Shown here: one piece after another, positions 1 to 64,000 of the stretch
How positions within the stretch are numbered: position 1 is the first letter of the stretch
How the letters are laid out: each line of letters begins with the position of its first letter
NCBI RefSeq assembly: GCF_001953885.1
Contig: NZ_MQUS01000001.1
Coordinates: 558,001 to 622,000 of the forward strand
DNA length: 64,000 bases
Source of the DNA: Streptomyces sp. IMTB 2501
Lineage (GTDB): Bacteria > Actinomycetota > Actinomycetes > Streptomycetales > Streptomycetaceae
Direction of reading: 5' to 3'
Program-made: the position numbers and the translations under genes
The notes under the pieces: generated by a model
Database searches by the model: none
Seen by the model: only the letters and a program-made list of their open reading frames with translations
What the model was told of the DNA's origin: nothing

Positions 1-1
1 G

Positions 2-637
2 GCCACCATGGGCAACCTCATCGCCCAGCGCGACCTAGAGAAGGTGCACCCCACCGACGACCACACGGCCGTCGCCTTCGCCGGCACCGTCGGCCTCGCC
101 GTCGACATGGTGCGGCTCTTCCAGGTGGAGCTGACACACTTCGAGAAGATCGAGGGCACCCCGATGAGCCTGCCGGGCAAGGCGACCCGGCTCGCGGCCA
201 TGATCCGGCAGAACCTCGCCCAGGCCATGCAGGGCCTCGCCGTCGTCCCGCTGCTCGCCGGATACGACCTCACCGCAGCCGAGGGCAGGGGCGGCCGCAT
301 CTTCTCCTTCGACGCGGCCGGCGGCCTCTACGAGAAACACGACTTCCACGCCGAGGGCTCCGGCTCCCCGTACGCCCGCGGCGCCCTGAAGAAGCTCTAC
401 AGGCCGGACCTCACCCGCCGCGAGGCCGCCCTCGCCGCGCTCCAGGCGCTGTACGACGCGGCGGACGACGACTCGGCCACCGGCGGCCCCGACCTGAACC
501 GCCGTATCTTCCCGGTCGTCTGCGTCCTCACCGAGGACGGCTTCGAGCGGCTGTCCGAGGCAGAGACCGAGGAACTGAGCCGGGAGATGATCCTCTGGCG
601 CGGCGAGCGCCCGGACGGACCGCACGCCGCGCCCTGA
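2..637 (+). CDS. prcB: 20S proteasome beta subunit PrcB, 5'-truncated by the window edge
   Basis: The frame is open from the first bases and reads [20 protein letters not shown], the typical stretch about 20 residues after the catalytic N-terminal threonine of actinobacterial PrcB. The propeptide and Thr1 therefore lie upstream, and the ATG at position 8 is internal. The remaining ~210 residues carry the usual landmarks ([55 protein letters not shown]). PrcB forms the proteolytic inner rings of the 20S core with PrcA, degrading Pup-tagged proteins in the cytoplasm. In Streptomyces prcA normally follows directly, but here no alpha-subunit gene follows within the next kilobases. This may be an orphan second prcB or a broken operon. 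Family assignment is very secure; paralogue status is inference. Confidence 0.93.
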
Positions 638-1331
638 CCCCCTCGGGCCCGGCATGGTCCACGTCTCCGTCCGGCAACTGCACAAGACCAGCGGGCAGCG
701 GTACTACGCCACGTGGGGCGAGCCCGTCCCGCAGACATACACCACCGGCCCCATCTGCGTCTTCAGCGTGCGGACCCTGGAGGCGATGAAGAACCTCGGC
801 GTTCGGGTGACGCACGAGGACTGCAAGAGCGCCGTCGGTCTCGTGGCCAAGCCCGCCGCGGCCGTGCACAGCCTCTTCAGCAGCACTCCACCGCGCCGGT
901 ACGGCGCTCCGCCGCGCGAGAGCTCGCCTTCTCAACTCCCTCGGCCGGCAAGCTGCGTTGATGTAGTCACGCTGCTCAGCGCCCTCGACGGCGGGGGTCT
1001 CAGGTGACTGCCAGGGGACACGCAGGGGACGGAAGGATGAGGAACGGCCGGGCCGGCGGACATCGCCGCCCCGTCGGACGAGGAGCGTCGAACCCGGAGT
1101 GACCAGTTGCGCCAGGAAGTGGAGCGCAGACCGGCGGAGGGCACGCAGTGAACCTGTGCCAGGCGAAGCGTCGGATGGCCAAGGGCTTCGCAGACCCGGC
1201 GATGATGAGCCTGGCGCAGTTGAGGCCGGGATCGCCGAGCTGGTCCGGGCGGACGAACTTCCGGAAGGCCTCGTTTCCTTCCGCTGTTACGGACGTCGGG
1301 GTCACAGGCTCGACATGCAGACTCCCGGTCC
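638..1331. other. Intergenic stretch without a convincing gene
   Basis: About 690 bases separate prcB from the ligase gene. An open frame at 654-1007 (plus, 117 codons) starts 17 bases after the prcB stop but has no good ribosome site, a low-complexity tail and no family I recognise. Other frames at 1099-1480 are similarly unconvincing. The phrase LRQEVERRPAEG near 1107-1142 vaguely recalls a transposase OrfA coiled coil, but is too short to call. The stretch may hold the eroded remains of prcA or an insertion. Confidence 0.5.
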
Positions 1332-2606
1332 ATGGGCGAACCTGGGACTGTGGAGGCAAAGTCCCTGGCATCACGCACCGTGGGCGAGCTGACCACGGCG
1401 CAGTTGCGTGGCGTCGCCGCGTGGGCGGCAGCATGTCCGGCCTTGACGATGACCTGCCGCCGGTGGCTGGCGGAGGGTGACGGCCGGCGGCTGACGGACT
1501 TGCCGCATATGACGGTGGAGCAGGGGTTGGAGGCCGCCGGCCGCCAACTCCGCGGCCGCCCCGCCTATTACACCGTCAGCAGTGGGACGACTGGGCCGCC
1601 GAGGGTGAAAGGCCTGGCGTCCAGGGAAGACGTGTCCAGTGCTCACGTCAGCCAATGGCGGCCGATGCGCCCGGGTGACGTGCTCCTCAATCTCTTTTCC
1701 ACGGGCGGGGCCTACCTGACCGCCGAGCGCACAGCCGCACTGTGCGGAGCTCACACAGTGCCAGGGGTGACCGAGGCAGGCGATCTGATCGGACTCGCAC
1801 CGAGTCTGGCGCGCATCGGTGTGAACGCCGTGGCCGGCTATCCTGAGATGCTCGCCTTTTTCGCCCGCACCGTGCTCGGGAATCGGCTCGGGCTGCGGCC
1901 CCGCCTCGTCATCTGGACGGGCGGAAACCTGACGTCGGGATGCGCCGCGCTCCTGCGTGAACTCAATCCGGAGCTCGAATTCTGGAGTGTCTACTCGTCC
2001 TCCGAAGCCGGCGGAGTCGCGTTCGGTTTCCCGGACTGCGCCCTCGGTGTACATCATCTGTGGCCTGGCCAAATCCTGGAACTGACCGCGGAACGGTGTT
2101 GCCTGACGCGCGCCGTCGGTCTTCCCGCGGGGCGCCCTCTGCTCCGTCTGCCGCTGGGCGACAGAATCGAGGGACCGGTGACATGTCCTTGCGCGCGGGA
2201 CTTGCCGGCGCTGCGGGTCCAGGGGCGGCTGAACGACATGGTGAGGCTGTACGACGCCGTGTTCTCCGTGGACAGCCTGCGCCTGGCCGCCACCGACTCC
2301 CCTGAAGTGATCGGCGCGCAGGTCATTCTCGTACCCGAAGACCTCGACGACCCGTACGGCCCGCAGCGGAGCCTGGGCGTGCGCGTGGACCCGCGCACGG
2401 CAGTGGCCGGCCGGGGCGTCGCTGACCGGACGCGCGCCCGGATGACAACTCAGCACGCTGCTCTGCGTGCCATCTCGGAGCGGAGCCCGGAAGCATTCTG
2501 GATCGAGTGCGGCCCGTTGGAGCAGTTGTCCGACTGCCTCAAGACCAAGCCCGCCGTCGTGTCACGCGGGCACGCTCCCGACCTCTGGTCAGGCAAAGGC
2601 CACTGA
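1332..2606 (+). CDS. PaaK-like adenylate-forming acyl-CoA/acyl-carrier ligase
   Basis: This 424-residue protein has the phosphate-binding signature SSGTTGPPRVK at about residues 83-93, the segment VYSSSEAGG near residue 221 in the place of the (Y/F)GxTE motif, and GRLNDMVRLYDAVFSVDSL near residue 297, corresponding to the hinge GR(S/N)D region. The length matches phenylacetate-CoA ligase-type enzymes (~430). Such enzymes adenylate a carboxylic acid with ATP and pass it to CoA or a carrier thiol. It is followed after 2 bases by a GNAT-like gene and then by E1 alpha/beta genes, so it probably heads a small biosynthetic operon. The ATG lacks a strong ribosome site, so the start is uncertain. The substrate cannot be read from the sequence. 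Confidence 0.8.
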   Translation: MGEPGTVEAKSLASRTVGELTTAQLRGVAAWAAACPALTMTCRRWLAEGDGRRLTDLPHMTVEQGLEAAGRQLRGRPAYYTVSSGTTGPPRVKGLASREDVSSAHVSQWRPMRPGDVLLNLFSTGGAYLTAERTAALCGAHTVPGVTEAGDLIGLAPSLARIGVNAVAGYPEMLAFFARTVLGNRLGLRPRLVIWTGGNLTSGCAALLRELNPELEFWSVYSSSEAGGVAFGFPDCALGVHHLWPGQILELTAERCCLTRAVGLPAGRPLLRLPLGDRIEGPVTCPCARDLPALRVQGRLNDMVRLYDAVFSVDSLRLAATDSPEVIGAQVILVPEDLDDPYGPQRSLGVRVDPRTAVAGRGVADRTRARMTTQHAALRAISERSPEAFWIECGPLEQLSDCLKTKPAVVSRGHAPDLWSGKGH

Positions 2607-2608
2607 GC

Positions 2609-3391
2609 ATGACCGGCGAGCACATGCAACTCCTTTCCGCGGCGCTCCAGGGCTTCACCGTCCTGGCTCAGAACGTCACGGATGTCGCCGACGGCGCTTT
2701 CCGTGCCTTCGTCGTGAACGGGTACCCGGCGCCGAGCTACTCCCCGGTCGTCTGCCTGGAACGGCAGTTGCCGCAGGCCGACACGCTGGAGGCGGTCAGT
2801 GCCTACTGGCGCCAACAGTGGGGACCGGCCTACCCGCCGGGCTTTGTCTTCTGCCCGTGCGACAGAACCCCGCCCCGGCACGCGGCGGACGGCTGGCGAC
2901 GCGTGGAGCCTCTCCACATCATCGTGGAGTCCTCACGTCCGAGGCGGCCACAGGTGCGCCCCCCTTTCACGCTGTCCACCGTCCGGCTCGGCGACTCGGT
3001 CACAGACGTCCAGTTCCAGGCAGTGGTCGCCGCGTGCTTCCCCGAAACGCGGCAGAACCCGGAGCAGATCCTCGCACCGTTTCACCGGGCCCGGGCTCTC
3101 ACCGAGCTGATCATCATCAGCCATGGAGACCCGCCGAGACCCGTTGCCGCAAGTGCTGTCACGGCGAGAGGCGACACGGCGTTCCAAACACGCGGCGCCG
3201 TCGTGAAACCGTACCGGGGTCTCGGGTTTTCACGGGTCATGCAGGAAGCGGCACTTGGGCGTTGCCACGCCCTGGGCGCTACGACCGCCGTCACCGCCAC
3301 GCGCAACCCGCGCGTTCTCGGCGTCAACCGCCCGTCCCTGGAGCTGTGGATCTACCAGTACCAGCCAAACGATGCGAACGACGACTTCTGA
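2609..3391 (+). CDS. GNAT-like acyltransferase
   Basis: 260 residues from the ATG at 2609, two bases after the ligase stop. The last third contains a GNAT-type acyl-CoA binding segment (VVKPYRGLGFSRVMQEA, about residues 199-215) followed by a beta strand and the C-terminal helix pattern. The first ~130 residues have no recognisable motif and contain a CPCD pair of cysteines. The stop overlaps the start of the E1 alpha gene in a TGATG junction, which implies translational coupling. It probably transfers an acyl group made by the ligase or by the E1 pair onto an unknown acceptor; this is inference from context only. Confidence 0.6.
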   Translation: MTGEHMQLLSAALQGFTVLAQNVTDVADGAFRAFVVNGYPAPSYSPVVCLERQLPQADTLEAVSAYWRQQWGPAYPPGFVFCPCDRTPPRHAADGWRRVEPLHIIVESSRPRRPQVRPPFTLSTVRLGDSVTDVQFQAVVAACFPETRQNPEQILAPFHRARALTELIIISHGDPPRPVAASAVTARGDTAFQTRGAVVKPYRGLGFSRVMQEAALGRCHALGATTAVTATRNPRVLGVNRPSLELWIYQYQPNDANDDF

Positions 3392-4483
3392 TGCGACCAA
3401 CGCCCTGTCTGTTCGGCGGCGCTTTGCCCGAAAAGGTGCACGGCGTCCTCGACGACGCGCCACCGCCCGGCGCGTCCACACCTCTCGGGCCGCTGCCGCA
3501 CGGGCCGGAACTGGTCGCCATGCAACGGGCTCTCCGGCTGGGCCGGGCCATCGAGGATGCCGCGACCGCCATGGCCAAGCAAGGGCGCCTCGTCGCCTAT
3601 CCCGCTGCTCAGGGGCAGGAGGCCGTCCAGGTGGGCGCCGCATGGGCGCTGGATCCCACTGACTGGCTCTTCCCGACCTACCGTGACTCCATCGCGGTGA
3701 TCACCCGTGGGGTGGACCCCGCCGAGGTTCTGGCCGGTTTTCTTGGCCGCCGCCACCAGGGCTTCGACTCACGCGCACCGTGTCGCGCCACTGTGCACAC
3801 CTCTGGCCACACACGCCCCGCACGCTGTGGGCCTCGCCTACGCGGCGCGCTACCGCGGCGAGGACACCGTGGCTCTGGTCCTCCTCGGCGACGGAGCCAC
3901 CAGCGAGGGCGACTTCCACGCGGCCCTGAACTTCGCAGCCGTCCTGGCCACTCCCGTCGTCTTCGTCGTCCAGAACAACGGATACGCCATCAGCGTCCCC
4001 TCGCGGCTCCAGAGCGCCGCCGTCAGTTTCGCCCACAAAGGGATCGGGTACGGCATCCCAGCCGAAATCGTCGACAGAAACGACGTTCTGGCCGTCATGC
4101 TCACTGTGCGCACCGCCGTTGAGCGAGCCCGAGCCGGAGCGGGACCGGCGCTGATCGAGGCGGTCACCTACCGCGTCGGCCCGCATTCCAGTGCCGACAA
4201 CCCTGCGCGCTACCGCGACGCGAGCGAGACCGCCGCTTGGCGGCAGCGCGACCCGCTGGAACGGTTCACCGCATACCTGACCCACCATGATCTGCTCACC
4301 GCCGAGGTCACCGACGGCCTACGGGCAGCGGCGCACGCCACAACCGCCCGGCTGCGCGCCCGTGTCGACGCACCCTACGAACCCGACCTGCGTGACCTGA
4401 CCGCGCACGTCTACACCCGGCCACCGCCGCACCTCACAGCTCAAGCCACCGAGTTCGCCGGAAGGAAGAAGCCCCGTGCATGA
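3391..4483 (+). pseudogene. 2-oxoacid dehydrogenase E1 alpha subunit, interrupted by a frameshift
   Basis: Read in two frames this is a complete E1 alpha of the pyruvate/branched-chain 2-oxoacid dehydrogenase type. The first frame (3391 to ~3770) gives MRPTPCLFGG through QGQEAVQVGAAWALDP and LFPTYRDSIAV. The next frame (~3775 to 4483) gives HRVAPLCTPLATHAPHAVGL, the thiamine diphosphate motif GDGATSEGDFHAAL...QNN (bases 3887-3979) and a normal C-terminus. The switch needs one base skipped between about 3765 and 3780. Without it translation runs into a nonsense arginine-rich tail to 4122. The TGATG start couples it to the GNAT gene and its end overlaps the E1 beta start by 8 bases. It may be a genuine pseudogene, a sequencing error or, less likely, recoding. 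Confidence 0.85.
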
Positions 4484-5414
4484 CTTCGCGGGTGCACTCA
4501 ACCAGGCTCTGTGCGATGCCCTGAGCGCCGACGACAGCGTCGTCGTCTTCCGGGTCACTGATGGCTTGGCCGCGGCCTTCGGCAGCCACCGGTGCTTCGA
4601 CACCCCCCTGTGCGAGTCCGGCATCGTGGGCAGCGCGGTCGGCATGGCGATGAACGGCCTGCGTCCCGTGATCGAGATCCAGTTCGACGCGTTCGCCTAC
4701 TCGGCCTTCGAGCAGATCACCAGCCACGTCGCCAAGATGCGCAACCGAACCGCCGGCCGTCTCGCCTTGCCCATGGTCATCCGGATCCCCTACGGCGGTG
4801 GTATCGGCGCGGTCGAGCACCACAGTGATTCCTCCGAGGCCTACTACACCCACACCCCGGGCCTCCTGGTCGTGACGCCATCCACAGTGGCCGACGCCTA
4901 CTCACTGCTCCGAGAGGCGATCGACCATCCCGATCCGGTCATCTTCCTCGAACCCAAACGCCTCTACTGGCGCAAGGAGGACGTGGCCCTCCCACAACGT
5001 ACAGGCGGCTTCGGACAGGCTGCCGTCCGCCGGTCCGGCACCACGGCCACCCTGGTCGCCTACGGTCCGACCGTGGACGTCGCTCTGGAAGCCGCCGAAG
5101 AAGGCCAGGCATACGGCTGGGAACTGGAGGTCGTCGACCTGCGAACGCTCGTCCCGCTCGACGACAAGACGTTGGTCAGAAGCATTCGTCGTACCGGGCG
5201 AGCCGTCGTCCTCCACGAGGCGGCCGGCTTCGGCGGATACGGCGCCGAAATCGCCGCCCGGCTGACCGAGTCCTGCTTCTACCACCTCGAAGCCCCCATC
5301 CGCCGAGTCACCGGCCTCGACGCCCCCTACCCTGCTCCCTCACTCGAACAGCACTACCTGCCGCGCACCCCCCGTGTCCTCGCCGCCGTCGAGGACGTCC
5401 TGTCGTACGCATGA
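4476..5414 (+). CDS. 2-oxoacid dehydrogenase E1 beta subunit lacking the GEDVG loop
   Basis: 312 residues from a GTG start preceded by GGAAGGAAG at about 8 bases. It has the family landmarks FRVTDGL, DTPLCESGIVGSAVGMAM (E47 is the conserved cofactor-contacting glutamate), VIEIQFDAFAYSAFEQI, RIPYGGGIGAVEHHSDS, PSTVADAYSLL, LRTLVPLD and HEAAGFGGYGAEI. The normal N-terminal segment GE(D/E)VG..GGVF between the first beta strand and FRVTDGL is absent: residues VVVF (22-25) run straight into RVTDGL. That is an in-frame loss of about 11 residues, including a glutamate that normally touches thiamine diphosphate. E1 alpha and beta together decarboxylate a 2-oxoacid; no E2 lipoyl protein or E3 is nearby. 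Confidence 0.85.
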   Translation: MHDFAGALNQALCDALSADDSVVVFRVTDGLAAAFGSHRCFDTPLCESGIVGSAVGMAMNGLRPVIEIQFDAFAYSAFEQITSHVAKMRNRTAGRLALPMVIRIPYGGGIGAVEHHSDSSEAYYTHTPGLLVVTPSTVADAYSLLREAIDHPDPVIFLEPKRLYWRKEDVALPQRTGGFGQAAVRRSGTTATLVAYGPTVDVALEAAEEGQAYGWELEVVDLRTLVPLDDKTLVRSIRRTGRAVVLHEAAGFGGYGAEIAARLTESCFYHLEAPIRRVTGLDAPYPAPSLEQHYLPRTPRVLAAVEDVLSYA

Positions 5415-5521
5415 CCTCGCATGGCGGGAGCTCAGGCGGGCAAGGCGCTGGATGCAACGGCCTGTTCACCCCTCTTCCAGGCCTGCCCGAATGGGTAGAA
5501 ATCTCAGTTGCCCCTGACTGA

Positions 5522-5822
5522 GCAGAAGGACTACGGGTCCTGCATGTCGCTCACAACATCGCAGCGGAACGCCTCGACCGCTGGGACCGCGTGACCGCCA
5601 TCTCGATCACCGCACTGTCCACCGTAGTAGGTACGGCGATCTTCGCCACGCTGGCCGACTCGTCACAGACGGCACTTCGCGTCATCACCGGAATCCTGAG
5701 CCTCGCCGCAGCGGCACTCAGCACCGCGCAGCTCATCTGGAACCTACCCGCAACTCCCAGCACAGCACCGTGCTGCCGCTGTGCGCTACGCCACCGTACG
5801 GCGCCAGGTCGACATTGCCTGA
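5522..5822 (+). pseudogene. Decayed SLATT-domain membrane protein
   Basis: Frame 5522 to ~5735 reads HNIAAERLDRWDRVTAISIT, then two hydrophobic segments (VVGTAIFATLA and VITGILSLAAAALSTA). This matches the two-transmembrane core of SLATT proteins (SMODS/SLOG-associating effector membrane domain). After ~5735-5745 the similarity continues in another frame as AQHRAAAVRYATVRRQVDIA up to a TGA at 5820. There is no start codon ahead of the first frame (a stop ends at 5521, and the only in-frame GTG at 5591 lies inside the domain), and the usual ~40 C-terminal residues are missing. SLATT proteins are predicted pore-forming effectors linked to nucleotide-based phage defence. This copy looks dead: start lost, frameshifted and truncated. 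Confidence 0.72.
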
Positions 5823-6003
5823 ACCGCTCCTGCCCCGTGTCGGTCAAAGACTGCGGGGCTCCTCGCAGACCTGCCTGGGAAAGACACCCCGCCGCGGGGG
5901 AGTTCAGCTCGCTGCCTCTCGAAGACCCAGACGTGTGCGGACGGTTCACCACAGGAAGGACCGGTGAATCGATGGACACAGACGGACGCCGGCAAGGCTT
6001 TGC

Positions 6004-7407
6004 TCAGCCCGCGGGCAGGCTCACAACGAACCGCGCCCCAGGCCCGTACCCAGGGTCATAGGACACCTCACCCCCTGCTGACCTGGCCAGGCGCCGGGCG
6101 AGCGGCAGGCCGAGGCCCGCGCCGCCGTGTCCGTCGCCGGGGTCGGCCCGCTTGCCGGGCTGGAAGAGCAGCTCCGTGAAGGCGGCGGGCACGCCGGGGC
6201 CGTCGTCCGTGACCTCGACCCGTATACCGCCGTCCGCCCGGGACGCGCCGAGTGTGACCGTCGTACGCGCATAGCGCACCGCGTTGGCCAGCAACGGACT
6301 GACGATCCGTTCCAGGAGCGCCGGCTGCACCCCGGCCGTGAGCGGCCCCGGCCCGTCCGGTACGACGACCCGCACCGTGCCGGAAGCGTCCGCGTGCGTG
6401 GCCATGCGGTGCAGCACCGTCGGCACATCGGCGGTGCCGGGGGCCGTCGGCGCACCCGCGCGGGCCTCGTCCAGCAGGGTGTCGCAGATGGTGCGCATCG
6501 ACTGCGCGGCCTCGGCCAGGACCTCGTGGGAGGCCCGGGTCTCGGCGTCGGAGCGCGGGCGGGAGCGCCACCAGTCCAGCTCGGCGACGATCCGGCTGAG
6601 CGGGGTGCGCAGTTCGTGCGACAGCTCGCCGGTCAGCTGCCGCTCATGCCGCAGCACCGCCCGGATCCGGTCCAGCAGGGAGTCCAACGAGACGCCGAGC
6701 GCGGCCAGTTCGGCCGGTCGGCCGCCACCCGCGAAGCGCTCCTCGGACCCCACGGCACTCCACTGGGTCGCCTGGTCCGTCATCGTGCGCACCGGGCGCA
6801 GCGCCCGCCCCACCACCAGCCGGGTCAGCGCATAGGTGCACACGAGCATCACCGCGTCCAGCGCGCACGAGCCCAGCAGCAGCGTTCGGGCGGAACTGCG
6901 GTACGGCGCGAGGTCCAGCGCCGTGACCACGGTGGTCCGCGCCGCCGCACCGGGCACCGGCGCCGCGCACAGCCGTACGGTGTCGGGGCCGTGCACCGTG
7001 GCACAGCCGCGCCGGCCGCGGGCGGCCAGCGCATCGGCGGCGCGGGTGAGCGCGCCGGCGCCGGCCGGGGGCCGCTCCAGCAGCCTGCCGTCCGCGTAGA
7101 TCCACGCGTTGGTGTCCAGCAGCCGGTCGCCGGAGGTCTCCAGCACCCGCACCCTGCCGTGACGGGTGTCGACGGTCGTGGCGACGGCCGCCGCGCGGGT
7201 GCGCAGTTCGTCGTCCGCCTCCTGCCGGAGACGGTGGCCGACCACGCTGTTGAAGACGACGGTGAGGATCAGCATCAGCAGCGCGGCGGTGACCAGGGCG
7301 GCCAGCGAGAGCCGGCCGCGCAGGGTCCGCGGCGCCGGCCACGACGTGAGGCGGGCGAGGGACGACGGCGGACGGGCCGGGAACGATCCGCTGTGCGGGA
7401 GCCTCAT
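6004..7407 (-). CDS. Two-component sensor histidine kinase
   Basis: 467 residues. A membrane segment at about 35-57 (LAALVTAALLMLILTVV) and a second near 175-195 bracket a ~115-residue extracytoplasmic sensor region. A HAMP-like stretch (RALRPVRTMT) follows, then the HisKA motif LSHELRTPLSRI with the phospho-accepting histidine, an N box (LLANAVRYA), G1 (VTDDGPGVP) and G2 (GGAGLGLPLARRL). The ATG overlaps the stop of the response-regulator gene by 4 bases, so the pair is co-transcribed and coupled. It is the last gene of an operon with DedA and two PAP2 phosphatases, suggesting it senses envelope or lipid-carrier stress. The signal is unknown. Confidence 0.9.
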   Translation of the reverse strand: MRLPHSGSFPARPPSSLARLTSWPAPRTLRGRLSLAALVTAALLMLILTVVFNSVVGHRLRQEADDELRTRAAAVATTVDTRHGRVRVLETSGDRLLDTNAWIYADGRLLERPPAGAGALTRAADALAARGRRGCATVHGPDTVRLCAAPVPGAAARTTVVTALDLAPYRSSARTLLLGSCALDAVMLVCTYALTRLVVGRALRPVRTMTDQATQWSAVGSEERFAGGGRPAELAALGVSLDSLLDRIRAVLRHERQLTGELSHELRTPLSRIVAELDWWRSRPRSDAETRASHEVLAEAAQSMRTICDTLLDEARAGAPTAPGTADVPTVLHRMATHADASGTVRVVVPDGPGPLTAGVQPALLERIVSPLLANAVRYARTTVTLGASRADGGIRVEVTDDGPGVPAAFTELLFQPGKRADPGDGHGGAGLGLPLARRLARSAGGEVSYDPGYGPGARFVVSLPAG

Positions 7408-8069
7408 GTCAGGCGGTGGCCGATCCCGCGTGCGGTGGCGATGGTCCGGTCGCTGCCCGCCGCGCGCAGCTTGCGGCGCAGCCGGGTCAGATACTGGTCC
7501 AGCGTGTTGTCGCTGACCTGTGCTCCCTCCGGCCAGCCCGCGCGGAGCAGCTCACGGCGGCGCACCAGCTCCCCGCCGGCCGCGCTGAGCGCCGCCAGCA
7601 GCCGGAACTCCGTCGGGGTCAGTTCCACGCGCCTGCCCTCCACGGTGGCGCTGTGCCGGACGGCGTCCAGCACCAGTCCGCCCGCCCCGGCGGTCCCGGC
7701 CGGGGGCACCGCCCGGCGCAGCGCCGCCCGCAGCCGGGCCGCCAGCTCGGAGAGATGGAACGGCTTGGGCAGATAGTCGTCGCCCCCGGCCGAGAAGCCC
7801 GACAGCCGGTCCGTGAGCCCGTGCCGCGCGGTCAGGAAGACGACCGGGGCGAGGTAGCCGCCCGCGCGCATCGCCTGGCACACATCGCGGCCGTCGGCGT
7901 CGGGCAACCCGACGTCCAGCACGACGGCCGACACGTCCGGTGTCGCCAGCCGCAGGGCCGTGGCGCCGTCGCCGGCACAGACCGTGTCGAAGTCCTCGTC
8001 ATGCAGACCGCGGCGCAGCACGTCACGCAGGGCGTGATCGTCCTCGACGATGAGGATCCTGGGACGCAT
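7404..8069 (-). CDS. OmpR/PhoB-family response regulator
   Basis: 221 residues from the ATG at 8069 (MRPRILIVEDD), preceded by GGAGAAAG. I chose this start over in-frame upstream codons because the upstream residues are low-complexity and the receiver domain begins here. Receiver landmarks are EDD near residues 9-11, the phosphorylated Asp in VVLDVGLPDADG, the T of VFLTAR, and K in YLPKPF. The C-terminal winged helix contains ELTPTEFRLLAAL and a VSDNTLDQYLTRLRRKL recognition region. Phosphorylated by the adjacent kinase, it should bind DNA, probably its own operon promoter. Its 5' end lies inside the 3' end of the preceding PAP2 gene (47-base overlap). Confidence 0.92.
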   Translation of the reverse strand: MRPRILIVEDDHALRDVLRRGLHDEDFDTVCAGDGATALRLATPDVSAVVLDVGLPDADGRDVCQAMRAGGYLAPVVFLTARHGLTDRLSGFSAGGDDYLPKPFHLSELAARLRAALRRAVPPAGTAGAGGLVLDAVRHSATVEGRRVELTPTEFRLLAALSAAGGELVRRRELLRAGWPEGAQVSDNTLDQYLTRLRRKLRAAGSDRTIATARGIGHRLT

Positions 8070-8829
8070 CTTTCTCCACCGGCCCGTCGGCCGTCTCGCT
8101 CGGATGGGGTGTGCCCGGCTCCGGGGCACGGGGGACCTGGGTCGTGTCGTCCAACTCCTGTCTGCCGCGCGACGCCCTGCACGCACTCTCGCGCTCGGGC
8201 AGCCACCGGGCCGCCGCGCCGACGCAGACACCGAGCCAGCCGGCGGCGAACAGCCAGCCGCCGACCACGTCGGAGAACCAGTGCACGCCCAGGAAGACAC
8301 GGGTCAGACCGACCCCCGCGCCCCAGCATGCGACCAGCAGACACAGGGCGGTCCGCCCGCGCGGTGCACGCAGGCACAGGGCGACGATCAGCAGGCCTGC
8401 CGTCAGCGCGGCCGTGGTGGCGTGACCGGAGGGGAACGACCAGCCGGAGGCCTGCGTCTGCCAGTCGTACCTCGGCGGCCGTGCCCGGGTGACCAGCTCC
8501 ATCACGCCGTACCGCAGTGCCTGGCCCGCGCCGAGGCAGAGCGCGGCGAGCGGCACGGCCATCAGCCGCCGGCGCGCGGTGCGCCCCGCGATCAGCCCCG
8601 CCACGACCACCAGGACGTACGGAACGATGCCGGTGCCCGTGGCGGTCAGCCCGCGGGCCACCGCCACCGCCTCCGGCGGACGGTGCCGGACGGACCAGGA
8701 CAGCAGGCCATGGTCCAGATAGAGCGGGCCGCCCTGATCGCTCACCACCACGGCGGCCAGCACCGCGAACGCCATCCAGGCGCCGAGGGCCAGCGTGCCG
8801 GCCGGCTCCGCGGCCTTGCCGCGGTTCAT
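8023..8829 (-). CDS. PAP2-family membrane phosphatase (second of two)
   Basis: 268 residues from ATG 8829, which overlaps the stop of the preceding PAP2 gene by 4 bases. Five to six membrane segments and the three acid-phosphatase motifs are visible: TRARPP (motif 1), SFPSGHATTAAL (motif 2) and TRVFLGVHWFSDVVGG (motif 3, with the catalytic His and Asp). Family members dephosphorylate lipid (pyro)phosphates at the outer membrane face, for example undecaprenyl pyrophosphate. The hydrophilic C-terminal tail of ~40 residues overlaps the response-regulator start. The tail is typical of such overlaps and carries no motif. Confidence 0.88.
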   Translation of the reverse strand: MNRGKAAEPAGTLALGAWMAFAVLAAVVVSDQGGPLYLDHGLLSWSVRHRPPEAVAVARGLTATGTGIVPYVLVVVAGLIAGRTARRRLMAVPLAALCLGAGQALRYGVMELVTRARPPRYDWQTQASGWSFPSGHATTAALTAGLLIVALCLRAPRGRTALCLLVACWGAGVGLTRVFLGVHWFSDVVGGWLFAAGWLGVCVGAAARWLPERESACRASRGRQELDDTTQVPRAPEPGTPHPSETADGPVEKDASQDPHRRGRSRPA

Positions 8830-9428
8830 GACACCAGCAGGGGGCGCAGCCGGGTGTCCGAGAGCCGCTTCGGCAGGTCCTCCGGCAGCCTGCTCACGGC
8901 GGTCATCACGACGAACGCCACCGCCGCGCCCAGGGCCGCTCCCGCGGCGACGTCGTGCGGATAGTGCACCCCGACCCACACCCGGGACGCCCCCATGGCG
9001 CCCGCGCACACGGCCGCCACCACGCCCAGCCGACGGGAGACGAAGTACAGCGCCACCGCCGCCGCGAAGGCGATCGCGGCGTGATTGCTCGGGAAAGACC
9101 AGTCCCCGCGCGCCGGGCACGCCTCCAGGGTGCGGAAGGCCAGGCCCCGGCAGGGCCGGTCCTCCCGCACCAGGAGCTTCAGTACGGAGTCCGCGGCGAA
9201 GGCCACCAGCACGGCCACCGGCACCGCCAGGGCCGTCATGGCCGCGCGCGCCCCCGCCCGGCGGGCCCGCCACCAGCCGATGAGCATGAGCAGCGCGCAC
9301 ACCGCCAGCCCGTACGCCGACCACACCGCCACGAGGTCGTCCAGCCAGGCGGGGGAGTGGTGGGCGAGGCCCACCACGTGCCGGTACAGCGGCCCGTCCA
9401 CCGACGAGCCGGAGAGCGCCGGGAACAT
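8826..9428 (-). CDS. PAP2-family membrane phosphatase (first of two)
   Basis: 200 residues from ATG 9428, overlapping the DedA stop by one base (TGATG). Motifs: KLLVREDRPC (motif 1), SFPSNHAAIAFA (motif 2; Asn replaces the usual Gly in SGH, a variant seen in bacterial undecaprenyl-diphosphatases of the BcrC type) and SRVWVGVHYPHDVAAG (motif 3). It carries about five membrane spans. A role in recycling undecaprenyl pyrophosphate is likely from the motifs and from the DedA neighbour. The two PAP2 genes differ clearly in sequence and are not a recent duplication. Confidence 0.9.
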   Translation of the reverse strand: MFPALSGSSVDGPLYRHVVGLAHHSPAWLDDLVAVWSAYGLAVCALLMLIGWWRARRAGARAAMTALAVPVAVLVAFAADSVLKLLVREDRPCRGLAFRTLEACPARGDWSFPSNHAAIAFAAAVALYFVSRRLGVVAAVCAGAMGASRVWVGVHYPHDVAAGAALGAAVAFVVMTAVSRLPEDLPKRLSDTRLRPLLVS

Positions 9429-10087
9429 CAGCGGGCTTCCTTCGCGGCCCGGCGGGAGCGCAGCACCTCGGCGGCGACGGGAATCAGCGAGACGGCCACG
9501 ATCAGCGCGATCAACGGCAGCAGATACTTGTCGATGTTCGGGATCGAGGAGCCCAGTGCGTAACCGGCGAGGGTGAGACCGAGGCTCCACACGAGCCCGC
9601 CCGCCACCTGCCAGAGGGTGAAGGTCCGGGCCGGCACGCCGAGCGCGCCCGCCATCGGGTTCAGCACCGTGCGCACCACCGGGACGAAGCGGGCCAGCAC
9701 GATGGCCTTCGCGTAGCCGTACCGCTCCAGCAACTCCTCGGCGCGCTGGGCGCCCTCGCGCAGTTTCGCCGAGCGGGTGCGGGCGAGCAGCGCCCCGCCG
9801 GCCTTGCGGCCGATCAGGAATCCGCACTGCGAGCCGGCCAGAGCGCCGACGGCCGCCGCGACGAGCAGCGGACCGAGCGAGAGGTGCACCCCACTGGTGG
9901 CGGATCCCGTGCACAGCAGGCCGGCGGTGAACAGCAGGGAGTCCCCGGGCAGGAAGAACCCGATCAGCAGGCCCGTCTCCGCGAAGAGCACCACGCCGAC
10001 GCCGAGCACGCCGAAAGCGGCGAGCAGGGAGTGGGCGTCGAGCACATTGACCGCGAGCTGCGACGCCAGGTGGGGGGAAGCGGCCAT
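9428..10087 (-). CDS. DedA-family (SNARE-associated domain) membrane protein
   Basis: 219 residues. The DedA hallmarks are ETGLLIGFFLPGDSLLF, the GSQCGFLIGRKAG segment, and FARFVPVVRT-type text (VLARFVPVVRTVLNPMAG), followed by C-terminal membrane spans. DedA proteins act in membrane lipid homeostasis and some flip undecaprenyl phosphate back across the membrane. Placed first in an operon with two probable pyrophosphatases, a lipid-carrier recycling role is plausible. The ATG at 10087 is preceded by GAAAGGG. Downstream genes overlap it, indicating one polycistronic message from the region 10090-10170. Confidence 0.88.
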   Translation of the reverse strand: MAASPHLASQLAVNVLDAHSLLAAFGVLGVGVVLFAETGLLIGFFLPGDSLLFTAGLLCTGSATSGVHLSLGPLLVAAAVGALAGSQCGFLIGRKAGGALLARTRSAKLREGAQRAEELLERYGYAKAIVLARFVPVVRTVLNPMAGALGVPARTFTLWQVAGGLVWSLGLTLAGYALGSSIPNIDKYLLPLIALIVAVSLIPVAAEVLRSRRAAKEAR

Positions 10088-10128
10088 CGCCGTACGCCCT
10101 TTCCATCGACTTCCTCGACAAGATCCGA

Positions 10129-10163
10129 CTACATATTTGTAGACGGTCTACCGGACTGTAGAC
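10129..10163. promoter_or_regulatory. Overlapping palindromes upstream of the dedA operon
   Basis: CTACA-tatt-TGTAG (10129-10142) is immediately followed by and shares bases with GTAGAC-g-GTCTAC (10139-10151). A third TGTAGAC copy lies at 10157-10163, 19 bases after the first. The TACA/TGTA half-sites resemble BlaI/MecI/CopY-type operators but no such regulator is nearby; the operon's own response regulator is the other candidate. The site lies 42-76 bases upstream of the dedA start. Confidence 0.55.
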
Positions 10164-10251
10164 GAACGGAGAGTGGCGTTCGTTCCCCGGCTTTACTTGT
10201 TCATTGCCTCTTTGTGACCGGCCGACTGCATGGGTGTAGCCATGATGGTCC

Positions 10252-10274
10252 GCGAAGGTAAGGTATGCCTTCGC
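10252..10274 (+). promoter_or_regulatory. Iron-box-like operator (DmdR1/IdeR type) ahead of efeU
   Basis: A perfect inverted repeat GCGAAGG-N9-CCTTCGC overlays AAGGTAAGGTATGCCTT, similar to the actinobacterial iron box TTAGGTTAGGCTNACCTAA. It lies 26 bases before the efeU start, with GGGAGGGCAG as ribosome site between. The position and the function of the downstream genes support iron repression; the match to the consensus is partial. Confidence 0.6.
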
Positions 10275-10299
10275 TAAGTAACAGGGAGGGCAGCAGGGC

Positions 10300-12330
10300 A
10301 TGTGGGACGACGCGTTTCCGAGTTTCCTGATCGGACTCAGGGAGGGGCTCGAAGCCGGACTCATCGTCTCCATCCTGGTCGCCACCCTGGTGCGGGCCGA
10401 GGCGCGCTCGCGGCTGCCCCAGGTGTGGACCGGCGTCCTGGCCGCGATCGCGGTCGCCATGAGCTTCGGAGCGGTACTCACCTTCACCGCCGCGTCCATG
10501 CCGCAGACCGCCCAGGAGGCGTTCGGCGGCATCCTCAGCGTGATCGCCGTCGCGTTCGTCACCGCCATGGTGTTCTGGATGCGCCGCTCGGCCCGCAGCC
10601 TCTCCGGCGAGCTGAAGGAGAAGGTGACCGGCGCCCTTGCCATGGGCTCCGGGGTGCTGGTGCTGACCTCGTTCCTCGCGGTCGGCCGGGAGGGCCTGGA
10701 GACGGCCCTGTTCCTGTGGACCACCGCGCGGGCGGCCGGTGAGTCGGCCGGCCCGCTGACCGGCGCCGGCATCGGCCTCGTCCTCGCGGCCGTCCTGTGC
10801 TGGGGCCTGTACCGGCGCGTCCTGAAGATCAACCTGACGAAATTCTTCACCGCCACCGGCGCCGTCCTGATCGTCATCGCGGCCGGCGTCCTCGGCTACG
10901 GCCTGCGCGACCTGCAGGAGGGCGGCGTGCTGCCCGGCAAGACCGCCTACGCGGTCGACCTGGCGAGCAGCGTCGACGCCGGCTCCTGGTACAGCACCCT
11001 GATCCAGGGCGTCTTCAACCTCACCCCGACCATGACCTGGCTCCAGGTGGTGGCCTACGTCGCCTACCTGGCCGTCGTGATGACCCTGTTCGTGCGCGGC
11101 GTGCGGACCACCGCCCCGAAGCCGGCGAAGGAACGCCCCGCGGCCGAGCCGAAGGCCGAGCGGCCCGAGCGGCGCCGGCCGGCCTGGGTGGTGCCCGCCG
11201 CCGTGGTCGCCGTACCCGCCGTGATCGCCGGACTCGTCGTCGCCCTCGCCCGGCCCAAGCCCGCCGGTGACCAGACCGTCGCCGTCTCCGAGACCGAGTG
11301 CGGCAAGGGCTTCACCGCGCCCAAGCCGGGCCGCCAGACCTTCCAGATGCAGAACACCGGCAGCAAGACCTCAGAGGTCTACCTCGTCGACCCGTCGACC
11401 AGCGCGGTCTACGGCGAGATCGAGGGCCTGGCTCCCGGCACCACCCGCGACCTCGTCGCCACCGTCGCCGGCGGCACCTACGCCTGGCGCTGCGTCCCCA
11501 CCGACGGCAAGGCCGTCACCTCCAAGTCGGTCACCGTCACCGGCGGCGGCGCCACCAAGCCGGTCGTCCCCGTCTCCGAGCAGGACCTCGCCGCACCGCT
11601 GAAGGCGTACAAGGCGTACGTCGGCCAGGGCCTGACCACCCTGGTCGGACAGGCTCGCACCCTCGCCGACGACATCCAGGGAAACCACCTGGACAAGGCC
11701 CGCACCGACTGGCTCACCGCCCACCGCACCTACTCCTCGCTCGGCGCCGCCTACGGCACCTTCGAGGACTTCGATAAGAAGATCAACGGCCGGGCCGACG
11801 GACTGCCGGACGGTGTCCAGGACAAGGACTTCGCCGGCTTCCACCGCATCGAGTACGGCCTGTGGCACGGCCAGTCGGCCAAGGACCTGACCGGCCCCGC
11901 CCAGCAGCTCGTCACCGACGCCACCGGACTCCAGAAGGCCTTCCCGAGCCAGGACTTCGACCCCGGCGACCTCCCGCTTCGCGCGCACGAGATCCTGGAG
12001 AACACCCTCCAGTTCGAGCTGACCGGCGACACCGACGAGGGCAGCGGCACCAACCTCGCCACCGCCGACGCCAACCTCGCCGGCACCCGCGAGCTGCTCA
12101 CCGTCCTCAAGCCGCTGCTCACCACCCGGGCGCCCCAGCTGCTCCCGACGGTCGACGCGGACATCGCGCGCGTGCAGAAGCTCCTGGACGCGGCCCACGG
12201 CGGCGACCACTGGACCGGCGTCGACAAGCTGGCCCCGACCGACCGGCAGCAGCTGAACGGCGCAACGGGCCAGCTGCTGGAGGACCTCGCCCCGATCCCG
12301 GACCTGCTCGAGATCCGGAAGTCCGCCTGA
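10300..12330 (+). CDS. efeU/efeO: Fused ferrous-iron permease EfeU with C-terminal EfeO (cupredoxin + imelysin M75) domain
   Basis: 676 residues. Residues 1-275 are an FTR1-type permease with seven membrane spans and two iron-binding REGLE motifs (R14-E18 and R130-E134). A linker of K/P/E-rich residues and one more span (~295-318) follow. Then comes a cupredoxin-like domain (~325-420), and from ~430 the M75/imelysin domain with the metal motif [10 protein letters not shown] near 514-520. In E. coli EfeU and EfeO are separate; here the extracytoplasmic iron-binding part is tethered to the permease. It forms an EfeUOB system with the Dyp peroxidase downstream. An iron-box-like site precedes it. 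Confidence 0.9.
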
Positions 12331-12416
12331 TGAGCCGGCCCGAAGACCGCTCGCCGGGCGATCCGGCAGACCGTCCGACGACCGCCGCGCACCCGCACTC
12401 CGAAGGGACCCCACCG

Positions 12417-13688
12417 ATGTCGACCGCCGACACGCCGACCTGCCCCGTCGGCCCTGCCCGCCGCTCCTTCGTACGCACCGCGCTCGGCGCCGGTGCCGCC
12501 GGAGCGGTCCTGGCCGGCGGCGGCTACGCGCTCGCGGAGAGCGGCGGCACCGCCGAGGCGCAGCCCGCGGGCGCCGACAGCGCCGCGAAGGTCTCCTTCC
12601 ACGGCGCCCACCAGGCCGGAATCATCACCCCGACCCCTGCCGCCGCAACCTTCGTCTCGCTGAACGTCATAGCCGACGACCGCGCGGGCCTGACCGACCT
12701 GCTGAAGACGATCACCGAGCGCGCCCGCTTCCTCACCTCCGGCGGCACCCCCACCGACCTGGGCGTCGGCGCGCCGCCCGCCGACAACGGCATCCTCGGC
12801 CCCGAGGTCCCCTCGGACGGCCTCACCGTCACCGTCGGCGTCGGCGCCTCCCTCTTCGACGACCGCTACGGCCTCGGCAAGGCCAGGCCCGCCCGGCTCA
12901 CCCCGATGCGGACGTTCCCGAACGACAACCTGAACGCAGCCGAGTGCCACGGCGACCTGTCCCTGCAGATCTGCGCCCAGAGCACGGACACCGTGCTGCA
13001 CGCGCTGCGTGACATCGCCCGGCACACCCGCGGCGCCATGCAGATCAAGTGGCGCATCGACGGCTTCCAGAACGCCCCGCGCCCCACCGGGGCCCAGCGC
13101 AACCTGCTCGGCTTCAAGGACGGCATCGCCAACCCCGACGTCACCTCCGCCCGCGAGACCAACAAGCTGATCTGGGTCGGCGACGGCCAGGGCGAACCGG
13201 CCTGGACGGCGGGCGGCAGCTACCAGGTGATCCGGATCATCCGGATGCTGGTCGAGTTCTGGGACCGGGTCTCGCTCACCGAGCAGGAGAAGATGTTCGG
13301 CCGCCGCAAGGACACCGGCGCCCCGCTCGACGGCGCCAAGGAGACCGACGTCCCCAACTACGCCAAGGACCCGCACGGCACCGCGATCCCGGTGGACGCC
13401 CACATCCGCCTCGCCAACCCGCGCACCGCGAAGACCGACAGCTCCCGCATCCTGCGCCGCGGCTACAACTACGACCGCGGCGTGGACAACGTCGGCAACC
13501 TCGACATGGGCCTGGTCTTCTGCTGCTACCAGCAGGACGTCAAGCGCCAGTTCGAGGCCGTACAGACCCGGCTGATCGACGAGCCGCTGGTGGACTACAT
13601 CTCGCCCACGGGCGGCGGCTACTTCTTCGCCCTGCCCGGCGTCCGGGACGCCAAGGACTGGCTGGGCCGTGGCATGTTCTCCGCCTGA
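12417..13688 (+). CDS. efeB: Dyp-type peroxidase EfeB (deferrochelatase), Tat-exported
   Basis: 423 residues. The N-terminus has a twin-arginine signal ([20 protein letters not shown], arginines 14-15). The Dyp signature GFKDG is at residues 232-236, the proximal heme His near 329 ([11 protein letters not shown]), followed by RILRRGYNY. Dyp/EfeB binds heme and oxidises or extracts iron for the EfeUO permease outside the membrane. I chose ATG 12417 because GAAGGGA stands 8 bases ahead and the signal peptide is then of normal length. An in-frame ATG at 12330 would touch the efeU stop but adds 29 residues of unstructured leader. It ends the operon, with a hairpin after it. Confidence 0.92.
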
Positions 13689-13713
13689 CCAGCCCTTTTC
13701 ACCGTTCTCCGAC

Positions 13714-13760
13714 GGCAGGCCTTTGCCGTGGCTTTTCCCTTTCCATGGGAAAGGCCTGCC
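13714..13760 (+). terminator. Hairpin after efeB
   Basis: GGCAGGCCTTT (13714-13724) pairs perfectly with AAAGGCCTGCC (13750-13760); a nested TTTCCC/GGGAAA pair sits in the loop. Downstream bases are gctgtcttta, with only a short T run. It is probably an intrinsic terminator separating the efe genes from the Nur-box promoter. Confidence 0.6.
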
Positions 13761-13770
13761 GCTGTCTTTA

Positions 13771-13787
13771 TTGCACATCGATTGCAA
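13771..13787 (+). promoter_or_regulatory. Nur-box-like operator ahead of the nickel/cobalt permease
   Basis: TTGCAC-ATCGA-TTGCAA fits the Streptomyces Nur consensus tTGCaa-N5-ttGCAA in spacing and in 5-6 bases of each half. It stands 66 bases upstream of the permease start. Nur is the Fur-family nickel regulator, so nickel would repress the transporter. The assignment rests on the motif plus the function of the gene. Confidence 0.68.
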
Positions 13788-13853
13788 GTGCAGGAGGATG
13801 GCGCAAGGCTGTGATCGCAGCCGTCCCCGCACCACCGAAGGATGCCCCTCCCG

Positions 13854-15005
13854 ATGACGGCCGCCCCTGGATCCGCTCCGTCCCTCCCCTCCCAGGCCGA
13901 AGCCAAGCGCTCGGCCTGGCACCGTGTCCGAGCCTCCATGACACGGCAGGAGTGGATCAGGGTCGGCGGGATGGCCGGCTTCGTGCTCGCCCTGCACATC
14001 ATCGGCTGGGGCACCCTGATCGGCATCATCGCGCCACAGCACTTCAGCGTCGGAACCGAGTCCTTCGGCATCGGCATCGGCGTGACCGCGTACACGCTGG
14101 GCATGCGCCATGCCTTCGACGCCGACCACATCGCGGCCATCGACAACACCACCCGCAAGCTGATGGGCGAGGGGCAGCGCCCGCTGTCGGTCGGCTTCTG
14201 GTTCTCCCTCGGCCACTCCAGCATCGTCTTCGGCCTCGCCCTGCTGCTCTCGCTCGGCATGAAGACCCTGGCCGGACCGGTCCGCGACAACAACTCGCAT
14301 CTCCACGAGGTCACCGGCCTGATCGGCACGACGGTCTCCGGCACCTTCCTCTACCTCATCGCCGGCATCAACCTCGTCATCCTGGCGGGCATCTGGAAGG
14401 TCTTCCGGCAGATGCGCTCCGGCGCCTATGACGAGGCCGCCCTGGAGACCCAGCTGAACAACCGCGGCTTCATGAACCGCCTCCTCGGGCGGGTCACCGG
14501 CTCCATCAGCAAGCCCTGGCAGATGTACCCGCTCGGCCTGCTGTTCGGCCTCGGCTTCGACACCGCCACGGAGATCGCCCTGCTGGTCCTCGCCGGCTCC
14601 GGCGCCGCCTCCGGCCTGCCCTGGTACGCCATCCTGACCCTGCCGGTCCTGTTCGCCGCGGGTATGTCGCTCCTTGACACCATCGACGGCTCGTTCATGA
14701 ACTTCGCCTACGAGTGGGCGTTCTCCAAGCCGGTCCGCAAGGTCTACTACAACCTCACGATCACCGGCCTGTCCGTGGCCGTCGCCCTCATCATCGGCAC
14801 CGTGGAACTCCTCGGCCTCCTCGCCGACAAGCTGGATCTCCACGGCGCCTTCTGGGACTGGATCTCCGGCCTCGACCTCAACACCGTCGGCTTCGTCATC
14901 GTCGGCCTGTTCTTCGCCACCTGGGCGATCGCCCTGCTGGTGTGGAAGGCGGGCCGCATCGAGGAGAAGTGGACGGCGGGCCTGGCGGAACAGTCGGCGG
15001 ACTGA
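13854..15005 (+). CDS. NiCoT-family nickel/cobalt permease (HoxN/NixA type)
   Basis: 383 residues with about eight membrane spans. The selectivity signature HAFDADHIAAID sits at residues 86-97, with FSLGHSSIVF, LGFDTATEIALL and a LFAAGMSLLDTIDG motif further on, all family hallmarks. It imports Ni2+ or Co2+ for enzymes such as urease, Ni-superoxide dismutase or hydrogenase. ATG 13854 is chosen over ATG 13842 because GAAGGA lies at a workable distance only from the former. It is a single gene between the efe terminator and the convergent sthA, with a Nur-like box upstream. Confidence 0.92.
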   Translation: MTAAPGSAPSLPSQAEAKRSAWHRVRASMTRQEWIRVGGMAGFVLALHIIGWGTLIGIIAPQHFSVGTESFGIGIGVTAYTLGMRHAFDADHIAAIDNTTRKLMGEGQRPLSVGFWFSLGHSSIVFGLALLLSLGMKTLAGPVRDNNSHLHEVTGLIGTTVSGTFLYLIAGINLVILAGIWKVFRQMRSGAYDEAALETQLNNRGFMNRLLGRVTGSISKPWQMYPLGLLFGLGFDTATEIALLVLAGSGAASGLPWYAILTLPVLFAAGMSLLDTIDGSFMNFAYEWAFSKPVRKVYYNLTITGLSVAVALIIGTVELLGLLADKLDLHGAFWDWISGLDLNTVGFVIVGLFFATWAIALLVWKAGRIEEKWTAGLAEQSAD

Positions 15006-15054
15006 CCTGAGCCTTTCGGCGGAGGGGCCCGGTCCGCCCAGAGGACGCGAGGCC

Positions 15055-15086
15055 GTGTTCGATGTGCGGCTCCGCCGCGGGGCGCG
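15055..15086 (+). repeat. Streptomyces-type intergenic repeat, copy A
   Basis: A 32-base element starting GTGTTCGATGTGCGGCTCCG and ending GGGGCGCG in the gap between the convergent permease and sthA genes. The reverse complement of 17874-17905 matches it at 27 of 32 positions. It contains the self-complementary core GCGGCTCCGCCGC and may fold as a terminator. Confidence 0.65.
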
Positions 15087-15137
15087 AGGAACCACTCACT
15101 ACCCGCACCCGGCGACGGAAAAGCAACCCCCACGGCG

Positions 15138-16544
15138 CTAATCCAGCCGGTCCACCTGACGGAGTCGATTCGTCGCATCCAGCGCGGCGACCTTGTACGA
15201 CTCCGCCAGCGTCGGATAGTTGAACACCGCGTCGACCAGATAGTCCACCGTGCCCCCGCACCCCATCACCGACTGCCCGATGTGAATCAGCTCGGTCGCG
15301 CCCGAGCCGAAGCAGTGCACCCCGAGCAGCGTGCGGTCCACGGGGGAGACCAGCAGCTTCAGCATGCCGTGCGAGTCCCCGATGATCTGCCCGCGGGCCA
15401 GCTCCCGGTACCGGGCCACGCCCACCTCGAACGGCACCCGGTCCTCGGTCAGCTGGTCCTCGGTCCGGCCGACGAAGCTGATCTCCGGGATGGTGTAGAC
15501 CCCGATCGGCTGCAGATGGTGCATCCGCCCGGCGGGCTCCCCGCACGCGTGATACGCGGCCGCACGGCCCTGCTCCATCGAGGTCGCCGCGAGCGCCGGG
15601 AAGCCGATGACGTCACCGACGGCGTAGATGTGCGGCACCTCGGTGCGGTAGTTCTCGTCCACCTCGATCCGGCCGCGCGCGTCCGCCGCCAGCCCGGCCT
15701 GGTCCAGGCCGAGTTCGTCGGTGAGGCCCTGCCGGCCCGCCGAGTACATCACCGTGTCCGCGGGGATCTTCTTGCCGCTCTCCAGCACGGTGAGCGTGCC
15801 CCGGGGATGGCGTTCGACGGCGGCCACGGTCTCACCGAACCGGAAGGTGACGGCCAGGTCCCGCAGGTGGTACTTGAGCGACTCCACGATCTCCACGTCG
15901 CACAGGTCCAGCATCCCGGGGCGCTTCTCCACCACGGTCACCTTGCTGCCCAGCGCGGCGAACATGGAGGCGTACTCCATGCCGATGACCCCCGCCCCGA
16001 CGATCACCATGGACCTCGGCACCCGCTCCAGCGAGAGCACATTGTCGGAGTCCATGATCGTCCGCCCGTCGAACTCGACCGTGTCCGGGCGGGCCGGCCT
16101 GGTGCCGGTGGCGATGACGATGTGCCCGGCGCTCAGCAGCCGTTCCCGGCCCGAGAGCTCGGACAGGGCGATGGTGTGCGGGCCGGCGAAGCGGGCCGTG
16201 CCGGAGTACACGGTCACGTGATTACGGGTGAGCTGACTGCGTACGACGTCCACCTCGCGGCCGACGACGTGCTGGGTGCGTGCGGTCAGATCGGCGACGG
16301 TGATGTCGTCCTTCAGCCGGTAGCTCTGCCCGTACAGATCGCGCTGGGTGAGCCCGGTCAGGTACAGCACCGCCTCGCGCAGGGTCTTGGAGGGAATGGT
16401 TCCGGTGTGCAGGGAGACCCCGCCCAGCATGTCGGGGCGGTCGACGACCGCGACCCGGCGGCCGAGCTTGGCCGCTGCGATGGCGGCCTTCTGACCGCCG
16501 GGACCGGATCCGATGACGAGCATGTCGAAGTCGAAGTCGAGCAC
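15138..16544 (-). CDS. sthA: Soluble pyridine nucleotide transhydrogenase (Si-specific)
   Basis: 468 residues from a GTG ([20 protein letters not shown]). It has an FAD Rossmann motif [10 protein letters not shown], the redox-loop region [18 protein letters not shown] without the CxxxxC disulfide of lipoamide dehydrogenases (as expected for transhydrogenase), a second Rossmann [22 protein letters not shown], and the C-terminal dimerisation domain with [19 protein letters not shown]. It exchanges reducing equivalents between NADH and NADPH in the cytoplasm. GAGG abuts the GTG, so the ATG at 16523 is an alternative start. It is divergent from the sulfite-oxidase-like gene. Confidence 0.92.
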
Positions 16545-16697
16545 CCTCGGCAGTCTGTCAGTCCTCCGGTCCGCTCCGGAAGAGATCGCCGCCCTCGAAA
16601 TCACCCGATCCGCACGGGAGTTGCCACCACCGCCCGCTCTCCTCGTCTCTCCTCGTCCGTTCTCGCCGAGCCGCTGGCCCGGGAGGACAATGACGCC

Positions 16698-17831
16698 ATG
16701 GGCCAGCGATCCGGCGACCCGAGCACCCCCGCCCGGCCGGCCGCTCCCGACGAGGGGATCGGCGCCGGCGAACTCACGCTCGCCACCCGCAACCACGGCC
16801 TGCCCCTGGAGGCCCTGCGGCACGACGTCACCCCGCCCGGACTGCACTACGTCCTCACGCACTACGACATCCCGTATGTGCCGAACGCCGGCGCCTGGCG
16901 GCTGGCCGTCGACGGTCAGGTCTGTGTCCCGCTCGACCTGTCCCTCGCCGACTTGCTGTCGTTCCCGCAGGTCACCACCCGGGTGACCCTGGAGTGCGCG
17001 GGCAACGGCCGGGCCCTGCTCACGCCCCGGCCACTCGGCCAGCCCTGGCTGGTGGAGGCGGTCGGCACCGCCGACTGGACCGGCGTACCGCTGCGGCTGC
17101 TGCTCGCCGAGGCGGGCGCGGACCCGGCGGCCGTGGACGTCGTCTTCACCGGCGCCGACCACGGGGTGGAACGCGGGATCGAACAGGACTACCGGCGGGC
17201 CCTGCCACTGGCCGTGGCCCTGGGCGACGACCCACAGGTACTGGTCGCCACCGCCATGAACGGCGCGCCACTGCCCCCGCAGCACGGCCGGCCGCTGCGG
17301 TTGATCGTGCCCGGCTGGTACGGCATGGCCCACGTGAAATGGCTGCGCTCGGTCACGGTGAGCGCCAGGCCGTTCACGGGCTTCCAGCAGACGGTCGCCT
17401 ATCGCGTCCGGCGCGCCGCCGACGAGGAGGGCGAGCCGGTCACACGCATCGCGCCGCGCGCCCTGCTGGTCCCACCGGGGTTTCCCGACTTCATGTCCCG
17501 GACACGGGTGGTGCGGCCGGGACGGGTGAGGCTCTTCGGCCGCGCGTGGTCGGGACAGGCGCCGGTCTCCTCGGTGGAGGTCAGCACGGATAGCGGCGCG
17601 AGCTGGGCGCCGGCCGTTCTCGCCCCCGCCATGGACGGGCAGCGGTGGGCCTGGCGGGGCTGGCACCACGACTGGGCGCCGGCGCCGGGCGAGTACGGGG
17701 TGGGCGCGCGTGCGACTGACTCCGCCGGTTCGACCCAGCCTCTTGAGCAGTGCTGGAATCGGGGTGGGTTTGCCAATAACGCGGTGTGTTTCGTACAGGT
17801 GGTGTGTGTGGGCGACGGCTCTTCGCCGTAG
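16698..17831 (+). CDS. Molybdopterin-dependent sulfite oxidase-like enzyme
   Basis: 377 residues from ATG with GGGAGGA 10 bases ahead. The molybdopterin domain has RNHGLPLE, the cofactor cysteine in LECAGNGR (C100), [19 protein letters not shown] and [16 protein letters not shown]. The C-terminal ~110 residues form the dimerisation domain ([22 protein letters not shown]). No signal peptide or heme domain is visible, so the enzyme is likely cytoplasmic and uses an unknown electron acceptor. Family members oxidise sulfite or related sulfur compounds. The last ~25 codons look slightly off the family norm but stay in frame. Confidence 0.9.
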
Positions 17832-17982
17832 GGGTTTGTACCGTTCGGCGGGTGCGGGTCGTGTGTGGTTGATCGCGCCCCGCTGCGGAGCCGCATGTCA
17901 AACACGGCCCGCGCCCCTCGGGCCGGCCGCCCTTCCCCCGTTGACATGTGAGGCCTTGTCTCCCCAGTTTCCCCGGACCGCC
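17832..17982. other. Intergenic repeat region
   Basis: 150 bases rich in short Streptomyces repeats: GCGGGTGCGGGT at 17859-17870 leads into the 32-base element at 17874-17905, then GCCCGCGCCCCTCGGGCCGG. Likely termination for the convergent sulfite-oxidase-like gene and the small minus-strand gene. I see no ORF of its own. Confidence 0.55.
17874..17905 (-). repeat. Streptomyces-type intergenic repeat, copy B (inverted)
   Basis: Inverse of the element at 15055-15086 with 27/32 identity. The two copies sit about 2.8 kb apart in opposite orientation, flanking the sthA/sulfite-oxidase divergent pair. Both lie in 3' intergenic space, which fits a mobile or hairpin-terminator repeat family. Confidence 0.65.
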
Positions 17983-18189
17983 CTACGGCAGCAGCCTCTC
18001 GATGGCTGTCGGGCCCTCCTTCTCCATCTTGCGGCGTGCCCACTCGAGGTTCTTCGGGGTGACGTCCCTGCCCGCCGCCATCACCAGGTCCTCCGGTGTG
18101 ATGTCCCGCGAGGGAGCGGAGTGGAGCAGGGCGTCCGGGGTGCAGTGGTCGTCGGACGACCGGGATTCGTCAGGTGTGACTGTCGACAT
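17983..18189 (-). CDS. Small conserved-looking protein, 68 residues
   Basis: MSTVTPDESRSSDDHC at the N-terminus, then ITPEDLVMAAGRDVTPKNLE and ARRKMEKEGPTAIERLLP at the end. The repeated phrase (D)ITPEDLV / DVTPKNLEW suggests two short helices. The ribosome site is excellent (GAGGAGGAGG, 6 bases ahead of ATG). It is hydrophilic, with no membrane span or cofactor motif. I do not recognise a functional family. It is divergent from the GH15 gene, with about 150 bases of shared promoter space. Confidence 0.72.
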   Translation of the reverse strand: MSTVTPDESRSSDDHCTPDALLHSAPSRDITPEDLVMAAGRDVTPKNLEWARRKMEKEGPTAIERLLP

Positions 18190-18342
18190 GATGCCTCCTC
18201 CTCGGTCCGGATGACCGCATCCGTGCCGGTGCCGCCGAACGGGGCACACTCTCACCATTCCCCGCAGCGCCTTCCCACGCCACCGGAGAGCACACGCTCC
18301 TAAGCTGGAAGACATCCCGCTCCGTTCCCCGGGAGGCCGCCG

Positions 18343-20184
18343 ATGGCCGAGACCCCGTTCGCCGAGGACGTCCGCCCCGGCCCGCGCTATCTGCCGATCG
18401 CCGAGCACGGCCTCATCGGCGATCTGCGCAGTGTCGCGCTGGTCGGAACCAACGGCACGATCGACTGGTACTGCTGCCCGTCCTTCGACGCGCCCAGCGT
18501 CTTCGCGGCCATCCTCGACGCCGAACGCGGCGGTGCCTTCGAGCTGGCCGCCACGGTAGCGGCACGCACCAAGCAGTTCTACTTCCCCGACACCAACGTC
18601 CTGATCACCCGGTTCTTCACCGAGGACGGCGTCGGCGAGGTGCAGGACTTCATGCCGGTCACCTCCGACGGCACCGGAGAGGCCGGCCGGCATCGACTGA
18701 TCCGGCGGGTGATCTGCGTCCGTGGCACGGTCCCGTTCCGGGCGTCGATCGCGCCGCGCTTCGACTACGGTGCCGTCCCGCACACCCTGCGCACCGACGA
18801 CGGCACCGTGCTGTTCGAGTCCGCCAAGCTGTCCCTGGCGCTGACCTCGACGGTCATGCTGGAGTGCGACGCCCGGGACGCGCGCGCCGACTTCAAACTC
18901 ACCGAGGGCGAGTCCGCCGTGTTCGCCCTCGACCAGATCGGCGAGCGGATCCCCCCGCGCGGCTGCGCCCGCGCCGAGGCCGAGCACGAGTTCAACGCCA
19001 CGGTCGCCTACTGGCGGCGCTGGCTGCACCAGTCCCGCTACCGGGGCCGCTGGCGCGAGATGGTGCACCGCTCCGCCCTCACCCTCAAGCTGCTCACCTA
19101 CGCGCCCACCGGCGCCATCGTCGCCGCCCCCACCACCAGCCTGCCCGAGCAGCTCGGCGGCGAGCGCAACTGGGACTACCGGTATGTGTGGGTGCGCGAC
19201 GCCGCCTTCGCCGTCTACGCGCTGCTGCGGCTCGGCTTCACCGGCGAGGCCGAGGCGTTCATGCGCTTCCTGACCAGGCATGTCAGCCCCTGCGACAACG
19301 CCGATGGCTCCCCGCCGCTGCAGATCATGTACGGCATCGACGGCCGCACCGACTTGCCCGAGCGGGTGCTGCCGCATCTGGAGGGCCATCTGGGCTCGGC
19401 GCCGGTCCGGGTCGGCAACGCCGCCGCCGACCAGCTCCAGCTGGACATATACGGCGCCCTGATCGACTCGATCTACCTCTACGACAAGTGGGCCCAGCCG
19501 ATCTCCAGCGACCAGTGGGACGATGTGTGCCAGCTGGTCGACTGGGTGTGCGCGCACTGGGACCAGCCCGACGAGGGCGTGTGGGAGACCCGCGGCGGCC
19601 GCAAGAACTTCACGTACTCGCGGCTGATGTGCTGGGTCGCCATCGAGCGGGCCATCCGCCTCGCCAACCGGCGCGGACTCCCCGCCGACCTGCCCCGCTG
19701 GCGGCAGGCCCGCGACACCATCTACCGGCGGATCATGGACCGCGGCTGGTCGCAGCGGCGCGGTGCCTTCGTGCAGTACGAGGGCGGCGACGTCCTCGAC
19801 GCCTCACTGCTGATGATGCCGCTCGGCAAGTTCGTCGCCCCCACCGACCCGAAGTGGCTGTCCACCCTGGACGCCCTCACCGAGGACCTGGTCTCCGACT
19901 CCCTCGTCTACCGCTACGACCCGCAGACCAGCCCCGACGGGCTCCGCGGCGACGAGGGCACCTTCTCCATCTGCTCCTTCTGGTACGTCGAGGCCCTGGT
20001 GCGGGCCGGCCGGCTCGACGAGGCCCGGCTGGCCTTCGAGAAGATGCTCACCTACGCCAACCACCTCGGCCTGTACGCCGAGGAAATCGGCCGCACCGGA
20101 GAGCAACAGGGCAACTTCCCGCAGGCGTTCACGCATCTGGCCCTGATCAGCGCCGCGTTCAACCTCGACCGCGCCCTCGGCTGA
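18343..20184 (+). CDS. Glycoside hydrolase family 15-like enzyme (glucoamylase/trehalase type)
   Basis: 613 residues. The N-terminal beta domain begins with YLPIAEHGLIGDLRSVALVG and GTIDWYCCPSFDAPSVF. The (alpha/alpha)6 catalytic barrel contains GGERNWDYRYVWVRDAAFAV, IMYGIDGRTDLPE, DQLQLDIYG and EGTFSICSFW. No signal peptide, so it is cytoplasmic. Actinobacterial members of this length include trehalases and glucan hydrolases. It stands alone between a small divergent gene and a convergent TPR-like gene 13 bases away. The substrate cannot be fixed from sequence. Confidence 0.9.
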   Translation: MAETPFAEDVRPGPRYLPIAEHGLIGDLRSVALVGTNGTIDWYCCPSFDAPSVFAAILDAERGGAFELAATVAARTKQFYFPDTNVLITRFFTEDGVGEVQDFMPVTSDGTGEAGRHRLIRRVICVRGTVPFRASIAPRFDYGAVPHTLRTDDGTVLFESAKLSLALTSTVMLECDARDARADFKLTEGESAVFALDQIGERIPPRGCARAEAEHEFNATVAYWRRWLHQSRYRGRWREMVHRSALTLKLLTYAPTGAIVAAPTTSLPEQLGGERNWDYRYVWVRDAAFAVYALLRLGFTGEAEAFMRFLTRHVSPCDNADGSPPLQIMYGIDGRTDLPERVLPHLEGHLGSAPVRVGNAAADQLQLDIYGALIDSIYLYDKWAQPISSDQWDDVCQLVDWVCAHWDQPDEGVWETRGGRKNFTYSRLMCWVAIERAIRLANRRGLPADLPRWRQARDTIYRRIMDRGWSQRRGAFVQYEGGDVLDASLLMMPLGKFVAPTDPKWLSTLDALTEDLVSDSLVYRYDPQTSPDGLRGDEGTFSICSFWYVEALVRAGRLDEARLAFEKMLTYANHLGLYAEEIGRTGEQQGNFPQAFTHLALISAAFNLDRALG

Positions 20185-20197
20185 CCCTCGGCCGGGC

Positions 20198-21529
20198 TCA
20201 GGCGAACCGGGAGCTCGGGACGGGGCCGGCGGACCGTACCCGCGCCCGGTCGCCGCGCAGCCAGGTGCTGCCGACGGCCCCGGCGAACGCGGCGAACACC
20301 GCGTCGTCGTCGGCCGGGCCCGTGCCGTCCCCCGGGTCGGCCTCCGGGTCGGCCGCCGTCACCTCGGCGGCGATCTCCGCCTCCGGACGGTCGTCCGCCG
20401 GGCCCCGCTCGACGCCGCCGTCCGCGCCCGGGCCCAGTCGCTCGCCCCAGGGCGGCACCACCGACTGATGCAGCAGCGCGACGCTGTCCGCGGTGATCGC
20501 GGGCGGGTCCGTCCAGCAGCTCGCGTGCGCGTGCAGCACCTGCCCGGGCATCCGCTCGAAGAGCTGCCCGACGATCTCCGGGCCGCCGTCGTGTGCCGCC
20601 AGACCGTCGAGGTCGTACGCCACGACCACCGTGTCCGGCCGGCCGGGCGCGAACGGCTCGGCCGGCAGTCCCAGCATCTCGGCCGCGGCGAGGCCGAGGA
20701 TCCGTGAGTCCCGGTCGGGCAGCAGCGACACGGACCGGGGCCGTACCCCGGCCGCCGTCAGCAGGGTGCGCAGCCGCAGCAGACCGCGCAGACAGCCGTC
20801 GGGGGTGTCCTGCAGCCAGGCGTAGCGGCCGTGCATGCCCGCGTCGAAGCCGTACGGCGACAGGGTGCCGAGGACGGTGCCGGCGATCACGTACTGCCAG
20901 CCGCGCAGATCGGCCGGACCGAGCGAGGACACCCGCTCGGCCACGGCCGCGCGCTCCAGAACCCGGTTCTGCCTCTCCCGCGCCGGCTGCCACTGTGTGT
21001 CCTCCGGGTCGGCCAGCAGTGCGTGCTGACGCCGGGCCAGCTCCAGGTCGCCCGCCAGGACGGCGTTGAACACCAGCAGGTAGCGGTCCGGCCAGTGAGC
21101 CAACGTCCCCTCGTGCCGGGCGAGTTCGGCCACCGCCTCGCGATGGCGGCCCTCGTGCTCGTACGCCGACACCAGCTCCCGCAGCGCCACCGGCGAACCG
21201 TCGCTGCGGCGCAGCGCCTCGCGGAGCGCCGGGACCGCCAGGTAGGCCACGTCGTGTTCGATGCACCAGTACCCGAAGTCGTAGAGTGCCCTCGGGCGTT
21301 CGGGCTCGGCGACGAGCGCGGCGGCGGCCTTCGCGAGATCGTCGAAGCCCGCCGACCCGGCGGCCCGCCCCACCACCAGGGCCACCTCGCCGAGCGGCTG
21401 CTCCTCGCCGGCCGCCCGCAACTGCCGCAGCGCTCCGGGCACATCACCGCAGTCCAGGGACTCCCAGGCCCTGCGGAGGCCGGGGGACTTCGGGCGGGGA
21501 TCCCTGCGCGAGAACATGGCGGAGATCAT
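20198..21529 (-). CDS. TPR-like protein of unknown function
   Basis: 443 residues. The first ~200 residues are helical repeats (FDDLAKAAAALVAEPERPRA, ALREALRRSDGSPVALRELV, GDLELARRQHALL) that look like degenerate TPRs. The middle has GPADLRGWQYVIAGTVLGTL and SLLPDRDSRILGLAAAEMLG. The C-terminal ~90 residues are acidic and low-complexity (ADPEADPGDGTGPADDD). I do not recognise a catalytic motif. ATG 21529 and GTG 21532 are adjacent possible starts. It ends 13 bases from the convergent GH15 gene. Confidence 0.75.
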   Translation of the reverse strand: MISAMFSRRDPRPKSPGLRRAWESLDCGDVPGALRQLRAAGEEQPLGEVALVVGRAAGSAGFDDLAKAAAALVAEPERPRALYDFGYWCIEHDVAYLAVPALREALRRSDGSPVALRELVSAYEHEGRHREAVAELARHEGTLAHWPDRYLLVFNAVLAGDLELARRQHALLADPEDTQWQPARERQNRVLERAAVAERVSSLGPADLRGWQYVIAGTVLGTLSPYGFDAGMHGRYAWLQDTPDGCLRGLLRLRTLLTAAGVRPRSVSLLPDRDSRILGLAAAEMLGLPAEPFAPGRPDTVVVAYDLDGLAAHDGGPEIVGQLFERMPGQVLHAHASCWTDPPAITADSVALLHQSVVPPWGERLGPGADGGVERGPADDRPEAEIAAEVTAADPEADPGDGTGPADDDAVFAAFAGAVGSTWLRGDRARVRSAGPVPSSRFA

Positions 21530-21570
21530 CACCCACCGGGCGACCGGTTCTCAACACAATTCCCGCAGGG

Positions 21571-24309
21571 CTACGGCAGCGGCTGCTCCGCCCAGATGAT
21601 CTTTCCGTTGGGAATGTACCGGGTGCCCCAGCGCTCGGCGAGCTGCGCGACCAGGAACAGGCCCCGGCCGCCCTCGTCGGTGGTCGCCGCGTACCGCAGA
21701 TGCGGCGAGGTCGTGCTGCGGTCGGAGACCTCGCAGATCAGCGTGCGCTCGCGCAGCAGCCGTACGACGATCGGGCCGCGCCCGTAGCGGATCGCGTTGG
21801 TGACCAGCTCGCTCAGGATCAGCTCCGTCGTGAAGACCAGCTCCTCCAGACCCCAGTCGGCGAGCTGCCCGGTCACCGCGGACCGCACCTGGGACACCGC
21901 CGCCGGATCGGACGGCACCTGCCACTCGGCGACCCGGTCCGCGCCCAGCACCCGGGTGCGGGCGACGATCAGCGCGACGTCGTCGTTCGGCCGGGCCGGC
22001 AGTCGGCCCAGCACCGCGCGGCAGGTCTCCTCCGGCGAGCCGCCCGGCGTGCCGCTCAGGGCGTCGCGCAGCATCTCGAGACCCGTGTCGATGTCCCGCT
22101 CGCGGTCCTCCACCAGCCCGTCGGTGTACAGCACCAGCCGGCTGTCCTCCGCCAGCTCCAGCTCGGCCGTCTCGAACGGCAGCCCGCCCAGGCCCAGCGG
22201 TGGCCCCGCGGGCACCTCCGGGAACTCCACCCGGCCGTCGGGGTGCACCAGCGCGGGCGGCGGATGGCCGGCCCGGGCCACGGTGCAGCGCCGCGAGACC
22301 GGGTCGTAGACCGCGTACAGACAGGTCGCGCCGGTGATCGCCGCGGAGCCGTCCGCAGCGGTCTCGTCCTGGTCGATCCGGCCCACCAGCTCGTCCAGCA
22401 GACCGAGGAGTTCATCCGGCGGAAGGTCCAGCGAGGAGAAGTTGTGCACCGCCGTACGCAGCCGGCCCATGGTGGCCGCCGCATGCAGGCCGTGCCCCAC
22501 CACGTCCCCCACCACCAGCGCCACCCGGGCACCGGACAGCGGCAGTACGTCGAACCAGTCGCCGCCCACCCCGGACTGCGCCGGCAGATAGCGGTAGGCG
22601 ATCTCCAGCGCGCCCTGCTCGGGCAGCGTGCGCGGCAGCAGACTGCGCTGCAGGGTCACCGCCATGCTGTGCTCGCGTGTATACCGGCGGGCGTTGTCGA
22701 TGGACACCGCGGCCCGCGCGACCAGTTCCTCGGCGAGGGCCAGTTCCTCGGCGTCGAACGGCTGCGGCTTCTCCGCGCGCCAGAAGTTCGCCACCCCCAG
22801 CACCAGACTGCCCGCGCGCAGCGGCACGGTGATCAGCGAATGGATGCCGTACGCCAGCACCTGGTCGGTGCGCTCCAGGTCCTGCGCCCGCCAGCCGGGG
22901 GCGTCGCGCAGCTGCGGCACCAGCACCGACTGCCCGGTGGTCAGGCTGCGCGCCTGCGGCGAGGTGGGCACGAACCGGATCCGCTCGTCCACCGGATACA
23001 GCGGGGAGTCCTGGCGGACGCCGGCGCAGGCGGCGCGGCGCAGCGCCGTGCCCGGCCTCGGCTCCTCGCCCTGCAGGACCGCGTCGAACAGGTCCACGGT
23101 CGCGAAGTCCGCGAACCGGGGCACCGCCAGCCCCGCCAGCTCCTCGGCGGTACGGGTCACGTCCAGGCTGGTGCCGATGCCCACCCCGGCGTCGTACAGC
23201 ATGTTCAGCCGCTCCCGCGCCATCTCGGCGCGGCCGGACAGGGCGCGCAGCTCGGTGGAGTCGCGCAGCGTGGTGACGCTGCCCGCCGGGCCGCCGCGCA
23301 GCTCGGTGGGGCGCTGGTTGATCGCCAGCAGCCGGTCCTTGACCAGGTGCACCTCGTCCGTGGCCACCCGGCCCGAGGCCAGCAGCGCCGCCGTCTCGGC
23401 GTCCAGGCCCAGCTCCAGCACGCTCTGCTGCTCGGCGTCGCCCGGCAGGTCCAGCAGCCGGTGCGCCTCGTCGTTGGCGAGCAGCAGCCGGCCGTCGCCG
23501 CCGACGATCAGCACACCCTCCCGGACCGCGTGCAGCACCGCGTCGTGGTGCTCGTACATCCGGGTCATCTCGAACGGTCCCAGACCGTGCGTCTGGCGCA
23601 GCAGCCGTCTGCTGACCAGCGCCGTGCCCCCGGTGGCCAGCGCCAGTGCCGCCGCGGCCGCCCCGAGCAGCAGCGGCAGCGTCTGGTCGGCGGCCCCGCC
23701 CACGTGCGCCGTGGTGATCCCGGCGGACACCAGGCCCACCACCTGGCCGGCGGAGTCCTTCACCGGCACCACGACCTGCACCAGCGGGCCGATCGTGCCG
23801 TTGACGTGCTCGGTGACCGTGCCGCCGGCCAGCGCCGGGCCGATCGTGCCGACGAATTTCTTGCCGATGCGGTCGGGCTTGGGGTGCGTGTAGCGGATGC
23901 CGTCGGTGTTCATCACGACGACGAAGTCCACCCCCGTCGCCTTGCGGACCTCCTCCGCACGGGGCTGCAGCACGGCGGAGGGGTTCGGCGTACGCAGCGC
24001 GGGGGCCGTGCCCGGGGCGTTCGCGAAGGACTCGGCCACCGCGAGGGAACGGTTCTGGGCCTCCAGATCGCTGTCGTGCCGTACCTGCAGCACCTGCGCC
24101 ACCACCGCCGAGACGACCAGCAGCAGCACGATCACCACTTGGAGGACGAACACCTGCCCGGCGACGCTGCGTCCTGTCACCGCCGACCGCAGGACTCCGG
24201 GCCTGCTGCCGTTCTGGCTCGAATCCTCCGTTCGCGGGGCTTGCGATGCGCGTGGGTCCCCGGACGGACGGGGCGGCCGGGTCGCGGGCCGGCCAGGCAG
24301 TCGCACCAT
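21571..24309 (-). CDS. Membrane-bound SpoIIE-type phosphatase with cache-like sensor, PAS, GAF and ATPase domains
   Basis: About 912 residues. A membrane span at ~53-76, an extracytoplasmic sensor (~80-205, with VVVMNTDGIRYTHPKPDRIG typical of DcuS/CitA-like sensor domains) and a second span near 215-235 are followed by PAS (~255-350), GAF (~370-540), a SpoIIE/PP2C phosphatase (~560-770; GGDWFDVLPL, VVGDVVGHG, YTDGLVE, DDVALIV) and an anti-sigma-type ATPase at the C-terminus (ELVTNAIRYG, EGGRGLFLVAQLAERWG). It should dephosphorylate an anti-anti-sigma factor and perhaps bind a sigma factor. The start is uncertain; an in-frame ATG at 24396 adds 29 residues. Confidence 0.88.
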   Translation of the reverse strand: MVRLPGRPATRPPRPSGDPRASQAPRTEDSSQNGSRPGVLRSAVTGRSVAGQVFVLQVVIVLLLVVSAVVAQVLQVRHDSDLEAQNRSLAVAESFANAPGTAPALRTPNPSAVLQPRAEEVRKATGVDFVVVMNTDGIRYTHPKPDRIGKKFVGTIGPALAGGTVTEHVNGTIGPLVQVVVPVKDSAGQVVGLVSAGITTAHVGGAADQTLPLLLGAAAAALALATGGTALVSRRLLRQTHGLGPFEMTRMYEHHDAVLHAVREGVLIVGGDGRLLLANDEAHRLLDLPGDAEQQSVLELGLDAETAALLASGRVATDEVHLVKDRLLAINQRPTELRGGPAGSVTTLRDSTELRALSGRAEMARERLNMLYDAGVGIGTSLDVTRTAEELAGLAVPRFADFATVDLFDAVLQGEEPRPGTALRRAACAGVRQDSPLYPVDERIRFVPTSPQARSLTTGQSVLVPQLRDAPGWRAQDLERTDQVLAYGIHSLITVPLRAGSLVLGVANFWRAEKPQPFDAEELALAEELVARAAVSIDNARRYTREHSMAVTLQRSLLPRTLPEQGALEIAYRYLPAQSGVGGDWFDVLPLSGARVALVVGDVVGHGLHAAATMGRLRTAVHNFSSLDLPPDELLGLLDELVGRIDQDETAADGSAAITGATCLYAVYDPVSRRCTVARAGHPPPALVHPDGRVEFPEVPAGPPLGLGGLPFETAELELAEDSRLVLYTDGLVEDRERDIDTGLEMLRDALSGTPGGSPEETCRAVLGRLPARPNDDVALIVARTRVLGADRVAEWQVPSDPAAVSQVRSAVTGQLADWGLEELVFTTELILSELVTNAIRYGRGPIVVRLLRERTLICEVSDRSTTSPHLRYAATTDEGGRGLFLVAQLAERWGTRYIPNGKIIWAEQPLP

Positions 24310-24392
24310 GTGCCCATGTCTACACTGCCCAGCCCGCTCGGGCGAGACCGTCGACCGAGGTGACGGCCGCCGATCGGAGCGACGCGATCCGG

Positions 24393-26903
24393 TCACCGGT
24401 GGCGCACGGGAGTCGAACGGCGGGCGGCCAGCAGCAGCGCCACGTCGTCTGGGCGGTCGGTGGCATGCCGGGCGCCGGCCGTGAGCCGGTCGGCGACCCC
24501 GGCCAGCGACCGCCCGCCCCGCCGCCCGGCCGCCGCCCCGGCCCTGGCCAGCGCCAGCCGCAGCGCGTTGATGCCGTCGTCGATGTCCGCACCCGGCCGC
24601 TCCACCAGCCCGTCCGTGTACAGGGCGAGAATCGCGTCCGGCTCCAGCAGCAGCTCGGCCACCGGGTAGCGGGCCTGCGGATCCACCCCGAGAACGACAC
24701 CGCCCGGGACGTCCACCAGCCGGGTCCGCCCGTCGGGGCAGCGCAGCAGCGGCGGCGGATGCCCCGCCCGGGCGATCCGGGCCAGGCCGGTCTCGGGGTC
24801 CAGCCGCAGATAGCAGCAGCTGGCGAACTGACCGGGGTCGAGGTCGATCAGCAGATGGTTGGTGCCGCTCATCACCTCGTCGGGCGGCCGGTCGCCCAGC
24901 GCGAACGCGCGCACCGCACTGCGCAGCTGCCCCATGGTGGCCGCCGCCTGCACCCCGTGCCCCTGCACATCACCGATCACCAGAGCCAGCCCGTCACCCG
25001 CCTCCACCACGTCGTACCAGTCACCGCCGACATCCATGCCCTGCGTGCCCGGCAGATACCGGCCCGCGGTCTCCACCCGCGGATGAGCCGACAGCCGGCG
25101 GGGCAGCAGCGCCTGCTGCAGGCCGCGGGCCAGCGCCGCCTCGCTGTCGTAGCGCCGAGCCCGCTCCATGGCGTGCGCGATCAGCCCGGCGAGCGCGGTG
25201 AGGACCGTGCGTTCCTCGGTGCTGAAGCCGCGCGGACGGTCGAAGCCGAGGATGCACGAGCCGACCGGCCGCCCGGAGGCGATCAGCGGCAGAAAGGCCC
25301 GGGCACCCTCGTCGGCGTCCAGCGGAATGCCCGGATAGGCGGCCGGCAGCTGCTGCATCGACTCGAAGAACAGCGGCCGCCCCGTGGTCAGGCACTCCAC
25401 GCCCGGCAGCCGGGCGTCGAGTCCGACTCCCTCGAACGGGGCGAGGAACCCCTGCGGGAAGCCGGTCTCCCAGGCGAGATACAGATGCCGGTCCTGGAGC
25501 AGATAGATCGCGAGGCGCCGGCCCCCGAACGCGGGCAGCAGCTCCTGCATCACCACCGCCGACACCTGCCGGGCGGTCACCGCGTCCGTCAGCGCGATCG
25601 CCAGCGCGATCGGCCGGTACAGCGGCTCCACCGAGTGGCCGCCCGGCACCGTGTCCTCCGGGACGTGCTCCTCCACGACCGGCTCGACCGGCGTGTCCAT
25701 CCGGCTGGCCGGGACGAGCGTGCAGGTCAGCAGGTCCTCGCCGGGATGCACCGACACCGCGAGCCATTCGCCCACGCCGGGCTCCGCACGGTCGCCGGCC
25801 GGCCGCCGCACATGGAAGTGCACCGGCTCCGGGGACAGCAGAGCGCCGCGCAGGTGGTCGTCGTAGCGCGGACCGGTCAGCCACGGCATCGCCTCCCACA
25901 GCGGCCGCCCGAGCAACGACTCCCGCTCCCGGCCGGCGAGCCGGGCCGCGGCCTGGTTGACGTACACGACCAGCCCCAGCCGGTCCAGGCAGAACACGCC
26001 CTGCGGCAGCTGGTCCGCCGCGCCGTCCGCACAGGCGGCGGGCCCCGGGTCGAACACCACTCCGTCGACCCGCTGCCCGGCCCCGTCCTCCGTGGCCGGC
26101 CACAGATCCAGCAACCGCGCCGCGCCGTCCCGTCCCCGCACGCTCAGTGGTGCGGCGGGCGGCTTCCCGGCGGCGGTGTCGCGCAGCGCGGCCAGGATCC
26201 GGTCCGCGTCCTCCGGTGCCAGGGCGTCCGCGAGGGCCTCGTCCGTCCCGGCGAAGTCGCCGGGGTACAGGCCGAGCAGGCCGTACAGCCGGTCGTCCGC
26301 GTGCACCGCACAGGTCACGGGATCCCAGCCGAACCGCGCCACGACGGCCTGCCTGGGCCGGCTCACGGGCGGCCGCACACACAGCGGCTCGCCGTCCCAG
26401 ACGACCGCGCTCGCGTCCCCGTCGGCGAGCCCGAGCAACTCGGCACCGAGCCCTTCGGCCAGCCGGGCGAGCAGCTCCAGGTCCAGCAGCTCGTCCACCG
26501 AGTCGGTCACCGCCGGGCGCAGTACCGTGAGCACCCCCAGCGGCTCGCTCCCGCCCGGCACCGGCACATGCACCGACCCGAACGGGAAGGGCAGGCCCGC
26601 CGCGAACTGCGGATACCGGCGCACCGTCTCGGCGGCGTTCGCCAGCACCACCTGTGCGCCGAGACGGTAGGCGTCGGCGACGGGGAACGGCTGGCCGACG
26701 TGCAGCCGCCACCAGGGCCGGAACAGCCGACCGGGCAGCCCCGCGATCACCGCGAGGCGCAGCAGGCCCGGGGTGCCGGACCGCAGATACACACCCGCCA
26801 CCCGGCCGCCGGCCGCGCCGAGCGCGCCCGTCGAGGTGTCCGTCAGCAGCGCGGCGAGCCGGGCCCGCGTACGGACCACCTGCTCGCCACCGCTCCCAGT
26901 CAT
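24393..26903 (-). CDS. Cytoplasmic PAS/GAF SpoIIE-type phosphatase
   Basis: 836 residues from ATG with GAGGTAGGGG ahead. There is a GAF-like N-terminal region, a PAS domain around QGVFCLDRLGLVVYVNQAAA, a GAF domain (LAIYLLQDRHLYLAWETG, SCILGFDRPRGFSTEE), and PP2C/SpoIIE with GGDWYDVVEAG, VIGDVQGHGVQAAATMGQLR, ALYTDGLVE and PDDVALLL. No membrane span and no C-terminal ATPase, unlike its downstream neighbour. It probably tunes a partner-switching sigma cascade. The two phosphatases are 83 bases apart in the same direction and may be co-expressed. Confidence 0.88.
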   Translation of the reverse strand: MTGSGGEQVVRTRARLAALLTDTSTGALGAAGGRVAGVYLRSGTPGLLRLAVIAGLPGRLFRPWWRLHVGQPFPVADAYRLGAQVVLANAAETVRRYPQFAAGLPFPFGSVHVPVPGGSEPLGVLTVLRPAVTDSVDELLDLELLARLAEGLGAELLGLADGDASAVVWDGEPLCVRPPVSRPRQAVVARFGWDPVTCAVHADDRLYGLLGLYPGDFAGTDEALADALAPEDADRILAALRDTAAGKPPAAPLSVRGRDGAARLLDLWPATEDGAGQRVDGVVFDPGPAACADGAADQLPQGVFCLDRLGLVVYVNQAAARLAGRERESLLGRPLWEAMPWLTGPRYDDHLRGALLSPEPVHFHVRRPAGDRAEPGVGEWLAVSVHPGEDLLTCTLVPASRMDTPVEPVVEEHVPEDTVPGGHSVEPLYRPIALAIALTDAVTARQVSAVVMQELLPAFGGRRLAIYLLQDRHLYLAWETGFPQGFLAPFEGVGLDARLPGVECLTTGRPLFFESMQQLPAAYPGIPLDADEGARAFLPLIASGRPVGSCILGFDRPRGFSTEERTVLTALAGLIAHAMERARRYDSEAALARGLQQALLPRRLSAHPRVETAGRYLPGTQGMDVGGDWYDVVEAGDGLALVIGDVQGHGVQAAATMGQLRSAVRAFALGDRPPDEVMSGTNHLLIDLDPGQFASCCYLRLDPETGLARIARAGHPPPLLRCPDGRTRLVDVPGGVVLGVDPQARYPVAELLLEPDAILALYTDGLVERPGADIDDGINALRLALARAGAAAGRRGGRSLAGVADRLTAGARHATDRPDDVALLLAARRSTPVRHR

Positions 26904-27323
26904 CGCCCCTACCTCGTCCTGTGCGCTCCGGGTGGACGACACAGCAAGAATGCGCCAGAAGGACCCTGTGACGCACCTGGGAGGGGAGGGGAACCGCGAA
27001 AGCGTGCCCGGACCGGAAGCCCGGCCGGACCGGCGGCTGACCGTTCGTCGGCCGCGGAGGCGTCCGGCGTCGGGTCGCTGCCACCCCCTTGGCGTATCCG
27101 GGGCGGGTCCGGACGGAGCGGGACCGCCTGTCCGCGAGGTCCGGACGGGGCGGGCCCGCGCCGCCTGGCCGCGTCCGTCGCTTCCGGCCCGCGGGGTCAC
27201 GCGACCGCCTCACACCGGTGCCGCACCCGAGTGGCGGGTCCACCGGCCCGCTTCTAGTAATGGTGCGTAATGCCGCGGCCGAAGGCGGGCCGGACGCGGC
27301 CGCACCGTTCGACCGGAGGCGAG
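26904..27323. other. Intergenic region between divergent genes
   Basis: 420 bases between the phosphatase start and the repeat-rich gene. The half near 27240-27270 (ttctagtaatggtgcgtaatg) is AT-richer than its surroundings and could hold a promoter for the plus-strand gene. The rest is GC-rich with no ORF I would support. Confidence 0.45.
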
Positions 27324-29180
27324 ATGACCACGCGATCTCCCACCCCCCGTCCCGACGACGCCCTCATACCCCCCATAACCCCCCTGACCCCGGCGCCGGT
27401 TCCCACCCTCGCCCCGACCCTGTACCCCCACCTCGTCACGCTTCCGGCCCTGCCCGCGACGTCCCTCCCCGAGGCTCCCCGCGAGAGCCCGGCGGAGATT
27501 CCTCCGGCCCCTGACCGTGTCCTGCCTCAGCCCGATGACGAGGTGCCTACGGCCGCTGCCGGGATCCCACAGGCGGCCTGCGACGACGCCCCGCGCCACG
27601 ATGTCCCGTCCGGTGAAGTCCTCCCGTACGGTGACCCGTTGCCCGGCCTGGTCCGCGCGGCCGTCGCCGACCGTCCCGTCGAGGACGTCGTCCGGCTCAT
27701 CACCCTGCTGGAAGGCTCCCCCGAACACGCCCGGACCACGGCCGACGCGCTGCGCGTGGTCGGGGTGGACCGTCCCGTGGAGGACCTCGCCCGTTTTGTG
27801 ACCCTCCTGACCGAGCCGCCCCGGGACACCCGCAGCGCCGACGAGGCGATCCGGTTCGCCGCCGAGCACCGTCCGCTGGACGACGTGAGCCGGCTGATGC
27901 AGCTGCTGCACCACACGTCCGTGGGCCCCCACTGCGGGCAGGCCGCGGTGCGGGCCGTGGCCGTCAGCCGCCCCGTGGAGGATCTCGCCGAGCTCATCGG
28001 CCGGCTGTCCGCGGACCGCGCGGAGCGCGAGACCCCGCTGCCCGCGCCGCCGCACACCGAGTCCCTGCCCGTCGCCCCGCTGCCCGCGCCGCCGCACACC
28101 GAGTCCCTGCCCGTCGCCCCGCTGACCGCCGACTCCCCGCACGCCGAAACGGTGGTGTCCGCGCTCGACGCCTGGGCCGCAGCGACGACCGGCCGGACGG
28201 CCCGGCCGGCGAAGGCCCAGAAGACGCAGGACCAGGCCGAGCAGGACCAGGCCGGGCAGGGTCAGCCGGCGCAGGATCAGGCCGAGCAGGGTCAGTCCGT
28301 GAAGGACGGGACCGGGCAGGGTCAGCCGGCGCAGGATCAGGCCGAGCAGGAACATCCCGTGGAGGACGGGACCGGGCAGGGTCAGCCGGCGCAGGATCAG
28401 GCCGAGCAGGAACATCCCGTGGAGGACCGGACCGCGCAGAATCAGTCCGTGAAGGACCAAGCCGAGCCTGACCTGCCTGCGAAGGACCGATCCGCGATGG
28501 AACGGCCCTCGAAGGGCCGGTCGGCGAAGGACCGGCCCGTGATAGAACTGCCCGCCACGGAACGGCCTGTGCAGGACCCATCCGTGATGGAACGGTCCTC
28601 GAAGGAACGGCCGGTGAAGGACCGGCTCGTGATAGAACTGCCCGCCCTGGACTGGCCTGCGAAGGAAGGGATCGCCACGGCGCGGTCGGCCGAAGAGCGG
28701 TCTGCGGGGGGCGGGCTCGTCAAGGACCGGCCGGTGCACGGTCGTTCGACGAGAGGCCCGGATCCGGGCGGCCGGAGGCATGTGGCTCCCCTCCGCGGCG
28801 CCCGTGGCGCCGCGCTGCTGGTCCTGCTGTGCGGAGCGGCCCATGCCCCGCGCCGCTGGGCCGGACTGTCCCACGGCGTCCTCGTGGCCACGGTCCTCGC
28901 CACGGTTCTGTGCGTGCTGCCGGCCCTCGCGCTGCCCGCGCGGGCAGCACAGTCCCGGCTCGTCGCGGCGACGGCCGCGTTCGGTGTCACGGCGGCCCTC
29001 GCCGCCGGGCACCTGCTGGGCGGGCGCTTCGGCCTGCCGGACGCGCCCCGGCTGTGGGACGCGACCCTGGCCCCGCCCTGGCTCGCCGTCACGGCGGCCG
29101 GGGTGGCCGCGCTCGCGGCCCTGTCGGCACTGCTGGGCACCCTGCGCGCAGGCAACGCCCGCCGCGGGGCCGTGGGCTGA
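27324..29180 (+). CDS. Repeat-rich protein with C-terminal membrane domain, unknown function
   Basis: 618 residues from ATG with GGAGG 5 bases ahead. Residues ~115-235 hold four ~35-residue repeats each opening with RP(V/L)(E/D)D and a hydrophobic R..xLL helix (RPVEDVVRLITLLE, RPVEDLARFVTLLT, RPLDDVSRLMQLLH, RPVEDLAELIGRLS). Then come two exact 14-residue repeats (PLPAPPHTESLPVA), a Q/D/E-rich section with three 20-residue repeats, and a K/E/R/D section with VIELPA units. From ~490 there are about four membrane spans. A charged repeat region before a membrane domain suggests a cytoplasmic scaffold anchored in the membrane. I do not recognise a family. Confidence 0.72.
   Translation: MTTRSPTPRPDDALIPPITPLTPAPVPTLAPTLYPHLVTLPALPATSLPEAPRESPAEIPPAPDRVLPQPDDEVPTAAAGIPQAACDDAPRHDVPSGEVLPYGDPLPGLVRAAVADRPVEDVVRLITLLEGSPEHARTTADALRVVGVDRPVEDLARFVTLLTEPPRDTRSADEAIRFAAEHRPLDDVSRLMQLLHHTSVGPHCGQAAVRAVAVSRPVEDLAELIGRLSADRAERETPLPAPPHTESLPVAPLPAPPHTESLPVAPLTADSPHAETVVSALDAWAAATTGRTARPAKAQKTQDQAEQDQAGQGQPAQDQAEQGQSVKDGTGQGQPAQDQAEQEHPVEDGTGQGQPAQDQAEQEHPVEDRTAQNQSVKDQAEPDLPAKDRSAMERPSKGRSAKDRPVIELPATERPVQDPSVMERSSKERPVKDRLVIELPALDWPAKEGIATARSAEERSAGGGLVKDRPVHGRSTRGPDPGGRRHVAPLRGARGAALLVLLCGAAHAPRRWAGLSHGVLVATVLATVLCVLPALALPARAAQSRLVAATAAFGVTAALAAGHLLGGRFGLPDAPRLWDATLAPPWLAVTAAGVAALAALSALLGTLRAGNARRGAVG
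28035..28118 (+). repeat. 42-base perfect tandem duplication in coding sequence
   Basis: Bases 28035-28076 and 28077-28118 are identical and encode PLPAPPHTESLPVA twice. It is in frame, so it does not disturb the protein. It points to slipped-strand expansion in the linker. Confidence 0.85.
28261..28440 (+). repeat. Three 60-base tandem repeats in coding sequence
   Basis: Units 28261-28320, 28321-28380 and 28381-28440 share the opening gtcagccggcgcaggatcag and diverge mainly in the second half. Each encodes a 20-residue unit centred on GQPAQDQAEQ. The second and third are nearly identical. Copy number is likely to vary between strains. Confidence 0.88.
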
Positions 29181-29181
29181 C

Positions 29182-29910
29182 TCAGCCGGCCGGGCGCGCC
29201 CCCTCCGCCCGGCCCGGCCCAACGCCCCCGACGTCCACCGCACGCAGCACCAGCCAGCCGTCCTCCCGGGCGGCCGCCATCGCGAACGGGAAGGTGTCCG
29301 CCTCCAGGCACATCGCCACATCCTCGGCGTGGACACCGCCCCACCCGCGCCGCACACCGTCCGCGAGCCGTGCGGCGGCGTCGGACCGCCGGGCCCTGTC
29401 GAGGTACGGCGCCGGGTCGGCGCCGGCCGCGTGGACACGGTCCGCGATGTACTCGGCGCAGGCGAGATCCTCTTCGGCCCGGCCGCCGTCACCGGTGACC
29501 ACGAAGGTCACCGTCTCCGGCCGGGCCCGCCGCAGCACCTCGGCGGTCGCACCGGCCACCACGAAGCCGGCGCACAACAGCAGCCCGGCGTCCGCCACGG
29601 CCAGCGCCCCGGCCGTCCCGGCGGTGGTCTTCTGCACGACCGTGCGGCCCCGCACATCCAGCGAACGCAGCCGGGCGGGGGAGTTGGCCAGATCGAACCC
29701 CGGTACCGGCGCGCCGTCCTGGAAGGCGAGCCAGCCCGGGTGACGGGCCTTCAGCTCCAGCGCCTCCCGCTGCGTACCGGCGAAGACGATCCGCTCGGCA
29801 CCGCGCCGGAACGCCCAGGCGGCCACGGTGAACGCGCGCATGACGTCGACGACCACGGCCACGTCCGGAGCCGTCGGCGTACTCGAAATACCGGTGAACT
29901 CGGTCCGCAT
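29182..29910 (-). CDS. 2-phosphosulfolactate phosphatase family (ComB-like) protein
   Basis: 242 residues. Landmarks: [22 protein letters not shown], a GAERIVFA strand, [23 protein letters not shown] and [18 protein letters not shown]. These match the ComB fold, an Mg-dependent acid phosphatase first described in coenzyme M biosynthesis of methanogens. Streptomyces do not make coenzyme M by that route, so the physiological substrate is probably different. The ATG at 29910 is adjacent to a GTG at 29913. It converges on the repeat-rich gene with one base between the stops. Confidence 0.85.
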
Positions 29911-29939
29911 CACCCCATGGTGAGGGATACGGCGGCCGT

Positions 29940-30227
29940 TCAGGGCCCGGTCGGGCCGGGCGGCAGCGGGCGGGCGGCGCGCAGGCTGCGCAGCGCGAGC
30001 AGCAGGACGGCGATGTCGTCCAGGTAGACGGGGTCGGGCAGCAGGTCGGTGGGGAGCAGCAGGTAGGCGACCGCGCCCCAGAACACCCAGCGCGGGCCCG
30101 TCGGCAGCCCGGCGCGCAGCAATGTGCGCCGGGCGCGCACCAGCCGTACCAGCAGCGCCAGGGCGACGGCGAGCAGCCCCGCCGCGACGACGACGGCGAT
30201 CACCAGCAGGGCCGTGGTGGAATCCAT
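29940..30227 (-). CDS. DUF1232/YkvA-type small membrane protein
   Basis: 95 residues. One N-terminal span ([20 protein letters not shown]) is followed by the signature [20 protein letters not shown], the core of the DUF1232 domain. The function is unknown in the family. It is in the same direction as the 417-residue gene just 4 bases upstream, so the two are probably co-transcribed. Confidence 0.8.
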
Positions 30228-30231
30228 GACG

Positions 30232-31485
30232 CTACGACGACCGGTCCGTGCCGTCGGCGGCCTCCGTACCGCCGCTCTCCGCAGCGGGCCCGGCCGACGC
30301 CGACGGGTCCGGTGCTCCGTTCGCCGGAGCCTCGGCAGGGTGCTGCGGTGCCGGTGCCGTTGCGTGTTCCGGTGTCGGCTGACGCTGGCCCTTGAACTTC
30401 AGCCGCTCGAACGTCCGGGTCAGCTGCTGCAGCGCCCCCGGCGTCCGGGCGGCGGGCCGCTGCTGCGGCAGGTCGGACGCGGGCGCCGGGACGTCACGGT
30501 AGGCGGCGAGCGCCTCCAGCGCCTGCTCGGCGGCCTCCTTGTACAGATCCCGGGACCGGGTCATCGCCTCCAGGGCTTCTTCGTACATGGCGACCCGCCG
30601 CCGTTCGCGCTCCAGCTCCTCCCGGAGGGTCATCAGCGTCCAGTCGTCCCGCAGGTCGGTCAGCGCCTCCTCGACCGCCCGGGGCAGCGGCCGGGGCAGG
30701 GCGACGAAGCGGCGCAGGGCCGAGACGAGTTCGGCCGGCTCGGAGCCGTCCAGGAAGACGCTGCGGACGCTGTGCTCCCGGGCGTCGTAGCCTTCCGCGG
30801 CCGGGTCCGGCGGCAGCAGCACCGCGCCGCCGCGCGGCACCTCGCAACCCAGGTCCTTCAGCGCCCAGTTGACGGCACGGAACTGGTGCGGCGCGGCCCG
30901 GTGCTCCACCACGCGGTGTCTGAGGCCGGGCGGCAGCAGCCGGGCCAGCGGCAGCCGGCCCTGCTCGTCCGGGGTCATCGCCTCGTGCACGACGACGTTC
31001 ACGCACCACGCCTCGCGCGCCGCGTCCCGCAGCCGGCGCCGCATCTCCTTGTCGTCCGCCGGGAGCGCGTTGATCTGCCGGAAGCGCAGCCCGGCGACCG
31101 TGGCGTGGTGGTCCCAGGAGCCGTCGTCACCCGTGCCGCCCTCGGGCCAGAACAGTGTCGCGGGCGAGGGCCAGGTCTCGTCCCAGGGGCGCTCCGCTTC
31201 GGCGACCAGCCGCCATTCGTCCCCCGGCCGTCGCCCCTCGTTCGGTACGAGGGTGAGCCGGGCCCGCACGGTGACCGTGCCACCGGCCCGCCAGCGCGCC
31301 TCGAAGACCCGCCGGGCCGCGTCCCCGGGCACGGGAGGATCGGTGAAGTCGTCGATGTCGCCGCTCTCCTTGTGCCCGCGCAGGGTGCGGCGGACGAGTT
31401 CCTCGGGGGCGGGACCGGTGTGACGGCCGCGGGCCGCCCAGAGGGTCTGCGGGAAGACGGCGCGGTCGGTGGCGGAGTTCGACAT
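30232..31485 (-). CDS. Conserved-looking actinobacterial protein with coiled coil, unknown function
   Basis: 417 residues. The N-terminal ~240 residues look globular (FEARWRAGGTVTVRARLTLV, WDHHATVAGLRFRQINALPA, EAWCVNVVVHEAMTPDEQGR). A probable coiled coil covers ~275-330 (LREELERERRRVAMYEEALE). The last 90 residues are proline/alanine/glutamine-rich and disordered. I find no membrane span, cofactor or catalytic signature that I can name. ATG 31485 has only a weak ribosome site. Confidence 0.7.
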   Translation of the reverse strand: MSNSATDRAVFPQTLWAARGRHTGPAPEELVRRTLRGHKESGDIDDFTDPPVPGDAARRVFEARWRAGGTVTVRARLTLVPNEGRRPGDEWRLVAEAERPWDETWPSPATLFWPEGGTGDDGSWDHHATVAGLRFRQINALPADDKEMRRRLRDAAREAWCVNVVVHEAMTPDEQGRLPLARLLPPGLRHRVVEHRAAPHQFRAVNWALKDLGCEVPRGGAVLLPPDPAAEGYDAREHSVRSVFLDGSEPAELVSALRRFVALPRPLPRAVEEALTDLRDDWTLMTLREELERERRRVAMYEEALEAMTRSRDLYKEAAEQALEALAAYRDVPAPASDLPQQRPAARTPGALQQLTRTFERLKFKGQRQPTPEHATAPAPQHPAEAPANGAPDPSASAGPAAESGGTEAADGTDRSS

Positions 31486-31794
31486 GGGCCAATCTGCTGA
31501 TGGGGGCGGGTGTGCCTTCCAGTATCACCGCTCGGCCGGGCGACACGTAGCGCGGGGCGGGCAGGCGGCGCGTGGCGACACCCGTACGCCTCCGCGCACG
31601 GGGACGCGCGTCCCGCACCCGGGGCGCGCGGGGTGCGCGTCGGGCGGGCGCCGTTCACACGTGGTCGTGCCTTTGTACGGCCACCACAATGGTCCGGCGA
31701 ACGGGGTCCGCCCGTCCATCCGCCAGGGGAGGACCCCGTTCCGCCTGGCACGCGCGCGTGGGGTCGCAAAGTCATCCGTGACTCATTCTCCGCT
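31486..31794. other. Intergenic region
   Basis: About 310 bases between divergent genes. The only features I see are weak hairpins. The PadR operator and promoter begin at 31795. Open frames here are GC-driven and unsupported. Confidence 0.5.
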
Positions 31795-31820
31795 CGATAT
31801 ATATCGGCAGGCGATATATT
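31795..31820 (+). promoter_or_regulatory. AT-rich palindrome and -10 element of the padR gene
   Basis: CGATATATATCG (31795-31806) is a perfect palindrome. A second half-site CGATATATT follows at 31812-31820, containing the likely -10 hexamer TATATT (31815-31820). Such ATAT-core dyads are typical PadR autorepression sites. The -10 lies 8 bases from the ATG at 31829, so the transcript is probably leaderless. Confidence 0.68.
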
Positions 31821-31828
31821 CTGGTCGC

Positions 31829-32233
31829 ATGACAGCGAAGAGCATGACCCGGGCGGCGTTCTTCGTCCTCACGGCCCTCGCCGACCAGCCGCGGCACGGC
31901 TACGGCATCCTGCGTGAGGTGGAGGAGCTGTCCGACGGTGAGGTGCAGCTGCGGGTCGGCACGTTGTACGGCGTGCTGGACCGGCTCGCCGCGGACGGCC
32001 TGATCGTGCTGGACCGTGAAGAGGTCCAGCAGGGCCGCCTGAGGCGCTACTACCGGCTCACCGACGACGGTGTGGCGGCCCTGGACGCGGAGGCCGAGCG
32101 GATGGCCGCCGGTGCCGGGGCCGCCAAGCAGCGCATCGCCGCGGGGCGCCGTGCCGGCGACCGCACCGCTCCGGCAGGCCCGGCCGGACTCGAACCCCCC
32201 ACCGCACCCGGACTCGCGGGAGGCTACGCATGA
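31829..32233 (+). CDS. PadR-family transcriptional repressor
   Basis: 134 residues beginning MTAKSMTRAAFFVLTALADQ. The PadR winged helix is clear: ADQPRHGYGILREVEEL, VGTLYGVLDRLAADGLI (recognition helix) and GRLRRYYRLTDDG. The tail from ~100 is short and disordered, in place of the usual C-terminal dimer helix. The stop overlaps the next gene in ATGA, a common arrangement where PadR controls a membrane partner. The start has no ribosome site, consistent with a leaderless mRNA. Confidence 0.9.
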   Translation: MTAKSMTRAAFFVLTALADQPRHGYGILREVEELSDGEVQLRVGTLYGVLDRLAADGLIVLDREEVQQGRLRRYYRLTDDGVAALDAEAERMAAGAGAAKQRIAAGRRAGDRTAPAGPAGLEPPTAPGLAGGYA

Positions 32234-33243
32234 CCACGCTGCTGGAGGCCCGCTACCGTTCCGTCCTGCGCCTGCTCCCGGCCTACTACCGGCGCGAACG
32301 GGAGGAGGAGATGGTCGAGACGTATCTGGAGGACCTCGACCGCGACACACTGGACCAGAGCCGGCCCACGCTCGGCGAGGTGGCGAGCATCGGCGCGCTG
32401 GCGGTGCGCAGCCGTCTCGGCGCCGCGGGCGCGCCCCGCCGCTACGTCCTGCTCGGATCGGCCGCCCGGCTGTTCGCGCTGGCCGCGGTCCTGCTGCTGG
32501 CGGCCTCCGCCGTCGTCGAACCGGTCCTTCAGCTCACCTGGTGGTTCACCCGGGGCAGTGCCGAACGACGGTTGTTCGTCTCGGAGTTCACCGGCCACGG
32601 TGTCCTCACCGGAACGGTCGCCGTCGCTCAGTGGATCCTGCCGCTGGGCTGGACGGCCGCCTACTTCGCCCTCCTGTACGGCCGTCGCCGCCTGGCCCGG
32701 ATCGGTGTCCTGGTGGCCGCGCTGCCGACCCTGTGGCCGCTGCTCGGCTCGCTGACGGGTGCGACGGTGCTTTCGGAGCCGGCGTTCGTCGCGACGCTGG
32801 CGCTTCTCGCATGGCTGCCGGCTCTCGCGCTGTGCGCGGCCCATCATCGCGACGCGCCCCCGGCCCGGCTGCCCATCGGCACCCCTGGTCTGGTCTTCAT
32901 GGCGACGTGTGTGGTGACGGGCGCGTCCCTGGTCGTGCTGCCCGCTGTCTCCGACCTGGTGTGGGGGCCCGCCAACTGCTTCGTCGTCGGCGCCCTCGGC
33001 TGGCTGCTGTGGCGCGTCCGGCGCACGGACCGGGTCGCGCCCGGCGGCGCCCTCGCCCTCGCCGTGCTCGGCCTGCTCCTCCTGGCCGCGCGCGTCGCCG
33101 CCCTCTATCCGTGGATCCGGCTGCCCGGGGCCGCCCCGTACGTCAACGGCGGCCTCGTCCAGACAGCCGCGCTAGCCCTGCTGACCGTACTCCTGACGTT
33201 GGCCGGCAGCCGCGAACTCACGGCACGCCGAACAGCTCCGTGA
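32230..33243 (+). CDS. Multi-span membrane protein co-transcribed with PadR
   Basis: 337 residues. The cytoplasmic N-terminus YRSVLRLLPAYYRREREEEM resembles the start of PadR-linked membrane proteins (often annotated HAAS or permease-prefix domain). About seven to eight hydrophobic spans follow from residue 75 to the end. No transporter signature is visible. It is translationally coupled to padR, so it is probably the regulator's target and perhaps an accessory membrane sensor or antimicrobial-response protein. Confidence 0.8.
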   Translation: MTTLLEARYRSVLRLLPAYYRREREEEMVETYLEDLDRDTLDQSRPTLGEVASIGALAVRSRLGAAGAPRRYVLLGSAARLFALAAVLLLAASAVVEPVLQLTWWFTRGSAERRLFVSEFTGHGVLTGTVAVAQWILPLGWTAAYFALLYGRRRLARIGVLVAALPTLWPLLGSLTGATVLSEPAFVATLALLAWLPALALCAAHHRDAPPARLPIGTPGLVFMATCVVTGASLVVLPAVSDLVWGPANCFVVGALGWLLWRVRRTDRVAPGGALALAVLGLLLLAARVAALYPWIRLPGAAPYVNGGLVQTAALALLTVLLTLAGSRELTARRTAP

Positions 33244-33339
33244 CACCGACCGGCCCTCGCGACGCCGGAGTTGTCCACAGCTGAGCGCGCTCGCCCGGCC
33301 CACGGACCGAGGCGTCCGCTGATCGGGGCGGAACGCGGT

Positions 33340-33372
33340 GAGGGGGCCGGCGCAAGCGGCGCCGGCCCCCTC
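33340..33372. terminator. Strong bidirectional hairpin terminator
   Basis: GAGGGGGCCGGCGC (33340-33353) pairs perfectly over 14 bases with GCGCCGGCCCCCTC (33359-33372) around a 5-base loop. It serves the convergent membrane-protein gene and fprA. Confidence 0.85.
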
Positions 33373-33406
33373 GGAGCCTCAAGGAAAGGAGAGGAGCCTC
33401 CTCCGG

Positions 33407-33439
33407 CGAGCAGGAAGCGAGCAGGAAGCGAGCAGGAAT
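33407..33439. repeat. Three tandem 11-base repeats
   Basis: CGAGCAGGAAG occurs at 33407, 33418 and 33429 (the last base of the third copy changed to T). It is non-coding, between the terminator and the fprA stop, and of no obvious function. Confidence 0.8.
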
Positions 33440-33461
33440 GGTGCCTCCCCGGAGAAGGGGC

Positions 33462-34826
33462 TTACGCCCCGCTCTCCCGCAGCATGTCCTCGCGCTCGAC
33501 GATCTTCACGCGCTCACGGCCCTGCGGCTCACCCAGGGCCCGCTCGGCGGCGTCCAGCTTGTACCAGCCCTCCCAGGTGGTGAAGCGGACCTCGCGCTCG
33601 GCGAGGAACGCGTCCACCGCCTCCGGGGCGGGCGAGGCCGGGGTCTGCAGCCGGCCGTTCGCGTAGTCGTCCAGCAGATGGGCGACGGTCTCGTTGGCGT
33701 CGCCCTTGGTGTGGCCGATCAGACCGACCGGGCCGCGCCGGATCCAGCCGGTGACATACGCGGACTGCAGCGGGGCGCCGCCCTCCTCGATGACCCGGCC
33801 GCCCGCGTCCGGGATCGTGCCCGAGTCGATGTCCCAGGGCAGCTTCGGCAGCTTCTCGGAGAGGTAGCCGACGGCGCGGTAGACCGCGGTGACGTCCCAG
33901 TCCTTGAACTCCCCGGTGCCCTTGACGTTGCCGGTGCCGTCGAGGGCGGTGCGCTCGGTGCGCAGGCCGACGACCTTGCCGTCCTCGCCGAGGATCTCCG
34001 CGGGGGACTCGAAGAAGTGCAGGAACAGCTTGTGCGGCCGGTCACCGGCATCGCGGATGGCCCAGTTCTCCAGCGTCTTGGAGACCATGTCGGCCTGCTT
34101 GTTGCCGCGCCGGGTCTCGATCGAGCCCTCGTCGTAGTCGATGTCCTCGGGGTCGACGATGACCTCGATGTTCGGCGAGTGGTCCAGCTCGCGCAGCTCC
34201 ATCGGGCTGAACTTCGCCTGGGCGGGGCCACGGCGGCCGAAGACGTGGATCTCCACTGCCTTGTTGGCCTTCAGGCCGTCGTACACGTTCGGCGGGATCT
34301 CGGTCGGCAGCAGTTCGTCCGCGGTCTTGGCGAGGACGCGGGCCACGTCCAGCGCGACGTTGCCCACGCCGAGCACGGCGACCTTCTCGGCATCGAGCGG
34401 CCAGGTGCGCGGCACGTCCGGGTGGCCGTCGTACCAGGAGACGAAGTCGGCTGCGCCGTAGGAGCCGTCCAGCTCGATGCCGGGGATCGACAGCTCGCGG
34501 TCGGCCATCGCGCCGGTGGAGAAGATCACCGCGTCGTAGAAGGCGCGCAGATCGTCCAGGCTGATGTCGGTCGGGTAGTCGACGTTGCCGAAGAGCCGGA
34601 TCTGCGGCTTGTCGAGCACCTGGTGCAGGGCGGTGATGATGCCCTTGATGCGCGGGTGGTCGGGGGCGACGCCGTACCGGATCAGGCCGAACGGGGCGGG
34701 CATCCGCTCGAAGAGGTCGATGGACACGCCGGGGCCGGCGGCCACCTCGGACTTGAGCAGGGCATCGGCGGCGTATATCCCGGCGGGGCCGGCTCCGACG
34801 ATGGCTACCCGCAGGGGGCGCGGCAT
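33462..34826 (-). CDS. fprA: Ferredoxin/NADP reductase, adrenodoxin-reductase type
   Basis: 454 residues. The FAD motif AIVGAGPAGIYAADALL opens the protein. RMPAPFGLIRYGVAPDH, AVLGVGNVALDVARVLA (NADP site), VFGRRGPAQAKFSPMELREL and GWIRRGPVGLIGHTKGDA are all diagnostic of FprA. It transfers electrons from NADPH to ferredoxins serving P450s and Fe-S enzymes. An iron-box-like site lies in the upstream region, so expression may rise when iron is short. It diverges from the epimerase gene. Confidence 0.94.
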   Translation of the reverse strand: MPRPLRVAIVGAGPAGIYAADALLKSEVAAGPGVSIDLFERMPAPFGLIRYGVAPDHPRIKGIITALHQVLDKPQIRLFGNVDYPTDISLDDLRAFYDAVIFSTGAMADRELSIPGIELDGSYGAADFVSWYDGHPDVPRTWPLDAEKVAVLGVGNVALDVARVLAKTADELLPTEIPPNVYDGLKANKAVEIHVFGRRGPAQAKFSPMELRELDHSPNIEVIVDPEDIDYDEGSIETRRGNKQADMVSKTLENWAIRDAGDRPHKLFLHFFESPAEILGEDGKVVGLRTERTALDGTGNVKGTGEFKDWDVTAVYRAVGYLSEKLPKLPWDIDSGTIPDAGGRVIEEGGAPLQSAYVTGWIRRGPVGLIGHTKGDANETVAHLLDDYANGRLQTPASPAPEAVDAFLAEREVRFTTWEGWYKLDAAERALGEPQGRERVKIVEREDMLRESGA

Positions 34827-34870
34827 GATCAGGTTCCCTTCGCGTCTGAATGGGCGACTCGATCAAGAAG

Positions 34871-34893
34871 CCTAAACTAAGGCAGACCTAAGT
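34871..34893 (-). promoter_or_regulatory. Iron-box-like site upstream of fprA
   Basis: Read on the minus strand, TTAGGTCTGCCTTAGTTTA. Against TTAGGTTAGGCTCACCTAA, the complementary strand's TAAACTAAGGCAGACCTAA agrees at 13 of 19 positions. It lies 45-67 bases ahead of the fprA start. Regulation by DmdR1/IdeR is a reasonable inference. Confidence 0.55.
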
Positions 34894-34919
34894 CGGTATG
34901 CGGGTCCGGTCTATGACCT

Positions 34920-34936
34920 CATAAGGCAAACTTATG
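34920..34936. promoter_or_regulatory. Inverted repeat CATAAG-N5-CTTATG
   Basis: A perfect 6-5-6 dyad in the fprA/epimerase divergent region. It is AT-rich relative to its surroundings and a plausible operator for the plus-strand epimerase gene. No cognate regulator is recognisable nearby. Confidence 0.5.
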
Positions 34937-35036
34937 GCTTCTCTGCTGATCCCTTATGTTCGAGGTGTTCCCTCCGAGCGGGAACTGTCCGACCGTGTCC
35001 TCGGGCGAGGGTCGGGCAGCGGCGGAGCGAGGCGGC

Positions 35037-36095
35037 GTGGGCGGACAGTCGGGGACGACCGTCGCGGTGACCGGCGGCAGCGGCTTCGTCGGCAGCCACC
35101 TGGTACGGCGGCTGCTGGAACGCGGCTACCGGGTCCATGCCACCGTACGCCGCCTCGCCGACGCGGCGAAGGCCCGCCCGCTGTGGGAGCTCCAGGAGGC
35201 CTTTCCCGGGCAACTACGGTTGTTCGCCGCGGACTTGCTGAAGGAGGGCTCGTACGACGAGGCGTTCCGCGGCTGCCCGGTGGTCTTCCATGTGGCCTCG
35301 CCGTTTCTCATGCCGGAGCGGATCCGGGACGGCCGACGGGACGTCGTGGACCCGGCGCTGCTGGGCACCCGCAATGTGCTGGCGGCGATCGAGCGGACCC
35401 CGGAGGTCCGGATCCTGGTGTTCACCTCGACCGTGGGCGCGATCTTCGGTGACTACGCCGACGTGCTCGTGATGGACGGCCAGGTGCTCTCCGAGCGGTA
35501 CTTCAACACCACGAGTACGGTCGGGAACAACCCCTACCACTACGCCAAGACACTCGCCGAACGTGCCGCCTGGGCGGCCGCGGCGGCGCAGGACCGCTGG
35601 CGCATGGCGTCGGTCAACCCCGGGCTGATCCTCGGCCCCTCGTTCACGCCCGCGTCCGACTCCGGCAGCCTCTTCCTGCTCGACGAGCTGTTCAAGGGCT
35701 ACTTCTGCTACGGCGCCCCCGACTTCAGCTTCACCACGGCGGACGTCCGCGACGTGGCCGACGCCCACATCGCCGCCGCCGAGAACCCGGCGGCGCGGGG
35801 GCGGTACATCGTGGCCGCCGAGACCATGACGTCGTTCCACGAGATGGCCCGCATCATCCTCGCCCGCCACCCCCGCGACCTCCGGCTCCCGCGCACCCGG
35901 CTCCCGCACTGGCCGGTACGCATCCTGGGTCCCTCCTTCGGCCTCACCCAGGACTACATCCGGGGGCACCTCGGTATCCGCTTCCGCGTCGACAACAGCC
36001 GCAGCGTCCACGAACTCGGCCTCACCTACCGGCCGTTGGCGGAGACCCTGCTCGACCACTACGAGAGCCGGCGGGCACACCGGCGCCGTCACTGA
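35037..36095 (+). CDS. NAD(P)-dependent epimerase/dihydroflavonol-4-reductase-like SDR
   Basis: 352 residues from GTG 35037, chosen because GAGCGAGG precedes it and the Rossmann motif VAVTGGSGFVGSHLV then begins near residue 8. It has an extended-SDR layout, with DLLKEGSYDEAFRGC, VFHVASPF, and the catalytic YHYAK with the upstream serine in FTSTVG. It reduces or epimerises a small carbonyl or sugar-like substrate with NAD(P)H. The last codon and stop (CAC TGA) coincide with the left end of an IS-like element at 36089, so the native C-terminus may be replaced. An alternative in-frame start is ATG 34956. Confidence 0.78.
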   Translation: MGGQSGTTVAVTGGSGFVGSHLVRRLLERGYRVHATVRRLADAAKARPLWELQEAFPGQLRLFAADLLKEGSYDEAFRGCPVVFHVASPFLMPERIRDGRRDVVDPALLGTRNVLAAIERTPEVRILVFTSTVGAIFGDYADVLVMDGQVLSERYFNTTSTVGNNPYHYAKTLAERAAWAAAAAQDRWRMASVNPGLILGPSFTPASDSGSLFLLDELFKGYFCYGAPDFSFTTADVRDVADAHIAAAENPAARGRYIVAAETMTSFHEMARIILARHPRDLRLPRTRLPHWPVRILGPSFGLTQDYIRGHLGIRFRVDNSRSVHELGLTYRPLAETLLDHYESRRAHRRRH

Positions 36096-36105
36096 GCGTT
36101 TTCAG
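36089..36105 (+). repeat. Left terminal inverted repeat of the IS5-like element
   Basis: TCACTGAGCGTTTTCAG matches the reverse complement of 39207-39223 at 14 of 17 positions. It overlaps the stop codon of the preceding SDR gene. Confidence 0.6.
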
Positions 36106-36149
36106 CATGGCCACTGATCGGGTGAGCTGGTGGTGTGCGCAACGCACGA

Positions 36150-36205
36150 GGCTCCCGTGCCGTTGGGGGAGGTGTGGGAAGTCTCAACCCACAGGCACGG
36201 GAGCC
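36150..36205 (+). promoter_or_regulatory. Hairpin that can mask the transposase ribosome site
   Basis: GGCTCCCGTGCC (36150-36161) pairs perfectly with GGCACGGGAGCC (36194-36205). The right arm contains GGGAG, the only Shine-Dalgarno-like sequence before the TTG start at 36209. In an IS this would keep read-through transcripts from being translated. Confidence 0.6.
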
Positions 36206-36208
36206 GCG

Positions 36209-37001
36209 TTGGTTCCGTCTTCTGCCGCACTGGACCTCCCGCATGCCCTTGTTGAGTGGGTCACGATGCTGATCGTCACCCGCGAGGGTGACCGGCGATG
36301 CAAGCTCCGCCCCTCCCAGCGGGCCCTGGTCGGCCTTGGTGTACCTGCGTCGGCACGACACGCTCGCGCAGATCGCCGCCGCCTCCGGTATCTCCCTCGG
36401 TACCGCACATGCCTACGCGGCCGCGGTGGTCGGCCTGCTGGCCGACCGTGCTCCGTGTCCGCTGCGCGCGCTGCGCGAAACCGACCCCGACTACGTGCTG
36501 CTGGACGGCACCCTCGCGGAGTGCGACCGGGTCGGCGACGGACGGGCGGACTACTCCCACTGTGAGGATGGTGGCTGTGTCGTTCCGGCCACGGCTTGAC
36601 TCAAACATCGTCGGCACGGAGTGAACGTGCAGGTGGTGACCGACCCCGCTGGACGGCTGCTGTGGATCTCGCCCGTCCTACCGGGCCGTGCACACGACCT
36701 GACGGCCGCCCGCGCCCACCGGATCATCCTGATCTGCGAACGGCAGGGCGTCCCGGTGCTAGTCGATTGCGCCTGCATGGGGGCCGGCTCGTGGATGACT
36801 ACACCCCCCAGACGCCCGCGGGGCCGCGAGCTCACACCGACCCGGCAAACCGTCAACCGCGCACTGTCCGCCGCACGGGCACCGGTCGAGCGCGGCGTCG
36901 CCCGCTTGAAGACATGGCGAATCTTCCGCCGCTCCCGCTGCAGTCCGAATCGCATGTCGTCAATGGCCATGGCCGTCCTGACCTTGGAGAGGCAACGCTG
37001 A
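36209..37001 (+). pseudogene. IS5-like (DDE_Tnp_4 type) transposase, degenerate
   Basis: Successive frames give LVPSSAALDLPHALVEWVTM and KLRPSQRALV, then VYLRRHDTLAQIAA with an HTH (GISLGTAHAYAAAVVGLLAD), LLDGTLAECDRVGDGRADYS (first catalytic Asp), NVQVVTDPAGRLLWISPVLP, GRAHDLTAARAHRI and RAPVERGVARLKTWRIFRRS. Two lesions are visible: an extra base at ~36331-36333 shifts the frame, and a 42-base insertion at 36561-36602 adds an in-frame TGA between DYSH and KHRRHG. The residue after VPVL is also unusual (VDCACMGAG where family members have DRAYMGAG). The normal right end does not follow the stop; the sequence runs directly into the Abi-like gene. Confidence 0.85.
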
Positions 37002-37983
37002 CGTTGCTGTTTGGTATGCCTCAGCCATGGCGTGGAAGGAACGCTTCGGTGCCAGGCTGCCGTCGGGCATGACCTTGCACACTCCGTAGGAGGCCATGTC
37101 GAGGTCGAAGCGCGGATCCTCGTGGTGCGGATATGTGTAGCCGGCGAAGGTGAACCAGAAGGCGGTGTCCACGCCTTCCTCGTTGAAGACGTCCAGTTGC
37201 TGGCGCAGGTAGCGGGCCTGTTCGTCTTCATCGCGGATGTAGTCGCCGTCGAGGCGGGGCGGGTCCGCATCGTGGTCGACGACGGCCCACCAGCCGATGC
37301 CTCCGCGGGCGGCTGCGCCTCGGTAGGTGCAGCTGCCGAATTCGGTTCGCCGCGAGCGGCTTGCCGTGCCGGAGATACTCGCGCAGGCCCTGACGGAAGG
37401 CGTCACTGGCATCGCCGTAGGCGTCGGCACTGACGATGTCGAAGGGCGCCCAGTCGATCTGCTCCCACGTTCCGGAGGCGTAGGTGATCTTGCCGCGAAA
37501 CCGTGAGCGGACCGTTGCCGCGATGTCGGACAGCAAGGAGTTCAGCCGGGCAGGAACCTCGGCGAGGGCGGCCAGTGTTGTCTCGTCGGGAGCGCCGCTG
37601 ATCAGGGCTTCGATTCTGGCGATGCTGTCGTCTCCGGGGAGGATACCGGCAGCGAACAGGCTCAACTCGCAGCCGGCGACGAAGACGTTCGCTCCCACCT
37701 CTTCAGCGCGATCGGCGCAGTCGGCGAAGTAGGGCAGCAGCTCCTCGGCGGACAGTTCGCAAGGGAACGGGGAGAACCAGACCTCCAGCCCGGCGTCGGC
37801 GGCGTGCCGGGCCGCGAGGGCCAGTCGCCCTGGGTCGCCACCGGTGATCCGTACGGCGTCGCAGTGCAGGTTGTCCGCGATCATGCGGATCTCGTGTTGT
37901 ACCGCGTCGGCGTCGAAGACGGGCCGCGAACTCTTTCCGCCCGGAGTGAAGCCGGTGTCGTAGGTGATGCCTCTGGCTCGCAT
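36960..37983 (-). pseudogene. Gene of the actinobacterial 'abortive phage infection protein' family, frameshifted
   Basis: ATG 37983 (MRARGITYDTGFTPGGKSSR, with CAGGAG ahead) begins a TIM-barrel, glycosidase-like protein: IRMIADNLHCDAVRITGGDP, GLEVWFSPFPCELSAEELLP, FDIVSADAYGD and LRHGKPLA. One extra base near 37346-37350 shifts the frame. The family continues as TEFGSCTYRGAAARGGIGWW, LDGDYIRDEDEQARYLRQQL, VDTAFWFTFAGYTYPHHEDP and SFHAMAEAYQ. The last ~15 codons are the reverse strand of the transposase end, so the natural C-terminus has been replaced at about 37003-37010. The family name is from annotation I remember; an antiviral role is not shown for it. Confidence 0.72.
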
Positions 37984-38367
37984 GGATGCTCCTGACAATC
38001 GATCGACAACTGTTGCTGCGTCTCAAGGGCGCCGACGCGGGTCGGTTCGGCGGGCGGATCGCATGGACGGCTCAGGGCGCGTCAGTGGGCAGCTCGACGG
38101 CAGTCTCGGCCACGCTGTCACCTCGCTCCTCTCCCTGGGAGATCGCCGCACACCCGTGCTCGGCCATCGGAGCCGAACGTTAGGTACAAGTCGAAAAGCC
38201 GGTCAACGGCGATCTCCTCTGGACCGTACTGTTTGTGCTGGTCAGCCATGCAGCCGGCGATTGCAATGACAGTGAGGGTCAATGCATGGCGAGCGAGGGG
38301 ATGTTGCAACGATCGGCGACCAGTGCACACTGTGGCCGAGACGCCCCAATCAGAGGAACCGAACCCG
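37984..38367. other. Divergent promoter region between the Abi-like gene and the regulator
   Basis: About 380 bases. Near the Abi side is GACAATCGATCGACAACTGTTG. Near the regulator side, GATTGCAA (38262) and TTGCAACGATCG (38305) form an imperfect dyad about 45 bases apart. The base composition is less GC-rich than the flanking genes, as expected of promoter DNA. No RNA gene is recognised. Confidence 0.45.
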
Positions 38368-39117
38368 ATGCCAGGACGCAGGCTCACCAGAGCCGACCGG
38401 CAGCAGATTGCCGCCGGGTTGGCACGGCGCCTGAATTACGCCGACATCGCCAGGAGCCTGGACCGTCCCACGTCGACGGTGAGCCGCGAGGTCGCGCGCA
38501 ACGGCGGACCCGCCCGCTACCACGCGGAACTGGCACAGCTCGCGACCATCCACCGAGCCCGGCGCAGGCCGCAGCCGCCCGCGTCGGTGCAGCGGACCAT
38601 CGAGCAACTCGGCCCCGCCCCCGACGCAACGGCTGCGTTCGTCACCGACCTCACCGCGGCCTTCGTCGAAACCGGCCTCCCGCGCACCGCCGCTCGCGTG
38701 ATGGCCTGCCTGTTCGTCTCCGAGACCGGCAGCCGTACCGCCATCGATATGGCGCAGCACCTGCACGTCAGTGCCGCGACCGTCTCGCAGGCGGTCCACC
38801 TGCTGGAACGGCAGGATCTAATCCGTCGCGGCCGAGACGAACGGAGCCGCCGCCACCGGTATTTCCTCGACGACAACGCGGGCTTGCGGACCGTCGTGGC
38901 CAGCGCCGCCGCCAACCAGCGGCTCGCCGCCACCGCGCTGCGCGGTGCCGAAGTCCTCGGAGCCCGGACCGCTGCCGGAGCCCGGCTGGCCCTGGCAGGC
39001 CGATTTCTCGAACGCCTCGGCGACGACCTCATCCGCTCCGCTGAAAAGCACTGGCGAGACATGGTTGGTGACGGGGTCGAGGAACACACGCCGACCATCC
39101 ACACATCGACGGAGTAG
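38368..39117 (+). CDS. Regulator with IS30-like HTH and MarR/GbsR-type winged helix
   Basis: 249 residues from ATG 38368. The N-terminus RRLTRADRQQIAAGLARRLN plus YADIARSLDRPTSTVSREVA resembles the helix-turn-helix of IS30 transposases. From ~95 a MarR/GbsR-like winged helix follows: GLPRTAARVMACLFVSETGS, MAQHLHVSAATVSQAVHLLE and LIRRGRDERSRRHRYFL. The C-terminal ~75 residues look helical and may bind a ligand. It is divergent from the Abi-like gene, so it likely represses it and itself. Confidence 0.82.
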   Translation: MPGRRLTRADRQQIAAGLARRLNYADIARSLDRPTSTVSREVARNGGPARYHAELAQLATIHRARRRPQPPASVQRTIEQLGPAPDATAAFVTDLTAAFVETGLPRTAARVMACLFVSETGSRTAIDMAQHLHVSAATVSQAVHLLERQDLIRRGRDERSRRHRYFLDDNAGLRTVVASAAANQRLAATALRGAEVLGARTAAGARLALAGRFLERLGDDLIRSAEKHWRDMVGDGVEEHTPTIHTSTE

Positions 39118-39149
39118 TGGGCGACCTCACTTGACCAGGCGATGACCGG

Positions 39150-39223
39150 GCAGCCGAGATGCCCAGGGCTTATGACCGCAGCCATCCTCACCCTGGAGGG
39201 TCAACGCTGAAAAGGCTTACTGA
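39150..39223 (+). mobile_element. Right-end fragment of an IS5-like element
   Basis: 39172-39210 encodes MTAAILTLEGQR followed by a stop, the conserved last residues of the same transposase type as at 36209-37001 (there MAVLTLERQR). The bases after it, CTGAAAAGGCTTACTGA (39207-39223), are the right inverted repeat. Nothing else of the element is present here. Confidence 0.68.
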
Positions 39224-39252
39224 CCCCGGTCCCGTCCCGGTGCGCCGGCCGG

Positions 39253-40704
39253 TCAGGCGGGCCGCACGATCCGGTGGATCGCCGACTCCCCGGCGCCGTA
39301 GATCGACTCCTCGCGGATCGACGACCCCGGACCCGGCGCGTGCACCATCATGCCGCCGCCGACGTGGAGCCCCACATGCCGGTCGTCGTCGAAGAAGAGG
39401 ACGAGATCACCGGGTTCGATGCCGGCCAGGGTGACCGGGGCACCGGCGAGCGCCTGCTGGTGCGCGGCCCGTGGCAGGGTGACCCCCGCGGCCTTCCAGG
39501 CGGCCTGCGTCAGGCTGGAGCAGTCGTACGAGTCCGGCCCGGTCGCACCCCACACGCATGGCTTGCCGATCTGCGCCCGGGCGAACGCGACGGCCTTGGC
39601 GACACGAACAGCCTCCGGCGAGTCGGTGACCGGGGCCAGGGGGCCGGTGTCGGTCACAGAGGCCGTAGGGGCTGCGGTGGTGGGGACCGAGGCGCTGGTG
39701 ACAGATGCCATGGGGGCGGACCAGGCGTCCGCGGTCACCGTCCCGGCGGGTGCCTCCCACTGTGGCTGCTCCCACTGACCGGTCCCGAAGTCCGAGGGGA
39801 ACCGCGTGGTCGTGGGCGGTATCGCTGTGACCGGCGCAAGCGCCACGTCCGTGACCAGCGCGGGTGCTGAGGCCGTGTCGGGTGCCAGTGGCACGGCTGT
39901 GTCGGGCGCGGGTGGTACAGCGGTAGCAGGTGCGGGCTGAACAGCCGCGGCATACGTGACGAGCTGGGCGGCGTACCGGGAGATCACGTCGCTGGCGGCG
40001 GCGAGCTTGCGCTGGTTGTTCGCCTTGGACACGGCGGGGGAGGGGCGGCTCGGGGCGGTGGTGCCGGGAAGGGCCCTGGCTTCCTGGACCGGAGCGCCCG
40101 GGGCGGCCGACAACGCGGGCAGCGGGAGGACGGCCGTCTCGACGGCGACGAGGCGGTTCTCGCCCAACTCCGCTCCACCGCTGGGAAGTTCGGGACGGTG
40201 AGAGGCCGGTAGCGCCACACGCCCGCTCTCCCGCGCGGCCAGAGCCAGACTCGCCGGGTCCGTCGCCCGGCCGGCCGTCAGCTCGGCCACCACGCGGTCG
40301 ACGGCGCGCTCCAGGGCCTCGGGCCGCCGGCCCGAAGGGCCCGGCCCCAGGGCGTCGCGCGTGCCGTCCGGAAGGCCTCCGCCCATCCGTCTCCGGGAAC
40401 GCCCCGGTGCCGCCGGGCGGTCGGGGAGCCGGTCGGCGGGCAGGACGGCGGGGACGGTCGGGCCGAGCTTGGCGCGCGCCATGTCGAACCACTGCCGGGT
40501 GACCTCGTCCAGGGCGGGATCCGACCGCCGGCCCGAGCGATCGGCCGGCGCGACTTCGCGCGAGCGCGACACCGACGCCATGGCCCGGGTCGCGTTGTAG
40601 TTCCCGGTCGCGTTCTCGGCCTGGTCGTAGAGGGAGTTGATCCGTTGCCGAACCTCGTCCCGCTGAGCGACCTCGTCGCGGCTCTCCGGCGCCATGGAAG
40701 ACAT
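39253..40704 (-). CDS. NlpC/P60 (C40) cell-wall peptidase with long variable linker
   Basis: 483 residues from ATG with AAGGAAGGAG ahead. The C-terminal ~120 residues are a complete NlpC/P60 domain: AQIGKPCVWGATGPDSYDCS (catalytic Cys in DCSSLTQ), RHVGLHVGGGMMVHAP (catalytic His). The N-terminal ~100 residues contain RINSLYDQAENATGNYNATR, a coiled-coil-like start seen in secreted endopeptidases, then ~250 residues of P/A/T/V-rich linker with TAVPPAPDTAVPLAPDTA repeats. No classical signal peptide is visible, so the export route is unclear. It should cleave peptidoglycan stem peptides. Confidence 0.88.
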   Translation of the reverse strand: MSSMAPESRDEVAQRDEVRQRINSLYDQAENATGNYNATRAMASVSRSREVAPADRSGRRSDPALDEVTRQWFDMARAKLGPTVPAVLPADRLPDRPAAPGRSRRRMGGGLPDGTRDALGPGPSGRRPEALERAVDRVVAELTAGRATDPASLALAARESGRVALPASHRPELPSGGAELGENRLVAVETAVLPLPALSAAPGAPVQEARALPGTTAPSRPSPAVSKANNQRKLAAASDVISRYAAQLVTYAAAVQPAPATAVPPAPDTAVPLAPDTASAPALVTDVALAPVTAIPPTTTRFPSDFGTGQWEQPQWEAPAGTVTADAWSAPMASVTSASVPTTAAPTASVTDTGPLAPVTDSPEAVRVAKAVAFARAQIGKPCVWGATGPDSYDCSSLTQAAWKAAGVTLPRAAHQQALAGAPVTLAGIEPGDLVLFFDDDRHVGLHVGGGMMVHAPGPGSSIREESIYGAGESAIHRIVRPA

Positions 40705-40999
40705 GCTCCTTCCTTGCCCCGCAGGGCAGTTGGGCCGTCACGTCCGGACTCCTCCGAGTACCGGGCGGCCTGGCGTCAACCTAGCCAACGTGTGTACCTC
40801 GTGTGAAGGTTGAGGCGTGGAATGTCCGATACGTAATTGTGATGTTCGCGTTGATGTTCGAGGGGGAAGGGGAGAAAACCGCGTTTCCCTGTGAGGTCCC
40901 GGTGAATTCGCGATTCTGTTGAACACATCGGTGCCGCCCTCCGTATGAAGCCGGGGAGCTCCATGCCCGACCGGCACACACGACACGCAGGGGACGACC

Positions 41000-42988
41000 T
41001 TGGTACGCAACAGGCGCAGACGCCCGACCGGCGCACGACGCGCGACCTTCGCAGCGGTGGCTCTGATGCTGGGCGGAGGTGGCCTCGTCGCCGCGAACGT
41101 CTACGCCTCGGCGACCGAGAACTGGGGTGACGGGTCCGGCACGAACGGAACCGGTCACGTCCTGTCCGCGGGCATGACCACGATCGACTGCCCCGACGTC
41201 GGCAGCCGGCTGACCGCCGTACCCGACGCGGCTCGTCCCGACGTCGACCGCGAACTCGCCCTGCTGGACCGGCAGACGGCGGCGGCCTACCAGCAGGTCC
41301 AGCGGGCGGGGCAGCCCGCCGGCCAGGACTCCGGCTCCGTCGACGACACGATCATGAACCCGCTGAAGGAGAAGCGGGCCGCGGTCATCGGGCGGATATC
41401 CGACGCCCTCGACCGGGCCGGGCAGCCCCCGCAGGGCCTGGACAACCTGGCCGCCTGCACGTTGCACCCCGGCGCCGACGGCACGGACAACAGCGGCCAG
41501 GCCACCCCCTCCAGTGCTCCCGCCGCCACCGCGACCCAGGGCGCCCAGCAGAACGGCGCAGGCCAGGGCGGCAACGGACCCGTGGTCTCCGACTACGCGG
41601 ACATCACCTCCGTACAGCCCGACGCGTCGAACCCGCCCCAGCAGGCCGACGCCTCGCGCGGCAGCTTCTCCTCCGACTGCGGTGTCAACGCGAACGGCTT
41701 GTTCAACTCGGACAACGTCATCGTCGCCCCCGGCGTCTCCAACGGCGCCCACCACTTCCACGACTATGTCGGCAACCAGGGCAACAACGCCTTCGCCAGC
41801 GACGACGACCTGGCGAACGCCCGGACGAGCTGTGCCGACCAGGGCGACAAGTCCTCGTACTACTGGCCGGTGCTGCGCCTGCAGAACGGAACCCAGGAGC
41901 GGGACGCCGGATCCCCGGGCGGCGGCACGGAGGGCAACGCGGGCCGGATCGTCACCCCCAAGCAGGTCACGCTGACGTTCGAGGGCAACCCGCGCGGCAA
42001 GGTCACCGCCATGCCGCGCCTGCTGCGCATCATCACCGGCGACGCCAAGGCCTTCGTCAACGGCCCCGGCAACGCCAACGCCTCCTGGAGCTGCACCGGT
42101 TACGAGGACCGGCAGCTGAAGGACAAGTACCCGCTGTGCCCGCAGGGCAGCGACGTGGTGCGCACCTTCCGGTTCCAGAGCTGCTGGGACGGCCGCAACA
42201 TCGACAGCGCCAACCACCGTACACACGTGGCCTTCACCGCCCCCGACGGCTCCTGCCCGGCGGGCTTCCAAGCCATTCCACAGCTGGTGCAGCGCCTCGT
42301 GTACGACGTCCGGGCGCCGAGCCTGCCGGACGGCGGCCGTACGGTCCCGCTGTTCGCGGTCGACTCCTTCCCCGAGCAACTGCACAAGCCCGTCACCGAC
42401 CACGGCGACTTCATCAACGTCTTCGACGAGAACCTGATGCGCGAGATGGTCGACTGCATCAACTCCGGCCGCACCTGCGGACCCGGTGGCGACGGCTCCG
42501 GTACGACGGCGACGCCCACGGCGAGTTCCGGCTCGGGCACGACGGCCGCTCCGGGAGACGGTAAGACGGTGCAGCCCGGCGGCACCGCCCCCTCCGCCTC
42601 GGCCCCGACGCCCTCGGCCTCCCTGCCCAGCGAGCAGCCGAGGACCGACGCGTCGACGACACCGGACCGCACCAGCAAGCAGGACCACGCTCCGCAGCAG
42701 GACCACACCGCGAAGTCCGACCACCCGCAGCACCGCGCCACCGAATCGGCACGGCCCACCCCCTCGCCCGCCCTCACCCGTTCGAGTCAGTCACCCGAGT
42801 CGGCCCAGTCCGCTCCCGCCCGGCCCACCGCCGGATACGTCCCGCCGGCTGCCGCGCAGCCCCAACCGCAGGGCACGCAGGGCGCGCTGGCGGAGACCGG
42901 TGCTCACCTGTGGCCCGCGGCCCTCGGTGTTCTGCTCGCCCTGTCGGGCGTGATCATGCTGCTCAGGGCCAGGCGACTCCGCTACTGA
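41000..42988 (+). CDS. DUF1996 secreted protein with C-terminal LAETG sorting signal
   Basis: 662 residues from a TTG start with GGGGA ahead. The N-terminal signal has RNRRRR then a hydrophobic core (VALMLGGGGLVAANVYASA). The DUF1996 domain spans about residues 225-490 (NVIVAPGVSNGAHHFHDYVG, SYYWPVLRLQNG, RTFRFQSCWDGRNIDSANHR, DHGDFINVFDENLMREMVDC). A ~130-residue S/T/P-rich stalk leads to LAETG near residue 631, a membrane span and RARRLRY. This is the class E sortase pattern of Streptomyces, so the protein should be anchored to the wall. The 295 bases upstream hold two GATGTTCG copies (40850, 40862) and no other feature. Confidence 0.9.
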   Translation: MVRNRRRRPTGARRATFAAVALMLGGGGLVAANVYASATENWGDGSGTNGTGHVLSAGMTTIDCPDVGSRLTAVPDAARPDVDRELALLDRQTAAAYQQVQRAGQPAGQDSGSVDDTIMNPLKEKRAAVIGRISDALDRAGQPPQGLDNLAACTLHPGADGTDNSGQATPSSAPAATATQGAQQNGAGQGGNGPVVSDYADITSVQPDASNPPQQADASRGSFSSDCGVNANGLFNSDNVIVAPGVSNGAHHFHDYVGNQGNNAFASDDDLANARTSCADQGDKSSYYWPVLRLQNGTQERDAGSPGGGTEGNAGRIVTPKQVTLTFEGNPRGKVTAMPRLLRIITGDAKAFVNGPGNANASWSCTGYEDRQLKDKYPLCPQGSDVVRTFRFQSCWDGRNIDSANHRTHVAFTAPDGSCPAGFQAIPQLVQRLVYDVRAPSLPDGGRTVPLFAVDSFPEQLHKPVTDHGDFINVFDENLMREMVDCINSGRTCGPGGDGSGTTATPTASSGSGTTAAPGDGKTVQPGGTAPSASAPTPSASLPSEQPRTDASTTPDRTSKQDHAPQQDHTAKSDHPQHRATESARPTPSPALTRSSQSPESAQSAPARPTAGYVPPAAAQPQPQGTQGALAETGAHLWPAALGVLLALSGVIMLLRARRLRY

Positions 42989-43104
42989 GCGGCCCTCAGG
43001 ACAACATCGGCGTCTGCTCGGCGAGTTCGTGGCGAGGGCGAGGGCGGTCTCCCCAACAGGTCGCCCGCGTCGGCGGTGACCGGCCCTGGCGCAGGAAGGA
43101 GCCG

Positions 43105-43284
43105 ATGGGCGCCCTGCTCAGGTTGCCGCCGGAACCCGTCGAGGACTTCGACAGCCCCGCCTCGGCGCCGGTCGCCGATCCCGCACACCCGCCGACCACT
43201 CTGCCCCGCACCGAACCCGCTGCTGAGGGCAGCCACGGCGCGGCACGCCATTTCCGGTGCGGGGCGCCCCCGTTCAGTCGGTGA
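43105..43284 (+). CDS. Small hypothetical protein, 59 residues
   Basis: MGALLRLPPEPVEDFDSPAS at the start, proline-rich in the middle, CGAPPFSR at the end. The ribosome site is strong (AGGAAGGAG, 4 bases before ATG). It overlaps the convergent GNAT gene by 11 bases. No homologous family is recognised; it could be a spurious ORF with a chance ribosome site. Confidence 0.45.
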   Translation: MGALLRLPPEPVEDFDSPASAPVADPAHPPTTLPRTEPAAEGSHGAARHFRCGAPPFSR

Positions 43285-44218
43285 CAAGTGCCCTGCAGTA
43301 CACCGTGGAGCTGCGCCGGACCGCCATGCCGAGCCGCTCGTACAGCGGGAGCGCGCCCGTGCCGGAGTGCGTCCACAGCGTGCAGACAGGCCTGCCTCGG
43401 CGGTGGAAGGCGCGGAACGCCTCCGACAGCAGCGTGCGGGCGATGCCTCGGTCGCGATGGTCACGCCGTACCGCGACCCGCTCCACGTACCCCTCGCCGT
43501 GATCCGGGACGTCGAGCGACAGCACGGCCCCGACCATCTGGTCGCCGGCGAAGGCCACCGGCGAAGCCGCGGGCAGGAACGTGGCGCGTTCGACGGCGTG
43601 CCGGGCCCATTCCGCGTATGTCTTCCGCCGTGGCTGCCACTCGTCGAACGCGTCCTCGGTGAGCCGGTACGCGGCCTGTTCGTCGCCGTGCCGGAACGGT
43701 CGTACGGTGATGCCCGCCGGCGGACGGGGGACGTCCGGTTCGTGCGGCAGCGCGATCTCCAGCAGCCACTCGGTGACCAGCCGGGAGTAGCCGCCTGCCC
43801 GCAGCAGCGCGATCGCGGCGTGATCGGCGTCGGAGACCGTCAGGGCGAGCCGGTCACTGCCCGCTCGCCGTGCCCGGGTCTCGGCCCAGTCGAGCAGCCC
43901 GCTGCCGAGCCCCAGCTCCCGGTGACCGGGGTGCACAAGAACCTTGGCCCGCCGTCCCTTCATCCAGCCGTAGGCGACCAGCCGGCCCGCGTCGTCGTGT
44001 ACGAGGAGCGTGTCGGACTCCGGTCGCGGACCAGGGAGGGACAGCTCGGCGGCGAGCTGGTCGGCGCCGGTCGTGGGGCAGCCGTGCAGCGCGCGTTCGT
44101 ACACGGCGACCAGATGGTGGATCGCGTCCACATCGGCGGTGGTCGCCGAGCGGCACCCGTAGCCGGCCGGCAGCCACTCCGGGCGAAGAGCGGAGACGCG
44201 TGCGTCCACGCTGGTCAC
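43274..44218 (-). CDS. Tandem-domain GNAT acetyltransferase
   Basis: 314 residues with two GNAT folds. The first has VLVHPGHRELGLGSGLLDWA (acetyl-CoA loop HRELGLG). The second has RVAVRRDHRDRGIARTLLSE (loop HRDRGIA) and ends GALPLYERLGMAVRRSSTVY. The layout resembles mycothiol synthase MshD, but mshD-specific context is lacking and many tandem GNATs of this kind have other substrates. Probably an antibiotic- or small-molecule-modifying enzyme; not assignable further. Confidence 0.85.
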   Translation of the reverse strand: MTSVDARVSALRPEWLPAGYGCRSATTADVDAIHHLVAVYERALHGCPTTGADQLAAELSLPGPRPESDTLLVHDDAGRLVAYGWMKGRRAKVLVHPGHRELGLGSGLLDWAETRARRAGSDRLALTVSDADHAAIALLRAGGYSRLVTEWLLEIALPHEPDVPRPPAGITVRPFRHGDEQAAYRLTEDAFDEWQPRRKTYAEWARHAVERATFLPAASPVAFAGDQMVGAVLSLDVPDHGEGYVERVAVRRDHRDRGIARTLLSEAFRAFHRRGRPVCTLWTHSGTGALPLYERLGMAVRRSSTVYCRALVTD

Positions 44219-44321
44219 GTAAGCCCCTCCCGTCCTTCCCTTGCACAGCGTCTACCCCGCCGCGCCCTCTGCCACGCCCGCTGTTTGCGAGGCGCCGCGG
44301 GCACACGGCAGGGTGCGGGGT

Positions 44322-44780
44322 GTGCCTACCTTGCTGATCGTCCATCACACCCCCTCGCCCAACTGCCAGGCGCTGTTCGAGGCCGTCGTCTCCGGCGCCA
44401 CCACACCGGAGATCGAGGGCGTCCGCGTCGTACGGCGCGCGGCCCTGTCCGCGACCGCCTCCGACGTCCTGGAAGCCGACGGCTATCTGCTCGGCACACC
44501 GGCGAACCTCGGCTACATGTCCGGCGCGCTGAAGCATTTCTTCGACCAGATCTACTACCCCTGCCTGGACGAGACCCGGGGCCGGCCGTTCGGCTACTAC
44601 GTCCACGGCGGGAACGACGTCACCGGTGCCGTCCGCGCCATCGAGGCCGTCACCACCGGCCTCGGCTGGCGGCGCGCCGCCGACGCGGTGACCGTCACCG
44701 GCGAGCCGGGCAAGGCCGGCACGGAGGCGTGCTGGGAGCTCGGGGCGACGGTCGCGGCGGGCCTGATGCCGGGCGCCTGA
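44322..44780 (+). CDS. Flavodoxin-like NAD(P)H-dependent reductase family protein
   Basis: 152 residues from GTG 44322. LLIVHHTPSPNCQALFEAVV forms the FMN phosphate-binding start. DGYLLGTPANLGYMSGALKH and FFDQIYYPC are characteristic of WrbA/flavodoxin-like folds, and YYVHGGNDVTGAVRAIEAV continues the fold. It should bind FMN and carry out two-electron reductions. The promoter lies in the ~100 bases shared with the divergent GNAT gene. Confidence 0.82.
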   Translation: MPTLLIVHHTPSPNCQALFEAVVSGATTPEIEGVRVVRRAALSATASDVLEADGYLLGTPANLGYMSGALKHFFDQIYYPCLDETRGRPFGYYVHGGNDVTGAVRAIEAVTTGLGWRRAADAVTVTGEPGKAGTEACWELGATVAAGLMPGA

Positions 44781-45395
44781 GCCGCGGCCCGTGCAAAGGC
44801 CTGCCCTGCCCGCAGACCACTGCGTCGGCCCTCTTCCCGCCTTCTTCGATGTGCGGAGCCCCGTGCCCGCGACGCCCGGCCTCCTCGGGCGGTACGGCCC
44901 GCTGGGCGTCCGCTGCCTGGAGGGACGAGGGTGCGGGCCCGGAGCCCCTGGCCGACGATGCGACCGGGTCGTGTCCCGACGGCGCGTCCGTAGCGCGTCA
45001 CCCGTCGCGGCTGTGGCCGTGGCATGTCGTCGTAGCACCCGCCCGGTCCACGTCGGACGGCCAGGACGCCCGGGGACTGCCGCGCACCAGTACCCCGCCG
45101 TTCGCGCCGCCCCTCACCGCCGCCATGTGCCGCCGTCCCCGGACCGGCCTCTCCGCACGGGGGCGCTGTTGTGGGCCCTGACGAACAAGCAGGGGCCGGG
45201 CGGCGATGCGATCACCGTGCCGCAGCGCAGGGTCAGGTGCCCGGCACGGCCGGTGCGGTGCTGGGCCGGGCCGGGCCGGGAGAGACTCGCGGGACAGCTG
45301 CGCCGGCTCGGCATCGACACCGCCCGGCCCACCGCAGCGTCGGCGCCGTCCTGCCGCGATGACGCCCTCCCGTATCCCGTCACGTAGGAGCCGCC
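44781..45395. other. Region without a supported gene
   Basis: 615 bases. Open frames exist on both strands, but none has a ribosome site with a protein-like composition. A stretch near 44848 (TTCGATGTGCGGAGCCCCG) recalls the intergenic repeat at 15055. It may be decayed coding sequence, given the frameshifted genes on its right. Confidence 0.5.
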
Positions 45396-45616
45396 ATGGT
45401 GACCGAGTACCCCCGAGCGGCCACGGCCCCGGCCGACGAACTCCTCGCGCACGTCGACACCTCGCGGGCCGACCCCGACCTCATGGACGGCTACGCCCGC
45501 CGACTGCTCGCCACCGGCCCGTACGGGAGCGGCAGGCCGCCGCCTGCACCACCGCGGCGAAGCAACTGCGCACCGCAGCCGAGGCGTTGGACACCCAGGC
45601 GCGCGCCCGGGGCTGA
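45396..45616 (+). pseudogene. Small hypothetical gene with apparent frameshift
   Basis: ATG 45396 with TAGGAGC ahead reads MVTEYPRAATAPADELLAHV then DPDLMDGYARRLLATGPYG. Beyond about 45530 protein-like sequence continues in the next frame as ERQAAACTTAAKQLRTAAEA and LDTQARARG up to the stop at 45616. The two parts make a ~72-residue helical protein of no family I know. In the original frame translation runs on into the antisense of the next gene. Sequencing error is possible. Confidence 0.5.
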
Positions 45617-45653
45617 GCTCTCGCACGCGGTCCGGCCCCTCGCGGGCTCGGTC

Positions 45654-46198
45654 TCAGCGCACCCGTTCGGCCGCCGCCCGGGTGAGGTGGCGGCGGGGCG
45701 CGGAGGCGTCACGGGCCCGTGCCGAGCCGCTGCCCTCGGCGAGCGGTCGTACGAAGAGGCTGACGGTGGCCTCCTCCGCGAAGCCGTTGCGGCGCATCAG
45801 CTCGGCGGAGGCGGTGTTGCGCCGCTCCACGTCCGTGACGACGCACACCGCACCGGCCGCCGCCAGCCGCGCGCAGCACTCCTTGACCAGCCGGGACGCC
45901 ACCCCGCGCCCCTGATAGCCGGGGTCGACGGCGATCCACTCCAGACAGCCCCAGTCGGCGCGCTGCTCGAAGGAGAGCGAGCCGAGCACGAACCCGGCCA
46001 CCCGGTCGCCGTCGAGCATCACCAGACAGGCGGAGTCGGGGGCGTCCAGGGCCCGGCCACGGCGGACAGGGGCCAGCCGGTGTAGGGCATGGCGTCGGTG
46101 TCGTACACCCGGTGACCGAGGTCGAGGACGGCGGCCAGGTGGCCGAATCCGAGGGGCTGGAGTGTCAGCTCCTCGGGCGTGGGCGGGACGTCGGCCAT
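45654..46198 (-). pseudogene. GNAT acetyltransferase split by a frameshift
   Basis: ATG 46198 (MADVPPTPEELTLQPLGFGH, GAAGGGAG ahead) continues through VLDLGHRVYDTDAMPYTGWP. One base change at about 46050-46058 moves the reading frame to ALDAPDSACLVMLDGDRVAG, ADWGCLEWIAVDPGYQGRGV (acetyl-CoA loop) and ELMRRNGFAEEATVSLFVRP. The whole is ~181 codons, a normal single GNAT. As written, the first frame stops after GPWTPPTPPVW. Either a pseudogene or a one-base error. Confidence 0.78.
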
Positions 46199-46281
46199 GA
46201 GCACTCCCTTCGCGGCGTCATTTCGCAGCATATGTCCGCTCTGGGGGTCCGGCACGGCCGACCGTGCCCATGCCTGCCCGG

Positions 46282-47097
46282 TCAGGGTTTACGGGCCACC
46301 CCGACGTACACCGGCTGCTCCTGCCGGACCCGCATCCCCGGCTCGGGGTGCCAGCTCGTGGCCGGTACGACACCCGGATCGCACAGTTCCAGGCCGTCGA
46401 AGAACCGGGTCACCTCGGCGTGTGTGCGCGCCTGGACCGGGGTGCCGCCGGCGCGGTAGACCGCCTCGATGCGCTCCCGGACCTCCGGGTCGAACTCGCC
46501 GCTGCCGTGGGACAGGACCAGGTGGCTGCCGGAGGGCAGGGGGTCCAGGAGCGTGCGCACGACACCGTACGGGTCCTGTTCGTCGGTGACGAACGGCAGC
46601 AGCGCGATCAGCGACAGGCCGACGGGCCGGGTCAGGTCCAGATGCTCGCGGGCGTACTCCACGATCCGCTCCGGCTCGCGGACGTCGGCGTGCAGATAGG
46701 CGGTACGGCCCTCCGGCGTGCCGTGCAGCAGCGCCTCGGCGTGCCGCAGCACGATCGGGTCGTTGTCGGCGTACACCACCCGGGCGCTCGGGACGACCGT
46801 CTGCACGACCTGGTGCAGATTCGGCTCGGTGGGGATGCCGGTGCCCACGTCCAGGAACTGGTCGATGCCCTGGCGGGCGACGAAGCGGGCGGCCCGGTGC
46901 ATGAACTCCCGGTTGGCCCAGGCCGCGTCCTTGGCGCCCGGGAAGAGCTCCAGCACCCTGCCCGCGGCTTCGGCGTCCACGGCGTAGTGGTCCTTGCCGT
47001 CCAGGAACCAGTCGTACATCCGGGCGGAGTGCGGCTTGCCGGTGTCGATCCGCTCCGGGCTGAAACCGGTGTCTGTGCTGGATCCGGTGTCTGTCAC
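46282..47097 (-). CDS. S-adenosyl methyltransferase family protein (former DUF574), copy 1
   Basis: 271 residues from GTG 47097 with GGAGAG ahead. The family phrase DTGKPHSARMYDWFLDGKDH is followed by FANREFMHRAARFVA-like text, then the SAM-binding loop FLDVGTGIPTEPNLHQVVQ, VVYADNDPIVLRHAEALL and FDGLELCDPGVVPATSWHPE. It is a Streptomyces-expanded family whose substrates are mostly unknown. A paralogue of identical length lies at 50343-51158. The two flank an ATPase/XRE divergent pair. Confidence 0.9.
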   Translation of the reverse strand: MTDTGSSTDTGFSPERIDTGKPHSARMYDWFLDGKDHYAVDAEAAGRVLELFPGAKDAAWANREFMHRAARFVARQGIDQFLDVGTGIPTEPNLHQVVQTVVPSARVVYADNDPIVLRHAEALLHGTPEGRTAYLHADVREPERIVEYAREHLDLTRPVGLSLIALLPFVTDEQDPYGVVRTLLDPLPSGSHLVLSHGSGEFDPEVRERIEAVYRAGGTPVQARTHAEVTRFFDGLELCDPGVVPATSWHPEPGMRVRQEQPVYVGVARKP

Positions 47098-47140
47098 GTC
47101 GGCTCTCCGTGAGGGTCGGTGGGGGGTGGGTGGCGGATGG

Positions 47141-47806
47141 TCAACGGCAGCGGGAGGCCGCCGCGCTGTCGTGGCGGTGCCAGACGGCCCCGACCACCCG
47201 CCCGTCGGGCAGGGTGTGGCTGGCCGGCCCTTCGTCCGGGACGAATCCGGCATGGAGCAGGGCCCGGCGGCTCGCGGTGTTCCCGGGCTCCGCGCCCGCC
47301 CGGACCGTGGCCAGTCCGGCGTGGGTGTGCGCGAGCGTGGCGCCCGCGCGGAACAACTCCGCGCCCAGGCCCTGGCCGCGGCAGGCCGGGGCGAGCCAGC
47401 CGCCCATCTCGCCGGTGCGGTGCTCCAGTTCGAGGGCACCGGCATAGCCGAGGTCGGATCTGCGCACACAGACCAGGAGCAGCGGGTCGTCCGGGCCGGG
47501 CGCATAGGGCTGGGCCAGTTTCCGTGGCATCCGGCGGCCGTCGTCACCGGCCGGCCGCCAGGCGAGCAGGGCTCTGCGTATGCCGGGATCGGGCAGGACC
47601 TCGTCCGCCCGGCTGCCGAGCCAGCGCTGGGCCTCGGCGTCGGCGCAGGCGGCGAGCGCCGCGGCCACGTCCAGCCGGGTGCGGGGGGTGAACAGCAACA
47701 GCCGCTCGGTGGCCAGGACATGCCGGCCGGCCTCGGGCCGGCACCGCCCGGGCACGGGAAGCCCGGACGCGGCCCGCCTCCGGCGGATCAACGACCGGAC
47801 CACCAC
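47141..47806 (-). CDS. RimJ-like GNAT acetyltransferase
   Basis: 221 residues from GTG 47806 (alternatives GTG 47803, TTG 47824). LATERLLLFTPRTRLDVAAA is the usual RimJ/RimL opening. GELEHRTGEMGGWLAPACRG-type text (ELEHRTGEMGGWLAPACRGQ) carries the acetyl-CoA loop RGQGLG. NTASRRALLHAGFVPDEGPA and VVGAVWHRHD close the fold. The basic N-terminal ~35 residues may not be translated. The substrate is unknown. Confidence 0.78.
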   Translation of the reverse strand: MVVRSLIRRRRAASGLPVPGRCRPEAGRHVLATERLLLFTPRTRLDVAAALAACADAEAQRWLGSRADEVLPDPGIRRALLAWRPAGDDGRRMPRKLAQPYAPGPDDPLLLVCVRRSDLGYAGALELEHRTGEMGGWLAPACRGQGLGAELFRAGATLAHTHAGLATVRAGAEPGNTASRRALLHAGFVPDEGPASHTLPDGRVVGAVWHRHDSAAASRCR

Positions 47807-48182
47807 CCTGCACCCCCGACACAACGACCCGCACGGCGGACCCGAAGCCCGTACGGCCTCCGGTCCCCCGCCCGATGCGGACGCCCCGCACCGGCGGCGA
47901 ATCTACCGGGGTTCCGGGGCGGATGGGGTGCGGCAGGCGGCGGTTTTGGGCCGAGGTGGGGACGCAGGCGCCCCCACCGGATGCGAGCCGCCCTCATCCG
48001 GAAACCGCCTGCCCCGGACCGCTTCACCCCGTTCGGGGTCTTCCGATGGCGCAGGCCAGGGGCAAGCCGTCGCCGTCCGGAAACCGTTCACCCCACTCCG
48101 CCTCGCTCCACCTCACTCCGCTCGGGCCGTTCCGATGGCCGAGGCCAGGGGAGTGCCGTAACGGGCGCTGGGGCGTTCGGGG
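47807..48182. other. Non-coding region with imperfect direct repeats
   Basis: 376 bases. Two related segments, 47997-48062 and 48076-48151, share TCCGGAAACCG, a CACCCC core, and TTCCGATGGC followed by GAGGCCAGGGG or GCAGGCCAGGGG. The interval within each differs. No ORF is supported. It may contain the 3' end of the short ORF's transcript. Confidence 0.55.
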
Positions 48183-48275
48183 TCAGTCGGCCTGTTCCTG
48201 GGAGCCGGGCTTGGGGCGGGTGCGGGTCCAGGACGGGTCGGCGGACGGGGTGGGGACGGGTGCGGTGTGGCGCAT
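48183..48275 (-). CDS. 30-residue ORF downstream of the ATPase gene
   Basis: MRHTAPVPTPSADPSWTRTR continues to a QEQAD end. The ribosome site GAAGGA sits 5 bases before the ATG. It lies 63 bases after the ATPase stop in the same direction, so it could be co-translated. It is Pro/Thr/Arg-rich with one Trp and no Cys. It could be a small peptide of the regulatory locus or chance. Confidence 0.42.
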   Translation of the reverse strand: MRHTAPVPTPSADPSWTRTRPKPGSQEQAD

Positions 48276-48338
48276 GGGAATCCTTCGGACGAGTGGGGGA
48301 TGGTCCGGGGGCGGTGCGGTAGGGCGGCGGACGTGGTG

Positions 48339-49085
48339 TCAGTCGTGGCCGGACGGCAGCTCCGCCCAGACGACTCGGGCGGGCCGGCCGGGTATCGGCG
48401 TCACACCCCAGTCGAGGCTCAGCGCGTCGACCAGCAGCAGTCCGCGTCCGTGCTGGTCGTCGGGTCCGGGGCGGCGGGCCGTCGGCAGCGCGGGGCCGCC
48501 CTGCCGGTCCTCGATCTCGATCCGTATCCGGTCCGCCGTGTCGTGCAGCCGGCAGGCGATCCGGTCACCGGCCGTGTGCACAAGGGCGTTCGTGACCAGT
48601 TCCGAGGTGACCAGGACCGCGTCGTCCAGGGGACCTTCCGGTACCTCCCAGGCGGTGAGCAGTTCCCGTACGACACGGCGGGCCGTGCCGACGGCCGTCG
48701 GCCGGCTCGGCAGATCGAAGGCGGCGGCGCGGGGCAGCGGGACCCCGGAGGCGAGCCGGTCGGGGCCGACGGGCCCAGGGAGTCGACCGAGGCGCTCGCC
48801 TCCGGGTGGTCTCAGGACACCGGCCGGAACCGGCGGCCGGTGCGCAGGACGCTCGGCGCTGTCCGGCACGGGCCAGGTCCGCCCTGCGCCGTCCAGGGCC
48901 TGGCGGGGCCGGTCCGGCTCGGCGGAAGCCTGTTGACGGTGTGTCACGGAGTCCGGTGCCCGGTCCGGGCCGTCGTCCGTGGAGCGGTGCTGGCGGGGTG
49001 CCGCGGGCAGGCGCAACGGGCCGGCGGCCAGGGGTGGTTCCCCGGGTGATCGATGGAGCGGTCGGGGGAGGGAGGGCGGAGCCAT
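48339..49085 (-). CDS. Anti-sigma-like ATP-binding protein (HATPase_c_2)
   Basis: 248 residues from ATG 49085. The first ~125 residues are P/R/A-rich and disordered. The rest is a GHKL ATPase of the RsbW/SpoIIAB type: VGTARRVVRELLTAWEVPEG, AVLVTSELVTNALVHTAGD (N box), IRIEIEDRQGGP (G1) and GRGLLLVDALSLDWGVTPIP (G2). In Streptomyces such orphan ATPases commonly stand divergent to an XRE/DUF5753 gene and modulate it or a sigma factor, as here. Confidence 0.87.
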   Translation of the reverse strand: MAPPSLPRPLHRSPGEPPLAAGPLRLPAAPRQHRSTDDGPDRAPDSVTHRQQASAEPDRPRQALDGAGRTWPVPDSAERPAHRPPVPAGVLRPPGGERLGRLPGPVGPDRLASGVPLPRAAAFDLPSRPTAVGTARRVVRELLTAWEVPEGPLDDAVLVTSELVTNALVHTAGDRIACRLHDTADRIRIEIEDRQGGPALPTARRPGPDDQHGRGLLLVDALSLDWGVTPIPGRPARVVWAELPSGHD

Positions 49086-49411
49086 CGCCGTGCGCCTTTC
49101 GTCCGGCCTCACGTGGGGGGGGTGTCGGTTCCGGGCCGACCGCTCGCGCAGCAGACGACACACCGCCTACGACGAGGCCGTAGTGCGGCCCGGTCTCCCC
49201 CCCAACCCGGCCGCGCCGCCTGCTCCTTGGTCGGTCGGAGCAGTAGGTCCACTGTGGCATCCGCCGACAACGCTCCGCAACCGGCAAGTTGAAATTTGCA
49301 AGTGGCCAAGTGCATGCTGCTTCGGCCAGAACGTGATCGAATGGGTCGGGAAGCGATCGTGGGCGACGGTGTCGACCGTGTCCTGGGCGACCCGTTGAGG
49401 GGGGTGTGGGT
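49086..49411. promoter_or_regulatory. Divergent promoter region of the ATPase and XRE genes
   Basis: 326 bases with a distinct AT-richer island at 49280-49315. TTGAAATTTGCAA (49289-49301) is a near-palindrome, flanked by GCAAGTTG and repeated GCAAGTGGCCAAGTGCATGC. The cluster of CAAGT/GCAAG half-sites is a good candidate binding site for the XRE protein. GAGGGGGG near 49397 is the ribosome site of the XRE gene. Confidence 0.55.
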
Positions 49412-50287
49412 GTGACCGCGGAGACCGACTGGGGCGGCGCCCCCTCCGTCCTGCGCATGATCCTGGGCCGGCAGCTGGAGGAACTGCGCACCCGCGCCGG
49501 CCTCAGCTACGACGAGGCCGGCGCCGCCATCGGCGTGAGCCACTCCACGATCCGCCGCATGGAGGCCGCCAAGGTGGCCCGGCTGCGGCTCGCGGACGCC
49601 GAGAAGCTGCTCCAGGTCTACGGCGTCAGCGACCAGGACGAGATCGACACCTTCCTGCAGTCCGTGCGCGAGGCCAACAAGCGCGGCTGGTGGCACACCT
49701 ACCGCGATGTGATGCCCGACTGGTTCGCCGCCTATCTCAGCCTGGAACAGGCCGCGTTGCAGATCCGCGCCTACGAGAACCAGTTCGTGCACGGCCTGCT
49801 GCAGACCGAGGACTACGCCCGCGCCCTGCTCGGCGCCGAGAGCCCGCACGCCTGTGCCGAGGCCACCGAACGCCGGGTCGCGCTGCGCATGCGCCGCCAG
49901 GAGCTGCTGGCCCGCAAGGCGCCGCCCCGGCTGTGGGTGCTGATGGACGAGACCGTGCTGCGCTGGCCGGTCGGCGGACCTGAGGTGATGCGGGCGCAGA
50001 TCGACCACCTCGTCGAGGTCAGCCGGCTGCCCCATGTGACCCTGCAGCTCATGCCGTTCGCCCATGGCCCGCACCCGGCGATGCGGGCGGGCGCCTACCA
50101 CCTCTTCCGGTTCCGGGCCCGCGAACTGCCCGACATCGTCTACCTCAACGGCCTGGTCGGTGCCGTCTATCTCGACAAGGCCGGCGACGTCGTGGTCTAC
50201 CGGGAGGCGCTGGACCGGCTCGGCGCCCAGGCCGCGCCCCCCAAGAAGACCGAGTCCCTGCTGTGCGCGATCCGCAAGGAGCTGTGA
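49412..50287 (+). CDS. XRE-family regulator with DUF5753 effector domain
   Basis: 291 residues from GTG 49412 (GTG 49406 also in frame; spacing to GAGGGGGG favours 49412). The N-terminal HTH reads LGRQLEELRTRAGLSYDEAG and AAIGVSHSTIRRMEAAK. From ~90 the DUF5753 domain appears (FAAYLSLEQAALQIRAYENQ, VHGLLQTEDYARALL, LWVLMDETVLRWPVGGPEVM, QLMPFAHGPHPAMRAGAYHL, DIVYLNGLVGAVYLD). The WhiJ/BldB-type regulatory loci of Streptomyces pair such proteins with small partners and ATPases. It is followed by the second methyltransferase after 55 bases. Confidence 0.9.
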   Translation: MTAETDWGGAPSVLRMILGRQLEELRTRAGLSYDEAGAAIGVSHSTIRRMEAAKVARLRLADAEKLLQVYGVSDQDEIDTFLQSVREANKRGWWHTYRDVMPDWFAAYLSLEQAALQIRAYENQFVHGLLQTEDYARALLGAESPHACAEATERRVALRMRRQELLARKAPPRLWVLMDETVLRWPVGGPEVMRAQIDHLVEVSRLPHVTLQLMPFAHGPHPAMRAGAYHLFRFRARELPDIVYLNGLVGAVYLDKAGDVVVYREALDRLGAQAAPPKKTESLLCAIRKEL

Positions 50288-50342
50288 CGCACCTGCCCGT
50301 ACGCAAGTCCCCGCCCCCGAAACCCGAATGGGAGACACGGCG

Positions 50343-51158
50343 TTGCCCGACAACGGATGGCCGGCCGACCGGATCGACACCGAGAACGCCCACTCAGCCC
50401 GCATCTACGACTACATCCTCGGCGGAAAGGACTACTACCCCGCCGACCAGGACGCGGGCGACGCCATGGCCCGGGAGTGGCCCGCGCTCCCGGTCCACAT
50501 GCGCGCCAACCGCGACTGGATGAACCGCGCCGTGCGCTGGCTCGCCGAGGAGGCGGGCATGCGCCAGTTCCTGGACATCGGCACCGGCATACCGACCTCG
50601 CCCAACCTGCACGAGATCGCCCAGGCCGTGGCCCCCGAGTCCCGGGTGGTCTACGTCGACAACGACCCGATCGTGCTCACCCTCTCCCAAGGCCTGCTGG
50701 CCAGCGCGCCCGAGGGCCGTACCTCGTACATCGAGGCCGACTTCCGCGACCCGGCGGCCATCCTGGACGCCCCGGAGCTGCGCGAGACCCTGGACCTGGA
50801 CCAGCCGGTCGCGCTCACGGTCATCGCCATCGTCCACTTCATGCTCGACGCGGACGACGCGGTCGGTGTCGTACGCCGGCTGCTGGAGCCGCTGCCGTCC
50901 GGCAGCCACCTGGCGATGTCCATCGGCACCGCCGAGTTCGCGCCCGACGAGGTGGGCCGGGTCGCCCGTGAGTACGCGGCCCGCAACATGCCGATGCGGC
51001 TGCGCACCATCGACGAGGCCCACGCGTTCTTCGAGGGCCTTCAGCTGGTCGAGCCGGGCATCGTCCAGGTGCACAAGTGGCACCCCGACGGCACCGGCGA
51101 ACAGGGCATCCGCGACGAGGACATCGCGATGTACGGCGCGGTCGCCCGCAAGCCCTGA
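50343..51158 (+). CDS. S-adenosyl methyltransferase family protein (former DUF574), copy 2
   Basis: 271 residues from TTG 50343, chosen because GGGAGA lies 8 bases ahead and the length then equals the paralogue at 46282-47097. ATG 50328 adds five residues. Motifs: DRIDTENAHSARIYDYILGG, VHMRANRDWMNRAVRWLAEE, FLDIGTGIPTSPNLHEIAQA, VVYVDNDPIVL, SIGTAEFAPDEVGRVA. It shares direction with the XRE gene and is likely in its operon. A hairpin terminator follows. Confidence 0.9.
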   Translation: MPDNGWPADRIDTENAHSARIYDYILGGKDYYPADQDAGDAMAREWPALPVHMRANRDWMNRAVRWLAEEAGMRQFLDIGTGIPTSPNLHEIAQAVAPESRVVYVDNDPIVLTLSQGLLASAPEGRTSYIEADFRDPAAILDAPELRETLDLDQPVALTVIAIVHFMLDADDAVGVVRRLLEPLPSGSHLAMSIGTAEFAPDEVGRVAREYAARNMPMRLRTIDEAHAFFEGLQLVEPGIVQVHKWHPDGTGEQGIRDEDIAMYGAVARKP

Positions 51159-51186
51159 CCGACGACCGGCAGGCCCGCACAGACCC

Positions 51187-51225
51187 GGGGCCGGGGTCCG
51201 CACCCACCTCCCGGACCCCGGCCCC
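51187..51225. terminator. Hairpin terminator after methyltransferase copy 2
   Basis: GGGGCCGGGGTCCG (51187-51200) pairs perfectly with CGGACCCCGGCCCC (51212-51225) around an 11-base loop, 29 bases after the stop. Confidence 0.8.
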
Positions 51226-51274
51226 GCCCCTTTCGTACGGCGGGACCGGCAGCCCCGACCGGTAGCGTGAGCCC

Positions 51275-51760
51275 GTGTACGCCACCCGAGTCTCCCGGCG
51301 CGTCCAGGCGCCGCCGCACACCGTCTACCGTGCCCTGACCGACCCGGACGCGATCGCGGCCTGGCGCGTCCCGGCCGGCATGAGCGCCCGCGTCCACACC
51401 TTCGACGCCCGGGAGGGCGGCACCTTCCGGGTCTCGCTGGCCTACGACGACGAGACCGCCCCCGGCAAGTCGGGCGAGCACACGGACATCTACCACGGCC
51501 ATTTCGCCCGACTCGTGCCCGACGCCCTGGTCGTGGAGGTGTTCGCGTTCGAGACCGACGACGACGCCATGCGCGGCACCATGACCCTGACGACCACGCT
51601 CACAGCGGCCGACGGCGGCACGGACGTGGAGATCCGGCACGAGGGCGTCCCCGACGCCGTCCCCCGCGAGGACAACGAGCGGGGCACCCGGATGGCCCTC
51701 GACCACCTCGCCCGGTTCGTCGAGGACCCGCCCGCGCGCCGGCCGCCCCAGGGGGAATGA
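51275..51760 (+). CDS. SRPBCC/AHSA1-like protein
   Basis: 161 residues from GTG. ATRVSRRVQAPPHTVYRALT and DPDAIAAWRVPAGM are the standard opening of AHSA1/START-like lipid- or ligand-binding folds. Further along are FDAREGGTFRVSLAYDD and the C-terminal helix RGTRMALDHLARFVEDPP. There is no catalytic signature. Role unknown; family members bind hydrophobic ligands or act as co-chaperones. Confidence 0.82.
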   Translation: MYATRVSRRVQAPPHTVYRALTDPDAIAAWRVPAGMSARVHTFDAREGGTFRVSLAYDDETAPGKSGEHTDIYHGHFARLVPDALVVEVFAFETDDDAMRGTMTLTTTLTAADGGTDVEIRHEGVPDAVPREDNERGTRMALDHLARFVEDPPARRPPQGE

Positions 51761-51960
51761 CAGGGCCTGTGAGGCGGAATGACCGAAAGAGCGTCGAAAT
51801 CCGTCCGGAATTCAGCCCAACCTTCCGGCTGTCTCATGTTCCGCGAATGGCGTGGAAAAAAAGCGGAGAGAAGCGGAACCGGTGCAAGGGAAATGCGGTC
51901 TTAAAGGCCGTCGACGGCCGGGATCGGCCTGGTCGTAACGAAACCGGGGGAATGAGAAGT

Positions 51961-52461
51961 ATGTCCGTTCGGAGTCGTAAGACCCTGTTCACCGCCGTGG
52001 CCCTGGCCGGCGGACTCACCCTGGCCGCCGTGACGCCCGCCCTCGCGGGAACCACCGCGAACGACACCACCCGCGCCGCCGACGTGACCTCCGCACAGGG
52101 CGACCCGCGCAATGCCACCCAGCACGTGGCCGATTTCTACGGTGCCTACATCGACGCGGTCTGGGCCACCGACGACAAGTCCGCCGGTGACGCCGCCAAA
52201 GCGCTGCGGGCCTTCTACCTCTCCGCCGACGCCCAGAAGAACGTCGCCGCCTTCGAGAAGAAGGAGCACGCCGACGGCATCCTCTTCGCCCAGAACGTGC
52301 CGGTGAAGTGGAAGGTGACCCGCACCGGCTCCGGATCCGGCCACGCCACCAGCCGCGTCACGCTCACCTGGGGCGACGGACCGCACGCCGAGGTCAGCAC
52401 CATCGACGTCCAGTCGAGCCTGAAGACCCTGAAGATCACCGACCTCAAGTCGGTCCGCTGA
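51961..52461 (+). CDS. Small secreted protein
   Basis: 166 residues from ATG 51961 (ATG 51952 also in frame but too close to GGGGGA). A Sec signal with cleavage near AAVTPALAG (about residue 30) is followed by a mature ~135-residue domain (VADFYGAYIDAVWATDDKSA, NVPVKWKVTRTGSGSGHATS, VSTIDVQSSLKTLKITDLKS). The fold could be NTF2/cystatin-like. I do not recognise a specific family. The 200 bases upstream are AT-richer and contain the promoter. Confidence 0.8.
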   Translation: MSVRSRKTLFTAVALAGGLTLAAVTPALAGTTANDTTRAADVTSAQGDPRNATQHVADFYGAYIDAVWATDDKSAGDAAKALRAFYLSADAQKNVAAFEKKEHADGILFAQNVPVKWKVTRTGSGSGHATSRVTLTWGDGPHAEVSTIDVQSSLKTLKITDLKSVR

Positions 52462-52467
52462 CCGGGG

Positions 52468-52508
52468 GCGTGCGTCCCGCCCCGCCCCACCCGGGGCGGG
52501 GCGCACGC
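52468..52508. terminator. Bidirectional hairpin terminator
   Basis: The 17-base arms 52468-52484 and 52492-52508 pair with a single G-T wobble around a 7-base loop. It lies between the convergent secreted-protein and phosphatase genes. Confidence 0.85.
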
Positions 52509-52535
52509 CTGCCGCCAGAGTCGGGGAGGCCGTCC

Positions 52536-53690
52536 TCACCCGTGCCGGAGGGTGTCCGCGTCGGCGGCCCGGCCGTGGTGGTGGCGGCGCCGGTCCACGG
52601 CCGTGCGGTGCAGCGCGATGAGGGCGGCGTCGTCGCCCAGCCGGCCCCCGGCATGGGTGAGCAGATCGCGCCGCACATGGTGCATCAGCGCCTCGGGGCT
52701 GTCGTCGGTCCAGTGCATCGCCCGCTCGGCGAGCGGATAGAACCGGCCTCGGGCGTCCCTGGCCTCCACCACGCCGTCGGTGTAGAGAAGCAGGGTGTCA
52801 CCGGGCTCGAAGGAGAACACGTCCAGCGTGTGCTCGCTCGGAGCGTGCACCCCGAGCGGCGGCGAGGGGTGCAGGCTCGGCACCGTGACGGCGTGGCCGG
52901 GGCTCAGCAGCAGCGGCGGCGGATGGCCGCAGCTGGTCATCCGGGTGACCGGATCCCGGTCCGGGATCTCCACCAGCAGCGCGGTGGCGAACCGCTCGCC
53001 CGCCTCCTCCGGTGTCTCCAGGTCCGCCGCGTAACGGGTGACGCTCTGCTCCAGCACGGCGGCCAGCTCCGCGAGCGGGATGTGCCGGTGCGCGCTCTCC
53101 CGGAACGCGCCGAGCAGCAGGGCGGCCTCGCCGATGGCGGACAGGCCCTTGCCGCGCACGTCTCCGATCAGAACGCGTACCGCGCCGTCGGTCCGGGTCG
53201 CCGCGTACAGGTCGCCGCCGATCTGCGCCTCGTCCTCGGCGGCCAGATACAGCGAGGCGATCCGCAGCGGGCCGATCTGCTCGGGCAGCGGCCACATCAG
53301 TACGTGCTGCGCGGCCTCGGCGACCGTGCGGACCTGGGCCAGCTGGGCCTGTCGGCGCTCGCGCAGGGCGCTGTAGACGACCACCAGCACCGACAGCACC
53401 GCGAGGGTGATGATCTGCACGACGTGGTTCGTGGTGCCGATCCCGCCATGGGTGATCCCGATGAGGATCTGGGCGGCCAGGGCGAGCGCCCCGATGGCCG
53501 CCGTGGTCCGCGGACCGGCGATCGAGGGCGTGAGCGCCGGTGCTATCACCAGGGCCGGACCCAGGTGGACGCTGTACGGGGTCTGCATGTCCACCACCGT
53601 GATCACCACGATGAGCGCGACCGGGAGCAACAGCAGAGCGCGCGTCGGCTGCCACGGCTGCCGCGAAACCGCCCAGAGCCGGGGTCCCAT
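52536..53690 (-). CDS. Membrane-anchored SpoIIE-type (PP2C) phosphatase
   Basis: 384 residues. Three or four membrane spans (ALLLLPVALIVVITVV, AAIGALALAAQILIGI, IITLAVLSVLVVVYSAL) are followed by a phosphatase domain with AEDEAQIGGDLYAATR, VLIGDVRGKGLSAIGEAALL, TSCGHPPPLLL, LLLYTDGVVEARD and DDAALIAL. It lacks sensor and ATPase domains, a minimal architecture common in Streptomyces. It probably dephosphorylates an anti-anti-sigma factor. A His-rich tail (RRRHHHGRA) ends the protein. Confidence 0.88.
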   Translation of the reverse strand: MGPRLWAVSRQPWQPTRALLLLPVALIVVITVVDMQTPYSVHLGPALVIAPALTPSIAGPRTTAAIGALALAAQILIGITHGGIGTTNHVVQIITLAVLSVLVVVYSALRERRQAQLAQVRTVAEAAQHVLMWPLPEQIGPLRIASLYLAAEDEAQIGGDLYAATRTDGAVRVLIGDVRGKGLSAIGEAALLLGAFRESAHRHIPLAELAAVLEQSVTRYAADLETPEEAGERFATALLVEIPDRDPVTRMTSCGHPPPLLLSPGHAVTVPSLHPSPPLGVHAPSEHTLDVFSFEPGDTLLLYTDGVVEARDARGRFYPLAERAMHWTDDSPEALMHHVRRDLLTHAGGRLGDDAALIALHRTAVDRRRHHHGRAADADTLRHG

Positions 53691-53825
53691 TCCTACAGCG
53701 TGCTCCCGGGCCGGGCACGACGCACGTCAGCGCATGGCCGGGGCCTGGTCATCGCGACCGCGAGGGCGGCGCTTTCACGTGTGAGGGCACCGCCGCCGTC
53801 GCGTCCCGGCTCGGTGCACCCGGGT

Positions 53826-54983
53826 TCAGTACACCTGGGTGAGGATCTCCAGCACCTCCCGCTCCCGCGGCAGCCGCGGCGCGTTCTTCGTCACCGCGTC
53901 CGCCACCGCGCCCGCCGCGACGGCCGGCAGCAGGGCGCGGCCGGCGCCCAGCGTGTGCAGGGGGCGCTTGACGTCCAGGGTGCCGGACAGCTCCCGTACC
54001 GCCGTGACGGCCGCCCGTGCCCAGTCGCCGTCGGCGGGCGGTGGCACCCGCAGGGCCCGCGCCGCCTGCTCGTAGGCCCCCGTCGCCGCCGGTGCGCTGA
54101 ACTCCATGACCTCCTCCAGGACGGCGGCCAGGGCGACGCCGTGCGGGGTGCCGGTGTGGGCGGTGAGCGCATGCCCGATGCCGTGGACCAGGCCGAGGCC
54201 GGACAGGGTCAGGGCCTGGCCCGCGAGATGCGCGCCCATCATCAGCTCGGCGCGGGCGTCGAGGTCCGAGCCGTCCCGGTGAGCGAGCGGCAGGGCATGG
54301 CCGATCATCGCCACGGCCTGGGTGGCGTACGCCAGGGAGAACGCGTTGGCGCTGCGCGAGGCCAGCGACTCGATGCCGTGGACGAGTGCGTCGATGCCGG
54401 TCGCGGCCGTCGCCGCCGGCGGCAGGCCGAGCGTCAGCTCCGGGTCGAGCAGGGCGATGCGGGGCTTGACGGACGGGTGCCCGATGTACACCTTGCGGCA
54501 GGCGGCCGCGTCCTCGATGACACCGAATCCGTTGGTCTCCGCGCCGGTCCCGGCGGTCGTCGGTACGGCGATCAGGCGCAGTCCGTCGGCCGCCTCCCAG
54601 AGGCGGTCGGCGTCGGCGGCGACCGCGTCCGGATTGCCCACCAGCAGGGAGATGCCCTTCGCGGCGTCCAGCACCGAGCCGCCGCCGAGCGCGACGACCA
54701 CCGCCGGACCGAAGGAGCGGGCCCGGGCGGCGCCCGCGTCGACGTTCCCGGTGGCCGGATTGGGCGCCACCTCGTCGTACACGGCGTACTCCACGCCCGC
54801 CACGTCCAGGATCTTCAGCACGCGCTCGGCGACACCGGCCGCGCGCAGTCCCCGGTCGGTGACGACGAACGCGCGGTGGTGACCGGTGTCCGCGATCAGT
54901 TCGGGCAGCAGCTCGATCCGGCCGGGGCCGAACTCGACCCGGCAGACGGTGTCGAGACTCAAGGGGGTGAAGCTGTCGGTCAT
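53826..54983 (-). CDS. Iron-containing alcohol dehydrogenase
   Basis: 385 residues. NAD-binding VVVALGGGSVLDAAKGISLL, AVPTTAGTGAETNGFGVIED, and metal-binding histidines in GIDALVHGIESLAS and LVHGIGHALTAHTGTPHGVA are diagnostic of family III alcohol dehydrogenases. It interconverts an alcohol and an aldehyde or ketone. It is the last gene of the minus-strand catabolic operon, 57 bases after the reductase. The substrate is probably a small hydroxylated intermediate of that pathway. Confidence 0.92.
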   Translation of the reverse strand: MTDSFTPLSLDTVCRVEFGPGRIELLPELIADTGHHRAFVVTDRGLRAAGVAERVLKILDVAGVEYAVYDEVAPNPATGNVDAGAARARSFGPAVVVALGGGSVLDAAKGISLLVGNPDAVAADADRLWEAADGLRLIAVPTTAGTGAETNGFGVIEDAAACRKVYIGHPSVKPRIALLDPELTLGLPPAATAATGIDALVHGIESLASRSANAFSLAYATQAVAMIGHALPLAHRDGSDLDARAELMMGAHLAGQALTLSGLGLVHGIGHALTAHTGTPHGVALAAVLEEVMEFSAPAATGAYEQAARALRVPPPADGDWARAAVTAVRELSGTLDVKRPLHTLGAGRALLPAVAAGAVADAVTKNAPRLPREREVLEILTQVY

Positions 54984-55040
54984 GGGGTGCGGCTCCTGAC
55001 GGAAGTCATGGCGTGCGGCTCCTGGGAGGACTCGATGGCG

Positions 55041-55976
55041 TCAGACCGTGAGGGGGGTGGCGTCGAGCGCGGCGGCCGGCGAAGGCAGCCTGAACTCCCG
55101 CCCGGCCAGCTCCTCGTAGAGCCGTACCGGGCTCATCTCACCGGCGAGGTCGCCGTGCCGTGCCTTGGCGCGGCGGTAGATCTGCTCGACCAGCGCCGAC
55201 AGCTCCGCGGAGACGTTCAGCTCGCGGCCGAGGTCGACGGCGAGGCCCAGGTCCTTGCAGGCCAGCGTCATCGCGAAGGAGTCGTCGTAGTCGCCGTCGG
55301 CGAGCACGCACATGATGTCGTTCTCCAGGAAGTGCGACGCGGCGGGCGACGCGAGCAGGGCGCCGCGCAGCACGCCCAGATCGACGCCCGCCCTGACTCC
55401 CATCGCCAGCACCTCGCTGGTGGCGACCAGATGGCTGAACCACAACAGGTTGATCATGAGCTTGACCGTGTAACCGGCGCCGAGCGGGCCGACGTGCAGC
55501 ACCCGGTCGGGGTCGCCGAGCGTCTCGAAGACCGGCAGCGCGATCCGGAAGTCGTCGCCCGCGCCGCCCGCGAAGATCTGCAGCGTGCCCGCCTCGGCGC
55601 CCCGCGCCATCCCGCTGACCGGAGCGTCCAGCCGGCGTACCCCGCGCGCGTCCAGCACCTCGGCCGCGACCCGCTCGGCGGCGGCCGGAGTGGACGTCGA
55701 CATATCGATCCACAGCGCGCCCTCGGGCAGCGCCTCCGCGGCCCCGCCGCGCAGCAGCACCTCCTCCACGATGCGCGGGTTGGGCAGCATGGTGATCAGG
55801 AACTCGGTGTCCTGGGCGCAGCCGGCGGGGGTGTCCGCCCAGCGCGCGCCGAGCGCCAGATGCTCGGCGGCGGCCTCGGGCCGGGTGTCGTGCACGGTGA
55901 CCAGATGTCCCGCGTGGATCAGGTGCCGGGCCATGTGGCGTCCCATGTTGCCCAGGCCGATGAAACCGATCCTCAT
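55041..55976 (-). CDS. Beta-hydroxyacid dehydrogenase family reductase (GarR/3-hydroxyisobutyrate dehydrogenase type)
   Basis: 311 residues. The N-terminal Rossmann motif GFIGLGNMGRHMARHLI, the substrate loop RRLDAPVSGMARGAEAGTLQ and the catalytic lysine in GAGYTVKLMINLLWFSHLVA define the family, as does CKDLGLAVDLGRELNVSAEL. Members act on tartronate semialdehyde, 3-hydroxyisobutyrate or related acids. In this operon with a dehydratase and an aldehyde dehydrogenase, a sugar-acid or short hydroxyacid substrate is likely. There are 76 bases between it and the aldehyde dehydrogenase. Confidence 0.9.
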   Translation of the reverse strand: MRIGFIGLGNMGRHMARHLIHAGHLVTVHDTRPEAAAEHLALGARWADTPAGCAQDTEFLITMLPNPRIVEEVLLRGGAAEALPEGALWIDMSTSTPAAAERVAAEVLDARGVRRLDAPVSGMARGAEAGTLQIFAGGAGDDFRIALPVFETLGDPDRVLHVGPLGAGYTVKLMINLLWFSHLVATSEVLAMGVRAGVDLGVLRGALLASPAASHFLENDIMCVLADGDYDDSFAMTLACKDLGLAVDLGRELNVSAELSALVEQIYRRAKARHGDLAGEMSPVRLYEELAGREFRLPSPAAALDATPLTV

Positions 55977-56052
55977 CAGTTGTCCTCGCTGAGATGAGAG
56001 AAGAGATACGGAGAGATAGGGAGATGAGACGCGGGAGTGCGCGTTCGCCCGG

Positions 56053-57573
56053 TCAGGCGAGGTCGATCCACGTCGTCTTGAGCGCCGTGTACGCGTCCAG
56101 CGCGTGCAGGGACTTGTCGCGGCCCGCCCCGGTCGCCTTGAAGCCGCCGAACGGGGTGATGACGTCGCTGGCGTCGAAGGTGTTGATCCACACGGTGCCG
56201 GCCCGAAGCCGCCGCGCGGTGCGGTGGGCGACGGTCACGTCCCGAGTCCACACGGAGGCGACGAGCCCGAAGTCGGTCTGGTTCGCGAGCCGTACGCCGT
56301 CGTTCACGTCACCGTCGTACGACACCACCGCGAGCACCGGCCCGAAGATCTCCTCCTGCCCGACGACCGAGGTGTTCGCCACCCCGTCGAGCACCGTCGG
56401 CTCCACATAGCTGCCGCCGGTCTCGGCCAGCACCCGGTTCCCGCCGAGCAGCACGGTGGCCCCGTCGGCGGCGCCGCGCTCGATATAGCCGAGGATCCTG
56501 GCGAGTTGGGCCTCGTCCACGACCGGGCCCAGCACGGTGGCCGGGTCGAGCGGGTCGCCGACGCGGAAGGTGCCGTCGGTGATCCGGCGTACGGCGGCGA
56601 GGAGTTCGTCCTTGACCGACGCGTGGACGACGACCCGCGAGCCCGCGTTGCACGTCTGCCCCGCGTTGTAGAAGATGCCCCAGGCCACGGCGGAGGCGGC
56701 GGCCTCGATGTCGGCGTCCGCCAGGATCAGCTGGGGCGACTTGCCGCCCGCCTCGACGGCGATCTGCTTGCCGTTGGACTCGCCCGCGTACACCTGGAAC
56801 AGCCGGGCCACCTCCGCCGAGCCGGTGAAGGCGATCTTGTCGACCTCCGGGTGCCGGCCCAGCGCCTGCCCGGCCACCTCCCCCCGCCCGGGGACCACGT
56901 TGAACACACCGTCCGGCAGTCCCGCCTCGGTGGCGAGCGCGGCCAGCCGCAGCGTGCCGAGCGAGGTCTGCTCGGCCGGCTTCAGCACCACGCTGTTGCC
57001 GGTGGCGAGGGCCGGGCCCAGTTTCCAACCGGCGATCAGCAGCGCGTAGTTCCACGGGACGACGGCGCCGATGACGCCGAGCGGCTCCCGGGTGATCAGT
57101 GCGAGCGCGTCACCCGGCGTGGGAGCCACCTCGTCGTACGTCTTGTCGATCGTCTCCGCGTACCAGGCGATCGTCTCCGCCGTCCTGGCCACGTCCACGC
57201 GCAGCGACTCGGTGATCGGCTTTCCCATCTCCAGCGTGTCGAGCAGTGCCAGCTCCTCGGCGTTCGCCAGGATCAGCTCCGCCCAGCGCAGCAGGATGCG
57301 CTTGCGCTCCTTCGGCGCGAGGTCGCGCCAGCGGCCGTCCTCGAAGGCGGTACGGGCGGAGCGTACGGCCCGGTCGACGTCCTCGGCCGAGGACGCCTGC
57401 ACCTCGGCCAGCACCCTGCCGTCGCGCGGGGAGGTACTCGCAAACACCGCGCCGGACGCGGCGTCCGTGAACACGCCGTCGATGAACGGGCGGGTCTCGA
57501 AGACGAGTTTGTCGGCCGTCGCCCGCCACTCGTCGTACGAGCGCGTCAGCAACTCCTCGATCATGTACGTCAC
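56053..57573 (-). CDS. NAD(P)-dependent aldehyde dehydrogenase
   Basis: 506 residues from GTG 57573, which overlaps the dehydratase stop in GTGA and has GGAGG ahead. The catalytic Cys lies in FYNAGQTCNAGSR, the general base Glu in VEAGGKSPQLILADADIE; IGAVVPWNYALLIAGWKLGP and EEIFGPVLAVVSYDG are standard. The sequence type resembles gamma-glutamyl-gamma-aminobutyraldehyde (PuuC-like) dehydrogenases, but context argues for another aldehyde. It oxidises the aldehyde to an acid in the cytoplasm. Confidence 0.92.
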   Translation of the reverse strand: MTYMIEELLTRSYDEWRATADKLVFETRPFIDGVFTDAASGAVFASTSPRDGRVLAEVQASSAEDVDRAVRSARTAFEDGRWRDLAPKERKRILLRWAELILANAEELALLDTLEMGKPITESLRVDVARTAETIAWYAETIDKTYDEVAPTPGDALALITREPLGVIGAVVPWNYALLIAGWKLGPALATGNSVVLKPAEQTSLGTLRLAALATEAGLPDGVFNVVPGRGEVAGQALGRHPEVDKIAFTGSAEVARLFQVYAGESNGKQIAVEAGGKSPQLILADADIEAAASAVAWGIFYNAGQTCNAGSRVVVHASVKDELLAAVRRITDGTFRVGDPLDPATVLGPVVDEAQLARILGYIERGAADGATVLLGGNRVLAETGGSYVEPTVLDGVANTSVVGQEEIFGPVLAVVSYDGDVNDGVRLANQTDFGLVASVWTRDVTVAHRTARRLRAGTVWINTFDASDVITPFGGFKATGAGRDKSLHALDAYTALKTTWIDLA

Positions 57574-58682
57574 TTCAACCTCCAGCGATCGATCGCGTCC
57601 TCGTCCAGCTCCACGCCCAGCCCCGGCTTGTCCGGGACCTCGAGACAGCCGTCGGCGTCCACGCGCACCGGCTCGGCGAGCATGAAGTCGCGGCGCTCGG
57701 GGGTCCAGCCGGGCGGGTCGTAGGGGAACTCGAAGTACGGGCCGCCGCCGACGCCCGCCGACACATGCAGGTTGGCGAGCACTCCGATGCCGTTCGTCCA
57801 GCTGTGCGGCGTGAACTGACGGTGCTTCAGCTGGGCCAGCTCGGCGAGGGTGCGGGCGCGGTGCATGCCGATCGCGAGGACGACGTCCATCTGGTAGACG
57901 TCGAGGGCGTCCTCCTCCAGACAGCGCAGCAGCTCGGGCACCGAGTGATGCATCTCGCCGGCCGCGATGCGCACCCCCGGGTTCTCGGCGCGCAGCAGCT
58001 TGAACCCGTCCAGGTCCGCGTACGGCAGCGGCTCCTCGACCCAGAACACGTCCAGTTCGGCGAGCCGGGCGACGATCTTGCGGGTCCTGGCCAGGTCGGA
58101 GGCGTTCGCGGTGTCGCCCGCCATCCGCCAGGACTGGTTGAGGTCGACCATGATGTCGAAGTCGTCACCGAGTTCCTCGCGCACAGCCCGGACCGCCGCG
58201 ATGCCCTCGTCGACGCGGTTCCGGTCGATGCGGATCTTCATCGCCCGGAACCCGGCCTCGCGCACCTTCAGCGCGGCCGCGACCCGCTCCCCGGGGGACT
58301 TCAGCTCACCGGAGGAGGCGTACGCGGGCAGCTTCTTCGCCGCGTTGCCGAACAGTTCGGACACCGGCCGGCCGTGCACCTTGCCGATGATGTCCCACAG
58401 CGCGGCCTCCAGCGGCCAGTAGGGGGCGCCATGGAAGCTGGCCGTCTCGATGGCCTTCACATGCCGGGTGACGTCGAGCGGGTCCTCGCCGACGAACAGG
58501 TGCTTGTAGGTGCCGAAGCCGTCCATGAGGTCGCCGGAGCCGATGCCGGTGATCCCCTCGTCGGTGTGCACCCGCACGATGGTGGCGTCGAAGTGGCGGC
58601 GCGCTTCGGGGTCCCAGGCCGCCCGGAACGGCGGGTCCAGCTCCAGACGCAGCCGGTCGAGCGCGATGTCCGTGATCTTCAC
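57570..58682 (-). CDS. Enolase-superfamily (mandelate racemase subgroup) dehydratase/racemase
   Basis: 370 residues from GTG 58682, overlapping the Fae-like stop in GTGA. The N-terminal capping domain and the barrel are complete. Catalytic features: KIRIDR (Kx[KR] base, ~165), VDLNQSW (metal Asp ~195), FWVEEPLPYAD (metal Glu ~220), AAGEMHHSVPEL (metal Glu ~250) and FTPHSWTNGIGVLANLHVSA (His ~300). Such enzymes abstract the alpha proton of a carboxylate, usually dehydrating a sugar acid. The ending GGGPYFEFPYDPPGWTPERR may help identify the exact subgroup. Its substrate is the key unknown of this operon. Confidence 0.9.
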   Translation of the reverse strand: MKITDIALDRLRLELDPPFRAAWDPEARRHFDATIVRVHTDEGITGIGSGDLMDGFGTYKHLFVGEDPLDVTRHVKAIETASFHGAPYWPLEAALWDIIGKVHGRPVSELFGNAAKKLPAYASSGELKSPGERVAAALKVREAGFRAMKIRIDRNRVDEGIAAVRAVREELGDDFDIMVDLNQSWRMAGDTANASDLARTRKIVARLAELDVFWVEEPLPYADLDGFKLLRAENPGVRIAAGEMHHSVPELLRCLEEDALDVYQMDVVLAIGMHRARTLAELAQLKHRQFTPHSWTNGIGVLANLHVSAGVGGGPYFEFPYDPPGWTPERRDFMLAEPVRVDADGCLEVPDKPGLGVELDEDAIDRWRLK

Positions 58683-59254
58683 TGGGCGAGCACCTCCGCG
58701 GACGGCGTGTAGAACGGGTTCGCCGGGCCCTGCTTGGCCGCGTCCAGTACGTCGGCCACCGAGGGTGCACCGGTCACCGCGGCTCGCACGGCGCCGTACG
58801 CCGCCGCCCGCTGGTTGCGGAAGGAGACGTCGAGGTCGTCGACGCCGGGGTTGACCCAGACGGCCGCGATGATCAGCAGCTCGTCGGCCTTCTCGGCCGG
58901 GATCAGGCCCTCCGTCACCGCGTCGAGGACGCCCTGCGCCAGACCCGCCTGGGCGCTGCCCCAGGTGGCCCGCTCGTGCAGTTCGCCCCGGGCGGCGGCC
59001 TTGGTGACGAACAGGGTGGCCGGCCTGACCGGCACCGACGGCCGTACGACCGTCAGGAACGGCACATGCCCGGCGCTCGGCGTGGCCAGCGCGGTCGCCC
59101 AGGCCGTCTCGACCGGGCCGCCCCCGCGGCCGATCACGACGTTGGTGTGCGCGGCGTTCACGCCGTCACCGACGAAGGACTCGCCGATCAACGCGGTCGC
59201 GGCAAAGGCATCGGCGGATGAATCCGGCGCGGCACATGAATCCGGGGAAGGCAT
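58679..59254 (-). CDS. Formaldehyde-activating enzyme (Fae) homologue
   Basis: 191 residues from ATG 59254 with CTGGAG ahead. After a ~25-residue leader the Fae fold is readable: ALIGESFVGDGVNAAHTNVV (with the catalytic-position His in NAAHTNV), ETAWATALATPSAGHVPFLT, RPATLFVTKAAARGELHERA, GSAQAGLAQGVLDAVTEGLI and FRNQRAAAYGAVRAAV. In methylotrophs Fae condenses formaldehyde with tetrahydromethanopterin. Streptomyces are not known to make that cofactor. First gene of the catabolic operon, so an aldehyde-handling role beyond classical C1 metabolism is likely. Confidence 0.85.
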   Translation of the reverse strand: MPSPDSCAAPDSSADAFAATALIGESFVGDGVNAAHTNVVIGRGGGPVETAWATALATPSAGHVPFLTVVRPSVPVRPATLFVTKAAARGELHERATWGSAQAGLAQGVLDAVTEGLIPAEKADELLIIAAVWVNPGVDDLDVSFRNQRAAAYGAVRAAVTGAPSVADVLDAAKQGPANPFYTPSAEVLAQ

Positions 59255-59463
59255 CGGAACTCCAGGACCTTCGGTGGCGGGGTTCGACGGGCGAACCAGG
59301 ACGCGAGCGGGCCGGAACCGCACATCACGCGCGAACCTCGCATTCGAGGCGGTTCCTCCGGCCCGATGCGGCGAATCTAGGTCCGTCACCTGCCGTCGGC
59401 AAGGCGGTCCCGGGAATCGAAATGCCGGTTGCTCTCCGGACAACTCAAGCCCTGACCTGGGGG

Positions 59464-59497
59464 TTCACTGCGGGTTCGGCGTGCCTAGGATGGCGCC
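59464..59497 (+). promoter_or_regulatory. Promoter of the iclR gene, likely leaderless
   Basis: TTCACT (59464-59469) and TAGGAT (59486-59491) are spaced by 16 bases. The GTG start at 59498 lies 7 bases after the -10 element, which is the usual transcription start. No ribosome site is present. The site is within the 243-base divergent region shared with the Fae operon. Confidence 0.6.
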
Positions 59498-60283
59498 GTG
59501 ACGGACACCCCCATGGCGCGCGGGCACGGTCTGCGCCGGGACATCGATCTGCTGGAAGCCCTCGCCTCCGACGAGGCGCAGCGCGCCGGAGGCCTCGGTG
59601 TGGTCCGCCTCGCCCAGCTCGTCGGCCGCGAGAAGACCCAGATCTCCCGCGCCCTGAAGGCCCTGGCCGCCGAGGGGATCGTCGAACGCGACCCGGACAC
59701 CCTGGAGTACCGCCTGGGCTGGCGGCTGTTCTCGCTGGTCGCCCGCACCTCCGAGAGCCGGCTGGTGCGCGTCGCGGAGCCGGTCATGCACGCGCTCTCG
59801 GCGGACCTGGAGGAGACCAGCCACCTCTGCGTCCTGCACGACCGCGAGGTGCTCACCCTGCTGTCGGTCTCCGGGCACTCCTTCCGCGTCCACGGCTGGG
59901 AGGGCCGCGGGGTGCCCGCATGGCGGCTGTCCGCCGGCCGCGTCCTGCTGGCCGACGCCACCCCGGACGAGCTGTACGTCCGCTTCGGCACGGCGGGCGA
60001 GATGCCGGTGCCCGAGCTGTGGTCGCTGATCCAGGAGGCCGGACGGCGCGGATACGCCCGGGTCAGCGAGGAGTTCGAGGCGGACCTGGTCGGCGTGTCC
60101 GCACCGGTACGGGACTTCCGCGGCCGGGTCGTCGCCGCGCTGAACATCTCCGCGCCCAAGGCCCGCCTCGGCGACCGGCTCGACGAGGCCGGGCGTACGA
60201 CGGCCCGAGCCGCGGCCCGGGTGTCCGCGCTGCTCGGCTTTGAGCCGCGCCCCGTGCCGCTGCCCCGGAAGACGCCTCTGTGA
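59498..60283 (+). CDS. IclR-family transcriptional regulator
   Basis: 261 residues from GTG. The winged HTH is at ~10-70 (DLLEALASDEAQRAGGLGVV, RLAQLVGREKTQISRALKAL, EGIVERDPDTLEYRLGWRLF). The effector domain has LEETSHLCVLHDREVLTLLS, SAGRVLLADATPDELYVRFG and RVSEEFEADLVGVSAPVRDF. It stands divergent from the Fae/dehydratase operon and ahead of an aldehyde dehydrogenase and transporter, so it likely controls both arms in response to a pathway acid. Confidence 0.92.
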   Translation: MTDTPMARGHGLRRDIDLLEALASDEAQRAGGLGVVRLAQLVGREKTQISRALKALAAEGIVERDPDTLEYRLGWRLFSLVARTSESRLVRVAEPVMHALSADLEETSHLCVLHDREVLTLLSVSGHSFRVHGWEGRGVPAWRLSAGRVLLADATPDELYVRFGTAGEMPVPELWSLIQEAGRRGYARVSEEFEADLVGVSAPVRDFRGRVVAALNISAPKARLGDRLDEAGRTTARAAARVSALLGFEPRPVPLPRKTPL

Positions 60284-60412
60284 GAGGCGAGTTGCCCTCA
60301 CAGCAACCCCCGTTGCGATCCGGCTGAGTGGCCTTGTCGGCCGTATGACGCGCTCGTAAATTCACCGCGCATCGGACGGAACCCCGTCCGGGACGGAGGA
60401 AAAGAGCAGCTC

Positions 60413-61891
60413 ATGAACCTCGCCGGCATCGACACCCTCGCGGGGGCCCCGCTCGCCGACGGTGATGTGTTCCTCGGCGGCCACTGGCTCCCGGCCGTCG
60501 ACGGCCGGACGTACCCGGTCTACGACCCGGCCACCGGCGAGCCGGTGCGCTGGGTGTCCGACGCCGGCGCCGGGGACGCCCACGCGGCGCTGGCCGCCGC
60601 CGAGAAGGCCGCGGCCGGCTGGCGGGCCACCCCGCCCCGGCGCCGCTCGGAGATCCTGCACGACACCTTCCGGCTGATGACCGAGCACCGCGGCACACTC
60701 GCCGACCTGATCGTCCGGGAGAACGGCAAGGCCCGCCGGGACGCCCTCGCCGAGGTCGGCTACGCGGCCGAGTTCTTCCGCTGGTTCGCCGAGGAGGCCG
60801 TCCGTATCGGCTCCTCGTTCGGCGACGCGCCCGGCGGCGGCTTCCGGCACGTCGTGCGCCGGCACCCGGTCGGCGTCACCGCGTTCGTCACCCCATGGAA
60901 CTTCCCGGCCGCCATGGCCACCCGCAAGATCGCCCCGGCCCTCGCGGCCGGCTGCCCGGTGCTGCTGAAGCCTGCCCCCGAGACCCCGCTCACCGCACTC
61001 GCGGTCGCCGCCCTGCTGGCCGCGGCCGGTCTGCCCGACGGCCTGCTCAACGTGCTGCCCACGGACCGCGCCCCCGAGGTCGTCTCCGCCTGGCTCGGCG
61101 ACGAACGGGTCCGCAAGTTCTCCTTCACCGGCTCCACCGCCACCGGCAAGGTCCTGCTGGGCCAGGCCGCCGCCAACGTCGTCAACGTGACCATGGAACT
61201 AGGCGGCAACGCGCCCTTTGTCGTCTGCGCTGACGCCGATGTCGACGCGGCCGTGCGCGGGGCGATGGACGCCAAGATGCGCGGCGGCGGCGAGGTCTGC
61301 ATCGCCGCCAACCGGTTCTACGTCCACGAGGCCGTCGCCGCCGAGTTCACCGCGAAGTTCGGCGCCGCCATGGCCGCCGTACACACCGGGCCCGGCGCCC
61401 AGGAGGGCGTCACCCTCGGCCCGATGATCAACCGTGCCGCCGTCGACAAGATCCGCTCCCTCGTCGACGACGCGCTCGACCGCGGCGCGCGGATCGCCGC
61501 GCAGGGCACCGCCCCGCGCGGCCCCGGCTTCTACCACCCCGCGACCGTCCTCACCGACGTCCCCGACGACGCCCGCATCCTCCACGAGGAAGTCTTCGGC
61601 CCCGTCGCCCCGCTCACCACCTTCGCCGACGAGGACGAGATGGTGGCCCGGGCCAACGCCACCGTCCACGGCCTCGCCGCCTACGTCTACTCGCGCGACG
61701 CCGGCCGCGCCCTGCGGCTGGGCGAGCGCCTGGAGGCGGGGATGGTCGGCGTCAACCGGGGCCTGCTGTCCGACCCGGCCGCGCCCTTCGGCGGCGTCAA
61801 GCAGTCCGGACTCGGCAGGGAAGGCGGCCGCGAGGGCATCGAGGCCTTCCTGGAGACGCAGTACATCGCCCTGGACTGGCCCACCGCCTGA
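60413..61891 (+). CDS. Succinate-semialdehyde dehydrogenase-like aldehyde dehydrogenase
   Basis: 492 residues from ATG with GGAGG 14 bases ahead. VTPWNFPAAMATRKIAPALA, KFSFTGSTATGKVLLGQAAA, the base Glu in VTMELGGNAPFVV and the nucleophile Cys in RGGGEVCIAANRFYVHE are visible. FGGVKQSGLGREGGREGIEA closes the protein. The type resembles GabD. It is distinct from the ALDH in the opposite arm, so the pathway may have two oxidation steps. It is 129 bases downstream of iclR. Confidence 0.92.
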   Translation: MNLAGIDTLAGAPLADGDVFLGGHWLPAVDGRTYPVYDPATGEPVRWVSDAGAGDAHAALAAAEKAAAGWRATPPRRRSEILHDTFRLMTEHRGTLADLIVRENGKARRDALAEVGYAAEFFRWFAEEAVRIGSSFGDAPGGGFRHVVRRHPVGVTAFVTPWNFPAAMATRKIAPALAAGCPVLLKPAPETPLTALAVAALLAAAGLPDGLLNVLPTDRAPEVVSAWLGDERVRKFSFTGSTATGKVLLGQAAANVVNVTMELGGNAPFVVCADADVDAAVRGAMDAKMRGGGEVCIAANRFYVHEAVAAEFTAKFGAAMAAVHTGPGAQEGVTLGPMINRAAVDKIRSLVDDALDRGARIAAQGTAPRGPGFYHPATVLTDVPDDARILHEEVFGPVAPLTTFADEDEMVARANATVHGLAAYVYSRDAGRALRLGERLEAGMVGVNRGLLSDPAAPFGGVKQSGLGREGGREGIEAFLETQYIALDWPTA

Positions 61892-61968
61892 CCCACCCCC
61901 GTTCTTCACCCATCCCTGCCGGACCTCCCCACACCCCGGAACCGCCCGTCCCCAGACAAGGACCGCTC

Positions 61969-63330
61969 ATGGCAACGACGCCTACGACTGAACACCAGTT
62001 CGACATACCCGGCATGCCGGTGCCGACGGACCTGCTGCGTGAACGCCGCCGCCTGCACACCAAGTTGAAGCTCGCCACACAGATCGGCGAGGGCATCGAC
62101 GGCTACATCATCGGCGGCATCGGCATGGCCATGGGCGCCCTGACCACCGATCTGCACTTGTCCACCGTGATGGAGGGCCTGGTCGGCGCCTCCCCGCTGA
62201 TCGGCATCTTCGTCGGCGGACCGCTCTTCGGCCGGCTCGCCGACCGCTACGGCCGGCGCCCGGTGTTCCTCGTGGACATGCTGGTCTTCCTGGTCGGCTC
62301 GGTCCTCCAGTTCTTCGTCGCCGACGGGCTTCAGCTCTTCCTCATCCGGCTGGTGATGGGCATCGCCATCGGCGGCGAGTACGCCATCGGCGCCCCGCTG
62401 CTGTCCGAGTACGCGCCCCGCAAGGGCCGCGGCCGACTGCTCGCCAGCCTGGAGATCAGCTGGTACGTCGGCTACGCGCTCGCCACCGTCGTCGGCGCCG
62501 TCTTCGCGGATGTCCACGGCGGCTGGCGCTACACCCTGGCCAGCAGCGCGGTCATCGCCCTGGTCTGCGTGGCACTGCGCGGCGGCATCCCGGAGTCGGC
62601 GCGCTGGCTGCTCAGCAGGGGCCGCCGCGAGGAGGCCGAGCAACTCATCGCGCGCTACGGCATCGACATCGACGTCACCGCCGAGCTGGCGGAGACGGCC
62701 GAACCCCAACGGCAGGGCCTGCGCGCCCTGTTCAGCCGCCGACACCTGCGCAGCACCGTCTTCGCGAGCGTGTTCTGGGCCGCGCTGGTGCTGCCGTACT
62801 TCGCCATCGGCACCTTCTGGACCCAGGTCTTCACCGCCCTGAACATGGGCGACAACGCGGTCGCCGCGCTGCTCGTCTACTCCTTCACCGCCGTCGCCGG
62901 GGTCACCGCCGGCTGCCTGGTCGTCGACCGCATCGGCCGGCGCAAGCTGCTGATCCCGCCGTTCTGGATCACCGCGGCCGCGCTCGCCGTGGTCGCGGTG
63001 TGGCCGAAGTCCACGCCGGTCATCGTCGGCGGCTTCCTGTTCTTCATCTTCCTCAACGCCGCCTCCAGCGCGCTCACCGCCGTCTACCCGCTGGAGGTGT
63101 TCCCGACCTCGCTGCGCGCCACCGGAGTCGGCTTCGCCAGCGCGATGAGCCGTGTCGGCGCGGCCATCGGCACCTTCCTGCTGCCGATGGGCCTGAACCA
63201 TTTCGGCGCCCGCTTCGTCCTGCTGGTGGGCGCAGCGGTCCTGGCCCTGGGCGGTCTGGTCTCCCACTTCCTGGCTCCGGAGACCACGGACCTGGACCTG
63301 GCGACTGCGGCGCGTACAACAACACCCTGA
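61969..63330 (+). CDS. MFS transporter, sugar/metabolite:H+ symporter type
   Basis: 453 residues with about 12 membrane spans. The motif-A copies are GRLADRYGRRP after span 2 and DRIGRRKL after span 8. GEYAIGAPLLSEYAPRKGRG and RGGIPESARWLLSRGRR are typical of the sugar porter and aromatic-acid symporter groups. ATG 61969 follows the aldehyde dehydrogenase by 77 bases in the same direction. It should import the carboxylate or polyol consumed by the two enzyme arms. Confidence 0.9.
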   Translation: MATTPTTEHQFDIPGMPVPTDLLRERRRLHTKLKLATQIGEGIDGYIIGGIGMAMGALTTDLHLSTVMEGLVGASPLIGIFVGGPLFGRLADRYGRRPVFLVDMLVFLVGSVLQFFVADGLQLFLIRLVMGIAIGGEYAIGAPLLSEYAPRKGRGRLLASLEISWYVGYALATVVGAVFADVHGGWRYTLASSAVIALVCVALRGGIPESARWLLSRGRREEAEQLIARYGIDIDVTAELAETAEPQRQGLRALFSRRHLRSTVFASVFWAALVLPYFAIGTFWTQVFTALNMGDNAVAALLVYSFTAVAGVTAGCLVVDRIGRRKLLIPPFWITAAALAVVAVWPKSTPVIVGGFLFFIFLNAASSALTAVYPLEVFPTSLRATGVGFASAMSRVGAAIGTFLLPMGLNHFGARFVLLVGAAVLALGGLVSHFLAPETTDLDLATAARTTTP

Positions 63331-63336
63331 GGGGCG

Positions 63337-63392
63337 CGGGGAACTGCGCGACCGGCCAAAGAACCCGCAGCCACCAGAAGCCAGTTCCCCGC
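63337..63392. terminator. Hairpin formed by a common Streptomyces intergenic repeat
   Basis: CGGGGAACTG (63337-63346) pairs with CAGTTCCCCG (63383-63392). The GGGGCGCGGGGAACTGCGCG motif is one I recall seeing in many Streptomyces 3' intergenic regions. Here it separates the convergent transporter and aldo/keto reductase genes. Confidence 0.68.
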
Positions 63393-63399
63393 ACGACAC

Positions 63400-64000
<601 letters not shown>

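Follow-up and report, generated by a model that had tools for sequence, protein, structure and literature searches.

A decayed, probably insertion-sequence-borne island in Streptomyces pairs a GH113-like enzyme gene with a regulator gene preceded by predicted twin operators

What kind of cargo lies between two insertion sequence (IS) fragments in the genome of Streptomyces sp. IMTB 2501, and how did it come to be there? The question concerns a 3.1-kb island (36089..39223) within a stretch of 64,000 nucleotides, hereafter the window, for which the original prediction proposed a mobile defence cassette: an abortive-infection-like ('Abi') gene and its regulator, enclosed by the remains of transposable elements. 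The island is confirmed, and every element named within it is present. Fifteen copies of this IS group could be aligned, and in two same-genus genomes the site lacks the island; both findings indicate that the arrangement is more than the product of chance.

The island separates an NAD-dependent epimerase/dehydratase gene (34956..36095, forward strand), whose stop codon lies at the insertion point, from an NlpC/P60 protein gene (39253..40704, reverse strand). The 17-mers at its two ends, at 36089 and 39207, match at 14 of 17 positions, precisely as predicted; the bases with which they start are part of the target duplication and not of the inverted repeat. The inverted repeat proper, GAGCGTTTTCAGC (36094..36106, forward strand), agrees with the complement of 39206–39218 at 11 of 13 positions, and immediately outside stands a presumed 3-bp target duplication, the letters of which were checked: ACT at 36091..36093 and again at 39219..39221. 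To place these ends we aligned regions from same-genus genomes, using 15 of 17 (L121 is cut by a contig end and L122 is rearranged). An ANT triplet abuts the left end in all 15 copies and the right end in 14, and the triplets on the two sides are identical in 11 of the 15 (the exceptions being L106, L108, L117 and L118). Ends that start with GAGC and a 3-bp ANT duplication, here ACT/ACT, thus assign the element to a subgroup of the IS5 family that we take to be ISL2-like. Given ANT, an identical pair of triplets has a one-in-four chance of arising by coincidence.

Two same-genus genomes, G033 and G016, have the site without the island, with flanks 34 and 11–14 bp apart, and the epimerase and NlpC/P60 genes are adjacent without the island in a related Streptomyces genome. 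The left-hand gene of G016 is only a partial match to the epimerase gene (about 155 bp, 76%), as is also evident from a protein search in which six of 38 genomes match the epimerase at 1e-60 and G016, one of the 38, does not (G033 lay outside this sample). An island-free site fits both transposition of the island as a unit and a resident IS that gained its cargo later. It had been reasoned that the IS fragments would be coincidental if relatives carried the gene pair at the same site without any IS. On this point the outcome is mixed. At this site the two relatives lack both IS and pair; at other sites, in 17 of 17 non-Streptomyces loci, the pair is present and this IS is not.

The left IS5-family element (36094..37009, forward strand) is nearly full length and 72–78% identical to copies in same-genus genomes. 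Its transposase gene (36288..37001, forward strand) is interrupted by stops between an HTH_Tnp_4 piece (36288–36599; 30.6 bits) and a DDE_Tnp_4 piece (36621–37001; 70 bits), both above their cut-offs; the NCBIfam IS5_4 model gives 50 bits on the fragment, under its cut-off of 140. Homology to other copies starts left of 36288. The transposase had been described as nearly full and lacking its own right end; the first part stands, and the second requires correction in that a degenerate right end may remain, joined to the 'Abi' gene at the 3′ end of the latter. The retention of that end in its entirety finds little support: between 6 and 9 of 16 bases match after the stop codon (L044 was not used in this comparison), and 9 matches occur in about 5% of random 16-mers. 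On the right, a remnant of about 50 bp (39170..39218, forward strand, left edge approximate) holds the right inverted repeat and, as foreseen, the last 13 codons of a second transposase copy (39172–39210). This tail is 77% identical to the first, and a difference of 23% shows that the flanking copies are not recent duplicates.

A left IS of nearly full length, a right remnant and ACT outside both make up a composite arrangement. We favour, with a probability of roughly 55%, a decayed and likely IS-composite island that carries a broken gene for a GH113-like enzyme of the AcvX family, presumably a deglycosidase of natural products, and an intact regulator gene whose product is predicted to control both genes from twin operators. 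The earlier suggestion of a composite, or of cargo captured by an IS and later decayed, is upheld to this extent, probably in its composite form, with movement as a unit left between two models. In support, eight of ten Streptomyces-clade copies, mostly at unrelated sites, have tail bases of the same IS attached where the 'Abi' gene ends. As in IS5-family composite transposons there are two same-oriented ends of one group and matching target triplets; unlike in these, the right IS amounts to some 50 bp and the tails are only 77% alike. On the composite model, an IS would have inserted at the stop codon of the enzyme gene in a Streptomyces ancestor, followed by a second copy beyond the regulator gene; the outer ends could then have carried the whole block to its present site, where decay would have overtaken the right copy, the transposase gene and the gene for the enzyme. 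Our estimate is lowered by doubt about the substrate, by the weak right end of the left IS, by the occurrence of CAATG – the target form of the IS – at the stop codon in only two of five non-Streptomyces relatives inspected, by the divergence of the tails, and by the odds of the ACT match.

The principal competitor is a history in which a plain IS resided between the epimerase and NlpC/P60 genes and the pair, with its IS tail, recombined into it without ever transposing as a unit. Entry of the pair into a resident IS by such recombination is conceivable, which is a point against the composite model, and identical ACT triplets and ends are what this history also predicts. Other copies of the pair carry the IS tail on the enzyme side alone, and not two copies of this IS. 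Against this, recombination requires one homologous and one illegitimate exchange, and in G161 the pair is flanked by direct remnants of a different transposase (207 bp, 88%), which favours IS-borne movement in general. We accord recombination into a resident IS substantial weight, short of an even chance. The tail is absent from L018, the closest relative by DNA (92–96%), and from L009, an observation that counts against a composite history.

What, then, does the island carry? The 'Abi' gene (36960..37983, reverse strand) is fused at its 3′ end to the 3′ end of the transposase, as originally described, such that its last 16 or so codons read through the IS end. The first description missed a frame break near 37,340, just before the second of two presumed catalytic glutamates, that separates the first 213 or so residues from the remainder, the two parts being in different frames; this copy is therefore probably inactive. 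Both pieces share 80–87% identity with two intact relatives, P0001 of Streptomyces sp. cf386 and P0002 of Rugosimonospora africana, through which the family can be recognized: these match AcvX over its full length with 325 and 331 bits and score 24.6 and 24.3 bits with the Pfam GH113 model, whose cut-off is 27; Pfam recognizes neither of the window's pieces. The presumed catalytic residues, E106 and E212, do not vary among 31 relatives selected from the 120 listed, and align to positions 151 and 231 of 4cd6 (catalytic numbering of AaManA), though the first stretch is weak when taken alone.

AcvX of Actinomadura viridis (PDB 7y4h) is the one close solved relative of the family, with 50–54% identity and the same fold as the P0002 model, compared with 18–24% identity for the GH113 beta-mannanases (AaManA 4cd6/3civ, 5ylh and BaMan113A). 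According to its PDB title, AcvX deglycosylates lobophorins; a literature search for AcvX, 7y4h or lobophorin deglycosylation found nothing relevant. Lobophorins are spirotetronates. By analogy, the enzyme would likely have acted by cleaving sugars off glycosylated natural products, probably antibiotics. The window's copy differs from AcvX in being broken, and AcvX lies about equally far from this clade and from others: for this clade and two others the N-terminal parts score 239, 248 and 258 bits, which leaves AcvX unsupported as an orthologue. What AcvX acts on may therefore not be what this clade acts on.

The second gene of the pair is, as predicted, a divergent regulator with two helix-turn-helix domains (38368..39117, forward strand; 249 aa). 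It is intact, with HTH_38 at 52.7 bits and MarR_2 at 39.8, each against a cut-off of 27. Upstream lie two palindromes 43 bp apart, ATTGCAAT (38260..38267, predicted operator 2) and GTTGCAAC (38303..38310, predicted operator 1), together with a promoter-like TTGACC-18-TAACGT facing the enzyme gene (38177..38206, reverse strand, predicted); of 22 intergenic regions, 15 contain a match of the latter kind. Two TTGCAA palindromes, spaced by about 43 bp, stand ahead of the window's regulator and of 18 of 22 orthologues, and recur at 43–45 bp in 18 of its 25 best paralogues (46–52% identity). The HTH_38-MarR paralogues of Streptomyces thus share the sites, but no AcvX-like gene accompanies any of the 25 in the roughly 1.5 kb covered on either side, and the nine inspected have neighbours of other kinds. 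We predict that the twin TTGCAA motif is the operator of the regulator family; a literature search on TTGCAA with MarR in Streptomyces found nothing relevant. The prediction provides a testable operator for a regulator family with matches, at E values no higher than 1e-40, in 264 of the 392 same-genus genomes sampled.

Evidence concerning movement of the pair came from comparison with rpoB in six chosen genomes, its reading frame being picked by what we take to be an rpoB motif. Between three non-Streptomyces orders the pair is less diverged than rpoB, which suggests that it has moved horizontally between them. Against Streptomyces the signal is less clear: the dS of the enzyme is below that of rpoB in only four of eight pairs, and the dN of the regulator exceeds it in all eight (pairs involving the L050 regulator, which has one stop within its coordinates, were excluded).

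On the favoured reading, the regulator, predicted to control both genes, would bind two sites about four helical turns apart and keep the pair off until released by a ligand, for which the drug or the sugar on it is the presumed candidate. Deglycosylation of the drug would follow, by the two-glutamate mechanism usual for the fold of the enzyme. A defence candidate thereby becomes a likely antibiotic-modifying enzyme, mobile among soil actinomycetes with its own switch. A bolder proposal, to which we grant less than even odds, is that the two genes form a self-regulated and portable cassette for antibiotic deglycosylation, distributed across actinomycete orders, sometimes on IS composites, and so far concealed by the name 'abortive infection protein'; its regulator would belong to a large family that acts through twin TTGCAA operators four helical turns apart. 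The pair might instead serve ordinary carbohydrate use, the enzyme trimming a glycan or oligosaccharide and the regulator sensing a sugar, with no link to antibiotics. GH113 mannanases are indeed the second-best structural matches, a precomputed Pfam GH113 label attaches to nine of the 120 listed relatives, and AcvX is not especially close. Yet across 22 loci the pair has no recurrent neighbour that encodes a transporter or serves sugar use, and an isolated, regulated and horizontally moving pair would better fit detoxification; we consider carbohydrate use rather unlikely.

It is very improbable that faulty assembly created the frame breaks and that the block is in truth an active transposon whose enzyme works: the genome is a draft of 94 contigs, but transposase and enzyme gene are both broken, the right IS is almost gone, and a gene of the pair is broken in five of ten Streptomyces-clade copies, the window's included.

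The least credible reading is the one first proposed, a mobile anti-phage abortive-infection cassette, which fails on profile searches, fold and phage records despite a mobile two-gene unit with a regulator and the name 'abortive infection' on UniProt records of relatives. That name is all that connects these proteins with abortive infection, and we question it as misleading. Searches of Pfam, NCBIfam and PADLOC gave no Abi or defence model for the enzyme, which has no relative in 50,697 phage records and shows the fold and presumed catalytic residues of a glycosidase. A defence island around natural pairs was likewise rejected. Scanning 70 of 87 neighbouring ORFs (all from 11 non-Streptomyces loci, with one antisense ORF set aside) revealed no recurrent system, and among the 25 of 55 Pfam families listed none occurred in more than two members. 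Six PADLOC protein-profile matches at 1e-10 were found among the 70 proteins: mad1, mad2 twice, mad3, a subtilase and a TAP-like protein. The mad1 match, in L008, spans 46 residues, and the nine proteins scanned from L008 include no other mad gene. For the regulator itself, the DNA-binding part gives weak matches in PADLOC, the best being to CasR (E 4.8e-05).

The block between the epimerase gene and the NlpC/P60 gene is real, borne by a mobile element and decayed, and all the parts named in the original prediction are found in the window (G000:C1:558001-622000, within a 10-Mb draft genome). The left transposase, of the IS5 family (HTH_Tnp_4 and DDE_Tnp_4), is interrupted by stops; its tail recurs as a 39-bp repeat (36963-37001 versus 39172-39210, 77% identity). 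On the minus strand, the enzyme gene is frame-broken – residues 1 to ~213 lie in one frame, the remainder in another – and both pieces match two intact relatives at 80-87% identity. The divergent regulator is whole, with HTH_38 and MarR domains in its 249 residues. A second AcvX-like gene (locus L002, 38% identical) lies ~40 kb past the window, at G000:C1:662173-662799.

The limits of the element emerge from its IS group, sampled as 17 stretches from same-genus genomes, 15 of which are full copies (L106-L120) that were aligned. Their ends start GAGC, followed by TTTTCAG or a variant (TTCTTCG, for example); the triplet outside is ANT on the left in 15/15 copies and on the right in 14/15, and the two triplets are identical in 11/15 (L106, L108, L117 and L118 are the exceptions). 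ACT lies outward of both island ends (36091-36093 and 39219-39221), and from this, together with the ANT triplets of the group, the element proper is therefore 36094-39218. The target duplication looked for at the island's edges is presumably this ACT. The inverted repeats, originally put at 14/17, stand, but at 11/13 for the element proper, the 17-mer figure having taken in part of the target duplication.

Island-free sites, which the original prediction proposed to look for in sister strains, were found in two same-genus genomes when 61 genomes were searched with window positions 35500-39800. G033 has both flanks, 87-88% identical and 34 bp apart; G016 has the NlpC flank (87%) and, 11-14 bp away, a partial match to the epimerase end (~155 bp, 76%), with no epimerase protein match at 1e-60. 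Among the matches listed, none of the remaining genomes had the two flanks next to each other. The regulator, at 75% identity or more, occurs in at least five of 392 same-genus genomes among the matches listed (G000 included; two partial), and the four others gave no match to the window's flanks. The insertion point coincides with the epimerase stop codon. In the 15 aligned IS copies, a TGA arises where the target CANTG meets an end starting GAG; an insertion close to the end of a gene can therefore provide or preserve its stop, and the epimerase gene is a case in point.

How the block was assembled admits two accounts. Left IS and right remnant point the same way, and their outer ends share a triplet, as expected if a composite had moved in one piece. 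Had a resident IS instead gained the pair by recombination, orientation and common triplet would come out alike, and the 23% difference between the two IS tails fits two unlike IS copies under either model. Of the proposed history – a composite or captured element, then decay – the IS-bounded, decayed block with its same-orientation ends and common triplet is upheld; unit transposition is the reading we tentatively prefer. Composite structures of this kind are known; what is new, as far as the literature searched shows, is the enzyme-regulator pairing, its spread and its predicted operator.

The suggestion that the block is a mobile defence cassette is rejected, no evidence for defence having been found in this analysis. 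The enzyme, whose solved relative AcvX (PDB 7y4h) is titled as deglycosylating lobophorins, and its regulator most likely form a regulated deglycosidase pair. In a contig search the regulator adjoins the enzyme in 24 of the 52 loci found (L046 and L049 only partial), 7 in Streptomyces or Actinacidiphila and 17 elsewhere (Rugosimonospora, Asanoa, Actinoallomurus, Streptoalloteichus, Amycolatopsis, Saccharothrix, Nocardia, Actinoplanes and kin). Intact copies of both genes, each in a single open frame, are present in 14 of these 17 loci versus 5 of 10 Streptomyces-clade copies. Within the neighbouring DNA compared, the window's transposase type accompanies none of the 17, and no other gene family recurs in more than 4 of 22 loci examined, antisense frames over the regulator excepted. 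In Rugosimonospora (L003, 2522-3799) a different type of transposase (Pfam DDE_3) ends just past the regulator; in Actinacidiphila glaucinigra (L044, ~3600-5000) regulator and enzyme are set apart by ~1 kb of DNA that weakly matches a transposase, and the enzyme gene is likewise frame-broken. Among 70 proteins encoded next to natural pairs, PADLOC gave scattered matches to mad1, mad2 (twice) and mad3, that to mad1 (L008, 2451-3188) spanning 46 residues only.

Comparison of dN and dS with rpoB in six genomes put enzyme and regulator below rpoB on both measures in 5/5 pairs between Micromonosporales, Streptosporangiales and Pseudonocardiales (Actinoallomurus-Amycolatopsis, dN/dS values: rpoB 0.134/0.423, enzyme 0.049/0.216, regulator 0.102/0.218). 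Because both genes are less diverged than rpoB, these sequence comparisons suggest transfer among these three orders, and less clearly so for Streptomyces. Against two Streptomyces, enzyme dN is below rpoB in 8/8 pairs and dS in 4/8; regulator dN is above in 8/8 and dS below in 7/8. Between Rugosimonospora and Asanoa, dN exceeds rpoB for both genes.

The intergenic region was aligned for the window and 21 loci (excluding L044, with its extra ~1 kb, and L046 and L049, which are partial). TTGCAA palindromes occur in 22/22 regions, two in 18/22 (single in L004, L006, L009 and L050) against 0.008 on average for two in shuffled regions. Twin sites are spaced 41-43 bp or, roughly one helical turn closer, 32 bp; the whole 64-kb window holds four TTGCAA, two of them here. 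A promoter-like TTGAC...TAA[CT]G faces the enzyme in 15/22 regions. Among the best 25 paralogous HTH_38-MarR regulators (L074-L098, 46-52% identical), TTGCAA occurs within 200 bp upstream of the start in 24, and as twin sites spaced 43-45 bp in 18 (shuffles, 0.9 of 25; 200-bp windows drawn at random from these loci, 7%). Since the sequences are related, both sets of counts make the evidence look somewhat stronger than it is. Because none of the 25 has an AcvX-like gene in the neighbouring DNA compared, we predict TTGCAA as the operator of the whole regulator family, beyond the pair alone; there the regulator would repress until released by a ligand. Divergent ORFs beside nine paralogues include DUF4097-type, serine beta-lactamase-like and membrane proteins (named by eye).

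A further trace of IS activity lies at the enzyme's end. Ten Streptomyces-clade copies were compared, including the window, G161 (L099) and Streptomyces sp. BHT-5-2 (L055 = L102, on a 2.8-Mb replicon), and eight have bases in common with the window's IS tail, joined at the same point; L009 and L018 have none there. The match reaches 36882 (L004), 36941 (L005), 36971 (L006, L099) and 36974 (L044), and in L102 and L048 just 21 and 14 bp (36989 and 36996). Five non-Streptomyces relatives end in CCAATGA (2), CCGATGA (1) or CCGGTGA (2), and CAATG is a form of the IS target. The simplest account is a single insertion at the enzyme's stop codon in a common ancestor, the copies then decaying separately. 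The gene lost its stop and was lengthened by ~16 codons of IS sequence; the retained inverted repeat is only weakly recognisable. The flanks of these copies share no DNA except transposase fragments, found in several of them, and a 560-bp neighbour common to L004 (3119-3680) and L048 (6713-6150). This neighbour lies to one side of the pair in L004 and to the other in L048, as an inversion of the pair or two separate insertions would leave it. In G161 the pair sits between two direct remnants (207 bp, 88%; 4929-5134 and 7328-7533) of a different transposase, judged by eye to be IS5-like, a second composite-like arrangement.
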